This document shows, one piece after another, positions 1 through 64,000 of a stretch of DNA of 64,000 nucleotides; position 1 is the stretch's first letter; every line of letters begins with the position of its first letter. The DNA is taken from assembly GCF_018622995.1 (NCBI RefSeq), contig NZ_CP076022.1, forward strand, positions 1,240,001 through 1,304,000, in the 5' to 3' direction. Below the pieces are notes generated by a model. The model did no database searches. It had not been told where the DNA came from and worked only from the letters and a program-made list of their open reading frames with translations. The stretch comes from Arthrobacter jiangjiafuii. Lineage in GTDB: Bacteria > Actinomycetota > Actinomycetes > Actinomycetales > Micrococcaceae. The translations under genes were made by a program, and so were the position numbers.

Positions 1-6
1 GGGTCA

Positions 7-528
7 GTGAGTTCGGGACCGGTTGCCGGCGCCGATGCCGGCTCCGCTCCCGGGGCTGGTTCCGCGGCCGATGTGGTGCGGGCAGCCGTCACGGCAGGGC
101 TGACCCTGGCCACCGCCGAATCCCTGACCGCGGGCATGCTGGCCGCTGAACTGGGGACGGTGCCCGGTGTTTCAGCGGTGCTGCAGGGCGGCGTGGTAGC
201 GTATGCCAACTCTGTTAAGAAAAAAGTCCTGGGCGTCGACGGCGGATTGCTGGAGACGGCCGGATCTGTGGATGCCGGGGTGGCCAAACAGATGGCAGCC
301 GGAGTTAGAAGGTTGCTGGCAGCCGATATCGGCATCTCCACGACCGGCGTTGCCGGGCCCCAGCCGCACGACGGCAAGCCTGTGGGCTGTGTCTTTATCG
401 CGGTGGCGGGCCCGGAGCAGACAATGGTCAGGGAGTTTCTGTTTACCGGAGACAGGGCAGCCATCCGTCGCAGTGCCTGCGACGAAGCACTGTCAATGCT
501 CGCCCGGGCCCTCGCGGATAGCGCGTAA
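7..528 (+). CDS. cinA: CinA-family protein (nicotinamide-nucleotide amidohydrolase type)
   Basis: A 173-residue protein made of the CinA C-terminal domain alone, as is usual in actinobacteria. After an Ala/Gly-rich lead of about 20 residues the domain motifs are in order: TLATAESLTAGML, LQGGVVAYANSVKKKVLGV and STTGVAGPQPHDGKPVG. Family members deamidate nicotinamide mononucleotide to nicotinate mononucleotide in pyridine-nucleotide salvage; activity here is inferred. The start is a GTG six bases into the window, so the upstream gene and ribosome binding site are outside. The next gene is a ClgR-like regulator, the same neighbourhood as in mycobacteria and other actinobacteria. Confidence 0.9.
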   Translation: MSSGPVAGADAGSAPGAGSAADVVRAAVTAGLTLATAESLTAGMLAAELGTVPGVSAVLQGGVVAYANSVKKKVLGVDGGLLETAGSVDAGVAKQMAAGVRRLLAADIGISTTGVAGPQPHDGKPVGCVFIAVAGPEQTMVREFLFTGDRAAIRRSACDEALSMLARALADSA

Positions 529-777
529 CGGGGCCGGCGGACAGGACAGGAACCGACGGGGAACAAAACCCGGAGGAGCGCAGTTATTAGTATCAGGAAC
601 CGCCAAGGTTTCCGGACTACGATCTTAAGATATCTGCGGTGATGATAACCGCAGTCGGACCACATAGGGAGCAGGACGATACAGATGGTTAAGCAACCCG
701 TATCCGTGAACGGCGTTATTCGCTGGCGGGATGTAGGGTTGGCGGAAGATGCACACCGGGAGCCAAAGGAGCGCAAG

Positions 778-1110
778 ATGGTTGTTCTGCGTCATGAAAT
801 TGGCGATGTACTGCGCGACGTCCGTCAGCGCCAGGGTCGGACCCTGCGCGAGGTCTCGCACAGCGCACGTGTTTCGCTTGGCTACCTCAGCGAGGTGGAA
901 CGAGGTCAGAAGGAAGCGTCTTCAGAGCTTCTTTCCTCGATTTGCACCGCGCTGGACGTGCCTTTGTCCCTGATGCTTCGTGAGGTCAGTGACCGGGTGG
1001 CCAGTGCTGAAGGCATTGCCATACCCGACACTGTTCCCTCGGAATTCTCGCGCGAGTTTGCCCGCGAATTTCCGGAGGACCTGGCCCGGGATCTGGCCCG
1101 CACACCCTAG
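778..1110 (+). CDS. clgR: ClgR-like XRE-family transcriptional regulator
   Basis: A 110-residue helix-turn-helix protein. The core [20 protein letters not shown] followed by [20 protein letters not shown] is the Cro/C1-type DNA-binding domain typical of ClgR, which in actinobacteria activates clp protease and related stress genes. I chose the ATG at 778 because a strong AAAGGAG lies 7 bases before it and because it matches the start of the mycobacterial homologue. An in-frame ATG at 685 would add 31 residues (starting [11 protein letters not shown]), and such extended forms may be real in this genus. The tail contains an acidic/arginine repeat ([19 protein letters not shown]). The target genes are inferred from family knowledge. 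Confidence 0.85.
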
Positions 1111-1163
1111 ACCTACATCGGTAGGCTGTTGCTGGCGTGACAGCTTGCACCGCACTACGAAAA

Positions 1164-1198
1164 GTCCCCGCCGGCGCACCGCCTGCGGGGATCTTTTT
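1164..1198 (+). terminator. Rho-independent terminator after clgR-like gene
   Basis: A GC hairpin with outer arms TCCCCGC and GCGGGGA is followed by a T run (TCTTTTT). It lies between two convergent genes and ends the plus-strand transcript. Confidence 0.75.
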
Positions 1199-1242
1199 GT
1201 GTCCGGGGCCTTTGGCCCGCGGGGCGTTTTTTGGGGGTGCAG

Positions 1243-1725
1243 CTACCGGGCCTGGGCGTAGGAGTCATTGAGCTTGGTGAGCAGGGAACCCAACTGAACG
1301 AGTTCCTCCTGCTCCCAGCCTGCAAGCAGCGTCCGGAAAAGTTCCTTCCGCGCCGCCTGCGTCCGGGCCAGTGCCTGGGCGCCCTCCGCGGTGAGGGAGA
1401 TGGTCTGGGCCCTTCCATCCTGCGGGTCAGCATGTTTCTGGACCAGGCCCAGGTTCTCAAGCATCACGATCTGGCGGCTGACAGAGGGCTTGCCGATGCC
1501 GATGCTTGCAGCGATGTCCGTCAGGCGCATCGCCTCCTGCTGCTGGAGCAACAGCAGGAGCCCATACGCGGCCGGTTCCATATCGGGATGGACCTCGCGC
1601 GCAACCTTGTGGGAGTTGGAACGGGCGCGCCGCCAAAGCACCGACAGTGCATGTTCCAGGGTTTCGATCGCCGGTTCATTCTCCGGATGTTCCGCACCGG
1701 GCGCCTGCTCGCTCATGCTTCCCAT
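1243..1725 (-). CDS. MarR-family transcriptional regulator
   Basis: A 160-residue winged-helix regulator. Residues of the form RLTDIAASIGIGKPSVSRQI (recognition helix) and DPQDGRAQTISLTAEG (wing) are characteristic of MarR proteins. The reading frame stays open far upstream, but protein-like sequence begins at MGSMSEQ; ATGs at 1725 and 1716 are both possible starts. It converges on the clgR-like gene and diverges from DUF3046. No drug-efflux partner is adjacent, so its target and ligand are unknown. Confidence 0.85.
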   Translation of the reverse strand: MGSMSEQAPGAEHPENEPAIETLEHALSVLWRRARSNSHKVAREVHPDMEPAAYGLLLLLQQQEAMRLTDIAASIGIGKPSVSRQIVMLENLGLVQKHADPQDGRAQTISLTAEGAQALARTQAARKELFRTLLAGWEQEELVQLGSLLTKLNDSYAQAR

Positions 1726-1884
1726 TCTAGGGGTGGCCGGCAGCGACCGAGCCGCCCTCCGGGCCGAGTGCCGCTGAGCCGGGCCAGGACGCGGACCCGC
1801 ACGCGGAGGCGGACCCGGACTCAGAGGCCCCGGGAGCCGGAGGGACGCCGACGGTCGACGGTCCGGGCGTGAGAAGATTAACCG

Positions 1885-2106
1885 ATGCGACTTAGTGATT
1901 TCTGGCGGCTCATGGATGAAGAATTCGGTCCGGCCTACTCCCGTGTGCTGGCCGCCGATCTGGTCCTGGGCTCCCTGGGGGGCAGGACCGCGGCAGACGC
2001 ACTCCGCGCCGGAGTGGAACCCAAAGCGGTGTGGCTGGCCGTCTGCGACATCCAGGAGGTACCTCCCGAGCGTCGTCTTGGCAGGGACATCCAGCCGAAG
2101 AAGTGA
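1885..2106 (+). CDS. DUF3046 family protein
   Basis: A 73-residue soluble protein with the DUF3046 pattern: MRLSDFWRLMDEEFG at the start, then LGGRTAADALRAG and WLAVCDIQEVPPERR. This small family is restricted to actinobacteria and is usually encoded immediately upstream of recA, as it is here; its function is unknown. The position suggests at most a loose association with the SOS region, since it lies upstream of the LexA box that controls recA. Confidence 0.88.
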   Translation: MRLSDFWRLMDEEFGPAYSRVLAADLVLGSLGGRTAADALRAGVEPKAVWLAVCDIQEVPPERRLGRDIQPKK

Positions 2107-2147
2107 CCGCGGAGCCAAGCCGCAGCGGGACACGCCGCCGAGCATGT

Positions 2148-2163
2148 TCGAATATCTGTTCGG
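2148..2163 (+). promoter_or_regulatory. LexA (SOS) box upstream of recA
   Basis: The 16-mer TCGAATATCTGTTCGG matches the actinobacterial LexA box (GAAC-N4-GTTC) with one mismatch in the left half. A possible -10 element (TATGCT at 2171-2176) lies just downstream, so bound LexA would cover the -35 region of the recA promoter. That regulation is inferred from the motif. Confidence 0.7.
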
Positions 2164-2326
2164 GTGCGGATATGCTCCTACACAAGGGGCAAAACGACCG
2201 CACAACCGCTCCGCTCTCCCCACGGCAGTCCGCTCCGCTGTTTTGTCAGTGCCGCCGCATATGGTCGTAGGTGAGCAGGACAACCGGCCTTCGGGCCACG
2301 TAAAACCACAACAACCGAGGTGAAGA

Positions 2327-3379
2327 ATGGCAGCAGCAGTCGACCGCGCAAAGGCTCTTGAAGCAGCGCTGGCCCAGATCGATAAGCAGTACGGCAAGGG
2401 CTCGATCATGCGGCTCGGAGACGAGGTCCGCGCTCCGGCTGAGACCATCTCCACCAGCTCGATCGCACTGGACCTTGCCCTGGGCATAGGCGGCCTTCCC
2501 CGTGGCCGCGTCGTGGAAATCTACGGCCCGGAATCCTCGGGTAAAACCACGCTCGCATTGCATGTCGTCGCCAACGCGCAGAAGAACGGCGGCATTGCCG
2601 CGTTCATCGATGCCGAGCACGCACTTGATCCGATCTATGCAGCACGCCTGGGCGTTGACACGGATTCCCTCCTCGTCTCGCAGCCCGACACCGGCGAGCA
2701 GGCGCTGGAAATCATGGACATGCTGATCGGTTCCGGATCCGTTGACGTCGTCGTCATTGACTCCGTTGCCGCGCTGGTTCCCCGCGCCGAAATCGAAGGC
2801 GACATGGGCGACAGCCACGTTGGCCTGCAGGCCCGGCTCATGAGCCAGGCCCTGCGTAAGATCGCCGGCCGCCTGAGCCACACAAACACAACCGCCATCT
2901 TCATCAACCAGCTTCGCGAGAAGATCGGTGTCATGTTCGGAAGCCCGGAAACCACCACCGGTGGCAAGGCGCTGAAGTTCTACGCGTCAGTGCGCATCGA
3001 TGTCCGGCGCATCGAGACGCTCAAGGAGGGTACGGTGCCGGTCGGTAACCGCACCCGGGCCAAGATCGTCAAGAACAAGATGGCTCCGCCGTTCAAGCAG
3101 GCCGAGTTCGACATCATCTACGGCACCGGCATTTCCCGCGAGGGCGGGCTGATCGACATGGGTGTGGAGCACGGTTTCGTCAAGAAGTCCGGTGCCTGGT
3201 TCACCTACGACGGCGACCAGCTGGGCCAGGGCAAGGAAAACGCCCGCAAGTTCCTGCGCGACAACCCCGAGCTGACCGACGAGCTGGAGCGCCGCCTGCG
3301 CGAGAAGCTCGGCATCGACGGACCGGCTGCAGAGGAACCGGCTGAAAAGAAGCTCAAGGCCGTTCCGAAGGACGCCTAG
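2327..3379 (+). CDS. recA: Recombinase RecA
   Basis: A full-length 350-residue RecA. Walker A is GPESSGKTT (residues 67-75), Walker B is [10 protein letters not shown] (about 140-149), and the L2/MAW region includes [19 protein letters not shown]. RecA forms ATP-dependent filaments on single-stranded DNA, drives strand exchange and promotes LexA self-cleavage. No intein interrupts it, in contrast to M. tuberculosis. It is followed after 5 bases by recX, so the two are probably co-transcribed and SOS-induced through the upstream LexA box. The ATG follows a GAGGTGAAGA ribosome binding site. Confidence 0.99.
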
Positions 3380-3384
3380 GCGCC

Positions 3385-3978
3385 GTGGATACGCAGAGTG
3401 ACGGGTTTTCCGGACCGGAGGCATCGTCCGGAAAACCCGCCGCTGCACGGTCCCGCGAGGCTGATCCCTATGCCACGGCACGGAACATCGTGCTTCGGCA
3501 GCTCACCAATTCGCCCAAGAGCCGGCGCCAGCTGGCGGTGAAACTGGCCGAAAAGGACATTCCTGACGAGGTAATACAGGCGGTCCTGGACCGCTTTGAA
3601 GAAGTCCAGCTGGTTGACGACGCAGACTTCGCCCGCAGATGGGTTGCGAGCAGGTCCCAAACCAAGTCCCTTGCACGCGGTGCGCTCAAGCGTGAACTGG
3701 CAGACAAGGGGATCGCGGGTGAGCTGGCCGAAGAAGCCCTCGAGCAGGTCAGCGACGAAGATGAACTGGCAGCGGCACGGGCCCTGGCACAACGGAAACT
3801 GCAGTCCTCGGTTGACCTGACCGACCGGGCCGCCCGCGACAAGCAGGCTCGCCGGCTGGTTTCCATGCTTGCCCGCAAGGGCTACTCGCCCTCGGTCGGC
3901 TACCGCGTTGTGAACGAGGTCATCGGAGACGTCCTGGAACAGCAGCCCGATGATGCCTGGGAGGAGCCCCTAGGGTAA
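3385..3978 (+). CDS. recX: Regulatory protein RecX
   Basis: A 197-residue RecX, slightly longer than average because of a 25-residue polar N-terminus. Three-helix repeats are visible: ARNIVLRQLTNSPKSRRQLAVKLAEKDIP, then a DDADFARRWV block, then a third block with ARRLVSMLARKGYSP. RecX binds RecA filaments and limits their extension. It begins with GTG five bases after the recA stop, which implies co-transcription and translational coupling. Confidence is high from sequence and position. Confidence 0.95.
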   Translation: MDTQSDGFSGPEASSGKPAAARSREADPYATARNIVLRQLTNSPKSRRQLAVKLAEKDIPDEVIQAVLDRFEEVQLVDDADFARRWVASRSQTKSLARGALKRELADKGIAGELAEEALEQVSDEDELAAARALAQRKLQSSVDLTDRAARDKQARRLVSMLARKGYSPSVGYRVVNEVIGDVLEQQPDDAWEEPLG

Positions 3979-4008
3979 TCGCCCATCGGTACCGTATGCT
4001 GAGCCACG

Positions 4009-5349
4009 ATGTTGACTATGTTGCTGCGGGGGAAGAAGTTAACTCAGGTTTCCCTCGGTTCCGTGCTGATGACCGCCGTGCTGACCGCCGCGGTCCTCAC
4101 CGCTGCGCCGGCCGCTCCGGCTGCCGCCGGCGATTTCCCCACGTGGGAAGAGGTGGAGCAGGCCAAGGAGAACGCTGCCGACAAAGCCGGCCAGGTTTCC
4201 GAGATCGAACAGCTGCTCGGCGAGCTCACCGCTGATGCCGGCAGCCTCGGAACAGCTGCAGTGCAGGCCTCCGGGGAGTACCAGCGGGCGGCGGCCGAAG
4301 CCGAAGAGAACAACCGCGCCCTTGATGTTCTTTCCCGGCAGCGGCAGGAAGCTGCGGAGTCGGCACAGCTGCTCTCTGAGCAGATGGGTGCGCTGGCCGC
4401 GCAGACCTACAAGACCGGTGGCATGGACTCCAGTCTGCTGATGCTCCTGGACGCCGATGAAGCGGTGGGGGCGATGGAGCGGCTCACGACCCTGCAGGGC
4501 CTCACCGACCGCACCGGCAATCTCCATGCACAGTCCACGGCAGCGGCCAACGTGCTGCACAGCTTGGAGGAAAAGGAATCGGCGGCGGTCAGGATCCGCG
4601 AGGAATCAGCCGGTGAAGCCCAGAGGCTGGCTTCCGATGCCGAAGCAGCTGCGGCCGTTGCCGACGCGGCCGTGCGGGAGCAGCAGGAGCGCAGCGCCCT
4701 GATGCTGGAGCAGTTGGCCGACCTCCGCGGCACCAGCGTCCAAGTGGAAACCGAACGTATCCGGGGGCTCCAGGCGGAGGAAACGTACCGTCAGCAGCAG
4801 GCGGCCCGCCAGGCGGAAGAGACTGCGGGCGAGACCGGATCCGTAACGGTAAACCGCGGGTCGGGACAGCTGGCTCCACCGGCGGCAGGAGGCCGGGATC
4901 CAGTGATTATTCCCATACCCGCGCCGCAGGTCCCAAAACCCAAACCAGTTTCACCGGCCCCTCCAGTACCACCTGCACCCGTTGTCCCTGAACCGGCTCC
5001 TGCGCCGGTCCCCGCCCCTGCACCCGTCCCTGTCCCGGTGGATGATCCTGCCGCTGCCCAGGCCTATGCATCCTCCAGATTGGGTGCCTACGGCTGGGGG
5101 CAGGACCAGTTCCGGTGCCTGTTGAACCTCTGGCAGCGTGAATCCGGCTGGCGGACCAGCGCAAACAATCCGTACAGCGGCGCCTACGGTATCCCGCAGT
5201 CCTACCCCGGCGACAAGATGGCCAGCGTGGGTGCGGACTGGCGGACCAACTACCGCACGCAGATCGAATGGGGCCTGGGGTACATCCAGTGGCGCTACGC
5301 CAATCCCTGTGCGGCCTGGCAGCATTCAGAAGACAAAAACTGGTATTAA
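4009..5349 (+). CDS. Secreted coiled-coil protein with lysozyme-like (aggregation-promoting-factor type) C-terminal domain
   Basis: A 446-residue exported protein. Residues 10-40 form a signal sequence ending APAAPAAAGDF. Residues 45-280 are Ala/Glu/Gln-rich coiled coil, like the regulatory region of NlpC/P60-type wall hydrolases. Residues 295-345 are a Pro/Ala/Val linker (APVPAPAPVPVPV). The last 95 residues are a small lysozyme-like domain with a candidate catalytic Glu in LWQRESGW, SGAYGIPQSYPGDKM and a C-terminal NPC; two cysteines could form a disulphide. It probably binds or cleaves peptidoglycan at the cell surface. The C-terminal domain is shared with the next gene, so the pair is likely a duplication. 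Confidence 0.8.
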   Translation: MLTMLLRGKKLTQVSLGSVLMTAVLTAAVLTAAPAAPAAAGDFPTWEEVEQAKENAADKAGQVSEIEQLLGELTADAGSLGTAAVQASGEYQRAAAEAEENNRALDVLSRQRQEAAESAQLLSEQMGALAAQTYKTGGMDSSLLMLLDADEAVGAMERLTTLQGLTDRTGNLHAQSTAAANVLHSLEEKESAAVRIREESAGEAQRLASDAEAAAAVADAAVREQQERSALMLEQLADLRGTSVQVETERIRGLQAEETYRQQQAARQAEETAGETGSVTVNRGSGQLAPPAAGGRDPVIIPIPAPQVPKPKPVSPAPPVPPAPVVPEPAPAPVPAPAPVPVPVDDPAAAQAYASSRLGAYGWGQDQFRCLLNLWQRESGWRTSANNPYSGAYGIPQSYPGDKMASVGADWRTNYRTQIEWGLGYIQWRYANPCAAWQHSEDKNWY

Positions 5350-5371
5350 AGCTCGTCCTCCACCCGGCTGT

Positions 5372-5390
5372 CAACCGGGTTGTTATGAAA
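5372..5390 (+). terminator. Weak hairpin after the first lysozyme-like gene
   Basis: Arms ACCCGG and CCGGGT enclose a 7-base loop, followed by TTGTTATG. It is a possible weak terminator between two related genes. Confidence 0.4.
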
Positions 5391-5430
5391 ATGTTACCGG
5401 TTCCCAGAATCCGTCTGTACGTTCCCTTCC

Positions 5431-6297
5431 ATGACCGACGCAGACCACAACGCCCCAGGAAATATCCCCGGACGCCGGGAACTCGCCCAGAAGCGCCGCC
5501 GTGACAAACGCACCCGAAAGCTTCGTTTCGGTGCCGTCGCGGTTGCCGGAGCCCTGGCCTTTTCCTGTATTGCGGGAGCTGCACTACAGGGAGATGACCT
5601 GCGCGCCGGACTGGCCGGACTGACCACGCCATTGGTCGGGCCGGACCGCAACGACGAGAGCCAGTCGGCGATCCCCACAGATTCCCAGGACGCAGCCGAG
5701 ACGGAGCAGTCCGCCGCCGGCGGCGGCGAAGCCGGCACCGGCGAGGCGGGTGCGGCCGAAGCTGCCGAGGCCCAGGCGGCAGGGGAAGCCCAGACAACTG
5801 AGGACGCCCGGGCCGCGGATGCGGCTGCGGCCGCCGAGGCCCAGGCCGCCGAGGAACAGGCAGCCGCCGAACAGGCAGCGCAGGACGAAGCGGCAGCCCA
5901 GGCGGCTGAGCAGGCTGCAGCCGAGGAGGCAGCAGCAGCCGAGGCAGCCGCGCAGGCCGCCGAAGAGGCAGCCGCTCCGGCGGTGGTGGATGATCCGGCG
6001 GGGGCAAAGGCCTACGCTGCATCTGCCCTGGCGGCCCGCGGCTGGGCGGCTTCCGAGATGACGTGCCTGGACACCCTCTGGGAGAAGGAATCCAACTGGA
6101 TGACCAGTGCCACCAATGCCAGCAGCGGTGCGTACGGCATTGTGCAGTCATTGCCAGCCGAGAAGATGGCCTCAGCCGGCGGTGACTACCTGACCAACTA
6201 CAAGACCCAGATCAACTGGGGTCTGGACTACATCGCGTCCCGCTACGGCACCCCCTGCGGAGCACTCAACTTCCACTACGCCAACAACTGGTACTAA
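5431..6297 (+). CDS. Membrane-anchored or secreted protein with lysozyme-like C-terminal domain
   Basis: A 288-residue protein. A basic N-terminus (RRDKRTRKLRFG) precedes one hydrophobic segment (about 33-50), so it is a type II anchor or uncleaved signal. Residues 85-190 are an Ala/Glu/Gln low-complexity stalk, likely helical and wall-spanning. Residues 192-288 are the same lysozyme-like domain as in the preceding gene: candidate catalytic Glu in LWEKESNW, then SSGAYGIVQSLPAEKM, GLDYIASRYG and a terminal HYANNWY. Likely an exported peptidoglycan-acting protein; exact bond specificity cannot be told. A clear hairpin terminator follows. Confidence 0.8.
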   Translation: MTDADHNAPGNIPGRRELAQKRRRDKRTRKLRFGAVAVAGALAFSCIAGAALQGDDLRAGLAGLTTPLVGPDRNDESQSAIPTDSQDAAETEQSAAGGGEAGTGEAGAAEAAEAQAAGEAQTTEDARAADAAAAAEAQAAEEQAAAEQAAQDEAAAQAAEQAAAEEAAAAEAAAQAAEEAAAPAVVDDPAGAKAYAASALAARGWAASEMTCLDTLWEKESNWMTSATNASSGAYGIVQSLPAEKMASAGGDYLTNYKTQINWGLDYIASRYGTPCGALNFHYANNWY

Positions 6298-6310
6298 CCA
6301 TTGCGGCCCT

Positions 6311-6342
6311 GGCCGCCCCTGCCCTTCGAGGCCGGGGCGGCC
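6311..6342 (+). terminator. Rho-independent-type terminator
   Basis: Arms GGCCGCCCC and GGGGCGGCC are joined by an inner GCC/GGC pair and a CTTCGA loop. The following T tract is weak (GTATTTAA). It ends the transcript of the lysozyme-like gene. Confidence 0.65.
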
Positions 6343-6380
6343 GCCGTATTTAACAGCGAATCCATGCTCCTGGACAGGAG

Positions 6381-6750
6381 GGGTATAGGCCTTTCCTCCG
6401 GTCTTTGTGGGTCTATCGGACCAGCGAGCAGGGCAGCGAACTCCTGGCGCTGCTGCTCAAGGACTGGGACGACCTGCATGCCTCCATTCGCCAGCTCAAC
6501 GAAGAAACAGGACCATGAACTCGCTCCTTCTGTGACGCTCTGGGATTTCTGGCTGCCGTACATCATCGTGGTGCTGGTGCTGGTGCTGGTGCTGGAGGCG
6601 GTGTTCGCCGTCGTTCTTTACGTGGCCGGGCGCTGGACGCATGCCTTTGCCGCCGTGAACGCGGTCCTGGCCTTGGTGTTCATGGTTCCGGTCCTGTGGC
6701 TGCTCCCGCTAGGAGGGGGGCGGGCGCCGGAAGACCACCGGCCCCGCCCG
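6381..6750 (+). pseudogene. Decayed membrane-protein gene (possible HAAS-domain family remnant)
   Basis: Protein-like sequence is split over two frames. One frame reads SEQGSELLALLLKDWDDLHA and stops at an ATGA. Another then encodes WDFWLPYIIVVLVLVLVLEA and a second hydrophobic segment, AFAAVNAVLALVFMVPVLWL, and runs without a stop into miaB. The transmembrane part resembles the C-terminal region of HAAS/permease-prefix proteins; this family call is tentative. A GTGCTG hexamer repeated about four times (around 6570-6595) extends the first helix. No complete start-to-stop product is likely, so I treat it as a pseudogene. Confidence 0.45.
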
Positions 6751-6769
6751 CGGCAGGTACTCTGGAATT

Positions 6770-8293
6770 GTGAGCTTGACTATATCCACGCCTTCTCCCG
6801 CCGAAGAGCTGCGGCCCCCGCGCACCTATCAGGTACGGACCTTCGGTTGCCAAATGAATGTCCACGATTCCGAGCGGATTTCCGGCCTGCTGGAAAACGC
6901 CGGCTACGTGCCGGCCGACGGCGACACGGCCGACGTCGTCGTCTTCAATACCTGCGCGGTGAGGGAAAACGCTGACAACAAGCTGTACGGCAACCTGGGC
7001 ATGCTGGCGCATGTGAAGGAAACACGGCCCGGCATGCAGATTGCCGTCGGCGGCTGCCTGGCGCAAAAGGACCGCGAAACCATCCAGCGCAAGGCTCCCT
7101 GGGTGGACGCCGTCTTCGGTACGCACAACATCGGCTCCCTGCCGGCCCTGCTCGAGCGCGCCAGGCACAACGACGAGGCGCAGCTGGAAATCCTGGAATC
7201 GCTGGACGTTTTCCCGTCCACCCTGCCCACCAAGCGGGACTCCGTTTATGCCGGCTGGGTTTCGATCTCCGTGGGCTGCAACAACACCTGTACGTTCTGC
7301 ATCGTTCCCGCGCTGCGGGGCAAGGAGCGGGACCGGCGTCCCGGTGAAATCCTGGCCGAGATCCAGGCACTGGTCGACGACGGCGCCATCGAAGTCACGC
7401 TGCTGGGCCAGAACGTGAACTCGTACGGGGTCGAATTTGGCGACCGCGGAGCCTTCGCCAAACTGCTGCGCGCCTGCGGCAGCATTGAGGGCCTGGAGCG
7501 CGTGCGCTTCACCAGCCCGCATCCGGCAGCCTTCACGCAGGATGTCATCGACGCGATGGCCGAGACCCCCAACGTCATGCCCCAGCTGCACATGCCGCTG
7601 CAGTCCGGATCGGACAAGGTCCTCAAGGACATGCGCCGGTCCTACCGCTCGAAGAAGTTCCTGGGCATCCTGGACAGCGTGCGCGAGCGGATGCCGCATG
7701 CAGCCATTTCCACCGACATCATCGTCGGCTTCCCCGGCGAAACCGAAGAGGACTTCGCCGCCACGCTCGACGTCGTGGAGCGCTCCCGCTTTGCCACCGC
7801 CTTTACCTTCCAATACTCCAAACGCCCCGGCACACCCGCGGCGGAGTTGGAGGACCAGCTGCCCAAGGAAGTGGTGCAGGAACGGTTCGAACGGCTGACC
7901 GCGCTGCAGGACCGCATTGCCGCCGAGGAGAACGCCAAGCAGGTCGGTACCACTGTGGAGGTGATGGTCACCGCCGGCTCCGGCCGCAAGTCCGACGAGA
8001 CCGGCCGCCTGTCCGGCCGGTCCCGCGACCAGCGCCTGGTGCACTTCTCGGTTCCCGAGGGCTGCCCGGTGCCGCGCCCGGGCGACCTGGTGACCGTGCC
8101 GGTGACCTCCGCAGCGTCCTTCCATCTGGTGTCGGATCCGGCCTCCGCAGCGGATTATTCACTGCGCAGGTCGCGCGCCGGAGATGCCTGGGACCGGTCG
8201 CAGGCCGAATCCTGCGGCGTTCCGGCTCCCGCGGCCGCCGGCGGCAAACCGGGGGTTTCACTGGGCATGCCCACGCTGCCTCCGCGCGCCTAG
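6770..8293 (+). CDS. miaB: tRNA-2-methylthio-N6-dimethylallyladenosine synthase MiaB
   Basis: A 507-residue radical SAM methylthiotransferase. The N-terminal UPF0004 domain has its three cluster cysteines ([18 protein letters not shown]). The radical SAM core has CNNTCTFC near residue 170 and the QNVNSYG and LHMPLQSGS motifs, and a TRAM RNA-binding domain follows near residues 375-445. It adds the 2-methylthio group to i6A37 of tRNAs that read U-starting codons. The last 60 residues are a low-complexity tail longer than in most MiaB. It starts at a GTG and is followed by miaA, which makes its substrate. Confidence 0.97.
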
Positions 8294-8306
8294 GTCCGGA
8301 TCTCCA

Positions 8307-9257
8307 ATGCACCATTCTTCTTCTGCCGATGCCCCGCGCGATGCCCACGGTGACGCGCGCACCCACCCCGTGGTCGCCGTCGTCGGCCCCACCGGCTCCG
8401 GCAAATCCGACCTGGGAGTGGACCTCGCCCTGAAACTCGGCGGCGAAGTGATCAACGCCGACGCCATGCAGTTCTACCGCGGCATGGATATCGGCACCGC
8501 TAAAATCAGCGTCCCGGAGCGCCGCGGTGTGCCGCACCATCTGCTGGACATCATGGATGTGACCGAAGAGGCCAGCGTTTCGGCGTTCCAGGCCCAGGCC
8601 CGCGCCCTGATCGCCGACATCCAGTCCCGCGGACGGTATCCCATCCTGGTGGGAGGCTCCGGCCTGTATGTCCGGGCCGCCCTGGATGTGCTGGAGTTCC
8701 CCGGGACCGATCCGGCGCTGCGGGCGGAACTGGAACGCGAGTTGGAAACGGTAGGATTCGAGGCTCTTCGCGAGCGGCTGCGCGCGGTGGATCCGGTGTC
8801 CGCGCAGCGGGTGGGGGACGGACGGCGCGTGGTCCGCGCCCTGGAAGTCCACCGGCTCACCGGGCGCCCGTTCAGCTCCTTCATGCCCACCCGTGAGTAC
8901 GTCCAGCCCGCCGTCCAGCTCGGACTGAATGTGGAACGAAGCCTGCTGCACCGGCGGCTGGCCGCCCGCGTGGACAAGATGGTCGAGCAGGGGCTGCTGG
9001 AAGAAGTCCGGACACTGGAGGCCCGCGGGCTGCGCGAAGGCAAAACCGCCGGCCGCGCCCTGGGCTATTCGCAGTTCCTCCAAGTGCTCGACGGCGAATC
9101 AACCGTGGCGCAGGCAGCGGAACAGACTGTGGTGGCCACCCGCCAGTTCGCCCGCCGCCAGCTGACCTGGTTCCGGGCCGATCCCCGGATCACGTGGCTG
9201 GACTGGGACGATCCCGACCTCACGGCCCGGGCCGCCGCCGCTATCCTTGAACAGTGA
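8307..9257 (+). CDS. miaA: tRNA dimethylallyltransferase MiaA
   Basis: A 316-residue enzyme that transfers the dimethylallyl group to A37 of tRNA. The P-loop GPTGSGKS is near residue 30, and the [15 protein letters not shown] substrate motif, [11 protein letters not shown] and a C-terminal [11 protein letters not shown] motif are all present. The frame is open further upstream into miaB, but the ATG at 8307 gives the normal family length and the upstream residues look unlike MiaA. It overlaps the next gene by 4 bases, showing operon organisation miaB-miaA-dapF. Confidence 0.96.
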
Positions 9258-10234
9258 ACACAACACTCTCCACCCCCTCGTCCGCTGCCGGCCTGCCCGA
9301 TTCAGGGGTTTCCGCGTCCGGCCTGCCCGTCTCCCTGGCCGGCCTTCCCTTCGCCAAGGGCCACGGCACCGGCAATGACTTTGTGCTGGTGGCCGACCCC
9401 GCCGGGGATCACGACTTTTCCCCTGCCGCCGCGGCAGCGGTCTGCGACAGGCACCGTGGAATCGGTGCCGACGGGCTGATCCGCGCCGTGCGCTCCGAAC
9501 ACCTGCCCGAGGGCCAGGCCCTGCTGCAGACCAATCCGGCCGCGGAATGGTTCATGGACTACCGCAACTCCGACGGCAGCCTGTCCGAGATGTGCGGCAA
9601 CGGCGTGCGGGTGTTTGTGCACTTCCTGCTTGCCGAAGGGCTGGCGGAGATTGGTGAGGGTGAAACCCTCACCATCGGCACCCGCGCCGGAATCAAGACC
9701 GTTACCCGGATCGAGGGCGGTTACGCGGTGGACATGGGGCCCTGGGAATTCATTTACCCCGATCATGCCGCAGCCAAGGCCATGGATGCAGTGGTCAACG
9801 CCGGCGGTCTCGAGGTTCCCCGCCCGGGCCTGTCCGTAAGCATGGGCAACCCGCATACCGTGGTGGCCCTGGCTGAGCTGTCCGAACTGGCTGCCACCGA
9901 CCTGCACACGAAGCCCTCGGTGCAGCCGGAACCGGAGCACGGCACCAACGTGGAATTCGTGGTTCCCGCTGAGCCCCTGGTGGTGGACGGTGTTGGACTG
10001 CTGACCATGCGGGTCCATGAACGCGGCGTGGGGGAGACCCTCTCCTGCGGCACCGGTGCCTGCGCGGCTGCCGTCGCCATCCGCTTCTGGGCCGGCCGCG
10101 ACGCTCCGAACGAATGGGCCGTCACCGTGCCCGGCGGCGTCGTCGGCGTCCGGTTCCTCACCGCCGAGGACGGGCGGGAACACGTTGAACTCAGCGGTCC
10201 CGCCGTCCTGGTCGCCCGCGGCACCCTGCTCTAG
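9254..10234 (+). CDS. dapF: Diaminopimelate epimerase DapF
   Basis: A 326-residue diaminopimelate epimerase, interconverting LL- and meso-diaminopimelate for lysine and peptidoglycan synthesis. Both catalytic cysteines are visible: [10 protein letters not shown] and LSCGTGACA. Other signatures are [13 protein letters not shown] and SMGNPHTVV. About 25 extra residues rich in Ser/Ala/Pro precede the core. The GTG start overlaps the miaA stop (GTGA), so translation is probably coupled. Confidence 0.96.
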
Positions 10235-10347
10235 GAGGCGTACGGGCGGAATAAACTGCCCGCTGGCCCGGTTGGATCTGTCATGGAATCAAGCACCGGA
10301 TTATCCGGATAATTGCAGATAATTCAGGACAAAACCGGCGACGAGAC

Positions 10348-10968
10348 CTAGGCGTCCGCGGTCTTGCGGACGATCTTCAGGATCCGGAAGGACTTGGCGG
10401 TGCTGTACCGGGAGACCAGGTACCCGCTGCCGAGCTGCTCGGCGATCCACTTCTGCAGCGAGTCGGCGCCCAGGTTCTTCTGCACCACCAGCCAGGCGGT
10501 GCCCTGCGGGGCCAGACGAGGCAGCCACAGCAGCAGCAGGGCATGCAGTTCGTCCTTGCCGATGCGGATGGGCGGATTGGACCAGATGGTGTCGAAGCGC
10601 AGATCGGCGTCCACGTCTTCGGGGCGGGATGCGGTGACGTTGGCCAGGCCAAGGGCAGCGGCATTGTCGCTGGTCAGGGCCAGGCAGCGTTCGTTGACAT
10701 CGACGGCATAGACGCGGGCACCGGGGGATTTCAGGGCCATGGTCAGCGCAATCGGCCCCCAGCCGCAGCCAATGTCGAGCAGGTTGCCTGCGGGTGACGG
10801 ATCGGGGACCTCGTCCAGCAGGATCACGGTTCCCTTGTCGATGGCATCGGGACTGAAGATCCCGCCGGAGGTCACCAGGGTCCGCTCGACGCCGTCGAGG
10901 GTAACTCGTAGCGGCCTGCGGACCTCGGGGCCCGAGGGCCGTGAACTGAAGTAATGGTCTGAACCCAT
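10348..10968 (-). CDS. Class I SAM-dependent methyltransferase (RsmC-like)
   Basis: A 206-residue protein beginning MGSDHYFSSRPSG, as in RsmC-like small-domain methyltransferases. The SAM-binding motif is LLDIGCGWGPIAL, followed by AVDVNERCLAL and a SNPPIRIGK motif of the NPP(Y/F/I) type found in N-methyltransferases acting on guanine in rRNA. It probably modifies rRNA or another nucleic acid; the target is not shown by the sequence. It converges on dapF. Start chosen at the ATG giving the conserved MGSDHY beginning. Confidence 0.85.
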   Translation of the reverse strand: MGSDHYFSSRPSGPEVRRPLRVTLDGVERTLVTSGGIFSPDAIDKGTVILLDEVPDPSPAGNLLDIGCGWGPIALTMALKSPGARVYAVDVNERCLALTSDNAAALGLANVTASRPEDVDADLRFDTIWSNPPIRIGKDELHALLLLWLPRLAPQGTAWLVVQKNLGADSLQKWIAEQLGSGYLVSRYSTAKSFRILKIVRKTADA

Positions 10969-11085
10969 AACAAACCAGATTAGTGGGTCTGCGCCGGGCT
11001 GGTGAAACCGGAGGCCGGAGCGGGAACACTCGCCCAAATGTCCGTGCACTGACTTACCATGGAGAACACGGCTTATAAGGAGATT

Positions 11086-12657
11086 ATGACGATCAACAAT
11101 TCCCGTCCTGGCACGTCCGGTTCCGCCCAGCCCAACTCGGAGCTGAGCCCGGAGGATATCCAGGGGGTCATTGACAGGATCCTCGCCAAGGAAGATGCAG
11201 CCGAGGCCAAGGCGCCCGACGGCAACGCACCCCGGGGCAGGGCCCAAGCACTGTCCATGGACGATGCAGGCCACTCGGAGCACGACGGCGACCAGGAGGA
11301 TCTGCGCGAACGCCACGCCCTGCGGCGCGTGGCCGGGCTGTCCACCGAACTCGAAGACGTCACCGAAGTCGAATACCGCCAGCTGCGCCTGGAGCGCGTG
11401 GTACTGGCCGGTCTGTGGAGCGAGGGAACAGCGGCCGACGCCGAGAATTCGCTGCAGGAGCTGGCCGCGCTGGCCGAGACCGCGGGCTCCGAGGTGCTCG
11501 ACGGCATCATCCAGCGGCGCCTGAAGCCGGATCCGGGCACCTTCCTGGGCTCGGGCAAGGCGCAGGAGCTCAAGGACATCGTTGCTGCCACCGGCGCGGA
11601 TACCGTGATCGTGGACAGCGAGCTGTCCCCGTCGCAGCGCCGCGGCCTGGAGGACATCGTCAAGGTCAAGGTCATTGACCGCACCGCGCTGATCCTGGAC
11701 ATCTTCGCCCAGCATGCCAAGTCCCGTGAGGGCAAGGCCCAGGTGGAGCTCGCGCAGCTGGAGTACCTGCTGCCGCGCCTGCGCGGCTGGGGTGAATCCA
11801 TGTCCCGCCAGGCAGGTGGCCAGGTGGGCAGCGCCGGCGCCGGCATGGGGTCGCGTGGTCCCGGTGAAACCAAGATTGAACTGGACCGGCGGAAGATCCG
11901 TACCCGGATGGCGAAACTGCGGCGCGAAATCGCCGGCATGAAGCCCGCCCGGGAAACCAAGCGGGCCAACCGGCATCGCAACCAGGTGCCCTCCGTGGCC
12001 ATTGCCGGCTACACCAACGCCGGCAAGTCCTCGCTGCTGAACCGGCTTACGGACGCCGGGGTGCTGGTGGAGAACGCCCTGTTCGCCACGCTGGATCCGA
12101 CCATCCGCAAGGCACAGACCGAAGACGGCATCGGCTACACGCTGGCCGACACCGTCGGTTTTGTGCGGTCCCTGCCGACCCAGCTGGTGGAGGCCTTCCG
12201 CTCCACCCTGGAGGAGGTGGCCGACGCCGATCTGATCCTGCACGTGGTGGATGCCTCGCATCCGGATCCCGAGGGCCAGATCGCTGCTGTTCGCACCGTG
12301 CTCAGCGATGTGGACGCCCGGAACGTGCCTGAGATCATCGTGCTCAACAAGGCCGACGCCGCCGATCCGTTTGTCTTGGAACGGCTGCGCCAGAAGGAAC
12401 GCCGCCACGTTGTGGTGTCCGCCCGGACCGGCGAGGGTCTGGATGACCTGCTGCAGGCCATCTCCGAAGGCATTCCGCGCCCCGGCGTGGACCTGCAGCT
12501 GCTGGTGCCCTACGAACGCGGCGACGTTGTTTCCCGGCTGCACAGCTCTGACACCGAAATCCTCTCCGTGGAGCATTCCGAGGAAGGCACCCGCCTGCAC
12601 GTAATGGTCCGCGAAGGCCTGGCATCTGATCTGGAGCCGTTCGTCACCCATGAGTAA
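11086..12657 (+). CDS. hflX: GTPase HflX
   Basis: A 523-residue ribosome-associated GTPase. The N-terminal HflX domain includes DPGTFLGSGKAQEL and DSELSPSQRRGLED; the GSRGPGETKIELDRR signature precedes a G domain with GYTNAGKSSLLNRL, DTVGFVRSLP and NKAD. HflX splits or rescues stalled ribosomes under stress in other bacteria. AAGGAG lies 5 bases before the ATG at 11086, so I prefer this start to an upstream in-frame ATG at 11059. A 90-residue polar N-terminus is longer than in E. coli. The stop overlaps the helicase start. Confidence 0.95.
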   Translation: MTINNSRPGTSGSAQPNSELSPEDIQGVIDRILAKEDAAEAKAPDGNAPRGRAQALSMDDAGHSEHDGDQEDLRERHALRRVAGLSTELEDVTEVEYRQLRLERVVLAGLWSEGTAADAENSLQELAALAETAGSEVLDGIIQRRLKPDPGTFLGSGKAQELKDIVAATGADTVIVDSELSPSQRRGLEDIVKVKVIDRTALILDIFAQHAKSREGKAQVELAQLEYLLPRLRGWGESMSRQAGGQVGSAGAGMGSRGPGETKIELDRRKIRTRMAKLRREIAGMKPARETKRANRHRNQVPSVAIAGYTNAGKSSLLNRLTDAGVLVENALFATLDPTIRKAQTEDGIGYTLADTVGFVRSLPTQLVEAFRSTLEEVADADLILHVVDASHPDPEGQIAAVRTVLSDVDARNVPEIIVLNKADAADPFVLERLRQKERRHVVVSARTGEGLDDLLQAISEGIPRPGVDLQLLVPYERGDVVSRLHSSDTEILSVEHSEEGTRLHVMVREGLASDLEPFVTHE

Positions 12658-14701
12658 AGACACCACCGGCGACGTCCTGGAACTGCTGGACGCCGCCGTC
12701 GCCGGCATGGGCGGGCAGAACCGTCCCGGCCAGCATGAAATGGCCCGCCAGGTCACGCACGCCATTGATGAAGGACAGCACCTTCTGGTGCAGGCCGGGA
12801 CCGGCACCGGCAAGTCGCTGGCCTATCTGGTGCCGCTGATCCATCACGCCCTGGACAGCACCAAGCCCACGCTCGTCTCCACCGCCACCCTGGCGCTGCA
12901 GTCCCAGATTGTCGGGCGTGACCTGCCGCGCCTGCTCAAGACCCTCAAGCCCAAGCTGCCGCGCGAGGTTGACGTGGCGCTGCTCAAGGGCCGAAGCAAC
13001 TACGTGTGCCTGCACAAGACCGGCGGGGGCTTCCCGGAAGATGAGGATCCGGGCGGTGTCCTGTTCACCATGGGGGAGGACCGCGCCGTGGCCCACCCCT
13101 CTCCAGCTCCCACCTCGCCCATGGGGCGGGAAGTGCTCCGGCTGCGTGAATGGGCTGAGGAGACCGACACCGGAGACCGCGACGATCTGGTGCCCGGTGT
13201 CAGCGACAAAGCGTGGCGCCAGGTATCGGTAACGTCCATGGAGTGCCTCGGTGCGCAGAAATGCCCTGTCGCCGCCGAGTGTTTCAGCGAGCGTGCGCGC
13301 GCGCAGGCGGCCGTGGCCGACGTCGTCATTACCAACCACGCGATGCTGGCCATTGCCGCGTTCGAAGGTCTGGCCGTGCTGCCGGACTACGACGTCGTTG
13401 TCATCGATGAAGCCCACGAACTGCAGGACCGGGTCACCGGTGCCGTGACCGGTCAGTTGTCCGGAACAGTGATTTCCGCGGCGGTGACGGCTGCCCGGAA
13501 GCACACCTCGGCCAGTGTGGAGGAGCTGGCGCAGGCCGCCCGCGCCTTTGAGAAGTCGATGGAGGACGTCCCCTCCGGACTGCTGCCCAGCGGCTTGAAC
13601 GAAGAACAGGGGCAGGCGGTGGCCCGGGTGCGTGAAGCGTGCCGGGTGGCGCTGTCCGATTCCAAGCCAGAACCCGGGGAAACGGCCGACGGCGGCCGCC
13701 AGACGGCGCGCTCGAGGCTGATGGCCGTCCTCGCAATCTGCGAGCGGTTGGTCCTGGCGCCGGATGCGGGAGAAGTCATCTGGGCCTCACGCCCCAGTTC
13801 CTTCTCGCCCTCGGGCGGATATTCGCCGCCGGATGAAACGGCACCGGCCACCCTGAACGTGGCACCGCTGTCCGTGGCCGGACGCCTGCGCGAGGGCCTG
13901 TTTGACGGACACACCGTGGTGCTGACCTCTGCGACCCTGGCGATTGGCTCCGAATTCGGGCCCGTGGCCGGAGCCCTGGGGCTGCTCGGCCCGGGAGCGC
14001 CTGCCTGGACCGGCACCGACGTCGGCAGCCCCTTCGACTATCCGCGGCAGGGCGTGCTGTATGTCGCGAAGGACCTGCCCAAGCCTGAGCGCGGCACCTC
14101 CGAAGCGCAGCTGGATGAAATCGAGGCGCTCCTGACGGCATCCAACGGGGGAGCGTTGGGGTTGTTCTCGTCCCGGCGGGCCGCCGAAGACGCAGCCGAC
14201 GCCATGCGGTCCCGCGTGGATTTCCCGATCCTGTGCCAGGGCGAGAACTCCATGTCGGCGCTGGTGAAGCAGTTCTCAGAGGAGCCTGACACCTGCCTGT
14301 TCGGAACCATGTCACTCTGGCAGGGCGTTGACGTGCCCGGTGACTCGTGCCGGCTGGTGATGATCGACCGGATTCCGTTCCCGCGCCCCGATGATCCGCT
14401 GATGACGGCGCGCACCCGCGCCGTGGCGAAGGCCGGCGGGAACGGTTTTATGTCCGTTGCCGCGACCCATGCCGCCGTGCGGCTCGCTCAGGGAGCCGGA
14501 CGCCTTATCCGCGCCTCCGGCGACCGCGGTGTGGTCGCCATCCTTGATTCACGGATGGCGACGGCGCGCTATGGCAGTTTCCTTCGGGCCGCCCTGCCCC
14601 CGTTCTGGTCCACCACTGACCGTTCTGTGGTGCTCAAGGTCCTGGGCCGTCTTGCGGAACAGTCCGGTGGGCAGGAAGTGCAGCGCACCGCCCGGAAGTA
14701 A
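12650..14701 (+). CDS. dinG: DinG/XPD-like ATP-dependent DNA helicase
   Basis: A 683-residue superfamily 2 helicase. Walker A is AGTGTGKSLAYLVP, the DEAH box is VIDEAHELQD, and the iron-sulphur cysteines are visible (YVCLHK, then ECLGAQKCPVAAECF). Motif VI is QGAGRLIRASGDRGVV. DinG-type enzymes unwind D-loops, R-loops and G4 structures with 5'-3' polarity. It overlaps hflX by 8 bases (ATGAGTAA), so the two are co-transcribed. No LexA box was noticed directly before it, unlike E. coli dinG. Confidence 0.9.
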   Translation: MSKDTTGDVLELLDAAVAGMGGQNRPGQHEMARQVTHAIDEGQHLLVQAGTGTGKSLAYLVPLIHHALDSTKPTLVSTATLALQSQIVGRDLPRLLKTLKPKLPREVDVALLKGRSNYVCLHKTGGGFPEDEDPGGVLFTMGEDRAVAHPSPAPTSPMGREVLRLREWAEETDTGDRDDLVPGVSDKAWRQVSVTSMECLGAQKCPVAAECFSERARAQAAVADVVITNHAMLAIAAFEGLAVLPDYDVVVIDEAHELQDRVTGAVTGQLSGTVISAAVTAARKHTSASVEELAQAARAFEKSMEDVPSGLLPSGLNEEQGQAVARVREACRVALSDSKPEPGETADGGRQTARSRLMAVLAICERLVLAPDAGEVIWASRPSSFSPSGGYSPPDETAPATLNVAPLSVAGRLREGLFDGHTVVLTSATLAIGSEFGPVAGALGLLGPGAPAWTGTDVGSPFDYPRQGVLYVAKDLPKPERGTSEAQLDEIEALLTASNGGALGLFSSRRAAEDAADAMRSRVDFPILCQGENSMSALVKQFSEEPDTCLFGTMSLWQGVDVPGDSCRLVMIDRIPFPRPDDPLMTARTRAVAKAGGNGFMSVAATHAAVRLAQGAGRLIRASGDRGVVAILDSRMATARYGSFLRAALPPFWSTTDRSVVLKVLGRLAEQSGGQEVQRTARK

Positions 14702-14783
14702 GTGATCCCTGCGGAAGGGACAGAGTGCGGAAGTAACGTGTTCGGAAGTATCCGCGTGGGCAGACGCCAAAGGCGGATACGCC

Positions 14784-14815
14784 AAAGGCGGCCGGAATCC
14801 ATCCGGCCGCCTTTT
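14784..14815. terminator. Strong bidirectional terminator between dinG and lexA
   Basis: A perfect 13-base-pair hairpin (AAAGGCGGCCGGA / TCCGGCCGCCTTT) with a 5-base loop. It has T-rich flanks on both strands and lies between converging genes. Confidence 0.9.
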
Positions 14816-14890
14816 GTATCTGCAACCTCTGCGGGATTGTCCGGCTCTGGCGTCTGTTCCCTTTGTGGGCCGCCGAACCGGGAGAAGCTG

Positions 14891-15721
14891 CTAGAGCGAG
14901 CGCATCACGGAGACTACCTTGCCCATGATCACCGCGTGGTCGCCCACGATGGGCTCATAGCGGGTGTTCTGGGGCAGCAGCCAGGTGTGGCCGTTGCGCT
15001 GCCGGAAGGTCTTCACTGTGGCTTCGTCGTCAAGCAGTGCTGCAACGATGTCGCCGTTGTCGGCGGTGGGCTGCCGGCGGACGACCACCCAGTCGCCGTC
15101 GCAGATTGCCGCATCGACCATCGAATCACCCGAGACCCTGAGCATGAAGAGGTCGCCGTGACCCACCAGCTGCCGCGGCAGGGGCATGATGTCCTCCACC
15201 ACCTGCTCCGCGAGGATCGGCCCGCCTGCGGCGATGCGGCCGACAAGGGGAACCATGGCCGTATCCACGGAGGTGGAGAGCTCGGTGACCGAGGCCAGCG
15301 GTGCGGAATAATCCTGTCCGGAGCGCCCTTCGGCGTTACCTGCGATCCCTTGGGCCCGGCCGCCGGCCGACGTGTCCGGGGAAACCCCTGTGCCGAAGGC
15401 TGATCCGCCCGCTGCCGGATCTTCAGCCTTGCCGTCGCGCAGCATCAAGGGGATAAGGATCTCCATGGCACGGGGGCGCTTGGGGTCGCGGCGGATGTAG
15501 CCCAGCTTCTCCAGCTGGACCAGCTGATGGGTCACGCTGGACAGGCTGGCCAGCCCCACCGTGTCGCCGATTTCGCGCATGGTGGGCGGGTACCCGTTGG
15601 TGCTAACGGACCGCTGGATCATCTCGAGCACCGTTTTTTGCCGGGGGGTGAGCCCTTTGGGACGCACGGCTGCGGCGGCTGGCTGATTGGTGCTGTCTTC
15701 GGAAACAGTCCTGCGGGCCAC
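14891..15721 (-). CDS. lexA: SOS repressor LexA
   Basis: A 276-residue LexA. The winged-helix DNA-binding domain holds [14 protein letters not shown] and [20 protein letters not shown]. The cleavage bond is the Ala-Gly in GRIAAGGPI; the catalytic Ser is in [11 protein letters not shown] and the Lys in ATVKTF. A linker of about 50 residues (Ser/Gly/Ala-rich) makes it longer than E. coli LexA, as is common in this family. It represses SOS genes until RecA filaments trigger self-cleavage. LexA-box-like sites lie in the divergent region with the LysM gene. Confidence 0.97.
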
Positions 15722-15941
15722 GGTGGGTTTCCCTTCGGGTCAGCTGGCCGGGTTGGCCGGGAGCTGGTCGGTGAATGGTGGAGCAGCCGGAACGCTGTGC
15801 AAGCCGCGCCGGCCGTTGTGTCAGAGGCAGGTGGTTCAGTGTTCCATATCGGCCGAAGCGGGACTTTTGTCCCGGGTCAGCCGGCTGGCACCGGATCAAC
15901 CTCTTACTGGTACAACGCTAGGCGAGTAGGGGAAGCTTTTC

Positions 15942-15953
15942 AAACATTTGTTC
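15942..15953. promoter_or_regulatory. LexA-box-like site A (lexA/LysM intergenic)
   Basis: AAACATTTGTTC matches GAAC-N4-GTTC with a single mismatch. It lies 221 bases before the lexA start and 171 before the LysM gene, so it could serve lexA autoregulation. Confidence 0.5.
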
Positions 15954-16009
15954 GAGTGAGTCTCGACTTTGTTAGTAGATAGGTGCTAGAAATAACTCAG
16001 CAAGGAATC

Positions 16010-16021
16010 GAACATAGTTTC
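16010..16021. promoter_or_regulatory. LexA-box-like site B (lexA/LysM intergenic)
   Basis: GAACATAGTTTC, within TCGAACATAGTTTCGA, matches the LexA box with one mismatch. It is about 103 bases before the LysM gene start. A further half site (ATGTTCGAA) occurs at 16067-16075. Confidence 0.5.
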
Positions 16022-16123
16022 GACCCAGCAGGATACGGGGACGAAAATATGCGAGATGGCCGCCAAATGTTCGAATACAGCTTCGGGTTCCTTCCGTAGC
16101 GATCGAGCCGGAAAGGTGATGTT

Positions 16124-16558
16124 ATGCCCGTCCCTACACTTCTCACTACCCCTGGACTTTCCCCCGCTTCGGAACTTCGCAGTACCTCGGAAGTTCCGTC
16201 CGCCGGAGATCCATCTGCCCTTGATACGGCGAGCCCGGCCAGCCCGGCTGCACCCTTGCGGTTGACCCGCCGCGGGCGCCTGGTGCTTATTGGCCTTCCT
16301 GCGATGCTCACCGCAGCGGCCGCACTCACCATGCTCGGGTTCTTCACAGCTCCGGCCATGGCATCCAACGGCGGACCGGACGTCACCCGGACAGTCCAGG
16401 TCAGCGTCGGACCCGGCGAGTCTCTCTGGGGGCTCGCACAGGAATACGCACCAGACCGGGATCCGCGGGCCGTTGTTGCCGACATGATTGAACTGAACAA
16501 CCTGAGCGATGACCGTATCCCTGCCGGAGTTCAGCTGTTTATTCCGGTCGCCCGCTGA
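16124..16558 (+). CDS. LysM membrane protein divergent from lexA (YneA/Rv2719c-type SOS division inhibitor candidate)
   Basis: A 144-residue protein. Residues 1-47 are polar and Ser/Pro-rich, residues 50-75 form one membrane segment (LVLIGLPAMLTAAAALTML), and the C-terminal half is an extracytoplasmic LysM domain (VGPGESLWGLAQEYAPD, IELNNLSDDRIPAGVQLFIP). LysM binds peptidoglycan glycan chains. A small one-helix LysM-type protein encoded opposite lexA is the arrangement of yneA in Bacillus and Rv2719c in mycobacteria, which delay division during SOS. That role is inferred from position, architecture and the LexA-like sites. The ATG follows GAAAGGTGA. Confidence 0.8.
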   Translation: MPVPTLLTTPGLSPASELRSTSEVPSAGDPSALDTASPASPAAPLRLTRRGRLVLIGLPAMLTAAAALTMLGFFTAPAMASNGGPDVTRTVQVSVGPGESLWGLAQEYAPDRDPRAVVADMIELNNLSDDRIPAGVQLFIPVAR

Positions 16559-16776
16559 CGCATTCTGCATTCGATCCGCACCGCGGTCGGACCTGCACTG
16601 CGTTCCGGCGCCCCGGCGTCGCCTCGCTACTCAGGGATACCCGCTAGCCAGGGCCGCCCCGCTGCCCAGAGCCGTCCGGCTTATGCAGAGCCTGCCGGTT
16701 CCGCCTATTGCGGAAAAAGGCCTGCCGAGCCCGCAACAATTCTTTCCCCTTCACCCCGCGGTCTTAAGCTGTACAG

Positions 16777-17886
16777 GTGACTGAACAGCTGGAGCGACTG
16801 AACCGACTTCCCCTGCGCGACGATCTGCGCGGCCTGACGCCCTACGGTGCGCCGCAGCTCGAAGTGCCCATCCTGCTGAACGTGAACGAAAATACCCATG
16901 GACTGCCCGAGCAGGTGCGCAAGGCCATCGTGGCTTCCGTGGAACAGGCGGTGGCAGGACTGAACCGCTACCCCGACCGTGAATTCACTGAACTGCGGGA
17001 ACGGCTGGCCGGATATCTGGGCCACGGGCTGACACCCGATAACATCTGGGCCGGCAACGGCTCCAACGAGGTCCTGCAGCACATCCTCCAAGCCTTCGGC
17101 GGGCCCGGCCGGACCGCCATGAGCTTTCCTCCCACCTACTCGATGTACCCGCTGCTGGCCAGCGGCACCGGCACGCGCTACGTCACCGGCGTCCGCAGCG
17201 ACGACTTCACCCTGACGCCGGAAGCCGCAGCGGAACAGGTCCGTGAGCAGGCTCCCAACATTGTCTTCCTCTGCACACCGAACAACCCCACGGGAACTGC
17301 ACTGTCCCTGGACGTGGTGAAGGCGGTCTACGAAGCCGGAGAGGCTTCGTCCGCGATCGTGGTCGTGGACGAGGCCTACGGAGAGTTCTTCCATGCCGGA
17401 ACACCCAGTGCCCTGGAGCTGCTGCCCGGTCGCGAACGGCTCATCGTGTCCCGCACCATGAGCAAGGCGTTTGCACTCGCCGGCGCCCGGGTGGGCTACA
17501 TGGCAGCCGCACCGGAGGTCACGGACGCGCTGCGCCTGGTCCGGCTTCCGTACCACCTCTCGGCCATCACACAGGCCACGGCCAGTGCAGCCCTGGAGCA
17601 CGCCGACGCATTGCTGGCCAACGTGGAAGCGATCAAGATCCAGCGCGACCGGATCGTGGCCGAACTGCAGGAACTGGGTCTGAAGCCGGCTCCCTCGGAC
17701 GCGAACTTCGTGTTCTTCGGCGGTCTCGAAGATCCCCATGCTCTCTGGGAAGGCCTGCTCGAAGCCGGTGTGCTGGTCCGCGACGTCGGCATCCCCGGCC
17801 ATCTGCGCGTGACGGCCGGAACGGAACCTGAAACCAGTGCCTTCCTGGCCCGGCTGCGCGAGCTCCTCGCTGCCGGCATCCGCTAG
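16777..17886 (+). CDS. hisC: Histidinol-phosphate aminotransferase HisC
   Basis: A 369-residue class II PLP aminotransferase, converting imidazole-acetol phosphate and glutamate to histidinol phosphate. Motifs include LLNVNENTHGLP, WAGNGSNEVLQ, CTPNNPTGTAL, VVDEAYGEF and SRTMSKAFALAGARVGY with the PLP-binding Lys. GTG start at the beginning of the histidine operon. It is followed by 198 bases containing a short tandem repeat before hisB. Confidence 0.96.
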   Translation: MTEQLERLNRLPLRDDLRGLTPYGAPQLEVPILLNVNENTHGLPEQVRKAIVASVEQAVAGLNRYPDREFTELRERLAGYLGHGLTPDNIWAGNGSNEVLQHILQAFGGPGRTAMSFPPTYSMYPLLASGTGTRYVTGVRSDDFTLTPEAAAEQVREQAPNIVFLCTPNNPTGTALSLDVVKAVYEAGEASSAIVVVDEAYGEFFHAGTPSALELLPGRERLIVSRTMSKAFALAGARVGYMAAAPEVTDALRLVRLPYHLSAITQATASAALEHADALLANVEAIKIQRDRIVAELQELGLKPAPSDANFVFFGGLEDPHALWEGLLEAGVLVRDVGIPGHLRVTAGTEPETSAFLARLRELLAAGIR

Positions 17887-17930
17887 GCCGGTATCCGGCA
17901 GGCCGGTATCCGGCAGGCCGGGTATCCGCA
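17886..17930 (+). repeat. 15-bp tandem repeat, three copies
   Basis: GGCCGGTATCCGGCA occurs twice exactly and a third time as GGCCGGGTATCCGCA, starting at the last base of the hisC stop codon. Each unit contains an internal inverted repeat. It probably arose by slippage; no function is evident. Confidence 0.8.
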
Positions 17931-18084
17931 GGGCCGGCCTGTGCCAGCGGCAGCGCCCGGGCAGGCTGCCTGTCCCCGGCGTCCAGGCAGGGGGACGCGC
18001 CTGTCACACTCAGGACGCACGGCGGTGCCGCGGAGCCCAGCCACTAAACTGTTACCAGAGACCACCTTCTTTCAAAGGAAAACC

Positions 18085-18702
18085 ATGACCGTTCAGACCA
18101 CCACCGGACGCACGGCCCGCCTCGAGCGGGTAACCAGCGAGTCGTCAGTGGTCGTCGAACTGGATCTGGACGGAACCGGCCAGTCCAACATCAGCACCTC
18201 GGTGCCGTTCTACGACCACATGCTCACGGCCCTGGCCAAGCACTCCCTGATCGACCTGACGGTCCAGGCCACCGGAGACACCCACATTGACGTCCACCAC
18301 ACCGTTGAGGATGTAGCCATCAGCATCGGTGAGGCGCTGAAGACCGCGCTGGGCACCAAGGCAGGCATCCGCCGCTTCGGCGAAGCCACGGTTCCCCTGG
18401 ACGAGGCGCTGGCGAACGCCGTCGTCGACATTTCCGGGCGCCCCTACCTGGTGCATTCAGGTGAACCGGCAGGCCAGGAATACCACCTGATCGGCGGGCA
18501 CTTCACCGGTTCCCTGACCCGTCACGTGTTCGAAGCGATCACACTGCACGCGCAGATCTGCCTGCACATGAGGGTCCTCGGCGGCCGCGATCCGCACCAC
18601 ATTGTCGAGGCCCAGTTCAAGGCCTTCGCCCGCGCGCTGCGTGCCGCCGTCGAGCCCGATCCCCGGGTGGACGGCATCCCCTCCACCAAGGGGGCCCTGT
18701 GA
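18085..18702 (+). CDS. hisB: Imidazoleglycerol-phosphate dehydratase HisB
   Basis: A 205-residue monofunctional HisB. The metal-binding motifs are present: [42 protein letters not shown] and [12 protein letters not shown]. It dehydrates imidazoleglycerol phosphate to imidazole-acetol phosphate. The ATG at 18085 follows an AAAGGA ribosome binding site; the frame is open further upstream but those residues do not resemble HisB. The stop overlaps the hisH start. Confidence 0.97.
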
Positions 18703-19337
18703 GTACCCGCAACGTCACAGTCCTGGACTACGGCTCGGGGAACATCCGCTCTGCCGTACGTGCACTGGAACATGTGGGTGCCAACGTCACGCTCAGCGCC
18801 AAGTCCGCTGACGTGCTCAACGCCGACGGACTGCTGGTCCCCGGTGTCGGTGCCTTCGCCGCCGTCATGCAGGGCCTGAAAGACGTGGACGCCCTGCGCA
18901 TGATCGGCCGCCGCGTCGCAGGCGGACGCCCCGTTATGGGCATCTGCGTGGGCCTGCAGGTCCTCTTCGACGAGGGCGTGGAGCACGGTGTCCGCACCCC
19001 CGGCATGGGGGAGTGGCCCGGCGTCGTGGAACGTCTGGACGCCGACGTGGTGCCACACATGGGCTGGAACACGGTCCAGCCGCCGGAAGGCTCGCAGCTG
19101 TTCGCCGGCATCGAGGACGAACGCTTCTACTTTGTACACAGCTACGGCGTGCAGAAGTGGGACTTTGACGTCACCCAGCCGGCCATGCGCGCACCCCAGG
19201 TCACCTGGGCCGAACACGGCAGCCGCTTTGTGGCAGCCGTGGAAAACGGGCCTCTGACGGCCACGCAGTTCCATCCGGAAAAGTCCGGTGATGCCGGTGC
19301 GGCGTTGCTGGAAAACTGGCTGAAGACGCTGGGCTAG
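18699..19337 (+). CDS. hisH: Imidazole glycerol phosphate synthase subunit HisH
   Basis: A 212-residue glutamine amidotransferase that supplies ammonia to HisF. The nucleophile Cys lies in [13 protein letters not shown] and the His/Glu pair in [22 protein letters not shown] opens the protein. GTG start overlaps the hisB stop by 4 bases (GTGA). The partner subunit hisF is not in this window, so HisH must work with a product encoded elsewhere. Confidence 0.97.
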
Positions 19338-19341
19338 AGCT

Positions 19342-19497
19342 ATGTGGAGCCTTATTCTCATGGGCCTGGCCGGCCTGCTGATCGGCGGCGCCATCTCGTT
19401 CCGCAGCCAGGGCATGTCCAAAATCATCATCGTCAGTTTCTGGATCCTGGCGGGCATGGCCCTGCTGGGCGCCTACCTCCTGATCGACACCGCGTAA
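19342..19497 (+). CDS. Small two-helix membrane protein in the his operon
   Basis: A 51-residue reading frame, ATG to TAA, five bases after the hisH stop. It encodes two hydrophobic helices ([18 protein letters not shown] and [20 protein letters not shown]) separated by a polar turn (RSQGMSK). The composition is plainly membrane-protein-like, and the tight placement between hisH and hisA suggests co-transcription. I do not recognise a named family; its function is unknown. It could be missed because of its size. Confidence 0.75.
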
Positions 19498-19603
19498 ACA
19501 ACATCGCGTAAACAACCCCGCAAAATCAACTCCGCGCAGCCGACGCCGCGTAATCATCCCAACGGCACCGCGCCCCTCCGCCTCCACCACGGAAAGCAGA
19601 ACC

Positions 19604-20353
19604 ATGTCATTCGTTGAAACCCCCATCCTTGAACTGCTGCCGGCCGTGGACGTCGCCGACGGCCAGGCCGTGCGCCTGGTCCAGGGCGAGGCCGGCAGTG
19701 AGACCAGCTACGGCGACCCGCTCGACGCCGCCATGGCCTGGCAGAACGACGGCGCCGCCTGGGTCCATCTCGTGGACCTGGACGCAGCCTTCGGCCGTGG
19801 CTCCAACCTTCCGCTGCTCAAGCGCGTGGTGAAGGAGCTGGACATCAAGGTGGAGCTGTCCGGCGGCATCCGGGATGATGCCTCCCTGGATATGGCACTC
19901 GAGCTCGGTGCCAGCCGGGTCAACCTGGGCACCGCGGCCTTGGAAAACCCGGAATGGACCGCCAGCGCCATCGCCCGCTACGGTGACGCGATCGCCGTCG
20001 GCCTCGACGTGCGCGGCACTACCCTGGCCGCCCGCGGCTGGACCAAGGAAGGCGGAGACCTCTGGGAGGTCCTGGCCCGATTGGAAGACGCCGGCTGCCC
20101 GCGCTATGTCGTCACCGACGTCACCAAGGACGGAACGCTGCGCGGACCGAACCTGGAACTGCTGCGCGAAGTCCTCAAGCGCACCGACCGCCCGGTGGTA
20201 GCGTCCGGCGGGATCTCCTCCCTGGATGACCTCGCCGCCCTGCGCGAGCTGGTACCGCTGGGCCTGGAAGGCACCATTGTGGGGAAGGCGCTGTATGCCG
20301 GCGCCTTCACGCTGCCGCAGGCCTTCGACGTCGCCGGACATCCGGAGCGCTAG
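19604..20353 (+). CDS. priA: Phosphoribosyl isomerase HisA/PriA
   Basis: A 249-residue (beta-alpha)8 barrel: [44 protein letters not shown] and [12 protein letters not shown]. It isomerises ProFAR to PRFAR in histidine synthesis. In actinobacteria this enzyme is often the bifunctional PriA, which also performs the TrpF step; whether that applies here depends on whether the genome has a separate trpF. It continues the his operon. Confidence 0.94.
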
Positions 20354-20358
20354 GACCC

Positions 20359-21207
20359 ATGGCTGAGCGCGCCCTTCCGGGACACATCGCCGCAGCCCTC
20401 GCCGGAGCCGGCGGCCCCGCCGATTCCGCCGGGCAGTCCTGGTCCGGCCGGGACCTGTCCGGCGAGGGTAATCCGCTGCACAATTTCGATGCCGACGACG
20501 GCGGTGCCGATGCGGGCTACCTGGCCGCGCTGGCCGCGCTGGAGGCAGGTACCGGTACAGAGGCGGAGGTTGTTGCCGCTCTGGCCACCGCCCGCGTCTT
20601 TGTGCCCATTGTGGCCACCCTGGGCGCCGAGGCGCAGGGCGAACACGGCCTCACCGCGGACAAGGAGGCCGACATGGCCTTGGTCACGCTGACGGCGCCG
20701 GATGGGCGCAAGGCCCTGCCCGTCTTCACCTCCGTGCCGGCGCTCCAGGCATGGCATGCCGAGGCCCGTCCGGTCGCCGTGTATGCCGCGCGTGCTGCGC
20801 TGTCCGCGGTCTCCGAGGAAGCCCAGCTGCTGGTCGTGGATCCGGGTGCTGATGTGACTTTCGTCGTACGCCGGCCTGCGATGTGGGCGCTTGCGCAGCA
20901 GCGGACCTGGACGCCGTCCTATGCGGATGAAGAGGTGGCGGCGAGTGTCTCCGCCGCAGTATCGGCCGAACGCGCCGTCACCGGTGTGCAGCTGGTCCAG
21001 GGACCCGGCACAGCCACCCGCTCCGCCCGCGGGAATGTCGTGGCCGGAGGGGGTGCCGGGCCTGAGCTTAGAATGGTTCTTCAACTGGCACCGGGACTGG
21101 ATGCGCAGGCGGTGCAGGCTATTGCGTCAGCACTGCAGCAACGTCTCGCTGCCGATCCCGTTTTTGTTGAGCGCGTTGATTCCCTGGAACTAAAAATCAC
21201 GCGCTGA
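20359..21207 (+). CDS. SseB-family protein
   Basis: A 282-residue protein that begins 5 bases after the hisA stop. The N-terminal half has the SseB-like pattern ARVFVPIVA, ADMALVTLTAPDGRKALPVFTSVPALQAW and VAVYAARAALSAV. The C-terminal half is a separate domain (MVLQLAPGLDAQAVQAIASALQQ). These domains are common in actinobacterial proteins of unknown function, despite the type III secretion name. Likely co-transcribed with hisA; cytoplasmic, with no signal or helix. Confidence 0.8.
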   Translation: MAERALPGHIAAALAGAGGPADSAGQSWSGRDLSGEGNPLHNFDADDGGADAGYLAALAALEAGTGTEAEVVAALATARVFVPIVATLGAEAQGEHGLTADKEADMALVTLTAPDGRKALPVFTSVPALQAWHAEARPVAVYAARAALSAVSEEAQLLVVDPGADVTFVVRRPAMWALAQQRTWTPSYADEEVAASVSAAVSAERAVTGVQLVQGPGTATRSARGNVVAGGGAGPELRMVLQLAPGLDAQAVQAIASALQQRLAADPVFVERVDSLELKITR

Positions 21208-21241
21208 CCTGTCGGGCGGGGGACCGCCGGAGAGAAGTGCA

Positions 21242-22537
21242 GTGAATTTTTCCGCCTACGGGGAGTTACTCCGTATTGCCCCGATCCGCCGGCTGCTGCT
21301 GGTGGGGATGATCGCCCGCTTCCCGCATTCCGCCGCCGGCGTGCTTCTGACCCTGCATGTGGTCATGACCATGGACATGGGCTACGCCAAGGCCGGAGCC
21401 GTGGCCGCCGTCGTCACCATCGGCATCGCCGTCGGAGCCCCCTGGCGCGGACGCCGGGTGGATAACATCGGCCTGCGCAAGGCCCTGATCCCCTCAGTGA
21501 TCTCCGAGGCCGTGATCTGGTCCATCGCCCCGCACGCCAGCTACGAATGGCTGCTGGTCCTGGCCCTGATCGGCGGCGTGTTCACGCTGCCCGTGTTCAG
21601 CGTCGTCCGGCAGTCCCTGGGCGTCATGGCGACCGGCGAGCAGCGCCGCACCGCCTTCGCCCTGGACTCCATTGCCACCGAACTCGTCTTCATGGGTGGT
21701 CCCGCGCTGGGCGCCGTCCTTGCCACGCAGCTCTCCTCCGTGGTGGGGCTGACCATGGTGGGGGTGGCAACCTCGCTGGCGGGGCTGCTGCTGATGTGGT
21801 TCAACCCGCCCACCCGGTCGGAAAACCCGCGCGACGCCGCCACCGCAGTCCAGGAACGGGACGCGGCCAACGCCGCCGTGGTGGCTGCTGCGCCGGCCCA
21901 TCTCTCTGAAGCCTCTGCGGAGCTGCAGCCCTTGGCAGCCTTGAGCCGCGGTCAGCGGCTGCGCTCCGGATTCTCCTGGTTTACCACCAGCGTGGCAGTG
22001 GTCTTCGCTGTCGCGGTAGGTGCCGGGCTGCTGCTTTCAGGGACCGACGTCGGAATGGTGGCCCAGGTTGAATCCTCCGGCCGGCCCCAGGAAGTCGGCA
22101 TCGTCTTCGCCGCCTGGTGTGCTGCCTCCGTGGTGGGCGGTCTGATTTACGGCGCCATGCACCGCCGGATCTCGCCCATGCTGCTGCTGTTGGCCATGGC
22201 TGTCATGACCCTGCCGATGGCACTGGCCACCGACACCATCAGCCTGGCCCTGCTGTCGATTCCGGCGGGCCTGCTCTGCGCTCCGGTCCTGTCCTCGGCT
22301 TCCGAGCGGGTGGCGGATCTCGTGTCCGAGGAGCGGCGGGGCGAGGCGATGGGCTGGTACGGTTCGGCGCTGACCTCCGGCACCGCGCTGGGCGCTCCGC
22401 TGGCCGGTGCAGCCATCGACGGGATCGGCCCCTGGGCCGGCTTCGCCTTCGCCGGCGTAGCAGCGTCCCTGCTGGTGCTCGTGACCCTGACGGCCCGCCG
22501 GCTGGGTCCATGGAAAGCTAGCGCAGCAGTCAAGTAG
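21242..22537 (+). CDS. Major facilitator superfamily transporter
   Basis: A 431-residue protein with about 12 membrane helices in two halves around a central polar loop (about residues 190-240). MFS features include the early loop APWRGRRVDNIGLRKALIP. The substrate cannot be told from sequence. It starts with GTG 34 bases after the SseB gene and may be in the same transcript. Distant similarity to sugar or drug efflux carriers is likely. Confidence 0.85.
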   Translation: MNFSAYGELLRIAPIRRLLLVGMIARFPHSAAGVLLTLHVVMTMDMGYAKAGAVAAVVTIGIAVGAPWRGRRVDNIGLRKALIPSVISEAVIWSIAPHASYEWLLVLALIGGVFTLPVFSVVRQSLGVMATGEQRRTAFALDSIATELVFMGGPALGAVLATQLSSVVGLTMVGVATSLAGLLLMWFNPPTRSENPRDAATAVQERDAANAAVVAAAPAHLSEASAELQPLAALSRGQRLRSGFSWFTTSVAVVFAVAVGAGLLLSGTDVGMVAQVESSGRPQEVGIVFAAWCAASVVGGLIYGAMHRRISPMLLLLAMAVMTLPMALATDTISLALLSIPAGLLCAPVLSSASERVADLVSEERRGEAMGWYGSALTSGTALGAPLAGAAIDGIGPWAGFAFAGVAASLLVLVTLTARRLGPWKASAAVK

Positions 22538-22649
22538 AACGTATCCGGTGCTCTTGCGTGGAGGCGCTGAGAGCAGGTGAGGCTGGTGGCGCGTGAGACG
22601 TGCGGCTGGGGCCGGGTGTCGAGAGGCGCGGGGCTGATGCAGCAGTGGA

Positions 22650-23303
22650 TTACCGACCGGGGTGCAGCCAGCGACGCAGGCGTGCTGCCCATCCGGACGT
22701 CGCGCCCGATGGGACATGTTCCGTGCCCCCGCCGCGGCGCTCTTTTGCCACCGGTGTGTCCGGCAGGCCCGGTGTGTCCGGCAGGCCACGGCGCTGCCGC
22801 CAGCCCCGCACCTCTGCCTCGGAGTCGCGTGTCTTCGTCACTACCGGGGGTCCGCCCAGCAGCTGCCGCCGGGCCTCGATCACCCGCGCGTTGAAGTCCT
22901 CCACCGCTTCCCGGACCTGGCGCTCTGAAGGCAGCCGGTCCAGCCGTGTCTCTAACTCGGCGTCCTCGACGCGGAGCTGCAGGGCCGGGGGACCGAGCCC
23001 GGTGATGTTCTCCCTCTTGATCAGCCGTTTGATCCACCAGTCCGGATCGGGATCATCGAGTCCGGGAATCGGCTTTCCGGCGTACTGGAGGTTGTTGAAC
23101 TCGCCCCGGTTCATGGCGTCGCGGATCAGATAGTCCGCCTTGTCCGCAGCGCTTACCTTCCGGCGCTTCTCTTCCAGCTCCTTTTGTGCCGGCCCCAGAC
23201 CCTCGGGCAGCTTGTACCCGGCATGCTCCGGTGCCCCGGCGGCCTTGAGCCGTGCAGCCTGCTCAAGTCTTTTCCTGTAGGCCTCGGCACCACTGCCGCC
23301 CAT
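22650..23303 (-). CDS. DUF1992 (DnaJ-homologue subfamily C28-like) protein
   Basis: A 217-residue soluble protein. The DUF1992 domain is clear: [24 protein letters not shown] followed by [15 protein letters not shown] and [18 protein letters not shown]. Despite its name this domain is not a J domain, and its function is unknown. The C-terminus is basic and low-complexity, with a short duplicated GLPDTP. It converges on the MFS gene and may be co-transcribed with the DUF1844 gene upstream, although a terminator lies between them. Confidence 0.85.
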
Positions 23304-23360
23304 CCTTCATCACCGCCTCCCGCTCAACATCCCGTACAGGGTACGCGGCCCGCCCGGGCA

Positions 23361-23404
23361 GAGAAAAGCCCGGAGTGCCTGCCGCGAGGGCAGGCGCTCC
23401 GGGC
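23361..23404 (-). terminator. Rho-independent terminator after the DUF1844 gene
   Basis: On the minus strand a 16-base-pair hairpin (GCCCGGAGCGCCTGCC and its near-complement) is followed by CTTTTCTC. Confidence 0.85.
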
Positions 23405-23421
23405 GCAGGGCTGTTGCTGGA

Positions 23422-23850
23422 TTAGTTGACGGGGCCGGTGAACTTCTCGCCCGGGCCCTTGCCCGGAGCATCCTGGACCAGGGACGCCTCGCGGAACGCC
23501 AGCTGCAGCGACCGCAGGCCATCGCGCAATGGTCCGGCGTGCTGGCTGCCGATCTCGGGGGCGGCAGCGGTAACGAAACCGGCCAGGGCGGTGATCAGCT
23601 TGCGGGCTTCATCCAGGTCGGTGAGCTCTTCGGCGTCGTCGCCGTCGGCAAGGCCGCACTTAACAGCAGCGGCGCTCATCAGGTGAACGGCAGCGGTGGT
23701 GATGACTTCAATTGCGGGGACCTCGGCGATGTCGCGCATCTGCGCTGCCACTTCCTGCTCTTGTGCAGAAGGCTGGTAGGCCTCTTCCGTGGTGCCGGGG
23801 AAGGAATGGCGGGTGGGCTCTGCCGCCGGGTTGCTCTGTGGGGTACTCAT
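23422..23850 (-). CDS. DUF1844 family protein
   Basis: A 142-residue protein starting [12 protein letters not shown]. The DUF1844 core is visible: [38 protein letters not shown] and [16 protein letters not shown]. The domain is widespread in actinobacteria, often near infC, as here. Function unknown. It diverges from the infC operon. The ATG at 23850 was chosen because upstream residues do not match the family. Confidence 0.85.
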
Positions 23851-24113
23851 ACTGGTAAGCTTGTCACAGACCAACTGGTTGTCGTTACTTTCAGCGCCCT
23901 TCACGGGGCGGATGTTGACTGTCTCACATCAGCCAGTATGCAAGCGGAGAATCCTCCCACCCGCGTCAGCCTGAATCTTCAGTACTTGTGCCTCAGGGCG
24001 CCAGTAAGGAAGACAGAGTTGCCGGGTACGGTCGGCCCCCGGTGGCGGGTCCAGGTTTACCTGGCCAGCCAACCCGGGAGGTTGCTGCTCACGCGGCTCC
24101 CGCCGACCCTCGA

Positions 24114-24150
24114 GGCCTCCGATTGCGCGTGCAATTGGGGGCCTTCTTCA
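24114..24150 (+). promoter_or_regulatory. Leader hairpin (attenuator-like) before infC
   Basis: GGCCTCCGATTGC pairs with GCAATTGGGGGCC over 13 base pairs (three are G-T) with a GCGT loop, followed by TTCTTC. It sits 43 bases before the infC start. It looks like an intrinsic terminator in the 5' leader, so read-through could control infC-rpmI-rplT. Regulation by L20 or another ligand is inference. Confidence 0.55.
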
Positions 24151-24192
24151 GTTGCAGGCGGTAGCCGTTTTGAATTAAACAGGAGCTGCAAC

Positions 24193-25251
24193 ATTAGCGA
24201 GCCAAGAATCAATGATCGAATCCGCGTCCCTGAGGTGCGGCTGGTAGGACCGGCTGGAGAACAGGTTGGGGTCGTCCGTATCGAAGACGCCCTGCGTCTG
24301 GCAGCCGAATCCGACCTGGATCTTGTTGAGGTAGCACCGCAGGCCAAGCCTCCGGTGTGCAAACTAATGGACTTCGGCAAGTACAAGTACGAAGCCGCTG
24401 TTAAGGCCCGTGAGGCACGCAAGAACCAGACGAACACCGTCCTGAAGGAAATCCGGTTCCGTCTGAAGATTGATACCCACGACTACGAAACCAAGCGCGG
24501 GCATGCCATGCGCTTCCTGGCCGCCGGTGACAAGGTCAAGGCTATGATCCAGTTCCGTGGCCGCGAACAGCAGCGTCCCGAGATGGGTATGAAGCTGCTG
24601 AACAAGTTCGCAGCAGACGTCGCCGAGGTGGGCATGGTGGAATCCACCCCCCGCATCGACGGCCGCAACATGGTCATGGTGATCGGTCCGCTGAAGAACA
24701 AGGCTGAAGCGAAGGCAGAAGCTCGGCGCGCGTCGCAGCGTGCCGATGCCAAGGCTGCCAACGAGGCTGTCAAGAACGGCGAGGCCCCCGCACGGGTGGA
24801 TACCTCCGCTGAGAACAAGGCGCCCCTGACGCAGAGCCTGGCAGATCTTCTGCCGGACGGCCTGCGCCTGGGTTCCTCCGCTGCAGAGGCCGACAAGGCC
24901 CGCGTAGAGAAGGAAATCGCTGACAAGGAAATGGCTGAAAAGCGCGCCCTGGCTGCAGCTGAAAAGGCTGCCGCCGATGCACGACGCGCAGCTCAGGCTG
25001 CCAAGGCTCCGGCTCCCGCGCCGGTTGCAGAGGCTCCGGCCGCTCCGGCACCCGCCGCAGAGTCGAAGCCCGCACCGGCCCCGAAGCCGGCTGCAGTGCC
25101 CAAGCCCACGGCCATGAAGCCTGCTCCGAAGCCTGCTGCCCGGCCCAAGCCGGCAGCTGCTGCCAAGCCGGCTTCTGCGTCCAAACCTGCTGGCAAGGCT
25201 GCTCCGTCACGGAATGCAGCAAGCCAGAACAAGCCCGGAACTGCGGAGTAA
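24193..25251 (+). CDS. infC: Translation initiation factor IF-3 with long C-terminal tail, AUU start
   Basis: The IF-3 core covers residues 1-180: [54 protein letters not shown] and [13 protein letters not shown]. There is no ATG or GTG near the conserved SEPRIND beginning. An ATT directly precedes it, with AGGAG 7 bases upstream, so the start is AUU as in the autoregulated infC of E. coli. The protein is 352 residues, about twice the usual length. The added 170 residues are Ala/Pro/Lys-rich ([14 protein letters not shown]) and probably disordered. IF-3 binds the 30S subunit and checks start codons. Confidence 0.93.
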
Positions 25252-25365
25252 AACTCAGCTTTTCCCCGCAGGACGTCCCGGCGTCCAGTAAATCCCTGGC
25301 ACCTGCAAAGGTGCCCAAAGCCCCGCGGGCCCAGGCCCGCGGAAACCCAAAGGAGATCGGTAGTC

Positions 25366-25560
25366 ATGCCGAAGATGAAGACCCACAGTGGCGCCAAGAA
25401 GCGCTTCAAGCTGACCGGAACCGGCAAGCTCAAGCGCCAGCAGGCCAACCGCCGCCACTACCTCGAGCACAAGCCGTCCACGCTGACGCGCCGCCTCGCC
25501 AGTGACAAGCTTGTTGCCCCGGCAGACGCCAAGGTCATCAAGAAGATGCTGGGCATCTAG
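25366..25560 (+). CDS. rpmI: 50S ribosomal protein L35
   Basis: A complete 64-residue L35: [20 protein letters not shown] followed by [14 protein letters not shown]. It lies in the canonical infC-rpmI-rplT order; AAAGGAG precedes the ATG. Binds 23S rRNA in the large subunit. Confidence 0.98.
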
Positions 25561-25577
25561 TCTTTCCCCCTTTGACA

Positions 25578-25598
25578 GGCGGCCCGTCCGGGCTGCCG
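25578..25598 (+). other. Hairpin between rpmI and rplT
   Basis: GGCGGCCCG/CGGGCTGCC forms a short GC stem in the 127-base gap before rplT. It could be a processing or regulatory structure; no T tract follows, so it is not a clear terminator. Confidence 0.35.
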
Positions 25599-25687
25599 TC
25601 ACATCACCAAGCTTTCCCGGGTCTGATTAGCAGGCCGGAGCACCTCATCAGCGGGTGCACGGGAGATTTATCTGAAGGAGTACGCAC

Positions 25688-26335
25688 GTGGCACGTGTGA
25701 AGCGGGCGGTAAACGCCCACAAGAAGCGTCGGGTTATTCTCGAGCGCGCCAAGGGTTACCGCGGACAGCGTTCGCGCCTGGTCCGTAAGGCCAAAGAGCA
25801 GCTGCTGCACTCGTTTGTGTACAGCTACGGCGACCGCCGCAAGCGCAAGGGTGACTTCCGTCGCCTGTGGATCCAGCGCATCAACGCTGCATCCCGCGCC
25901 AACGGCCTGACCTACAACCGCCTGATCCAGGGCCTGAAGGCTGCCGAGATCCAGGTTGACCGCCGCATGCTGGCAGAACTGGCCGTCAACGACGCCGCCG
26001 CGTTCGCCACGCTGGTCCAGATCGCCAAGAACGCCCTGCCGTCCGACACCTCGGCTCCGGCCGTTGCTGCTGCTCCCGCTGCAAAGGCTGCTCCGGCTGC
26101 CTCGAAGCCGGCTGCTGCCGTTGCCGACGCTCAGGGTGGCTTCAAGGCTTCCGAGGGCGACGCTCCCGAGGGCTTTGTCATCAAGGGCAACCTTGGTTCG
26201 GGCAAGTACCACGTTCCGGGTTCCACCTGGTACGAGCAGACCGTAGCCGAGTACTGGTTCAACTCCGTCGAAGCAGCCAAGGCTGCCGGCCTGGAGCCTG
26301 CTGGCGGAGAATCCCGCCAGAAGTTCCAGGGCTAG
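25688..26335 (+). CDS. rplT: 50S ribosomal protein L20 fused to a C-terminal sunset-type domain
   Basis: Residues 1-118 are a normal L20: [58 protein letters not shown] and [13 protein letters not shown]. Residues 120-150 are an Ala/Pro linker. The last 60 residues form an extra domain with [19 protein letters not shown] and [20 protein letters not shown], the pattern of the small sunset domain. Total length is 215 instead of about 120. L20 is needed for early large-subunit assembly and, in other bacteria, represses its own operon. The extension lies at the protein's C-terminus and its role is unknown. Confidence 0.95.
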
Positions 26336-26355
26336 AAATCGGTTTCTGACCGATC

Positions 26356-27294
26356 ATGAATATCGCTGGGCGCCCGTCGGCACCGCTAATGTCCAATCCC
26401 CGAGCAGATCGGGTACGGGACGTGGCGAAGCTGGCCGGGCGCCCGGCGCGTTTAAAGACCGGCCGCTTTGTGGCCGAAGGACCTCAGGCAGTCCGCGAGG
26501 CGCTGTTGAGCCACCGTGCCGATATGCAGGACGGTGGAACCGGCGTCGTACTTGAAGTCTTCGCGACCGAGACCTGCCTGGAACGCCTGCCCGAGCTCGC
26601 TGAGCTGGCTAGTGATGTGCCGCTGCGCCTGGCCACCGATGAAGTCATCGGCGCCATGGCCACCACCATCTCCCCGCAGGGCATCGTGGCCGTATGCCGC
26701 ATTACCGATTTTTCCCTGGAGGATGTGCTCGCGTCCGGAGCCCGGCTGGTGGCCGTGCTGTGCGAGGTCCGCGACCCCGGCAACGCCGGAACGATTCTTC
26801 GCGCCGCTGACTCCGCCGGCGCCGACGCCGTCGTCCTCACCACGTCCAGCGTGGACATCCACAATCCCAAGGCTGTGCGCTCCACTGCCGGCTCCCTGTT
26901 CCATCTGCCCGTTATCACCGGGGCAGATTTTGACGCCGTTGTCAGCGCTCTCCACGCCCACGGCATTACCGTGCTGGCCGCCGACGGCTACGGCAATGTT
27001 GACCTTGACCGGCTGCAGGACGAAAGTGCCGTCCGGCGCCTGGCTCCGGCGCTCTCGGAAGAGGCCGACGACGCCGCCGGCGCCGATGCCCCGGGCCTGG
27101 AACCGTCCCAGCCGCGGTTGGAAAACCCCTCCGCCTGGCTCTTCGGCAACGAAGCGCAGGGCCTGGCCGATGCACAGCTGGCCGCTGCGGACTACCGCGT
27201 GGCGGTTCCGGTCTACGGCCGCGCCGAGAGTCTCAACGTGGGAACAGCCGCCACCGTGTGCCTGTATGCCTCCGCCCGCGCGCAGAACCGCTAG
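26356..27294 (+). CDS. TrmH/SpoU-family RNA methyltransferase
   Basis: A 312-residue SPOUT-class methyltransferase. The N-terminal substrate-binding domain includes LKTGRFVAEGPQAVREAL; the catalytic knot has the three SpoU motifs: DPGNAGTILRAADSAGA, LFGNEAQGL and SLNVGTAATVCLY. Family members methylate ribose 2'-OH in rRNA or tRNA; the position modified is not shown. It lies 20 bases after rplT, probably in the same transcript. An alternative in-frame start is the ATG at 26389. Confidence 0.9.
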   Translation: MNIAGRPSAPLMSNPRADRVRDVAKLAGRPARLKTGRFVAEGPQAVREALLSHRADMQDGGTGVVLEVFATETCLERLPELAELASDVPLRLATDEVIGAMATTISPQGIVAVCRITDFSLEDVLASGARLVAVLCEVRDPGNAGTILRAADSAGADAVVLTTSSVDIHNPKAVRSTAGSLFHLPVITGADFDAVVSALHAHGITVLAADGYGNVDLDRLQDESAVRRLAPALSEEADDAAGADAPGLEPSQPRLENPSAWLFGNEAQGLADAQLAAADYRVAVPVYGRAESLNVGTAATVCLYASARAQNR

Positions 27295-27300
27295 GCACTC

Positions 27301-27857
27301 AGCACAACGAAGGTCTCCACCAGCTCTGCCGGCGGCGGCACCAATGCGGTTGTTGCGGCATTGGCCGCCAACCTCACCATTGCAGTCTTTAAGTTCATTG
27401 CGTTCGGGCTGACCAGGTCCTCTTCCCTGCTCGCTGAAGCGATCCACTCTCTGGCCGACTCCGGCAACCAGATCCTGCTCCTGATCGGCGGCAGGCGCGC
27501 AGGGCGCCAGGCAAGCCCGGAGCATCCCTTCGGTTATGGCCAAGTCCCTGCTGCTGGGCGAATCCGCTACCGCAGACGATGTGCGCAGGATCGAAGAAGC
27601 CATCGGCCCCGATGACACCCGCCTTATCCGCCTCAAGACCCTGGCCCCTGGGTCCGGAGGAACTGCTGGTAGCCGCCAAGATTTCCGTGGACTCCTCCGG
27701 GACCGGCGACCGGATCGCCGAGGCGATCAACGGTGCCGAGCAGCGGATCCGCGGGGCAGCGCCTATCGCGCGAGTGATTTATCTGGAACCTGATCTGTAC
27801 GCTCCGCGGCAGGCCGAACAGATTCCGTCGGACCCCGCCGGTCCAGCCAGCCACTAA
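27301..27857 (+). pseudogene. Remnant of a cation diffusion facilitator (CDF) transporter
   Basis: Three frames in series encode pieces of one CDF protein. Frame 1 has ALAANLTIAVFKFIAFGLT, SSSLLAEAIHSLADSGNQ and HPFGYGQ. Frame 2 resumes at AKSLLLGESATADDVRRIEE. Frame 3 ends with LGPEELLVAAKISVDSSGTG and a TAA. Between HPFGYG and SLLLGE a normal CDF has several membrane helices, so a large internal deletion (some hundreds of bases) has removed them. A second, one-base shift lies near 27650. No start codon remains in the right place. The end overlaps the convergent MFS gene by 95 bases. Confidence 0.85.
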
Positions 27858-29007
27858 ACAGGGCAACGCCCAGTCCCAGCAGGGCAAGGACCGCACCGAC
27901 GACGGCGGGGGAACGGTAGCCCCAGCCCCAGGCGATGACCAGCCCGCCCAGCAGTGCGCCCAGGGCGTTGGCCATGTTCAGGGCCGCGTGATTCAGTGAC
28001 GACGCCAGGGACTGGGCTCCCGGAGACGCATCCAGGAGCCTGGTCTGGAGCGGCGGGACCAGCATGGACCCGATCGCTCCGACCAGGAACACCAGCGCCA
28101 GCGCTCCGGCCTTGTACTGCACCAGCCACGCGTAGGCCGCCAGGATGACCACCGTGCCGAACAGGATCCCGTAGATGCTGCCCATGACGTTGCGGTCCGC
28201 CAGGCGGCCTCCGGCGATGTTGCCCACGACCTGGCCCACGCCGTAGAGGCCGACGATCAGGGGCAGCAGTGAGGCATCAAAGCCTGACACATTGGTCATA
28301 GTGGGGGAGATGTAGGCGTAGACCGCGAAGAACCCGCCGAAGCCCACGGTGCCGACCAGCAGCGCCAGCCAGACCTGGATCCGGCGCAGCGCGCTCAGCT
28401 CGCGCCGGATGCTGGCCTCGGGATGGGCAGCCTGGAACGGCACGAACCGGGCCACCATGGCCACGGTAAGCAGCCCGATGACGCCGACCATCACGAACAT
28501 CCAGCGCCAGCCAGCCTGCTGCCCCAGCCAAGTGGCAAACGGAACGCCCACAACGTTGGCGATACTTAGCCCCAGCATCACCATGGAGATCGCCCGGGCT
28601 CGCCGCGTCGGGGCTACCAGGGAAGCGGCGATCACCGCAGCGACGCCGAAGAATGCTCCGTGCGGCAGTCCGGACAGGAACCGGGTTACCAGCAGCCAGT
28701 TGTAGTCCGGGGCGAAGAAGGACGACAGGTTGCCCACCGTAAAGAGTGCCATTAGGCCCACTGCCAGCGTTTTGTGCGGCAGGCGTGCACCCAAAGCGGC
28801 CAGGACCGGAGCGCCGACCACCACCCCCAGTGCGTAGGCGGAGATGACGTGGCCGCCGGCCGGAACCGAAATGCCCAGATCGTTGACCATTTCCTGCAGC
28901 AGGCCCATGATGGCGAATTCCGTGGTGCCGATGGCGAAGCCGCCGACGGCGAGGGCGAAGACCGCCAGTGATGCGCGCCTGGCGGCGAGCGCGGTTGAAG
29001 ATGACAT
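27763..29007 (-). CDS. MFS transporter, drug/sugar efflux type
   Basis: A 414-residue 12-helix transporter. It opens with FALAVGGFAIGTTEFAIMGL, typical of the AraJ/PbuE-like efflux branch, and has the GARLPHKTLAVGLM loop motif and RFLSGLPHGAFFGVAAVIAA. The C-terminal 30 residues are polar and lie over the end of the convergent CDF pseudogene. It starts opposite the Nudix gene across a 202-base divergent region. Substrate unknown. Confidence 0.88.
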   Translation of the reverse strand: MSSSTALAARRASLAVFALAVGGFAIGTTEFAIMGLLQEMVNDLGISVPAGGHVISAYALGVVVGAPVLAALGARLPHKTLAVGLMALFTVGNLSSFFAPDYNWLLVTRFLSGLPHGAFFGVAAVIAASLVAPTRRARAISMVMLGLSIANVVGVPFATWLGQQAGWRWMFVMVGVIGLLTVAMVARFVPFQAAHPEASIRRELSALRRIQVWLALLVGTVGFGGFFAVYAYISPTMTNVSGFDASLLPLIVGLYGVGQVVGNIAGGRLADRNVMGSIYGILFGTVVILAAYAWLVQYKAGALALVFLVGAIGSMLVPPLQTRLLDASPGAQSLASSLNHAALNMANALGALLGGLVIAWGWGYRSPAVVGAVLALLGLGVALFSGWLDRRGPTESVRPAAERTDQVPDKSLAR

Positions 29008-29209
29008 GCAACTCTTTCAGAACAAGAGCGGGCCCCGGCGGCCTGAGGCCGCGGGTTCCGCGGCGGGGAAGGGCGCTGAAGCGGGTATGGCGCTCGGACC
29101 TCAGCGGCGGAAATGCCCTGGTCCGGCGGCGGGGCCGCAACATCGCTGTGGCACCGCAACAGCACTGTCAGGGCCAGTTTAGTGCAGCGCTGCCAGTAGA
29201 CTCGCTTGA

Positions 29210-29644
29210 GTGTCTATCCTGAAACTGAAACAGGTTGTCGGGGCCGCGCTGGTGGACAGCCTGGCTGCGCCCACCAAGATGCTTGCCGCCCGCCGGACTG
29301 CCCCGGAGGAGTTTGCCGGCATGTGGGAGTTCCCCGGCGGCAAAGTGGAACCCGGGGAAACCTGCGAGGAGGGCCTGCACCGCGAGTTGCAGGAGGAACT
29401 CGGCGTCATGGTCAGGCTTGGGGCCGAAATTGCCGGACCGGGGGAGCAGGGCTGGCCGCTGAACGCCCGGGCCGCGATGCGTGTCTGGCTGGCGGAAGTC
29501 ACGGACGGAACCCCCGCTCCGTTGGAGGATCACGACGAGCTTCGCTGGGTCACGCTGGACGCCGAAGAATTGCATGCCCTGGCGTGGATCCCTGCCGACC
29601 TGCCGATTGTCAGCGCCCTGCTCGAGGCCGCCCGCCGGGCCTAG
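29210..29644 (+). CDS. Nudix hydrolase (MutT-like)
   Basis: A 144-residue Nudix protein, the size of MutT. The Nudix box is complete: GGKVEPGETCEEGLHREL followed by QEELGV, preceded by MWEFPG. WVTLDAEELHALAWIPADLP at the end also resembles MutT. It may remove 8-oxo-dGTP or a related oxidised nucleotide, but the substrate is inferred. GTG start; divergent from the MFS gene. Confidence 0.9.
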   Translation: MSILKLKQVVGAALVDSLAAPTKMLAARRTAPEEFAGMWEFPGGKVEPGETCEEGLHRELQEELGVMVRLGAEIAGPGEQGWPLNARAAMRVWLAEVTDGTPAPLEDHDELRWVTLDAEELHALAWIPADLPIVSALLEAARRA

Positions 29645-29828
29645 CCGTAACGCTCACGGGTTCCCAACCTCAGTGAAGAGCGGATGCTGCCGTTGTCACG
29701 CCGGCCCACGAATACATAGACAGTGGGAACCCCTGCGGGCGCTGGCGTTGATCGTGCCGGGCAAGCCCTTGTGGTGCGGTTCTCCGCATTCCAATGTGGC
29801 GGCAATGCCGCTATGGGCGTGTGGGGCC

Positions 29829-29975
29829 GGCACGGACCCGACACTCGGTGATTGGAGCGGGCACGGACCCGACACTCGGCGATTGGAACCGGCACGGACC
29901 CGACACCCGGTGTGTGGAACGGGCACGGACCCGACACTCGGTGATGGAATCCGGTAAGGACCACGAAACTGGGCT
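29829..29975 (+). repeat. 31-bp tandem repeat, four copies plus a degenerate fifth
   Basis: Units begin at 29829, 29860, 29891 and 29922, exactly 31 bases apart. Each starts GGCACGGACCCGACAC and continues CGGTGATTGGA with a few changes. A weaker fifth unit begins at 29953. It fills most of the 379-base gap between the converging Nudix and radical SAM genes; the rest holds no recognisable gene. Confidence 0.9.
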
Positions 29976-30007
29976 GTAGGGCTGTAGGGCTGTGGGGCTG
30001 TGGGCTG
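29971..30007 (+). repeat. Short GGGCTGTA tandem repeat
   Basis: GGGCTGTA/GGGCTGTG is repeated about four times right after the 31-bp repeat block and just before the end of the radical SAM gene. A slippage-type microsatellite. Confidence 0.75.
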
Positions 30008-30023
30008 GCAGAGCCGCCCCGGC

Positions 30024-31103
30024 TCAGAAGAGCGTATCGGCGCTCAGCTTTCCGGCTGCCGATGCTCCCGATGCTGCAGGTGTAGAGGCATCCCCTCCGG
30101 CCTTGGCAGCCGCCTGGCCAGATTCGGCGCCAGCCTTCCGCAGTGGCATGAACTCCGCCTTGGACGTGAAGCCATGCTTCTTCTTGAAGAAGTTCACCCG
30201 GCCTGCCAGCCACTGCCGGTACTCCTTGGAGGCATAGCTTCCGCCGCTGTACAGCTGCGCATACTTGCCGGCCAGCTGCGGATACTCCCGGTTAATAAAG
30301 GACAGATACCATTCCCGGGCGCCCGGCCGCAGATGCAGGGCCCCCGCAGTGACACCCGTGGCACCTGCCCCGGCGAGTGCACCGAAAAGGGCATCCAGCG
30401 ATTCATCTCCGTCGGTGAGCCACGGCAGGATCGGCATGGCCATCACCGAACACGGAAGCCCGGCGTCCCGCAGCCGGCTGACCAGTTCCAGCCGCGCCTT
30501 GGGTGTGGGCGTACCCGGTTCCACCCGGTGGGCCAGATCAGGATCCAGCAGGGCCAGGGAAATGCCCATGCCGATCTCCGTATCCTGCCCGGCGCTTTTG
30601 AGCAGCGGGATGTCCCGCGCCAGCAGCGTTCCCTTCGTCAGGATGGAGAACGGCGTTCCGGAAGCGGCCAGTGCCCTGATGATGTCCGGCATGAGCTGGT
30701 ACCGGCCCTCGGCCCGCTGATACGGATCCGTGTTGGTGCCCATGGCAACGTGCTCGTGATTCCAGGACGGCCGGGCCAGTTCACGCCGCAGGACCTCGGC
30801 CACGTTGGTCTTGACGACGAGCTGGCTGTCGAAATCCATACCGGCATCCAGATCCAGATAGGTATGCGTTTTGCGGGCGAAGCAGTACACGCAGGCATGG
30901 CTGCAGCCGCGATAGGGATTGATGGTCCACCCGAACGGCATGCCTGAGGTCTTGCCTACCTTGTTCAGCGCAGATTTGGCGATGACTTCATGGAAGGTGA
31001 TGCCGGCAAACTCGGGTGTCCTCACGCTGCGCACCACCCCCTGCAAGGCCAGCAATGCGTCTTCCGAGCCCGCCGCCTTGGGTTCCTGCGCTTCCCATCT
31101 CAT
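30024..31103 (-). CDS. Rv2578c-family radical SAM protein
   Basis: A 359-residue radical SAM enzyme. The iron-sulphur motif is NPYRGCSHACVYCFARKTH (Cys 67, 71, 74), followed by AMGTNTDPYQRAEGRYQLMP, as in SplB-like and Rv2578c-family proteins. In SplB the enzyme repairs UV photoproducts; here the substrate is unknown. M. tuberculosis Rv2578c is a known member of the LexA regulon. A perfect GAAC-N4-GTTC box lies 12 bases before the ATG, so this copy should be SOS-induced too. The last 40 residues are an Ala/Gly-rich tail. Confidence 0.9.
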   Translation of the reverse strand: MRWEAQEPKAAGSEDALLALQGVVRSVRTPEFAGITFHEVIAKSALNKVGKTSGMPFGWTINPYRGCSHACVYCFARKTHTYLDLDAGMDFDSQLVVKTNVAEVLRRELARPSWNHEHVAMGTNTDPYQRAEGRYQLMPDIIRALAASGTPFSILTKGTLLARDIPLLKSAGQDTEIGMGISLALLDPDLAHRVEPGTPTPKARLELVSRLRDAGLPCSVMAMPILPWLTDGDESLDALFGALAGAGATGVTAGALHLRPGAREWYLSFINREYPQLAGKYAQLYSGGSYASKEYRQWLAGRVNFFKKKHGFTSKAEFMPLRKAGAESGQAAAKAGGDASTPAASGASAAGKLSADTLF

Positions 31104-31112
31104 GCCGACAAT

Positions 31113-31128
31113 TAGAACACATGTTCGA
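31113..31128 (-). promoter_or_regulatory. LexA (SOS) box before the radical SAM gene
   Basis: TAGAACACATGTTCGA contains a perfect GAAC-N4-GTTC, the best LexA box in the window. It is centred about 17 bases upstream of the ATG at 31103. Confidence 0.85.
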
Positions 31129-31175
31129 TACGCGGGGAAGGCGGAGGACGTCGAAACGGGCCGTCACCGACAAGC

Positions 31176-31685
31176 TCACATCACGCGTCGCCGTGGTCCG
31201 GTGCGGCGTGCCGCGGTCCGGTAGCCGCCGTCGTGCAGCCCTGCCCATTGCTCAAAGACATTGCCCGACGCCGGATCCCCCTTGCGCAGCACGGAGACTC
31301 CGGCGGCCGCAAAGTACAGCGGATAGAACAGGAATCCCAGTGCCGCGTACTGGCTGCTGTGCCGGGCCTCGTGGCGCAGCAGCGGGCTTTGGCGCGAGGC
31401 CCCGGAACCGTGGGAACCGCCTTGTTCGGCGGGCCCGGGCCGGAACGAAGCGGCAACCCGGGACCGGTAGAGAATCACGTTTCCGACAGTGAAGGCAGCC
31501 GCCTTCGGCAGCACCCAGGACCAGCCCTCTGCCAACAGCAGCCCGTCAGGTCCGGGGGAGAGCCGGCACCGTCCGGCACGGGCCAGAACCAGCCCGGCCG
31601 GCGTCGTCAGGTTCACGGTATTCAGGATCCTGCGCGCCAGCACAAAGGCCGGCCGGGTAAGAGATGGCAACTGACGGAGGGGCAC
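31176..31685 (-). CDS. Conserved hypothetical protein with HEARH motif
   Basis: A 169-residue protein taken from a GTG at 31685; the frame extends upstream to an ATG at 31754, and the true start is uncertain. The N-terminal half is beta-rich (AGLVLARAGRCRLSPGPDGL, TVGNVILYRS). It then has LLRHEARHSSQYAALGFLFY, a hydrophobic stretch and NVFEQWAGLHDGGY. The HEARH could be a zinc site of a small metallopeptidase-like fold, but no second half of such a site is obvious. It lies upstream of the radical SAM gene on the same strand, separated by the LexA box. Function unknown. Confidence 0.65.
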   Translation of the reverse strand: MPLRQLPSLTRPAFVLARRILNTVNLTTPAGLVLARAGRCRLSPGPDGLLLAEGWSWVLPKAAAFTVGNVILYRSRVAASFRPGPAEQGGSHGSGASRQSPLLRHEARHSSQYAALGFLFYPLYFAAAGVSVLRKGDPASGNVFEQWAGLHDGGYRTAARRTGPRRRVM

Positions 31686-31886
31686 GCTGCCAGTGTAGGA
31701 GGGGGGAACAGTCCGGTCACGTCCTGTATGGCCGGTGATCCCGGGCCCCGTCATCCAGCCGCTTCTGCGGCGGTTGGCAGGCCGGGTTGGTTAGACTGGA
31801 AGCTACGGGCATTTTCCCTTGCTTTTTCAGAACCAACGTCCACCAAAACGTCCATCAACAGGGCCGGAAATAGGTAAGAACTGTAC

Positions 31887-32969
31887 ATGTCGAACTCCAC
31901 ACCGGGGACACCATCCCCAGACACCGTCCCCGAGCCGCCCAATCCGCTGGATGAGGCGGCAGTTGCTGCCGCCGTCGAGCAGGCGCTCGCGGCCATTGCC
32001 TCCGCCGCCGACCTGGACGGCCTCAAAGACGTCCGCATCGCCGTCGCCGGCGACAAGTCGCCGCTGAGCCTGGCCAACCGCACCATCGGATCGCTGCCCA
32101 AGGACCAGAAGTCCGCAGCGGGCAAGCTCGTGGGCCCGGCCCGCGGCCGCATTAATGCAGCGCTCGCCGCCCGCACCGTCGAGCTGGAAGCCGAGCGCGA
32201 CGCGCGGATCCTCGTCGAAGAGGCCGTAGACGTCACCGCTGCGCCGCGCCGCCGCCGCATGGGCGGCCGCCACCCGCTCTCGACGCTGCAGGACCGCGTC
32301 ATCGATATCTTCGTCGGCATGGGCTGGGAAATCGCCGAAGGCCCCGAAGTTGAATCCGAGTGGTTCAACTTCGACGCACTGAACTTCAAGCCGGACCACC
32401 CGGCCCGCGAAATGCAGGACACGTTCTTTGTCGAGCCGCCCGAGGCCCACCTGGTGATGCGCACGCACACCTCGCCGGTGCAGGTGCGCTCCATGCTCGA
32501 ACGCGACCTGCCGATCTACGTGCTGTGCCCGGGCAAGGTGTTCCGCACCGATGAGCTCGACGCCACCCACACTCCGGTGTTCCACCAGTTCGAAGGCCTG
32601 GCCATCGACAAGGGCCTGACCATGGCCGACCTGGTCGGCACGCTGGAGCACTTCACCCGCGTGCTCTTCGGAGACGAGGCCAAGGTACGCCTGCGCCCGA
32701 ACTACTTCCCGTTCACCGAGCCCAGCGCCGAACTGGACATCTGGCACCCGGGCGCCAAGGGCGGTGCGCGCTGGATCGAGTGGGGCGGCTGCGGCATGGT
32801 CAATCCGAACGTGCTCCGCGCGGCCGGTATTGATCCCGAGGTCTATTCAGGTTTTGCCTTCGGCATGGGGATCGAGCGCGCACTGATGTTCCGCAACGAA
32901 GTAGGGGACATGCGCGACATGATCGAGGGCGATGTACGTTTCAGCGAACACTTCGGGATGGAGATCTAA
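31887..32969 (+). CDS. pheS: Phenylalanine-tRNA ligase alpha subunit
   Basis: A 360-residue class II synthetase subunit. After an N-terminal coiled-coil domain the catalytic core has [21 protein letters not shown] (motif 1 region), [31 protein letters not shown] (motif 2) and [10 protein letters not shown] (motif 3). With PheT it forms the heterotetramer that charges tRNA-Phe. It abuts pheT with no gap. Confidence 0.98.
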
Positions 32970-35513
32970 GTGAGAATCCCACTTTCCTGGCTGCGCGAGT
33001 ATGCCCAGGTTCCGGCGGACGCAACCGCCGAAGACGTAATGGCCGAACTGGTCAAGGTAGGCCTGGAGGAAGAGGACGTCCACCGTCCCGCCGACGAGCT
33101 GTCCGGCCCGATCGTTGTGGGCCAGGTGCTCTCCATGGAGCCCGAGCCGCAGAAGAACGGCAAGACCATCAACTGGTGCACCGTCCGCGTGGTGCCCGAG
33201 GGCACCGAGCAGGCGCTCGACGGCGACGGTATCGATCCCTCCGGCGTGCAGGGCATCGTCTGCGGTGCGCACAACTTCGCGGTGGGGGACAGGGTTGTTG
33301 TCACCCTGCCCGGCGCCGTGCTGCCCGGAGACTTCCGGATCAGCCCGCGCAAGACCTACGGCCATGTCTCCGCCGGCATGATCGCCTCGGTGCGGGAACT
33401 GGGCATCGGCGATGACCACGACGGCATCCTGGTCCTCTCCCGTCTGGGCCTGGACCCCGAGGTCGGTACCGACGCCATGGACCTGCTCGGCCTGTACGAC
33501 GAAGCAGCCGAAATCAACGTCACTCCGGACCGCGGCTATGTGTTCTCGATCCGCGGTGCGGCCCGTGAATACGCCCACGCCACCGGAACCCCGTTCACCG
33601 ATCCGGCTGCCGCCGTCGTCGTGCCCGTTGCGGACGGCGCCGGTTACGGCGTGCGCCTCGAGGACAGCGCGCCGATCTACGGCAAGGCCGGCTGCGACCG
33701 GTTTGTGGCCCGCACCGTCCGCGGCGTGGACCCCACCCGTCCGACCCCGCCGTGGATGTCCTCGCGCCTGCGCCTGGCCGGTATCCGGTCCATCTCGCTG
33801 ATCGTGGATATTTCCAACTACGTGATGCTCGAACTGGGCCAGCCGCTGCACTTCTACGACCTGGACAAGCTGTCCGGCGACATTGTGGTGCGCCGCGCGG
33901 CCGCCGGGGAGACCCTGAAGACCCTGGATGAGAAGGTCCGCACCCTGGATCCCGAGGACCTGCTCATCACCGACGATTCCGGTGCCATCGGCATTGCCGG
34001 TGTCATGGGCGGCGCCGCCACGGAGGTTTCGGCACAGACCCGCAACGTCCTGATCGAAGCCGCGCACTTCGAGGAAGTCAGCATCGGCCGCTCCCGCCGC
34101 CGGCACCGCCTGCCCTCCGAAGCATCCAAGCGTTTCGAGCGCGGTGTGGACTGGAACGTCGCAGACGTCGCCGCGCAGCGCGCCGTGGACCTGCTCACCG
34201 AACTGGCCGGCGGTACCGCCGATGCGTCAGTGACCGACGTCGGAACAAAGCCCGAAGCCAAGGCCATCGACCTGCCCGCGGACTTCGCGTCCAAGCTGAT
34301 CGGCTACGACTTCAGCGAGGACCAGATCACCGGAACGCTGCGTGACCTGGGTGCCGAGGTAGCCAAGACGGCTGCCGGCTACTCAGTGACCCCGCCGAGC
34401 TGGCGTTCGGACCTGGAAACGCGTGAGGACCTTACCGAGGAAATCATCCGTCTGGTGGGCTACGAGCACATTCCGTCCACCCTGCCCACGGCCCCTCCCG
34501 GCCGCGGCCTGACCCGGATCCAGCAGCAGCGCCGCCGCCTGCAGCAGGCCCTCGCCGCCGCTGGCCTGACCGAGGTGCTGTCCTACCCGTTCGTTACGGA
34601 GGAGGACAACAACACCTTCGGAACGCCCGACGCCGGCACCTCGCCTGCCGCGGTCAAGCTGGCCAACCCGCTGAGCGCGGAGTTCGGCTACCTGCGCACC
34701 TCGGTGCTGCCGGGGCTGTTCGAAGTGGCCAAGCGCAACCTCTCCCGCGGTTTCCGCGACCTGGCCCTGTTCGAATCCGGATCGGTCTTCCTGCCCGGTG
34801 AGCAGCTGGGCACGGCAACGATTCCGCCGCTGGGCGTCAAGCCCTCCGAGGAAGTCCTGGATTCGCTGTACGAGGGTGTTCCGGACCAGCCGCTGCACAT
34901 CGGCGTGGTGTTCATCGGCCACGAGTCGCAGCCCGGAGCCGGCCACGCGCCGCGCGTCTGGGACTGGGCCGACGCCGTCGACACCGCCCGCCTGATGGGC
35001 GACGTGCTGGGTGTGGAACTGGTGGTGAGCCAGGGTGAGCACCAGGCGTTCCATCCGGGCCGCACCGCCAAGCTCTCGCTGCGCAGCGGCGAGACCGTGG
35101 GCTACGCCGGCGAGCTGCATCCCAAGCTGCTCGCAGCCCAAGATCTGCCGGCCCGCACGGTGGCACTGGAGCTCGACGCCGATGCCCTGTTTGATGCCGC
35201 ACCCGAAGTGATCGTGGCCCGGGAGATCTCCTCGTTCCCGGCGACCACGCAGGATGTGGCGCTGGTTGTTGAAGCCGGCGTTCCGGCCGAGACGGTGCTG
35301 GAGACCCTGCGCGAAGGCGCCGGGGAACTGCTCGAAGACATCTCCCTGTTTGATGTCTACTCCGGCAAGGGCATTGAAGAAGGACACAAGTCCCTGGCCT
35401 TCGCTCTGCGGTTCCGTGCTCCGGACCGGACCCTGACTGCTGACGAGGCGTCGGAGTCCCGGGCCGCCGCCGTCGCGCTGGCCGCCGAGCGCTTTGGCGC
35501 GGTACAGCGCTAA
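32970..35513 (+). CDS. pheT: Phenylalanine-tRNA ligase beta subunit
   Basis: An 847-residue full-length beta subunit. The tRNA-binding fold covers about residues 40-155 (IVVGQVLSMEPEPQKNGK, GAHNFAVGDRV); B3/B4 editing domain about 215-390 (LEDSAPIYGKAGCDRFVART, IEAAHFEEVSI), B5 near 410-475, the catalytic-like core to 700, and the anticodon-binding FDX-ACB domain at the C-terminus (ISSFPATTQDVALVV, LTADEASESRAAAVALA). The GTG start immediately follows the pheS stop. Confidence 0.98.
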   Translation: MRIPLSWLREYAQVPADATAEDVMAELVKVGLEEEDVHRPADELSGPIVVGQVLSMEPEPQKNGKTINWCTVRVVPEGTEQALDGDGIDPSGVQGIVCGAHNFAVGDRVVVTLPGAVLPGDFRISPRKTYGHVSAGMIASVRELGIGDDHDGILVLSRLGLDPEVGTDAMDLLGLYDEAAEINVTPDRGYVFSIRGAAREYAHATGTPFTDPAAAVVVPVADGAGYGVRLEDSAPIYGKAGCDRFVARTVRGVDPTRPTPPWMSSRLRLAGIRSISLIVDISNYVMLELGQPLHFYDLDKLSGDIVVRRAAAGETLKTLDEKVRTLDPEDLLITDDSGAIGIAGVMGGAATEVSAQTRNVLIEAAHFEEVSIGRSRRRHRLPSEASKRFERGVDWNVADVAAQRAVDLLTELAGGTADASVTDVGTKPEAKAIDLPADFASKLIGYDFSEDQITGTLRDLGAEVAKTAAGYSVTPPSWRSDLETREDLTEEIIRLVGYEHIPSTLPTAPPGRGLTRIQQQRRRLQQALAAAGLTEVLSYPFVTEEDNNTFGTPDAGTSPAAVKLANPLSAEFGYLRTSVLPGLFEVAKRNLSRGFRDLALFESGSVFLPGEQLGTATIPPLGVKPSEEVLDSLYEGVPDQPLHIGVVFIGHESQPGAGHAPRVWDWADAVDTARLMGDVLGVELVVSQGEHQAFHPGRTAKLSLRSGETVGYAGELHPKLLAAQDLPARTVALELDADALFDAAPEVIVAREISSFPATTQDVALVVEAGVPAETVLETLREGAGELLEDISLFDVYSGKGIEEGHKSLAFALRFRAPDRTLTADEASESRAAAVALAAERFGAVQR

Positions 35514-35529
35514 CCCGCTTACAGGTACC

Positions 35530-35576
35530 AACAGCAGCAGGTCCCGTCCGGTTTCCGGACGGGACCTGCTGCTGTT
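35530..35576. terminator. Long perfect hairpin after pheT
   Basis: Two 22-base arms (beginning AACAGCAGCAGG) are fully complementary around a TTT loop. It lies between pheT and a convergent gene and probably terminates both, though the T tract is minimal. Confidence 0.85.
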
Positions 35577-35585
35577 ACAGCATGC

Positions 35586-36125
35586 TCATCTGCCGTGGAA
35601 CAGCCGCCGCCGTTTTGCGAGCGGTTCCCGGGCAGGCGAGGGATCACGCCGGATCTCAAGGCGTTCAAGTTCATCAAACGGCACCTCACCGTGCCAGGTG
35701 CCCCGGTCAACCCGCCCGAACTCCGGCATGGACTCAATCGTCGGGCGCAGACGCTCCGAAAACCTGCTGATGTAGCCACTGATGCGTCTGCTGGACGGCA
35801 GATAGAGGAGAGCTCCCAGCTCCACGCCGTGCCACTGTGCAGTGCTCTGGCAATCAAAGACCTCGTCGGCTTGGCTGCGGTCGATCACCCGGGTGAGTTC
35901 AGTGCATCCCGTGCGCCAGGGGTGGGGTGCAAGCCGCCATTCGGGTCCAGGCATGTCCCCGTCGCCGCTGATGAGCGTCACCATGTCATTGCGCTGGCCG
36001 CTTCCCGGGAAGTTTCCAAGGCGACACGCGTACAACGCGCCTTGGAACCGCGCGAAAGTGCCGTATAGCGGCAATCCGCCCGGCAGGAAGGGCTCCCCTT
36101 GCGCATGTGGCGTGTCGTCGGTCAT
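35586..36125 (-). CDS. Hypothetical protein
   Basis: A 179-residue soluble protein, started at the ATG giving MTDDTPHAQGEPFLPG. It contains FARFQGALYACRLGNFPGSG, MVTLISGDGDMPGPEWRLAP and WHGEVPFDELERLEI. Charged, no membrane segment or signal. I recognise no domain. The frame is open upstream, but those residues look non-coding. It converges on pheT. Confidence 0.55.
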   Translation of the reverse strand: MTDDTPHAQGEPFLPGGLPLYGTFARFQGALYACRLGNFPGSGQRNDMVTLISGDGDMPGPEWRLAPHPWRTGCTELTRVIDRSQADEVFDCQSTAQWHGVELGALLYLPSSRRISGYISRFSERLRPTIESMPEFGRVDRGTWHGEVPFDELERLEIRRDPSPAREPLAKRRRLFHGR

Positions 36126-36246
36126 GGACACAGCCTGCCACGAATGAGCACCTGCCTCGTCCACGGTAGGTGCCCCTGGCGGTTCCCATCCGTGGGTCGT
36201 TGATACTGGCAGCAGGATCGCTGGTCCTGATTCCCGGGCTTTCCGG

Positions 36247-36525
36247 CTATGGATTATGCGCGGCCTCGTCTGGATCGCTGCCGCCGACAGCGCTGCGGCG
36301 CCTGGCCCGCCGCCACAACACAAACCACCCCGTCGCCAGAGCCAAGCTCACGACGGACATCACCAGCTGGAATGGGTCTCCGTCGCCTACAGGGAACAGC
36401 CAGATGGCCAGCCAGCCGAGGCCCAGTGCGAGCCAGGCGAGGGCCAACGCCTGCGGACTGGACAACCTACGCCGCTTTGGTGGTGTTGCCTGGCGGGCTG
36501 CGTCTGGCCCCTTTTCGTCATCCAT
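36247..36525 (-). CDS. Small two-helix membrane protein
   Basis: A 92-residue protein with a charged N-terminus (PPKRRRLSSPQ), two helices (ALALAWLALGLGWLAIWLF and QLVMSVVSLALATGWFVLW) and a basic then acidic tail. No family recognised. It diverges from the alpha/beta hydrolase gene. Confidence 0.55.
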   Translation of the reverse strand: MDDEKGPDAARQATPPKRRRLSSPQALALAWLALGLGWLAIWLFPVGDGDPFQLVMSVVSLALATGWFVLWRRARRRSAVGGSDPDEAAHNP

Positions 36526-36564
36526 CGGGCCACCCTAACTGAGCATCAACGGTGTTAGCGTTCA

Positions 36565-37383
36565 GTGGTGCATTCTGTGGAGTACGGTTCCGGAACCCCG
36601 TTGTTGCTGATCCATGGCTTCTGCCTTGATCACCGCTTGCTGCTCGGGCTGGACCCCGTTTTTGCCGCGGGAGGGTGGCGGCGTGTCTACCTTGATCTGC
36701 CCGGCATGGGACGGTCCGCCGCGGGACCCGGGATCAACGGCTCCGATTCCGTCGCGGAAGCCGTTGTCGACTTCGTGCGCAAGACCTTTGGACAAGAGAA
36801 GTTCGCGGTTCTGGGTAACTCCTTTGGCGGCATGATCGCCCGGCAACTTGTGGCCGAGTTCGGTGACCAGATCCTGGGCCTGGCGCTGCTGTGCCCGGTG
36901 GCAGTGGCGGAGCACAGCTCACGTGATGTCCCTGCGCAGACCGTACTGCACGCGGACCCGGTCCTGTTGGCAGGCCTGGACCAGTGGGAAGCGGCGGAGT
37001 ACCAATCCATGGCAGTTGTCCAGTCCCCGGAAAACTGGATACTTTTCCGCGATGCCGTGCTGCCCGGGCCACGGGCCTTTGACCCGGCCGCCATCGAGAG
37101 AATTTCCTCCACCTATTCCCTCGCCGTGGAGCCCGAGGCCCGATCAGCGCCGTTCCCTGGACCGACGCTGATCATCACGGGCCGGCAGGACCACGTCGTC
37201 GGGTTCCGGGACCACCTCGCCCTGCTGGACCACTACGTCCACGCCACTTTTATCGTCTTGGACCGTGCCGGGCACAACGCCCATTTGGATCAGCCCGAGC
37301 TCACCGAGGCCCTTCTCGCCGAGTGGCTGGGACGCATGGTGGAAAAGCTGGCAGCCACCCCCAGCGAAACCCTGCTTCACTGA
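36565..37383 (+). CDS. Alpha/beta hydrolase
   Basis: A 272-residue alpha/beta-fold hydrolase. LLLIHGFCLDH is the oxyanion-hole strand, the nucleophile elbow is GNSFGG (Ser 86), the acid is probably Asp in TGRQDHVVG and the His is in DRAGHNAHLDQPE. The substrate cannot be predicted. GTG start; a second GTG follows at once. Its stop overlaps by 7 bases the end of the GH114 gene on the other strand. Confidence 0.88.
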   Translation: MVHSVEYGSGTPLLLIHGFCLDHRLLLGLDPVFAAGGWRRVYLDLPGMGRSAAGPGINGSDSVAEAVVDFVRKTFGQEKFAVLGNSFGGMIARQLVAEFGDQILGLALLCPVAVAEHSSRDVPAQTVLHADPVLLAGLDQWEAAEYQSMAVVQSPENWILFRDAVLPGPRAFDPAAIERISSTYSLAVEPEARSAPFPGPTLIITGRQDHVVGFRDHLALLDHYVHATFIVLDRAGHNAHLDQPELTEALLAEWLGRMVEKLAATPSETLLH

Positions 37384-38240
37384 GCGGGTGCGTCCGGGCA
37401 GGCCTGCCTCGTTGATGACAGATCCAGCGGTTTGAGCAGCGAGGAGAACCCGCGCTGCCTGGACTCGGCGCAAAAGTCCAGGGCGCCGTCATACTCGACG
37501 TGCAGAACGGCTTTCCCCGCCTGGGTAAAAGGTTGGTACAGGTCGCATTCGTCATAGCGGACGCATTCCTCGTTCACGGCGAAGTCGAAGTGGTCCACGA
37601 GTTCGGGTATCTGGTCGACGTCGTTCTTCAGCCCGACCGACAGTCCGCGGGCGTGCGCCAACTCTGCCACTGCCCGGTTGTAGGCCAGCTGGTCCGCCGC
37701 CGTAAGCGGAAAGCCCGTCTCGTTTAGGTACCCGTCGACGTTATCGGGTTCGACGGCGTCGAAGCCCTTGGCCGCACAGATGTCCATCCGGGCCGCCATG
37801 ATCGGCAGGAGAACGTCCCTGCGGCGGATATCCAGCCAGCGTTCGTCCGGCCAGCCGTCCATGACCGCGCCGCGGGTTGATACCGGAAAACCGCCGGCGT
37901 CGCTCCGGAAATCCTCCCAGGAGCCGACGGAGAGGTAACAGACGGTATGCCGTCCCTGCTGCTTCAAAGCGGCGACTTCCGCTGGCGAGGTTGTTTCATA
38001 GTCGACATCGAAAATCTCTGCATCGACCGCGAGGTCCAGGGTGCCGCTGAGCTGCCACTGCCAGCTGGCAGCCGGTGCGGGCCGCCAATACGGGGCGTCG
38101 GCGACGGGCCGTTCCGCAGGCGATGCTGCGGTACCAGCAGCCGGGAAACCAACTGCCGGGGCGCCGGCCGGGGCACAGGCGGCCAGCGTCAGGGCGAGAA
38201 GTCCTGTTCCGACGCCCCACCAGAGAGCCCTCAACGGCAC
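37377..38240 (-). CDS. GH114-family lipoprotein (endo-alpha-1,4-polygalactosaminidase type)
   Basis: A 287-residue lipoprotein; the signal peptide ends with the lipobox LTLAAC. The rest is a GH114 barrel: WQWQLSGTLDLAVDAEIFDV, VCYLSVGSWEDFR, DGWPDERWLDIR, FDAVEPDNVDGYLNETGFPL and LSVGLKNDVDQIP. Candidate catalytic acids are Asp in IFDVDYE and Glu in VEPDN. GH114 and the related hydrolase domain of PelA cut alpha-1,4-galactosaminoglycans such as Pel. The GTG start overlaps the end of the upstream gene by 10 bases, so it is the last gene of the operon. It probably trims or releases the polymer outside the membrane. Confidence 0.88.
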   Translation of the reverse strand: MPLRALWWGVGTGLLALTLAACAPAGAPAVGFPAAGTAASPAERPVADAPYWRPAPAASWQWQLSGTLDLAVDAEIFDVDYETTSPAEVAALKQQGRHTVCYLSVGSWEDFRSDAGGFPVSTRGAVMDGWPDERWLDIRRRDVLLPIMAARMDICAAKGFDAVEPDNVDGYLNETGFPLTAADQLAYNRAVAELAHARGLSVGLKNDVDQIPELVDHFDFAVNEECVRYDECDLYQPFTQAGKAVLHVEYDGALDFCAESRQRGFSSLLKPLDLSSTRQACPDAPAQ

Positions 38241-38917
38241 GCCGGGGAAAGTCCTGCCCGGAGGCGGTCGGAAACAGCCGTTGGCGGCCCCAGCCAGGGA
38301 TTAGGCAGCGAGCGATCGGTGGCAAAGACATGACCGGCCCCGTGCTCGGCCGCAGTACGGCAGATGTCCGTCGTCTGCTCCGGAGCGCAGTCGTACACGA
38401 GATGCCACAGGCTGGACGGCGGGACGTCGCGTGCCCACCCAGGGTGCTTGAACCGTGCGTAGTCCGCCGCGGTTCCCTCGAAAACAGCAGTGACATCGAA
38501 CAAATCCAGATGCGCGGGCGAGGGGAACACCCCCGGGTTGGCAGCAAGGAAGGTGACTCCTGCGGCTCGGGCGGCCGCTGCGTATTCGGCGCACCGGGCC
38601 AGGCTCTGCGCAGACGTGGGAAGCTCATCCAACATGATTCCGCCTATCCGGTAGAGCCTTTGCCAGAGCGCAATCTCACGGGCAACGACAGCCACGGGCC
38701 GGTTGCCGTAGTCCACCGCCACATAGCCTAGCGTCCGGACACGAGTGAGCCCGGCCATGGCATCCGGATAATATGAATTCTCTTCAGCGCCCGGACCATT
38801 GTGGACATTGACGACGGCGAACGAGACATCCCGGTGCTGAGCGGCGAGCCAGGCCCAGTCCTGGGGAGCTGCTGCGGGATGCACGTACCAGGGAACCGCC
38901 AGCCGGGCCATCCTCAT
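38231..38917 (-). CDS. Spherulation-specific family 4 (spherulin-4-like) protein
   Basis: A 228-residue protein with the spherulin-4 pattern: LAVPWYVHPAAAPQDWAWL, FAVVNVHNGPG, RTLGYVAVDYGNRPVAVV and GIMLDELPTSAQSL. The fold is a TIM barrel related to GH135 (Sph3), which cleaves fungal galactosaminogalactan. There is no signal peptide, so it seems cytoplasmic or uses a non-classical route. ATGA overlaps with the genes before it. Within this operon it is likely to act on galactosamine-containing glycan or its lipid- or nucleotide-linked intermediates; that is inference. Confidence 0.8.
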   Translation of the reverse strand: MRMARLAVPWYVHPAAAPQDWAWLAAQHRDVSFAVVNVHNGPGAEENSYYPDAMAGLTRVRTLGYVAVDYGNRPVAVVAREIALWQRLYRIGGIMLDELPTSAQSLARCAEYAAAARAAGVTFLAANPGVFPSPAHLDLFDVTAVFEGTAADYARFKHPGWARDVPPSSLWHLVYDCAPEQTTDICRTAAEHGAGHVFATDRSLPNPWLGPPTAVSDRLRAGLSPACR

Positions 38918-40248
38918 GCGTAGGCCCGCGGGTCCGATACCCGAGCCAGAAGCACCACGATGCCCGCGACCAGGAAGACCATGGCCACGAGCATGCCGGG
39001 GATGTCTCCGAGCGTTACCCAGACCGCTGAGGAGAGGAAGGCTGCAGCGGCAAAAACCACGCCGCCGCGGGGCAGGCCAAAGGCTGCCAGTGTTGTGGCG
39101 GTCGTGGCCAGGGCGCTAAAGGCAGCGGCGACAATCACCGTTGCGGCCGCCCTGTGGTCCTCGACCATGAAAACGACAACAAGGATCGAGACAGATCCGG
39201 AGATCACCACGATTGCAGCCGACATCGCCATGGTGAGGGACCGTGCGTGCCGGGCCGCGTGGCGGAGCAGGGGCGTTCGGTTGGAGGACCACAACAGCCT
39301 TTGGCGCATAAGGACCAGGGCTGGATCGGTGGCTGCGGCGGCGACGACGGTCGCCACGACCAGGGCCGTTCCCTCCCATGCAGGTAGCCGGATGAGCGCT
39401 ATGGTCAGGGCAGCAGCCAGGAATCCGGCCTGGGCAGCCGGCGGAAGGGCAGCCCGCAGGTCGCCCGGATCCGGGGTTCGAGGTTCGCTCACCGTCCGCA
39501 GGTGTTTGGCCAGTGCCCCGGTGACTGCCGCGATGGCGAGGATGGCCAGGGTCAAGACGATTGCCGGGGCGGCCTGATGTCCCAGTGCCAGCGCCAGGAG
39601 CACTGCTGCAACGGCGATCGCCAGGACGGTGAGGAGGAACCGGGACCGACCCAGGATGACGAGCATCGACACCACGCAGGAGTACCAGCACCAAGCCATG
39701 ATGAGACCGGCCAAGGTTGCGTCGTGACGCGGCAGAAGTAGAAGAACTCCCAGAAAGCCGGCAAGGCCGAGCATGATGAGCAAAGCCGCCCCGGTACCGC
39801 GGGCGATGCCGCGGTCCAGCTGGCCTGCCCCCGCGTGCGCCCAGACGATGCCGGAGATCGATTGCCCGACGACCCAGGCGCTGATTCCGGCAATCAGGAC
39901 TTCGCGGGTGTTCGTCGCCATGACAGTTGCGGTGAGACCGCCAAGCACGGCACCGAGGATGAGGACAACGGCGCGGCAGACGGCATCGAGCAACGCAGCC
40001 CGCCCCAACCATCCCTGGAGTATCGGCGACGCCTGCGCCGGCTCCCGTACTACCTGCACGAGCGATTGTGCATATTCGAAGACATCGGTCGCACCATGGC
40101 GCCGGCGCACCGTGCGGTCGCTCAGGCCGGAGGCTTCCAGCCGCGCCGTGATTTCGAGCGCGTCGACGGCGTCGAAAGCAAGACGGTCATTAGCGAAGAC
40201 CGGAAGCGACTCACCGGAGGCGGGCACCACGACGCTGTCGGCGCTCAT
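38914..40248 (-). CDS. 12-helix membrane protein of the Pel-like operon
   Basis: A 444-residue protein. The first 110 residues are soluble (LAFDAVDALEITARLEASGL, GATDVFEYAQSLVQVVREPA) and are followed by about 12 hydrophobic helices. Length and helix number equal those of PelG, the putative flippase/exporter of Pel polysaccharide, but I see no direct sequence match to PelG. It may be an analogue or the membrane partner of the glycosyltransferase. It overlaps both neighbours by 4 bases (ATGA). Confidence 0.7.
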   Translation of the reverse strand: MSADSVVVPASGESLPVFANDRLAFDAVDALEITARLEASGLSDRTVRRRHGATDVFEYAQSLVQVVREPAQASPILQGWLGRAALLDAVCRAVVLILGAVLGGLTATVMATNTREVLIAGISAWVVGQSISGIVWAHAGAGQLDRGIARGTGAALLIMLGLAGFLGVLLLLPRHDATLAGLIMAWCWYSCVVSMLVILGRSRFLLTVLAIAVAAVLLALALGHQAAPAIVLTLAILAIAAVTGALAKHLRTVSEPRTPDPGDLRAALPPAAQAGFLAAALTIALIRLPAWEGTALVVATVVAAAATDPALVLMRQRLLWSSNRTPLLRHAARHARSLTMAMSAAIVVISGSVSILVVVFMVEDHRAAATVIVAAAFSALATTATTLAAFGLPRGGVVFAAAAFLSSAVWVTLGDIPGMLVAMVFLVAGIVVLLARVSDPRAYA

Positions 40249-41768
40249 GCCGACAACTCCAAACCGCTGGTCGCGGCAAGCGGGGACGCAGCTTCGGCCA
40301 GCCGCGAGGCCAGGCTGGGGACGGGTTCGAAGGGCCGCCGGGCATACGCCGCGGCGTATGCCTCCCGATACTGGGTGAGGCAGCGCTCCAAGGTGAATTC
40401 GGTGAGCGCCCGCTGTCTAGCAGCGGCACCCATGGAGGCGCGCAGCTCGTGGTCGCACAACAGGGTGACACAGGCCTCCGCGAATGCCACATGATCGCGG
40501 GCCGCAACAAGCATCCCCGTGCTCTGCTGCTCGTCGAGGCATTCCGACACGCCCCCGACGTCGGTGTTGACCGTGGCGCGTCCGCACATCATGGATTCAA
40601 TCAAGGTAAACGGCAGTCCTTCCGAAACGCTGGAGAGCGCCACCACGTGGCCGGCTTGGATCGCAGGGCGGCTCCCTTTACTCGGGCCTTCCCAATGCAC
40701 TGCATCGGCGACGCCGAGAGTCTGGGCCAGAGCCACCAGAAGTGCCTTGTAGGCAGCGTTCTCTGCAGGGGTAGGGCCGAAGATGCGCAGCTGTGCGGCC
40801 GGCACCCGCTCCCGAACCAGGGCAAACGCAGATATGAGGGTCTCCAGGTCCTTGAGGGGATCAATACGCCCCACAAAGCTAATGGTCGGTACCGCGGGTT
40901 CGCTGGTGACGGGCGGAAACTTTGCGGGGTCGACACCGTTGGAAATGGTGTGGATCCGGGAGGGGAGGGCCCCCAGTCTCCGTTCCCACCGGGCATTGAA
41001 CTGATTCACGGGGAGGACGAGATGGGCGTGCACATGAACCACTTGGCAGAGCCTGCGCAGGAAGGCCGTTACGGTGCGCCGCACCGGCCAGGACAGATTG
41101 GCCCCATGCAGTGCCAGATAGCGCTCGCGGAGATACACGCCGTGCTCCGTCAGCAGGATCGGGGTGCCGTGCCGCCATGAGTGAGCGAGCGCAACCAGCG
41201 ATGAAGGACCGTTGCTGGAGGCATGGATGACATCCACCTCTCCCAGATGATGGTCGATGAGGGCAAGGGCACGGTCCACAATTCCCGCAGCCATGACGGC
41301 GTCAGCCACAGACATTGGCGCTTCGCCCGCAGCCGGGGAATGGCGGGACCAGGCGTTGAGGATGGGGGCGACCGATCCCCGGGCCGCCAGCGAGTGGGCC
41401 AATCCGACTCGGTCACTGATGCCGACGAGCTGCAGCAAAGCGTTGCTGGTCCGGCCAACCGGATCGTCGCCGTCCGGGCCCAACGCGGCATCCCACAGTT
41501 CAACGAGTGCATCCTGAGTGGTGTCGATCCATTTCCGCCGCCTTGGACCGGGGCGGAGCGGGGACGCCGTAGCCCCCCACACCGGGATCATGCGCACTGC
41601 GCGGACATTCGGGGGTACTTCCCAAACCGCCTTGCTGACGCCGCTGCCGGTCAGGGCCACGACGTCAAAGGTGTAATCGGGCAGGCCGTTCAGCAACTGA
41701 TCACACCAGGTGCTGACCCCGCCGGTGACGATTGGATAGGTTCCTTCGGTAATCAGAGCTACCTTCAC
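40245..41768 (-). CDS. pelF: PelF-like GT4 glycosyltransferase
   Basis: A 507-residue GT4 enzyme with the PelF-type N-terminal (DUF3492) region: VALITEGTYPIVTGGVSTWC and DVIHASSNGPSSLVALAHSW, then TPILLTEHGVYLRER. The C-terminal Rossmann half has ISFVGRIDPLKDLETLISAF, LSSVSEGLPFTLIESMMCGR and TDVGGVSECL. PelF polymerises Pel polysaccharide from a UDP-sugar. The GTG at 41768 gives the usual beginning. Another GTG at 41810 would add 14 residues and overlap the stop of a 16-codon upstream reading frame. First gene of the operon. Confidence 0.88.
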   Translation of the reverse strand: MKVALITEGTYPIVTGGVSTWCDQLLNGLPDYTFDVVALTGSGVSKAVWEVPPNVRAVRMIPVWGATASPLRPGPRRRKWIDTTQDALVELWDAALGPDGDDPVGRTSNALLQLVGISDRVGLAHSLAARGSVAPILNAWSRHSPAAGEAPMSVADAVMAAGIVDRALALIDHHLGEVDVIHASSNGPSSLVALAHSWRHGTPILLTEHGVYLRERYLALHGANLSWPVRRTVTAFLRRLCQVVHVHAHLVLPVNQFNARWERRLGALPSRIHTISNGVDPAKFPPVTSEPAVPTISFVGRIDPLKDLETLISAFALVRERVPAAQLRIFGPTPAENAAYKALLVALAQTLGVADAVHWEGPSKGSRPAIQAGHVVALSSVSEGLPFTLIESMMCGRATVNTDVGGVSECLDEQQSTGMLVAARDHVAFAEACVTLLCDHELRASMGAAARQRALTEFTLERCLTQYREAYAAAYARRPFEPVPSLASRLAEAASPLAATSGLELSA

Positions 41769-41806
41769 ACCGCGGTCTTCGGCTCGCGGGCGAGCCCGGG
41801 GCGGCT

Positions 41807-41857
41807 TCACGCTCCCACACGGAAGTGGGCATGGGACTTGGAGGTTGAACGCGGCAT
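41807..41857 (-). CDS. Possible 16-residue leader reading frame before pelF-like gene
   Basis: ATG to TGA encoding MPRSTSKSHAHFRVGA, with GAAGG 7 bases upstream. Its TGA overlaps an in-frame GTG of the glycosyltransferase. It could couple translation or be chance. The rest of the gap to 42093 shows no gene or clear promoter. Confidence 0.3.
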   Translation of the reverse strand: MPRSTSKSHAHFRVGA

Positions 41858-42092
41858 TTCGAGACCTTCTAATGGATCGACGGGACTGAGACACCATTAG
41901 ATAGGCCGCGGTTGGATGGTTCACGAGTAGCAACTACGCGGTCAGTACGCTCGCTGGATGCAACCTACGTATTGACAGCCATGCTTGCCCTTCAGCACGA
42001 CCCATCCCGAGAAAACTACTCAGTCGCCGGGAACTGCCACTACCCGGGAACCCCGGCCTGCGGGCACCAGGAAGAGGAGCCCGCCGCTCTCC

Positions 42093-43058
42093 TTACGGAA
42101 GCAGCAGCACCTTGCCCGTGGTCTTCCGCCCCTCCAGGTCCTCCTGCGCCCGTGCGGCCTCGGCCAGCGGATAGGTGGCGCCGATCCGGACGTCCAGTGA
42201 ACCGTCACGGACCATCTCAAAGAGCTCATGCGCCCGCCACTGCCGTTCCTCCGGAGTCAGCAGGTAATCGCCCAGCGTGGGCCGGGTCAGGTAAAGCGAG
42301 CCCGCCGCATTGAGCCGTTGGATGTCGAAAGGCGGCACCTGTCCCGAGGCGCCCCCGAACAGCACCAGCATGCCCCGCCTGCGCAGGCTGGCCAGGGAAC
42401 CGTCAAACGTCGCCTTCCCCACGCCGTCGTACACCACGTCCACGCCCCTGCCATCGGTCAGCTGCCGGACCTCGTCGGCGAACCCCTCGTAACCGAGGGT
42501 GTGGTCGGCTCCGGCGCCGCGGGCCAGCTCCCGCTTCTCCTCGGAGGAAGCGGTGGTGATGACGGTGGCACCCTTTGCCTTGAGCAGCTGGATCAGGAGC
42601 AGCCCGACGCCGCCGGCACCGGCGTGCGTCAGGACCGTCTGGCCTTCCTCCACATTGAAGGTGGAGTTGCACAGGTAATGGGCGGTCATGCCCTGCATCG
42701 GCAGCGCCGCGGCAATCTCGTTGCCGACGCCGTCCGGAACGGGCAGTGCCTTGTCCGCTTCCATGATGGTGTATTCGGAGTAGGTGCCGCCGCCCTCCGC
42801 AGTGGCCACGCGGTCGCCTTCACGGAAGTTGGCCACGTTCAGTCCCACGGCAATCACGGTCCCTGCCGCTTCCACGCCGGGAATGAACGGGTACTGCATA
42901 GGGTAGATGCCGCTGCGCTTGTACGTGTCAATGAAGTTCACCCCGACGGCGGCAACCCGCACCAGGAGTTCGTTGGGGCCGGGCTCGGGCAGCGCCACGT
43001 CTTCGAAGCGCAGGATTTCGGGACCGCCCGGGGCGGGGACCACAGTAGCTTTATGCAT
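42093..43058 (-). CDS. Zinc-independent NADPH:quinone oxidoreductase (QOR family)
   Basis: A 321-residue medium-chain dehydrogenase/reductase of the QOR type. VGVNFIDTYKRSGIYP is the family signature; NADPH binding is AGAGGVGLLLIQLLKAKGA. The structural zinc cysteines of alcohol dehydrogenases are missing. Probably reduces quinones or unsaturated carbonyls. It diverges from argC over 171 bases. Confidence 0.92.
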   Translation of the reverse strand: MHKATVVPAPGGPEILRFEDVALPEPGPNELLVRVAAVGVNFIDTYKRSGIYPMQYPFIPGVEAAGTVIAVGLNVANFREGDRVATAEGGGTYSEYTIMEADKALPVPDGVGNEIAAALPMQGMTAHYLCNSTFNVEEGQTVLTHAGAGGVGLLLIQLLKAKGATVITTASSEEKRELARGAGADHTLGYEGFADEVRQLTDGRGVDVVYDGVGKATFDGSLASLRRRGMLVLFGGASGQVPPFDIQRLNAAGSLYLTRPTLGDYLLTPEERQWRAHELFEMVRDGSLDVRIGATYPLAEAARAQEDLEGRKTTGKVLLLP

Positions 43059-43176
43059 GGAACGTCTCTTCTGTCGCAGGCATCAATGTCGCTGCCATCG
43101 TAGGGCAGCAGCCCGGAACGGCGCACCGCGCATCCGTTCTGTGGACACTGCGGACAGGGAAATCGGCACCCCGCGT

Positions 43177-43210
43177 CATGAATGCATAATTATGAAGGTG
43201 TCTGCATAAA
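43177..43210 (+). promoter_or_regulatory. Putative ArgR operator (two ARG-box-like half pairs)
   Basis: TGCATAA occurs at 43183 and again at 43203, 20 bases (two helical turns) apart, within A/T-rich sequence beginning ATGAATGCATAATTATGAA. This is 20-50 bases before argC. The operon's own argR product is the likely ligand; binding is inferred. Confidence 0.6.
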
Positions 43211-43220
43211 ACTGCTGTAG

Positions 43221-44260
<1,040 letters not shown>

Positions 44261-44261
<1 letters not shown>

Positions 44262-45433
44262 TGAGCACCACCAACAACAGCACCGGCATCACCGCTCCGG
44301 CCGGTTTCCGGGCAGCCGGTATCACCGCGGGCCTGAAGGCCTCCGGCGGCCGCGACATGGCACTGGTGGTCAACGACGGACCGTCCAAGGCAGCAGCCGC
44401 CGTGTTCACCCGAAACCGGGTTGCCGCGGCTCCCGTCCACTGGTCGCGGCAGGTCATTTCCGACGGCCGGGCCGACGCCGTGATCCTGAACTCCGGCGGC
44501 GCCAACGCCTGCACCGGACCGCAGGGCTTCCAGAACACGCACGCCACCGCGGAGAAGACAGCCGAGGTGCTCGGCCTTTCCGCGTCAGACGTCGTCGTCT
44601 GCTCCACCGGACTAATCGGCGAACAGCTGCCGATGGAGAAGATCCTGCCCGGAGTCGCGGCAGCCGCCGCAGCCCTGGCAGCCGACGGCGGTGCAACCGC
44701 AGCCGAAGCGATCATGACCACGGACACCGTTTCGAAGCAGGCGGTGTTTACCGGCAGCGGCTACACGATCGGCGGCATGGCCAAGGGCGCCGGCATGCTG
44801 GCGCCCGGCCTGGCCACCATGCTTGTGGTGCTGACCACCGATGCGCAGCTGCCCGCTGCCGATCTGGACGCCGCCCTGCGCGCCGCCACTGCCGTCACCT
44901 TTGACCGCACCGACTCCGACGGCTGCATGTCCACCAACGACACAGTGGTGCTCATGGCCTCCGGCGCCTCCGGAACCGCTCCGGCGCTGGAGGACTTCAC
45001 CGCGGGCCTCACCGAGGTCTGCCATTCCCTGGCCCAGCAGCTGATCACGGACGCCGAAGGCGCGAGCCACGACATCGCCGTCACCACCGTCAACGCCGCA
45101 ACGGTGGCCGATGCGGAGACGGCCTCCCGCGCCGTCACCCGTTCCAACCTCTTCAAGACTGCCATCTTCGGCAACGACCCCAACTGGGGCCGCGTCCTCT
45201 CCGCCGTCGGCACCACCGACGCCGCGTTTGAACCGGACAAGCTCAACGTCAGCATCAACGGGGTCCAGGTCTGCCGCAACGGCGGCATCGGCGATTCCCG
45301 CGACCTGGTGGACCTCACCGGCCGCCAGGTTACAGTGGAAATCGACCTCAATGCCGGAGTCGAAAGCGCCACCATCTGGACCAACGACCTGACCACGGAC
45401 TACGTCCACGAAAACTCGGCGTACAGCAGCTGA
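44261..45433 (+). CDS. argJ: Bifunctional glutamate N-acetyltransferase/amino-acid acetyltransferase
   Basis: A 390-residue Arg[21 protein letters not shown] contains the ATML self-cleavage site where Thr becomes the nucleophile of the beta chain; [12 protein letters not shown] and [14 protein letters not shown] are also typical. It recycles the acetyl group from N-acetylornithine to glutamate and may also start the pathway. Overlaps argC by one base. Confidence 0.98.
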
Positions 45434-45444
45434 TCGGGGACATC

Positions 45445-46398
45445 ATGAGTACATCCACACAGGCCCAGGATCCGGCCAAGACACAGGCCCAGACCCAGGA
45501 ACAGCTGGCCGCCCAGGACAAGGCCGCAACCCTCATTGAGGCGCTGCCCTGGATCCAGCGGTTCGCCGGCTCCATCATGGTCATCAAGTACGGCGGCAAC
45601 GCCATGGTCAACGATGAGCTGCGCCGCGCCTTTGCTGAAGACATCGTCTTCCTGCACCACGTGGGCGTCCACCCCGTCGTCGTGCACGGCGGCGGCCCGC
45701 AGATCAGCGCCCTGCTCGAGCGCCTGGGCATCAAGTCCGAGTTCAAGGGCGGACTGCGCGTCACCACGCCCGAAGCCATGGACGCCGTCCGGATGGTCCT
45801 CACCGGGCAGGTCGGCCGCGAACTGGTCGGCATGATCAACGCCCACGGCCCCTACGCCGTCGGCCTCTCCGGCGAAGACGGCGGCCTGCTGCAGGCCGTT
45901 CGCACCGGCACCATTGTCGACGGCGAAGAAGTGGACCTCGGGCTGGTCGGCGAGGTGACCGGAGTGAACCCCAGCGCCATCATCGACCTGATCGAAGCCG
46001 GACGGATCCCCGTGATCTCCACCGTCGCTCCGGAAATCGACGACGACGGCGGCCTCACCAGCCAGGTGCTCAACGTCAATGCCGACACCGCCGCATCCGC
46101 CCTCGCCGTTGCGCTGGGTGCCTCACGTCTGGTGGTCCTCACCGACATCGAGGGCCTCTACTCCAACTGGCCGGACCGGACGTCGCTGATTTCCGCGATT
46201 ACCGCCGGGGAACTGCGCGAGATGCTGCCGTCCCTGGAAGCCGGGATGATTCCCAAGATGCAGGCCTGCCTGGCAGCGGTCGACGGTGGTGTGGACCGTG
46301 CCGCCGTCGTGGACGGCCGGATGGCCCACTCCATGCTGCTCGAGGTCTTCACCACCGCCGGCATCGGCACGCAGGTAGTTCCGGAGGAAAAGGCATGA
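45445..46398 (+). CDS. argB: Acetylglutamate kinase
   Basis: A 317-residue N-acetylglutamate kinase. [26 protein letters not shown] and the C-terminal GGMIPKM-like [19 protein letters not shown] are present. A polar, Gln-rich N-terminus of about 30 residues resembles the N-terminal helix of arginine-inhibited hexameric kinases, so feedback inhibition is plausible. Overlaps argD by 4 bases. Confidence 0.97.
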
Positions 46399-47819
46399 GA
46401 AACCAGGCCCTGAGCGGACAGACCAGCCCGCTGACCGCACCTTCCGGGTTGGACGCCGATGCCGCCCTCGCGGAACTCACGGGTTCCTCCGAGGACTGGC
46501 TGCGCCGCTACGGCTCCTCGCTGATGGGTGTCTTCGGCACGCCGCAGCGCGTCCTGGTCCGCGGCAACGGCTGCACCGTCTGGGATGCCGACGGCAAGGA
46601 ATACCTTGACCTGCTGGGCGGGATTGCGGTCAACGCCCTCGGCCATGCGCACCCGTTCCTGACCTCGGTGATCAGCAGCCAGCTGGCCACTCTCGGCCAC
46701 GTCTCCAACTTCTTCACCAGTCCCACTCAGGTGGCACTGGCCGAAAAGCTGCTGGCGCTCTCCGGCGCACCGGCCGGGTCGAAGGTCTTCTTCGCCAACT
46801 CCGGCACCGAAGCCAACGAAGCAGCGTTCAAGCTGGCCCGCCGCAACACCGGAACCGTCAGTCCGGACGGCGCGGTGCAGCGCACCCGGATCATCGCCCT
46901 GGACGGCGCCTTCCACGGCCGGACCCTTGGCGCGCTGGCCCTGACGGCCAAGAAGGCCTACCGCGAACCGTTTGAGCCGCTGCCCGGGGGAGTGGAGCAT
47001 GTGCCCTTCGGCGACGTCGAGGCCCTCCGCACGGCAGTGGATGAGACCGTTGCCGCCGTCTTCATCGAGCCGATCCAAGGGGAGGCCGGGGTCCGCCCGC
47101 TGCCTGAGGGCTACCTGCAGGCGGCCCGCGAGATCACCGCTGCCGCCGGTGCCCTGCTGATCGTGGACGAAGTCCAGACCGGCATCGGGCGCACCGGAAA
47201 GTGGTTCGCCTCCGAAGGGGTCCTTCCGGACGCCATGACCCTGGCCAAAGGCCTGGGCGGCGGGTTCCCCGTCGGAGCGCTGATCACGTTCGGCGAGACG
47301 ACGTCATCGCTGCTCTCCGCCGGCCAGCACGGGACCACCTTCGGCGGCAATCCGGTGGCCACCGCTGCCTCGCTGGCAACGCTGCACGTCATCGAATCTT
47401 CCGGACTGCTGGCCCAGGTCCGGGATATGGGAGCCCATCTGCGGGCCGCGCTGGCAGCGGTTCCCGGCGTCGCCGAGGTCCGGGGCGAGGGCCTGCTTAT
47501 AGGGTTTGACCTCGATCCCGACACAGCGCCGGCACCCGCCGGCGGCACGGCCGGCACCGCACCCGCACCCGCCGCCGTCGCACCCGCACCCGCCGCCGTC
47601 GCACCTGCACCCGCCGCCGTCGCACCCGCTCCCGCCGCCGTCGCCGCTGCGCTGGAGGCAGGCTTCATCATCAACGCCACCGGCCCGCACACGCTGCGCC
47701 TGGCTCCGCCGCTGATCCTGACCCGCGACCAGGCCGACTCGTTCGTGAATGCACTGCCGGGAATCCTGGCGGCAGCCCGCGCTACCGGAACCACCGGAAA
47801 AACAGAAGGACAATCATGA
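46395..47819 (+). CDS. argD: Acetylornithine transaminase with inserted APAPAAV repeats
   Basis: A class III PLP aminotransferase: [57 protein letters not shown] and [14 protein letters not shown] with the PLP Lys. At 474 residues it is about 60 longer than usual. The surplus is mainly an Ala/Pro insertion around residues 378-418 with four APAPAAV units, in the C-terminal small domain just before [24 protein letters not shown] overlaps with both neighbours. Confidence 0.97.
47559..47642 (+). repeat. 21-bp in-frame tandem repeat inside argD, four copies
   Basis: The unit GCACCCGCACCCGCCGCCGT+C is repeated four times, two exactly and two with one change each. It keeps the reading frame and adds APAPAAV units. 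Confidence 0.92.
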
Positions 47820-48781
47820 CCCGCCATTTCCTGATCGACACCGACCTCACCCAGGCCGAACAGACCGAAGTGCTGGACCTTGCCGATGTCCTGAAGAAGG
47901 ACCGCAACAAGTACCAGCCCTATGCCGGTGCTGCTACGGGCCGTAAGACCGTTGCCGTTATCTTCGATAAGACCTCCACCCGCACCCGGGTGTCCTTCGC
48001 CGCCGGCATCGCCGATCTTGGCGGCGTTCCGCTGATCATCGGTGCGGGGGAGTCCCAGCTTGGCCACAAGGAAAGCGTTGCGGACACCACCAAGGTGCTG
48101 GAGCGCATGGTCTCCACCATCGTGTGGCGCACGTACGCCCAGTCCGGGCTGGAAGAGATGGCTGCGAACTCAGCGGTTCCGGTCATCAATGCCCTGTCCG
48201 ATGACTACCATCCGTGCCAGCTGCTGGCTGATCTGATGACCATCCGTGAGCACAAGGGCAAGCTCGCCGGTCTGACCCTGACCTATTTGGGGGACTGCGC
48301 GAACAACATGGCCAACTCCTACCTGCTCGCCGGCGTTACCGCAGGCATGCACGTCCGGGTTGCTGGGCCGGTCGGGTACCTTCCGGATCCGCTGATTGTC
48401 GACGCCGCGGCCGCCCGTGCCGAGGAGACCGGCGGATCGGTGATGATCACCACCGATCCGGCCGAGGCGCTGGCCGGTGCCGACGTCGTCGCTACCGACA
48501 CCTGGGTTTCCATGGGCCAGGAGGACGAAAAAGCGGCCCGCTCCGAGCTGTTCCGCAGTTATGCCGTGGATGCCGCAGCGATGGCTCAGGCCGCGGATGA
48601 CGCCGTCGTCCTGCATTGCCTGCCCGCCTACCGAGGCTACGAAATCGCCGCCGACGTGATCGACGGGCCGCAGTCAGTGGTGTGGGACGAGGCCGAAAAC
48701 CGGCTGCATGCGCAAAAGGCTCTGATGGTGTGGCTGATGGCCCGCTCCGGCCTCACCGGCGTTGCGGAGGGCAAGTCATGA
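47816..48781 (+). CDS. argF: Ornithine carbamoyltransferase
   Basis: A 321-residue OTCase. The carbamoyl-phosphate motif is [15 protein letters not shown] (STRTR), with HPCQ region [16 protein letters not shown], and the ornithine/active-site Cys motif [10 protein letters not shown]. Forms citrulline. Overlaps argD and argR by 4 bases each. Confidence 0.98.
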
Positions 48782-49314
48782 CGATGCCCGCCACTAAAAC
48801 CGCCCGGCAGGCGCGCATCCGCTCCCTGCTGACCAGCCTGTCCGTCCGTTCCCAGGCCGAGCTGGCCGCGCTGCTTGCCGACGACGGCGTCCAGGTCACC
48901 CAGGCCACGCTGTCCCGCGACCTCGTGGAACTCGGTGCGGTGCGCATGCGCGGCAAGGAGGGAATGCTGGTCTACGCGGTCCCGTCCGAGGGAGGCCAGC
49001 GGGCTCCGCAGTCCGGTGTGACTCCGGAGGTCCTGGACGCGCGGTTGGCCAGGCTCTGCGGAGAATTGCTGGTTACCGCCGAAGCCTCAGGCAACATTGT
49101 GGTGCTGCGGACTCCGCCGGGAGCAGCGAACTTCCTGGCCCTGGCCATCGACCATTCGGTGCTCCCCTCGATTCTGGGCACCATCGCCGGTGATGACACG
49201 GTGCTTATGGTGACCCGGGCGCCCGACGGCGGTGCCGACGTCGCGGCGCGTTTCCTGCGTATCGCCGATGAGGCCACCGCCACCGGGCAGGCTCCGGACA
49301 GCCGCATCCTGTAG
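48778..49314 (+). CDS. argR: Arginine repressor ArgR
   Basis: A 178-residue regulator. The winged helix-turn-helix ([34 protein letters not shown]) is followed by a C-terminal hexamer/arginine domain ([30 protein letters not shown]). It represses arg genes with arginine as co-repressor; the site before argC is the likely target, which would make the operon autoregulated. Its ATG overlaps the argF stop. Confidence 0.96.
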
Positions 49315-49404
49315 CTTCCCGCTCCCGGAGTTTCCCCATCCCGTGCGGCACCGGCAGCGATTGCGGTACCGCCCCCACAACTTTCCACCTACCTTCATCA
49401 ATAG

Positions 49405-49422
49405 GCAGCCTGCAGAGGCTGC
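49405..49422 (+). other. Small hairpin in the argR-argG gap
   Basis: GCAGCC and GGCTGC enclose six bases, about 26 bases before the argG start and just upstream of its AAGAGGAG ribosome binding site. A role in spacing expression of argG is possible. Confidence 0.3.
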
Positions 49423-49447
49423 GCAAAACGCAAGAGGAGCATATTTC

Positions 49448-50656
49448 GTGAGCGAACGCATTGTTCTGGCCTACTCCGGTGGCCTTGATACCTCAGTAGC
49501 CATTGGCTGGATTGCCGAGGCAACCGGCGCCGAAGTGATCGCCGTGGCAGTCGACGTCGGACAGGGCGGCGAGTCCCTGGAGACCATCCGCCAGCGTGCC
49601 CTGGCCTGCGGCGCCGTCGAAGCCTACGTTGCAGATGCCCGGGACGAATTCGCCTCCGAGTACTGCATGCCGGCCCTGAAGGCCAACGGCCTGTACATGG
49701 ATTCCTACCCCCTCGTCTCCGCCCTGTCCCGCCCGGTGATCGTCAAGCACCTCGTGGCAGCGGCCCGCCAGTTCGGTGCCACCACCGTCTCGCACGGCTG
49801 CACCGGCAAGGGCAACGACCAGGTCCGCTTCGAAGTCGGCATCCAGACTCTGGGCCCGGACCTGAAGTGCATCGCCCCGGTCCGCGACCTGGCCCTGACC
49901 CGCGACAAGGCCATCGCCTTTGCCGAGGAAAAGAACCTGCCGATCGTCACCACGAAGAAGAACCCGTTCTCCATTGACGCCAACGTCTGGGGACGCGCCG
50001 TGGAAACCGGCTTCCTGGAAGACATCTGGAACGGCCCCACCCCGGACGTGTACGAGTACACCTCCGACCCCGCCGCCGGCCTTGCCGCCGACGAAGTGGT
50101 CATCACCTTCAAGGAAGGCATTCCGGTGGCCATCGACGGCAAGCCCGTCACTCCGCTGCAGGCCATCGAGCAGATGAACCTCCGCGCCGGTGCCCAGGGC
50201 ATTGGCCGGATCGACATTGTCGAAGACCGCCTTGTGGGCATCAAGAGCCGCGAAATCTATGAAGCTCCCGGCGCCATGGCGCTGATGGCTGCACACCGCG
50301 AGCTCGAAAACGTCACGGTGGAGCGCGAGCAGTCCCGCTTCAAGAAGACCGTGGGCCAGCGCTGGACCGAACTGGTCTACGACGGCCAGTGGTTCTCCCC
50401 GCTGAAGAAGTCCCTGGATGCGTTCATCGACGACACCCAGAAGTACGTCTCCGGCGACATCCGCATGAACATGCAGGGTGGCCGTGCCGTGGTGACCGGA
50501 CGCCGTTCCGATACCTCGCTGTACGACTTCAACCTGGCCACGTACGACACCGGCGACAGCTTCGACCAGTCCATGGCGCGCGGCTTCATCGAGCTGTTCG
50601 GCATGTCCTCCAAGGTGGCCTCCGGCCGCGACCAGCGTGTGGCAGAAGGTAAGTAG
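49448..50656 (+). CDS. argG: Argininosuccinate synthase
   Basis: A 402-residue enzyme. The P-loop is [15 protein letters not shown], and [15 protein letters not shown] and [14 protein letters not shown] are conserved. Joins citrulline and aspartate using ATP. The GTG at 49448 was chosen because it follows AAGAGGAG and gives the conserved [11 protein letters not shown] start; the frame is open upstream through the end of argR. Confidence 0.98.
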
Positions 50657-52117
<1,461 letters not shown>

Positions 52118-52183
52118 CTCGGGACAGTCGGGACTGCCGGGTATGTCCGGATTGCCCGACGTGTGAAGTACCGAACCGCACTA

Positions 52184-52227
52184 GGCGGTGCCCCGGTGGG
52201 AAGCTTTCCCGCTGGGGCACCGCCTTT
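52184..52227 (+). terminator. Terminator after argH
   Basis: GGCGGTGCCCC pairs with GGGGCACCGCC; an inner stem GTGGGAAGCTTTCCCGC closes the loop. TTTGCT follows. Ends the arg operon. Confidence 0.88.
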
Positions 52228-52292
52228 GCTGTCGGCGGCTCTGCTCCGCACCAATCTGTCGCACGCGCCAGATCCATGGCTACCCTTGGCCC

Positions 52293-52811
52293 ATGAGCGA
52301 CTCCTTCCGATTAGTGCTGCGTGCCCTGCCGGATTTTCCTGACGACCTTCCGGGGTTTGACCCCGGTTCGGCGCCCGCCGATCCATCGGTTCTGTTCCGT
52401 TCCTGGCTGGACGAGGCCCTTGCAACGGGTGTCCGCCAGCCCCATGCGTTCTCCCTGGCGACAGCTGATGCAGCCGGGAACCTGTCCTCCCGGATGCTCA
52501 TCCTGAAAAACCTGGACGACGACGGATGGCACTTCGCCACCTCCCGCACCTCGCGCAAGGGGCGGGAACTGTCGGAGAATCCGCATGCCGCCATGAACTT
52601 CTACTGGGCGGAAATGGGTCGGCAGATTCGTCTGAGCGGAACCGTGGTGGAGCTCTCACGAGCTGCTTCGGAGCGTGACTGGGAGGAGCGGCCTGCTGCG
52701 GATGGCGCCGGGAATCCGGAGTGGCAGCTCTACGCGCTGCAGCCGCGGGAGATTGAGTTCTGGCAGGCAGACCCGGGCCGGCAGCATATCCGTCACCGTT
52801 ATGACCTTTGA
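52293..52811 (+). CDS. Pyridoxamine 5'-phosphate oxidase-family protein
   Basis: A 172-residue FMN-binding split-barrel protein: HAFSLATADAAGNLSSRMLI, WHFATSRTSRKGRELSENPH and EIEFWQADPGRQHIRHRY. It has the layout of PdxH but is shorter (PdxH about 210), so either a short pyridoxine oxidase or a related flavin/heme enzyme. The ATG at 52293 excludes the terminator, which an upstream in-frame ATG would include. Confidence 0.8.
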   Translation: MSDSFRLVLRALPDFPDDLPGFDPGSAPADPSVLFRSWLDEALATGVRQPHAFSLATADAAGNLSSRMLILKNLDDDGWHFATSRTSRKGRELSENPHAAMNFYWAEMGRQIRLSGTVVELSRAASERDWEERPAADGAGNPEWQLYALQPREIEFWQADPGRQHIRHRYDL

Positions 52812-52886
52812 CGCCGCCCGCCGCCTCAGGGCTCCGGCGCTCTGCCGCTGCCGCACTTTAGGCCCGATCACCCCTACAGTGGGTCC

Positions 52887-53726
52887 ATGACTGGTCTCCC
52901 TGATGTCCCTGGTTCCGCTGTCCCTGGTTCTGCTCCCGCCTCTTCGGTGCCCAAGCCGGGACCGCGTCCTGGCCCCGAACAGCTGGTATCCCTGCTGGAC
53001 GAGGCGGCTTCGGCTTTCCGGGAGCATCTTGTCCCGCTGACCGATGCCGACGTCCGGGCTCCCTCCGGTCTTCCTGGTTGGTCGCGTGGCCATGTACTGG
53101 CACATGTGGCCGGTGTGGCCGATGGCATGGCTCGGCAGCTCGAATACGCCGCCGCCGGCGAGACCATCGATTTGTACGACGGCGGTGTCGATGGCAGGAA
53201 CCGGGCCATTGAGGAAGGATCGGTCCGGAGTGCCGACAGGCAGCGGGCTGATCTGGACACGGCACTGGACCGTGCACTCGCCGCTTTCCACCGGTTAGGG
53301 GAGTCGGACTGGGACGTTCCGATCTCCTACCGTGACGGCATCGTCCGCGATGGGGGACTTGCCCTGTGGCGCGAACTCGTCATCCACCTGACGGACCTCA
53401 ACGTGGGCGTCGAGGCCGATGCCTGGACACCGCTGTTTTGTGAGCATCTTTTCGGTTTCCTGGCAGCTCGGGTTCCCTCCGATCTGCGGTTGAGTGTCCA
53501 GCCGTTCGGTATGGCACCGCGGATTCTTGCCAGTACCTCTGAGGACGCTGCCACCGCTGCCACTGCCAGGTCCCGAACGGTATCTGTCAACGGCATGGCA
53601 ACGGACATTGCTGCCTGGCTGGCCGGCCGGAACCCGAATCTGGGTAGCCTGCGTGCCGAAGCCGCAGCCGACGGAGTGGAGCTTCCGGCACTTCTGCCCT
53701 GGCCGTCAGCACTGCCGGCCAAGTAG
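52887..53726 (+). CDS. Maleylpyruvate isomerase-family mycothiol-dependent protein
   Basis: A 279-residue DinB-like protein: SAFREHLVPLTDADVRAPSG, LPGWSRGHVLAHVAGVADGM and RLGESDWDVPI, plus LWRELVIHLTDLNVG. These histidines match the metal site of mycothiol-dependent maleylpyruvate isomerase. The fold is widespread in mycothiol-producing actinobacteria and the actual substrate is unknown. The first 30 residues are Pro/Ser-rich. Confidence 0.82.
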   Translation: MTGLPDVPGSAVPGSAPASSVPKPGPRPGPEQLVSLLDEAASAFREHLVPLTDADVRAPSGLPGWSRGHVLAHVAGVADGMARQLEYAAAGETIDLYDGGVDGRNRAIEEGSVRSADRQRADLDTALDRALAAFHRLGESDWDVPISYRDGIVRDGGLALWRELVIHLTDLNVGVEADAWTPLFCEHLFGFLAARVPSDLRLSVQPFGMAPRILASTSEDAATAATARSRTVSVNGMATDIAAWLAGRNPNLGSLRAEAAADGVELPALLPWPSALPAK

Positions 53727-53750
53727 GGGGCGGGTGAATCGAGCAAGCAA

Positions 53751-53836
53751 GCATCCGGACCGGACAAGTGGGATCCGCAACAGGAAAAGTGGGCTTCCGA
53801 AACGGTCGAGTAGGCGTTTGGACCGCTTTAGCCGCG
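53751..53836 (+). repeat. Degenerate 21-22-bp tandem repeat
   Basis: Three to four imperfect units of the kind ATCCGGACCGGACAAGTGG, ATCCGCAACAGGAAAAGTGG and TTCCGAAACGGTCGAGTAGG follow each other directly. It lies in a 309-base gap between converging genes; the rest of that gap (to 54035) holds what looks like the out-of-frame 3' end of the DUF222 gene. Confidence 0.6.
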
Positions 53837-54035
53837 TGACGAACAAGCTGTCGGAAGGCCCGATGCGCTGAAGCATCCGGACCTATCAGTCCACACTGCC
53901 GCCCAGCATCAGCTGCCGGCGTCTTAGAACGGTGCCGGATCGTCCTGGTCCTTTCCTGATCCAGTGTCTTCTCGGGAAAACACAGTGGCCAGAGGAACTC
54001 GCCCGACGGATGGCCGTGAGCCCGCAGCCGGATGG

Positions 54036-55937
54036 TCAGCTGTCCGGTCTTGTGGTGAGAGCGTGAGCTCCGGTTGGGTCGAGTAGTGCCGGCCCAGCGG
54101 GGTGGTCTGCTTCCGCGCGGGAGGTTCCGGTGCTGCAGCCGGGGAACCGACAGGTCTGGTCTCGCGCCTGCAGCCACCGCCGCAGTCCGGCCGGCACTTT
54201 ACGTCGCCGCCCCACGCCCAGAATCTGACCCGTGGCCCGGTCCTGGACCAAGCCGGTCCACCGCAGCGCGGTGCGGGCGAGCCGGCGGGCGGCTTCGGCG
54301 GTGATGGGCCCGTAGCCGGCCAGCTCGGCCGGAGCATCATCGGCGCCGAAGAGTGTGTCGGCGTTGATCAGGACCATGATTTCCGCGACCGTACCCGGTG
54401 GCAGCGACGGAAGATCATCGCCATCGTCAGAGTCGGTACCGCCAGAGCCAATATCCTCAGAGTCACCGCCGGCACCTTCATGGTCAATGCCCGCGTGAGC
54501 CCCGGTGCCCGCGTGAGCCCCGGTGCCCGCGTGAGCCCCGGTGCCGGAGTGAGCACCGCTACCGGGGGCAGCACCGATCCAAGGTTCGGGAGTGTGCAGG
54601 AGCAAAGACGCGAGGATGTCGGTGCGCAGCTGGTCCAGACCGCGCGGGTCGCCCTGAGCCTGCTCTCCACGGGCGGCTCCGGTGAGCGCACCATAGATCT
54701 GCTGGCCCTGGGCCGCGGGAAGGCAGGCGGTCAGGTGTCCCATCCCGTCGGGTTTGGGTTGGAACCAGACCCTGCGCTGCTCGAAGGCGGTCCGGTGCCG
54801 GACCGGAATGCTCTGCGGAAAGCTCCGTTCGCGCAGTCTTCGGGCTTTCCGGGTCAGCTGTGCGTTGGTGAGCTCCGGTGCCAGAGTGAGCAGTTCCTGC
54901 TCAAGGGCCGCAGCGGCACCGGGCGGAAACAGGAGCGCAGCCTCGTCATCTGATTGATCCTTCAACTGCCCGGCATCGTCAGGGTCGTTCTCAGGCTCAG
55001 CCCCGTCGCCAGAGTCACCGGCATCACCCGAGGCCGCGCCAGCCACAGGTTCGGGGTTCATCAGCGTTCTGGTCTGGTCCAGGATGGTCCGGGCCTGGGC
55101 CAGAGTGATCGCCCCGGTTTCCAGCTGGTGCAGGGTCTCGGGGCAACGGATGCACAGGTCGTCGGCTTCCTCGACCAGAGCCATGGCGGTTCCCTCGGGA
55201 ATCCGGAACAAGGTAGCGATCTCCGTGGCGGTGAGACTGAACGCCAGACTGCGGTCGGCACCCCGAAAACGGGAACCGGCACCTGCTCGAGAACGGGCTG
55301 CCGGGCCCGGACCAGGACCTGAGGGTGCGCCGCCGTCCGTCTCGCCGCCGTCTGGTTTGTCTCTGTCGGCGTTGCTGGCTGCCCTGCGTTCCGCTTCCTC
55401 GGCATCACGCTGCCGGTCGAAGCGGTCGAGTTCGTCGATCATGAGCAGGTGCTGGCGGTGCACCAGGCGCACCTTGGCCGCAGCGGCCCAGCCTTCCAAA
55501 AGCCGTAAATCCTGCAGTGCGGCACCTGTCAGCTCCTGGTCGAGGGCGGATGCACCGCGCAGGCCGAGGGATCCGGTAAATCCCTTGAGGAGAGCGCCTT
55601 CCGGAGCCTGCAGAGTGGCAACAGGACCACGGCGGCTCGTACGGAACGTCATGCACTCGCTGGCAGCGCAGCCGGCACGCGCGCCACCGCAGCCGCCGCC
55701 GTCGTCCTCCAAGGGGGTGGAACGGGAGCCTGAGGCCCACAGCGGATCGAACGGGATGGATCCGGGCGGCCAGCATGGGTCCGGCGGCTTTGGATCGGGT
55801 GGCCAATCGGGATCGGGTGGCCGGTGGGGATCGGGCGGCTGTGTGTCCCACACCGGATCCCACCCCTGAAATCCATCGCGCCAGGCAGCGTCAGGTGGAG
55901 GGTTGATTCGTTGGCCAAACGTCGTTGTTGTGTCCAT
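54036..55937 (-). pseudogene. DUF222/HNH endonuclease-type gene with damaged C-terminus
   Basis: About 633 codons. DUF222 is clear: LAFSLTATEIATLFRIPEGT, MALVEEADDLCIRCPETLHQ, ITLAQARTILDQTRTLM and FEQRRVWFQPKPDGMGHLTA. The HNH part begins normally (LQARDQTCRFPGC, SRAEADH) but then turns into PAGPALLDPTGAHALTTRPD and stops. The expected HxxLCxxHH zinc/HNH half is absent; a KTGQLTIRL fragment resembling the usual end lies in another frame downstream. A GTGAHA repeat and a PDP(H/D)RPPDP repeat are also present. The nuclease is probably inactive. The ATG at 55937 is used; a GTG is at 55943. Confidence 0.7.
54490..54543 (-). repeat. 18-bp tandem repeat inside the DUF222 gene
   Basis: CCCGCGTGAGCCCCGGTG is repeated three times exactly (plus strand sequence), with a fourth degenerate unit. 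It encodes the AGTGAH units of a low-complexity linker. Confidence 0.9.
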
Positions 55938-56216
55938 GAACACATACTTTCAACCACCACCGACATTTCCGCCGCCGATCATCTCCGCAGGTCAAACGTC
56001 AGATTTAGCAGCTTGAGGACGCTTAGCACCGGAAGCCCGGCTGCCCAGGCACCCTTCGGCCACACGTACCTGCCGCAGTCGTTCTTGGAACAGGTGCCTG
56101 AACAGCAGGTATCGGGCGCCCCATGCAGGACAGCCCAGCGGGCTTACGGACTCTCCGGACCGCGGCTACGCTGGAACACCAAACCGTGGTTCCCACCGAT
56201 CAGAAGGACGGCGGCC

Positions 56217-57065
56217 ATGCCTGAACAGTCCGGTGCGTTACCCGTTCTCGAAGGGCGGATCGAAAAGCTCTCCGATGGCTATGCGGTTGCCTTCGACCAT
56301 CAGTTCGACTATCCGACCGCCCATATCTGGGACATCCTGACCAATCCGGAAAAGGTCTCCCATTGGTTGGGACAGGTGACCCCGCAATGGCAGCTGGGCA
56401 AGGAATACACGCTGGAGATGGACGGCGGCAGCACCTCGGGTACAGTCCTGCAGCTCGAACCGCGCTCCAGCCTGCAGATCACGTGGGAGGACCAGCTGGG
56501 GTTGGAATCCGTACTGGAGTGGCAGGTCCTGGAGAGCGGCGGGGGAGCCCTCCTGCAGTTCCGTTCCCGCACCGATACCCCTGATTTCCTGGCCGAGGGC
56601 AGCGCAGGCTGGCAGGGGATCCTGAACTCCTTCGCCAACGTCGCCGCGGGACGGGAGCCGGATCCTGACAGCATGGAGCAGTGGCTGGCCCTGCGCGATG
56701 CGTACTCCCGCGAATTCGATGTCTCGCCCACGATGGGAAGGGTGATCGGCGCGGGCGACGACGCCGAGCTGGTGTTTGAACGCTGGTACCGGGCGCCGTC
56801 GGAGGATGTGGAAGCGGCAGTGGAGGCGGTCGGCAGAACCTTGGAACTTGGCGGGGACGCACAACTGGAAATGACCGACGACGGGCACGAAACCAAAGCC
56901 ACTCTCCGGGAACCGGCCACCGGAAGCCAGGATCAAACAGCCGCGCTGCTTGCCGCCTGGCACGCAGGCCTCGACGCGGTACGCGACCAGCTCGACGGCC
57001 AGACCCCGCATCCCAATTCGCACCGCCTTGCCGCACTCCGCAGGTTCTACCGCGGGATGGTCTGA
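56217..57065 (+). CDS. Tandem SRPBCC (AHSA1-like) protein
   Basis: A 282-residue protein. The first 150 residues are an AHSA1-type SRPBCC domain (FDHQFDYPTAHIWDILTNPE, WLGQVTPQWQLGKEYTLEMD, LQITWEDQLGLESVLEWQV, GWQGILNSFANVAAG). The second half begins LVFERWYRAPSEDVEAAVEA and ends AAWHAGLDAVRDQLDG, reading like a second, diverged copy. Such domains bind hydrophobic ligands or stimulate Hsp90-type chaperones; no ligand is suggested here. The ATG at 56217 follows AGAAGGA; about 280 bases upstream to the DUF222 gene show no other gene. Confidence 0.8.
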   Translation: MPEQSGALPVLEGRIEKLSDGYAVAFDHQFDYPTAHIWDILTNPEKVSHWLGQVTPQWQLGKEYTLEMDGGSTSGTVLQLEPRSSLQITWEDQLGLESVLEWQVLESGGGALLQFRSRTDTPDFLAEGSAGWQGILNSFANVAAGREPDPDSMEQWLALRDAYSREFDVSPTMGRVIGAGDDAELVFERWYRAPSEDVEAAVEAVGRTLELGGDAQLEMTDDGHETKATLREPATGSQDQTAALLAAWHAGLDAVRDQLDGQTPHPNSHRLAALRRFYRGMV

Positions 57066-57134
57066 CGGGCTCCCCGCACCAGGCCCAGGGGGCCCGATTC
57101 CGGCCACGGCACCGGCTCTTGCTACGGTCGGAAG

Positions 57135-57785
57135 ATGGATGAGACAAGCACCCGCTTACGGCTGGCGGTCCCCGCTATCGATGCAGCCCCGCTCCTGCTC
57201 GGATCGGTTTTGACGCACGACGACGGCGGCGAACCAGTGAGCGTACGTATCACCGAGGTAGAGGCCTACATGGGGGACGTGGATCCCGGTTCCCATGCCT
57301 TCCGCGGCCGCACCGCCCGGAACAATACGATGTTCGGCCCGGCCGGACACCTTTACGTCTACTTCACGTATGGAATGCACTACTGCGCCAACGTCGTCTG
57401 CGGCGTTGACGGCCAGGCCACGGGGCTGCTGCTGCGGGCCGGGGAGATCGTCGACGGCATCGAAACAGCCCGGGAACGCCGCGGCAACCCTCGGACCGAC
57501 CTGGATCTGGCCCGCGGCCCGGCCCGGCTGGCCCAGGCCCTGGGGATCAACCGGAAACTGGACGGAGCCGATGTCTTTGCCGCACCGCTGCGGCTGGAGC
57601 TGCCTGCCCACCCGACGCCGCCGGCCGCCGTATCCACCGGGCCGCGCGTCGGTGTCAGCGGACCCGGCGGCAGCATCGAGTACCCCTGGCGCTACTGGCT
57701 TACCGGAGAGCCAACTGTTTCCAAGTACCGTCCCGCGCAGCCGCGGCGCCGGACGGCCGCAGGAGCGACGGCCCTCCGGCCGTGA
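57135..57785 (+). CDS. 3-methyladenine DNA glycosylase (AAG/MPG family)
   Basis: A 216-residue base-excision repair glycosylase: RITEVEAYMGDVDPGSHAFR, NNTMFGPAGHLYVYFTYGMH and LLLRAGEIVDG, and PWRYWLTGEPTVSKYR. The catalytic Glu is in EVEAY. Removes alkylated purines. A basic tail of about 20 residues extends beyond the family end. Confidence 0.94.
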   Translation: MDETSTRLRLAVPAIDAAPLLLGSVLTHDDGGEPVSVRITEVEAYMGDVDPGSHAFRGRTARNNTMFGPAGHLYVYFTYGMHYCANVVCGVDGQATGLLLRAGEIVDGIETARERRGNPRTDLDLARGPARLAQALGINRKLDGADVFAAPLRLELPAHPTPPAAVSTGPRVGVSGPGGSIEYPWRYWLTGEPTVSKYRPAQPRRRTAAGATALRP

Positions 57786-57796
57786 AACGCAGGACT

Positions 57797-57825
57797 GCGT
57801 TCGGGATGAGTGCCATCCCGAACGC
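57797..57825. terminator. Hairpin between converging genes
   Basis: GCGTTCGGGATG and CATCCCGAACGC are perfect 12-base arms around AGTGC. No T run, but it lies between converging genes and probably serves both. Confidence 0.6.
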
Positions 57826-57844
57826 CGTCCCGCGAAGCCGCCTG

Positions 57845-58837
57845 CTAGGAGCGCGGAAGCGGAGCCTGTGCTGAAATGAGCTTCTTTTCCAGCAGGTCGT
57901 CCCAGAAGGCGCCCGGAATCTCAACCTTCATCGCGGCAATATCCTCCGCGACGCGTTCAGGCCGGCTGGAGCCCGGGATGACCGCAGCCACAGCGGGGTG
58001 GGCGGTTGAGAACTGCAGGGCAGCGGCCTTGAGGCTCACCTCGTGCAGCTGGGCGATCGAGGTCAGCTCAGCAATCCGAGCCTTGACCTGCGGGGGGATT
58101 TCGGCGTAGTCGAAGTAATTGCCGCCCAGCAGTGCGCCGGAGTTGAACGGTCCGCCGACCACGATGCCGACGCCTTTCTCCAGCGCAGCGGGCATCATGC
58201 GCTGCAGGGCACGCTCGTGCTGCAGCAGCGTGTATTGAGTGGCGGAGAGGCTCATGGTCGGCGCAGCCTCGTCCATGTCCATAGCCAGTTCGATCGGCTC
58301 GGTGGTGTTGACGCCGAGGCCCCACCCGTTGATCACGCCCTCGTCCTGTAGCCGGGCGAGTACCCGGAAAGCGCCGGTCCTCGCCTCGTCGAACTTGCTT
58401 ACCCACTCATCCCCGAGGAAATCCCGGGATGTGTCATGTATGAACACAAAGTCCAGGCGGTCCGTCTTCAGCCTGTTCAGGCTCTCCTCGATGGACCGCA
58501 GGGTCGCATCTGCGGTGTAATCCGTGGCGATCTTGTTCGACCGCCCATGGTTGAAGAGGCCGGAGCCTTTTTCCTCCTCTTCATCCAGGATTAGCCGCCC
58601 TACTTTGGTGCTAAGCGCATACTCGTCGCGGTTGTATTCCGAGAGGACCTCGCCCAGGCGTAATTCCGCCAGGCCGGCCCCGTAGAAGGGAGCGGTGTCG
58701 AAGTAGCGGATGCCCGCGTTCCAGGCGGCCTCAACCGTTGCCAGCGCTTCCTCCTGCGGAATGTCGCGGAACATGTTTCCCAGCGGGGCCGTACCGAACC
58801 CGATCTTGTTCTGAAGCACTTCGTGGAGGTTAGCCAT
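57845..58837 (-). CDS. Aldo/keto reductase (D-threo-aldose 1-dehydrogenase-like)
   Basis: A 330-residue AKR barrel. Catalytic tetrad: Asp and Tyr in YFDTAPFYGAGLAE, Lys in LSTKVG, His in FVFIHDTS. GIVVGGPFNSGALL and AAVIPGSSRPERVAED complete the cofactor site. The relatives oxidise sugars such as L-fucose or D-threo-aldoses; the substrate is inferred. Divergent from apt. Confidence 0.88.
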   Translation of the reverse strand: MANLHEVLQNKIGFGTAPLGNMFRDIPQEEALATVEAAWNAGIRYFDTAPFYGAGLAELRLGEVLSEYNRDEYALSTKVGRLILDEEEEKGSGLFNHGRSNKIATDYTADATLRSIEESLNRLKTDRLDFVFIHDTSRDFLGDEWVSKFDEARTGAFRVLARLQDEGVINGWGLGVNTTEPIELAMDMDEAAPTMSLSATQYTLLQHERALQRMMPAALEKGVGIVVGGPFNSGALLGGNYFDYAEIPPQVKARIAELTSIAQLHEVSLKAAALQFSTAHPAVAAVIPGSSRPERVAEDIAAMKVEIPGAFWDDLLEKKLISAQAPLPRS

Positions 58838-59090
58838 ATGTGTTGAAATCCTTGACTGTTGGGGCCGTTAAATTTAGTGCCCTGTCCAAAGCACCCAAAA
58901 CATGCCAACCGGGGTCTGTTGCCCCTTTATTCCTCCAGCCGATTACTCCGCCCGGCTGCACCCCCGCCCGGGACCGCGCCCCGTGTGACGCCGCTCGGAC
59001 TGTCTCGAGGACAACGGGAGGCGGCGAGACAAGTACCACAGCTGTTCATACGGCTCGGGCCGGAGCGGACGCAGCGGGTAAGGTGGACGG

Positions 59091-59645
59091 GTGAAAGATG
59101 CCCCGGCAGAACCGGTTAACAACGAGACCATTGAACAAACGATCGAACGTCTGGGAGCAGTTGTACCGGACTACCCCAAGCCGGGTGTGGTCTTCCGTGA
59201 CCTGACCCCCGTTTTCGCTGGCGGAGAGGCCTTCCGCGCCGTCGTGGATTCCCTGCTGGCCGAGTACAAGGGCCGCTTTGACTACGTTGCAGGCATCGAA
59301 GCCCGCGGCTTCCTCCTCGCGGCAGCCGCCGCATATGCTGCCGGCAAGGGCGTCCTGACCGTCCGCAAGCCCGGCAAGCTGCCGCGCGATACGTACTCGG
59401 AAAGCTACTCCATGGAATACAGCGAAAACACGCTCGAGGTCCACCAGGACGATTTCCCTGCCGGCTCGCGGATCCTGATCCTCGACGACGTTCTGGCCAC
59501 CGGCGGGACGCTCGGCGCCACGGCCCGCCTCATTGAACAAGCCGGTGGAATTGTTGCCGGTTTCGGCGTCGTGCTCGAACTGCGCGACCTTGGCGGCCGC
59601 ACGGCGCTTCACGACTATCCCGTCCACGCGCTGGCCGCTTACTAG
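59091..59645 (+). CDS. apt: Adenine phosphoribosyltransferase
   Basis: A 184-residue purine-salvage enzyme. DYPKPGVVFRDLTPVFAGG and the PRPP loop ILILDDVLATGGTLGAT are present, as are VAGIEARGF and VRKPGKLPRDT. Forms AMP from adenine and PRPP. GTG start in good agreement with family length. Confidence 0.97.
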   Translation: MKDAPAEPVNNETIEQTIERLGAVVPDYPKPGVVFRDLTPVFAGGEAFRAVVDSLLAEYKGRFDYVAGIEARGFLLAAAAAYAAGKGVLTVRKPGKLPRDTYSESYSMEYSENTLEVHQDDFPAGSRILILDDVLATGGTLGATARLIEQAGGIVAGFGVVLELRDLGGRTALHDYPVHALAAY

Positions 59646-59657
59646 ACGCTCCATGTC

Positions 59658-59689
59658 ATGACCGGGCAGCTGTAATGCGGCCCGGTCAT
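59658..59689 (+). terminator. Hairpin after apt
   Basis: ATGACCGGGC pairs perfectly with GCCCGGTCAT around a 12-base loop, 13 bases after the apt stop. No T tract; a probable terminator. Confidence 0.5.
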
Positions 59690-59753
59690 CGCACCCCTGC
59701 GGCGCGCCACGACCACCCCGGCAGGGCCGGTGTCCACCCCCGTCTAGCCCAAT

Positions 59754-59784
59754 GCGTGGAAAATGTCCAAATCCACGCTAAACT
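59754..59784 (+). promoter_or_regulatory. helD promoter region with inverted repeat
   Basis: GCGTGGA and TCCACGC are arms of an inverted repeat (11 bases between). TAAACT directly follows as a plausible -10 element, 34 bases before the helD start. A repressor or activator site is suggested by layout only. Confidence 0.4.
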
Positions 59785-59817
59785 TGACGGTCTGCCTTTG
59801 CGAGAGGGAACGCGAAC

Positions 59818-62085
59818 ATGCCTGAAACGTCTTCTGCCCACCACGAGCTGGAACATGAGCGACACTATGTCGCCGGTTTGTACCAGCGACTCGATGAACT
59901 CCGCGAGGAAAAGCGCGAACAGCTGGCCCAGGTGCGGCGCAGCCACTCCGCCGGTTCGCACCAGAACCGCTCCGAGCGCGATGCCTTTGCGACCATGTAT
60001 GAAGACCGCCTGGCACAGCTGAACGCCGTGGATGACCGGCTGGTGTTCGGCCGGTTGGACCTCGACGACGGCGAGGAGCGCTACATCGGCCGTATCGGCC
60101 TCTCCACGGAGGACCTGCAGCGCCTGATGGTCGACTGGCGTGCCCCCGAGGCCGGCACCTTTTACCAGGCGACGGCATTTGAACGCCAGGGCGTACGACG
60201 ACGCCGCCACCTGATCCTCAAAGGCAGGAACGTGCAGGCCATCGAAGACGATGTCCTGGACTACAGCATGCTCGAAGAGGAAGCCGCCCTGCAGGGAGAA
60301 GGCGCCCTGCTGGCCGCGCTGAACTCCAAGCGCACCGGACAGATGTCTGACATCGTCGGCACCATCCAGGCCGAACAGGACCGCATTATCCGGGCACCGC
60401 TGGCCGGAACCCTGGTGGTGCAGGGCGGACCGGGAACGGGCAAGACCGCCGTCGCGCTCCACCGCGCCGCCTGCCTGCTGTACACCCACCGCGAACGGCT
60501 CAAGTCAGCCGGCGTGCTGCTGGTTGGCCCCTCCAATGCCTTCATCCGCTACATCGAACGTGTGCTGCCCTCCCTGGGCGAGACCGGCGTCGTGATGTCC
60601 AGCCTCGGCCAGCTGATGCCCGGCATCACCGCAGTGCAGGAAGAGGACGCCCACGTCGCCGAAATCAAGGGCCGGATCGACATGGTGGAGGTGATGGCCA
60701 ACGCCGTCGCGAACCGCCAGCGCATGGTCCTGGAACCGCGCCGCCTGAACGTTGAGGGAACCATCCTCACGCTGACGCCGAAAATGGTCGCCCGGGCCCG
60801 CGACAAGGCCCGCGCCACCGGCAAGCCGCACAACGAAGCCCGCGTGACGTTCGTGAAGATCCTGCTGCGCGAACTCACCGAGCAGCTGACCGACCAGCTC
60901 GAGGAATCGGCCGGCGCCGGCAACAGCACCGACCGTGCCTACCTGGCCGAAGACGTGCGCAGCTCCCGCGATGTACGGGTGGCCCTGAACCTGTGCTGGA
61001 TGCCGATGACGCCGGAGAAACTGCTCTCCGAGCTCTTCAGCAAGCCCGGCCAGCTCGAAGCTGCCGCCCCCGCCCTGACGGATGCGGAAATCGCCCTGCT
61101 GCGCCGCAGCCCGGACGCCCCGTGGACCGAATCCGACATTCCGCTGCTGGACGAGGCCGCCGAACTGCTGGGCGAGCTTGACGCCTCGGCCGGACGCGAC
61201 CACGCCCTGCGCGAGGAACAGCGCAAGCGGGACCTGGCCAACGCCGAACGCGCCATCGAGAACACCGAGGGCTTCCTCGAAGACTCCGGCGCGCACGGCA
61301 TCCTCTCCGCCGAGGACCTGGCCGACCACAACACCGTGGGGGAGGAGCGCCTGACCGCCGCCGACCGCGCCGCCGTCGACCGCACCTGGGCCTTCGGGCA
61401 CATCGTGGTGGACGAGGCGCAGGAACTGTCCGCGATGCAGTGGCGGCTGCTGATGCGCCGCTGCCCGCTGAAGTCCTTCACCGTGGTCGGCGATATCGCC
61501 CAGACCAGTTCCGCTGCCGGTGCCACCTCCTGGCAGCAGGCGCTGACCCCGTTTGTGGGGGAGCGCTGGACCCTCGAAGAGCTCACCGTCAACTACCGCA
61601 CCCCGGCACAGATCGCCGAAGCAGCAGTGCGGATGGCCAATGCGGCAGGGCTCGTGGTGTCCGCACCCAAGGCGGTCCGCGAAGGCCGCTGGGCGCCGTT
61701 CATCGACCAGGTGCCCGATGGCGGGCTGATTACCCGCCTGATGGAGACCCTGCCCGAGGACCTGGCCGCGCTCGAGGGCGGGCTGCTGGCGATCATCGCC
61801 GAGGAGCACCACCTCGACGCCGTCCGCCGGGAAGTCGGCGCCGTGTACGGCCGCCGCCTGGGCACCGGCGCGGGAGGCCTGGAGCAGGACATCGTGGTCA
61901 CCTCGCCCCGGGAAGCCAAGGGCCTGGAGTTCGACGGCGTCGTCATCCTGGAGCCCGAAGAGCTGCTGACCGCTGCTGCCGGCAAGGTGGGGGACCTCTA
62001 CGTGGCGATGACCCGGCCCACACAGCGGCTGCGTCTTATTGCTGCACGCCCGGTTCCCGCTGGCATTGTCGAAGAAGAAGACTGA
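59818..62085 (+). CDS. helD: HelD-like RNA polymerase-associated ATPase/helicase
   Basis: A 755-residue UvrD/Rep-like motor of the HelD type. An N-terminal coiled coil (LEHERHYVAGLYQRLDELRE) precedes RMVVDWR-type LMVDWRAPEAGTFYQAT; Walker A is VQGGPGTGKTAVALHR; Walker B/motif II is IVVDEAQELSAMQWR; motif III FTVVGDIAQTS; motif VI MTRPTQRLRL. In actinobacteria and Bacillus HelD releases stalled RNA polymerase; some relatives (HelR) give rifampicin tolerance. No rifamycin-associated element was seen upstream. The final residues run into the tyrS leader. Confidence 0.88.
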   Translation: MPETSSAHHELEHERHYVAGLYQRLDELREEKREQLAQVRRSHSAGSHQNRSERDAFATMYEDRLAQLNAVDDRLVFGRLDLDDGEERYIGRIGLSTEDLQRLMVDWRAPEAGTFYQATAFERQGVRRRRHLILKGRNVQAIEDDVLDYSMLEEEAALQGEGALLAALNSKRTGQMSDIVGTIQAEQDRIIRAPLAGTLVVQGGPGTGKTAVALHRAACLLYTHRERLKSAGVLLVGPSNAFIRYIERVLPSLGETGVVMSSLGQLMPGITAVQEEDAHVAEIKGRIDMVEVMANAVANRQRMVLEPRRLNVEGTILTLTPKMVARARDKARATGKPHNEARVTFVKILLRELTEQLTDQLEESAGAGNSTDRAYLAEDVRSSRDVRVALNLCWMPMTPEKLLSELFSKPGQLEAAAPALTDAEIALLRRSPDAPWTESDIPLLDEAAELLGELDASAGRDHALREEQRKRDLANAERAIENTEGFLEDSGAHGILSAEDLADHNTVGEERLTAADRAAVDRTWAFGHIVVDEAQELSAMQWRLLMRRCPLKSFTVVGDIAQTSSAAGATSWQQALTPFVGERWTLEELTVNYRTPAQIAEAAVRMANAAGLVVSAPKAVREGRWAPFIDQVPDGGLITRLMETLPEDLAALEGGLLAIIAEEHHLDAVRREVGAVYGRRLGTGAGGLEQDIVVTSPREAKGLEFDGVVILEPEELLTAAAGKVGDLYVAMTRPTQRLRLIAARPVPAGIVEEED

Positions 62086-62098
62086 TATTTTGGAAACC

Positions 62099-63418
62099 GT
62101 GACTACCGAAACCCCAGCGGGCCTGAGCGCCCAGAAGAATGATCCGACTTTCGAGAACGTTTGGCAGGAACTGAAGTGGCGTGGCCTGGTCCACGTGTCC
62201 ACTGACGAGGCCGAACTGGAGAAAATGCTCGCCGGGGATTCGATCACCTACTATTGCGGTTTTGATCCCACGGCTCCGAGCCTGCACCTGGGCAACCTGG
62301 TGCAGCTGCTGACCATGCGCCGGCTGCAGCTGGCGGGCCACCGTCCGCTGGCCCTGGTGGGTGGCTCCACCGGACTGGTCGGAGATCCGCGCCCCACGGC
62401 CGAGCGCACCATGAACACCAAGGAAACCGTCTCGGAATGGGTCGGTTACCTGCAGGGCCAGGTGCAGCGCTTCCTCAGCTTCGAGGGAGACAACGCGGCG
62501 CAGATGGTCAACAACCTTGACTGGACGGCGCCGATGAGTGCCATCGACTTCCTCCGGGACATCGGCAAGCACTTCCGGGTCGGGACCATGATCAAGAAGG
62601 AGATCGTTTCCTCGCGCCTGAATTCCGACGAGGGCATTTCCTACGCCGAGTTCAGCTACCAGGTGCTGCAGGGAATGGACTACCTCCAGCTCTTCCGCGA
62701 CTACAACTGCGTGCTGGAAACCGGCGGTTCGGACCAGTGGGGCAACCTCACGGCCGGCACCGAACTGGTACGCAAGGTCGAGGGCAAGAGCGTCCATGCC
62801 CTGGGCACCCCGTTGATCACCAACTCCGACGGCACCAAGTTCGGCAAGAGCGAGGGCAATGCCATCTGGCTGGACGGCACCATGACCAGCCCGTACGCGA
62901 TGTACCAGTTCTGGCTGAACACCCCCGATGCCGACGTCGTGGACCGGCTCAAGGTCTTCACCTTCCTTTCGAAGGCGGAAATCGAAGAGCTGGCACACGC
63001 CGTGGCCGAAGAGCCGCACAAGCGCGCCGCTCAGCGCCGGCTCGCCTACGACGTCACGTCCCTGATCCACGGAACCGAAGCAACGGACAAGGTGATTGCG
63101 GCTTCCGCAGCATTGTTCGGCCAGGGCGAGATCTCCGAGCTGGATGAGGCGACGTTGACCGCTGCCACTGCCGAGCTTCCGCGCGTGGTTGTCGAGGCTG
63201 ACGGTTTGGGCATTATTGACCTGCTCGTGGCGTCCGGACTTTCCGCCAGCAACTCGGCTGCCCGGCGGACGGTGGCCGAGGGTGGCGCGTACGTGAACAA
63301 CCGCAAGGTCACGGACGCCGATACGGTAGTTGCCGGCAGCGAGTTGCTGCACGGTAAATACCTGCTGCTGCGCCGCGGAAAGCGGACGCTTGCAACGGTG
63401 GAAGTGGCAGCCGTATAG
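62099..63418 (+). CDS. tyrS: Tyrosine-tRNA ligase
   Basis: A 439-residue class I synthetase of the bacterial TyrS group. YYCGFDPTAPSLHLGNLVQL contains the HIGH equivalent (HLGN) and KFGKSEGNAIWLDG the KMSKS equivalent (KFGKS). The C-terminal S4 domain (DLLVASGLSASNSAARR, GGAYVNNRKV) binds tRNA. The GTG at 62099 is used; a TTG at 62090 is an alternative. It begins 14 bases after helD, so the two may be co-transcribed. Confidence 0.97.
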   Translation: MTTETPAGLSAQKNDPTFENVWQELKWRGLVHVSTDEAELEKMLAGDSITYYCGFDPTAPSLHLGNLVQLLTMRRLQLAGHRPLALVGGSTGLVGDPRPTAERTMNTKETVSEWVGYLQGQVQRFLSFEGDNAAQMVNNLDWTAPMSAIDFLRDIGKHFRVGTMIKKEIVSSRLNSDEGISYAEFSYQVLQGMDYLQLFRDYNCVLETGGSDQWGNLTAGTELVRKVEGKSVHALGTPLITNSDGTKFGKSEGNAIWLDGTMTSPYAMYQFWLNTPDADVVDRLKVFTFLSKAEIEELAHAVAEEPHKRAAQRRLAYDVTSLIHGTEATDKVIAASAALFGQGEISELDEATLTAATAELPRVVVEADGLGIIDLLVASGLSASNSAARRTVAEGGAYVNNRKVTDADTVVAGSELLHGKYLLLRRGKRTLATVEVAAV

Positions 63419-63434
63419 TTTTATCGGCCCTGTT

Positions 63435-63510
63435 GAAGGCTGGCTTCGCGCTCTCGTCGGCCCGGATTTTCCGGGGCCGCCGGGCAGCGGAAGCCGGCTT
63501 TCTTCGTTTC
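63435..63510 (+). terminator. Complex hairpin terminator after tyrS
   Basis: An outer stem (GAAGGCTGGCTTCGC with GCGGAAGCCGGCTTT) surrounds an inner CGGCCCGG/CCGGGGCCG stem; TTTCTTCGTTT follows. Ends tyrS before the rrn promoter region. Confidence 0.6.
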
Positions 63511-63603
63511 CAACCAGCGGCCTCCCCGGCAGGTCCGGGGGCAGGCGGCACGGACTGCAGGCGGTGAGTTTGAGCAAAGTGCAGGAGGTCACACTCCGAG
63601 GGT

Positions 63604-63632
63604 TTGCACCGGCCGCAGGGGCTGTGTAAAGT
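63604..63632 (+). promoter_or_regulatory. Candidate rrn promoter P1
   Basis: TTGCAC, 17-base spacer, TAAAGT: close to the vegetative sigma consensus in spacing and sequence. It lies about 390 bases before the right edge. Confidence 0.5.
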
Positions 63633-63781
63633 TATGTGAGTTGCTCCGGTGAGCGCGAGACAGACACTGCGAAGTGGATCTGCAAGTGAGACTCCCGGAA
63701 CGAGCAGCAAAACCCAACACACGGTAACGGACAAGATCCGGATGCTTTGTGGCGGGTTCAGCCGGACAAAATGAAGCAGAC

Positions 63782-63828
63782 TTCGGGAATATCCCGAATT
63801 GCCAAATACGGTCCGGATGGAATAGAAT
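63782..63828 (+). promoter_or_regulatory. Candidate rrn promoter P2 with abutting palindrome
   Basis: TTGCCA (63799-63804), 18-base spacer, TAGAAT (63823-63828). The perfect palindrome TTCGGGA-ATA-TCCCGAA (63782-63798) ends at the base before the -35 element. Confidence 0.55.
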
Positions 63829-63894
63829 AAAGAAACACTGCAGCGAAGAGAAAAGAAAAAACAAGTAATTGTTTTCTCCGAGTATTTCGTATGC

Positions 63895-64000
63895 ATCTGT
63901 TGTTTGAGAACTCAATAGTGTGCCAAGTTTATTGATACCAATTTATTTTAATTGGTTGAACTGGTTCTTCCGCCCACCCCGTGGGTGGGAAGGACTTTTT
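63895..64000 (+). other. rRNA operon leader (precursor 16S 5' region), cut by window edge
   Basis: TTTGAGAACTCAATAGTGTG (63903-63922) is the conserved leader element of actinobacterial rrn operons, followed by a hairpin ACCAATT/AATTGGT (63937-63956) and a CCCACC/GGTGGG hairpin with a T run at the very end. The mature 16S rRNA should begin within a few tens of bases beyond 64000; none of it is in the window. Confidence 0.85.

Follow-up and report, generated by a model that had tools for sequence, protein, structure and literature searches.

The GAG cluster of Aspergillus consists of the genes uge3, gtb3, sph3, ega3 and agd3. Sph3, the fungal relative of the GH135 protein discussed here, is described as required for GAG production, is thought to act outside the cell at the exit of the synthase, and is specific for the fully acetylated polymer (PMC12054363). 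GH114 enzymes of the Ega3 type are instead specific for deacetylated regions (PMC7229062). The same report, from 2020, describes agd3 operons in bacteria, which encode a cytoplasmic glycosyltransferase, a multi-spanning membrane protein and a GH114 protein, with a spherulin-4 protein in some Actinobacteria. The other system to be considered is the Gram-positive Pel operon, pelDEA-DA-FG (PMC7112168).

Here we analyze a window of 64,000 nucleotides from Arthrobacter jiangjiafuii, the genome of which is one contig of 3.59 Mb. Four overlapping genes on the minus strand are called in the order glycosyltransferase (GT), membrane protein (MP), GH135 and GH114 (Table 1). A sequence-only reading had noted that these genes overlap by 4, 4 and 10 bases and had described them as a minimal, possibly c-di-GMP-independent, Pel system with a PelF-type GT and two galactosaminidase-type hydrolases, one of them without a signal peptide, and without a deacetylase gene. 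The ORF coordinates give the same overlaps and the gene content stands. By its sequence matches the GT is a member of the PelF family, with 161.5 bits against the NCBIfam PelF equivalog NF038011 (cut-off 100) and 151.6 bits against DUF3492 in the Pfam scan. GH135 scores 113 bits against Pfam Spherulin4 and matches the Sph3 structure 5c5g (E 1.5e-12), and GH114 scores 292 bits against its Pfam family and matches the Ega3 structure 6ojb (E 8.7e-55). No deacetylase, including the PelA deacetylase domain, was found by the family scan in the four operon proteins and the downstream hydrolase, and a by-eye reading of the ORFs neighboring the operon gave no PelD- or PelE-like gene. The assignment to Pel, however, is not upheld, as the closest systems are agd3/GAG-like operons and the MP is not detectably PelG. 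On balance we favor the view that this is an actinobacterial agd3-type GAG/Pel-like exopolysaccharide operon that has lost its Agd3 deacetylase.

Table 1. Features of the operon and its upstream region in the Arthrobacter jiangjiafuii window
Feature	Coordinates	Strand	Description
PelF-family GT4 glycosyltransferase (GT)	40245..41768	-	507 aa, GTG start; DUF3492 and NCBIfam PelF
Multi-TM membrane protein (MP)	38914..40248	-	444 aa; no family match
GH135 (spherulin-4/Sph3-like)	38231..38917	-	228 aa; Spherulin4, 5c5g
GH114 (Ega3-like), lipoprotein by lipobox	37377..38240	-	287 aa; GH114, 6ojb
Upstream intergenic region	41769..42092	-	partly conserved block; out-of-frame ATG at 41857

The 5' end of the operon had been placed at 41857, and this has to be revised. 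The ATG at that position sits behind a Shine-Dalgarno-like AGAAGG and is out of the GT frame. The likely start is the GTG at 41768, where the conserved reading begins, with further in-frame starts up to 41933. The Shine-Dalgarno-like site and ATG (41807-41857, minus strand) are found at the same place in relatives. Three relatives (L038, L042, L048) have this ATG in the GT frame, whereas in the window and the other relatives it is not, and in six relatives the short upstream frame terminates on the GT start, so that a coupled leader ORF is possible. In an alignment of the 11 Arthrobacter upstream regions, the block GCGTACTGACCGCGTAGTTGCTACTCGTGA (41921-41950, minus strand) is partly conserved upstream of the GT and is a possible promoter or operator. 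Rfam at the gathering threshold gave no match across 36000-43500.

Conserved linkage of the four genes was the test that the sequence-only reading had set itself. The same order recurs in 10 other Arthrobacter genomes, thus the arrangement is beyond chance. MP and GH135 are present in the identical 11 of 29 Arthrobacter genomes, a GT lies in the loci of all ten relatives, and the order GT-MP-GH135-GH114 is seen in all 11. In one relative, G002 (L038), GH135 and GH114 are separated by extra genes. Read by eye from their ORFs, these look like TetR-like, membrane and oxidoreductase-like genes, and none of them reads as a deacetylase. The four MP locus records that carry organism names are all Arthrobacter, including A. 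gandavensis and A. yangruifuii. A qor-like/argC flank is common to the window and six relatives, a seventh, at the edge of a contig, shares the pheT flank with the window, and the operon is located elsewhere in three, where the flanking-gene names (pheT, qor, argC) are our reading of the sequence. A search of 59 genomes of 30 genera found the MP in no genus other than Arthrobacter at the sensitivity used, and viral contigs held no confirmed GT relative.

Across the class, 394 genomes were searched; Spherulin4 is present in 31 of them, and relatives of the MP were detected in at least 39, some by their N-terminal part alone; the MP count is a lower bound, with four first-look candidates scored per genome. 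Among the 67 loci profiled, 51 have GT, MP and GH135 in that order, with partial or solo loci making up the remaining 16. The arrangement GT-MP-GH135-GH114 is found in 13 loci (the 11 of Arthrobacter, L116, which has agd3 on the other strand, and L152), agd3-GT-MP-GH135 in 13, agd3-GT-MP-GH135-GH114 in 12 and GT-MP-GH135 in 12, while L123 contains a pair of GH114 genes, with agd3 located behind GH135. Because every locus was taken out to a set distance, the lack of a gene at the end of a locus does not show that the genome lacks it there. About 10 kb more of upstream sequence for L152 and L160 (L192, L193) held no agd3. In several loci MP and GH135 are separated by a nucleotidyltransferase and two epimerase-family genes (the L118 copies were scanned), and an epimerase-family gene was scanned at this place in L127.

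Two further loci, L188 and L189 (about 4.9-14.1 kb), come from one genus elsewhere in the phylum. Both encode a true PelG, a PelF-like GT and a protein clearly homologous to Agd3; a GAF-GGDEF protein lies ahead of this set in L188. They appear to represent a Pel/GAG hybrid cluster.

The predicted catalytic pair of GH135 is D97 and E147, which the Sph3 alignment places at residues 116 and 172 of 5c5g. We take the catalytic aspartate of Sph3 to be Asp166, which matches D97 with an offset of 50; E147 then corresponds to Glu222. The catalytic residues are printed as Asp196/Glu222 in PMC12054363, and we take this Asp196 as a misprint for Asp166. D97, E98 and E147 are invariant in the 11 Arthrobacter proteins. 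Across 62 GH135 copies Asp97 is retained in 58, Glu147 in 49 and Glu98 in 15, the last being mainly Arg or Gln elsewhere. The 13 copies that have lost the acid/base Glu147 (L127, L128, L154, L162, L166-L170, L172, L174, L175 and L181) are possibly non-catalytic. Twelve belong to a streptomycete-like type and one is L181, a contig end with only MP and GH135; none of the 13 loci has agd3 or GH114 within the stretch covered, and L174 is without an MP match.

The most useful new point, in our view, is that GH135 appears to lack an export signal. In the window no ATG, GTG or TTG precedes its ATG within the open frame, in agreement with the sequence-only reading. GH135 is linked to GT or MP in 56 loci, 54 of the non-PelG type and two of the PelG type; they are not independent, since 11 are Arthrobacter, most others come from genus g57 and some genomes count twice. 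In 53 of the 54 non-PelG loci no start codon gives GH135 an upstream hydrophobic, signal-peptide-like stretch (threshold 1.7, our choice), and the single exception, L161, has a marginal alternative start. GH135 of both PelG-type loci, L188 and L189, carries a clear signal. The upstream measure fits GH135, for which the model starts at Met, and not GH114 or Agd3, since for these two the signal falls within the aligned region. With a cruder measure that takes in the first residues of GH135 itself, eight linked loci gave values above 1.7. Six GH135 genes are unlinked: a stretch is present in L122 and L151 and further upstream in L150, two have none and one is a fragment. The second GH135 of L116, outside the operon, likewise looks secreted. 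Non-classical export of GH135 is conceivable.

GH114 has a hydrophobic N-terminus and the lipobox LAAC. Its residues D166 and E224 align with Asp189/Glu247 of 6ojb, given as the catalytic residues of Ega3 in PMC12054363, and are kept throughout the 25 census rows that extend over both positions (the other 7 of 32 do not). A hydrophobic stretch begins 26 of the 32 rows and a lipobox, by our own pattern, is present in 20. The median net charge of the Arthrobacter GH114 is -23.5 (10 rows), versus -5.5 in agd3-linked copies (14 rows), after 7 of 32 rows were dropped as short; the control is weak, with window proteins generally acidic and five secreted-like calls, some visibly mis-started. The higher acidity suggests a cationic substrate. 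Adaptation to a neutral polymer was considered and rejected, since the charge went the opposite way.

GH114 also stands alone, without the other operon genes, in three Arthrobacter genomes (L039, L040, L041), two of which (G010, G026) have it at the usual pheT-qor site of the operon. Searches for remnants of GT, MP and GH135 beside these solo genes gave weak tblastn matches only (E 0.066 or more). Because it occurs alone in three genomes, GH114 may not serve the polymer of the operon. GH114 without a deacetylase is awkward, given the specificity of Ega3-type enzymes. Either deacetylation comes from an unrecognized or unlinked enzyme, or GH114 targets the polymer of other organisms, which its solo occurrence would fit.

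For the Agd3-less operon that we favor, we propose the following mechanism. The GT, as the proposed cytosolic polymerase, would use UDP-GalNAc to build an alpha-1,4 chain of GalNAc, and the MOP-like MP would carry this chain out, taking the position occupied by PelG in other systems. GH135, cytosolic and acetyl-specific, would trim or clear acetylated polymer stalled inside the cell, and the GH114 lipoprotein would cut galactosamine-rich polymer outside. The identity of the sugar, the direction of transport, the site of GH135 action and the low or absent deacetylation of the product are inferred.

The strongest competitor to this proposal concerns the deacetylase. In relatives, a secreted protein of about 700 residues ahead of the GT is a divergent Agd3. 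In L115, L116, L118, L119 and L132 its CE18 matches fall short of the curated cut-off, with CBM87 ahead of CE18 in three of these five, and a relative in L117 clears both cut-offs. A profile built from seven operon-linked or nearby proteins of this kind matches 24 of the 30 other Spherulin4-containing genomes, six of the 24 being sources of the profile. It matches none of 29 Arthrobacter genomes, with one or two candidates unscored in three operon-less genomes. The Pfam Agd3 model alone gave no match in the genus or the controls and matched only 2 of 55 genomes in a further search; we read Agd3 as absent from Arthrobacter because the seven-protein profile found none there. In the GT tree the Arthrobacter clade lies beside the agd3-bearing L115 (100/99), with L116 next (97/86), so that loss of Agd3 in Arthrobacter seems the simplest history; L115 and L116 drew a long-branch warning from the tool, which weakens the tree.

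The product could nonetheless be a normal, partly deacetylated GalNAc/GalN polymer. The operon would then be an ordinary GAG-like system in which one gene, for an unlinked CE4 enzyme or an unrecognized deacetylase, lies scattered. GH114, very acidic, has been kept beside the operon, and at E 0.001 a CE4 match is present in 14 of the 29 Arthrobacter genomes, among them 7 of the 11 with the operon, including that of the window (one match is a short fragment). An unlinked CE4 enzyme could thus deacetylate the polymer in trans. However, there is no CE4 match at this threshold in 4 of the 11 (G002, G008, G009, G019), and CE4 does not track the operon, since it is also present in 7 of 18 operon-less genomes. 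Together with the lack of an Agd3-like match in the genus, this leaves the scattered-gene explanation unlikely, though still worth serious attention.

A different polymer is also conceivable, since GT4 donors vary, with both hydrolases recruited for other linkages. The clade that contains the Arthrobacter GT is well apart from four PelG-adjacent GTs (100/100), and the nucleotidyltransferase and two epimerase-family genes of the L118-type operon make other nucleotide sugars possible there. We regard this as improbable, however, because the GT clears the PelF cut-off, both hydrolases retain the catalytic residues of GalNAc/GalN-specific enzymes, and their pairing recurs.

The MP has no match in Pfam, NCBIfam or PDB sequences. 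A hydropathy scan gives 11 segments, and the predicted model, of low confidence (pLDDT 56.7, pTM 0.47), has 12 long helices that follow an extension of some 75 residues at the N-terminus. In Foldseek and VIA-align the model resembles the MOP flippases MATE, WzxE and MurJ, with just two Foldseek matches under E 0.001. These comparisons, from a weak model and a set without a PelG structure, show a MOP-like fold only, and a MOP fold is thus weakly indicated. A comparison with PelG, which had been suggested in the sequence-only reading, showed no sequence homology (hhalign probability 0.1%, E 0.74), and PelG (PF16933) has no match in the genome; on sequence, the identification of the MP as PelG is thus rejected. 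In addition, the nearest operons have agd3-like genes, GH135 and GH114. A canonical Pel operon of the PelF-PelG type, reduced by the loss of PelD, PelE and PelA, is therefore very improbable, even though the GT matches PelF, the MP directly follows it as PelG does in L188/L189, and the low-confidence model resembles the MOP class, to which PelG is assigned. The MP is a candidate exporter for which Pfam and NCBIfam hold no family.

We tentatively extend the favored reading, in a form that is speculative and probably not correct in all its parts. Actinobacteria could have a second, PelG-independent route of GalNAc-polymer export, in which a dedicated endo-GalNAcase in the cytosol, coupled to a MOP-type exporter, sets chain length or prevents clogging. 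Arthrobacter would then make neutral poly-GalNAc without deacetylation, with its extracellular GH114 aimed at the cationic galactosamine polymers of others.

Our findings move the operon from a Pel-like setting into the GAG/Agd3 lineage common to bacteria and fungi. They raise a testable question: is a polymer-cutting enzyme active in the cytosol while the polymer is being made? A bacterial version of four genes, with an Sph3 homologue without an export signal, would allow the role of Sph3 to be dissected. Among open-licence PMC records, no title or abstract dealt with such an operon in Arthrobacter or with a cytosolic GH135.

Compared with the fungal cluster, the operon has in common a GT and homologues of Sph3 (GH135) and Ega3 (GH114), for which the best solved-structure matches are fungal. 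It differs in that no deacetylase was found and the membrane protein is separate; the fungal synthase was outside this comparison. The Aspergillus GH135 is described as membrane-bound and extracellular (PMC12054363), whereas that of Arthrobacter has no export signal. With the Gram-positive Pel operon, as presented in PMC7112168, it shares a PelF-family GT adjoining a multi-TM gene, but it has no PelA and no detectable PelG, no PelD or PelE was seen beside it, and its hydrolases are of other families, GH135 and GH114. The bacterial agd3 operons are the closest: GT4, multi-TM protein, GH114 and spherulin-4 are common to both. Such operons are already known, and what is new relative to the account in PMC7229062 is the Arthrobacter form, which is without agd3 and comes from a genus with no Agd3-like match in 29 genomes, together with the demonstration here that GH135 is without a signal peptide across linked loci.
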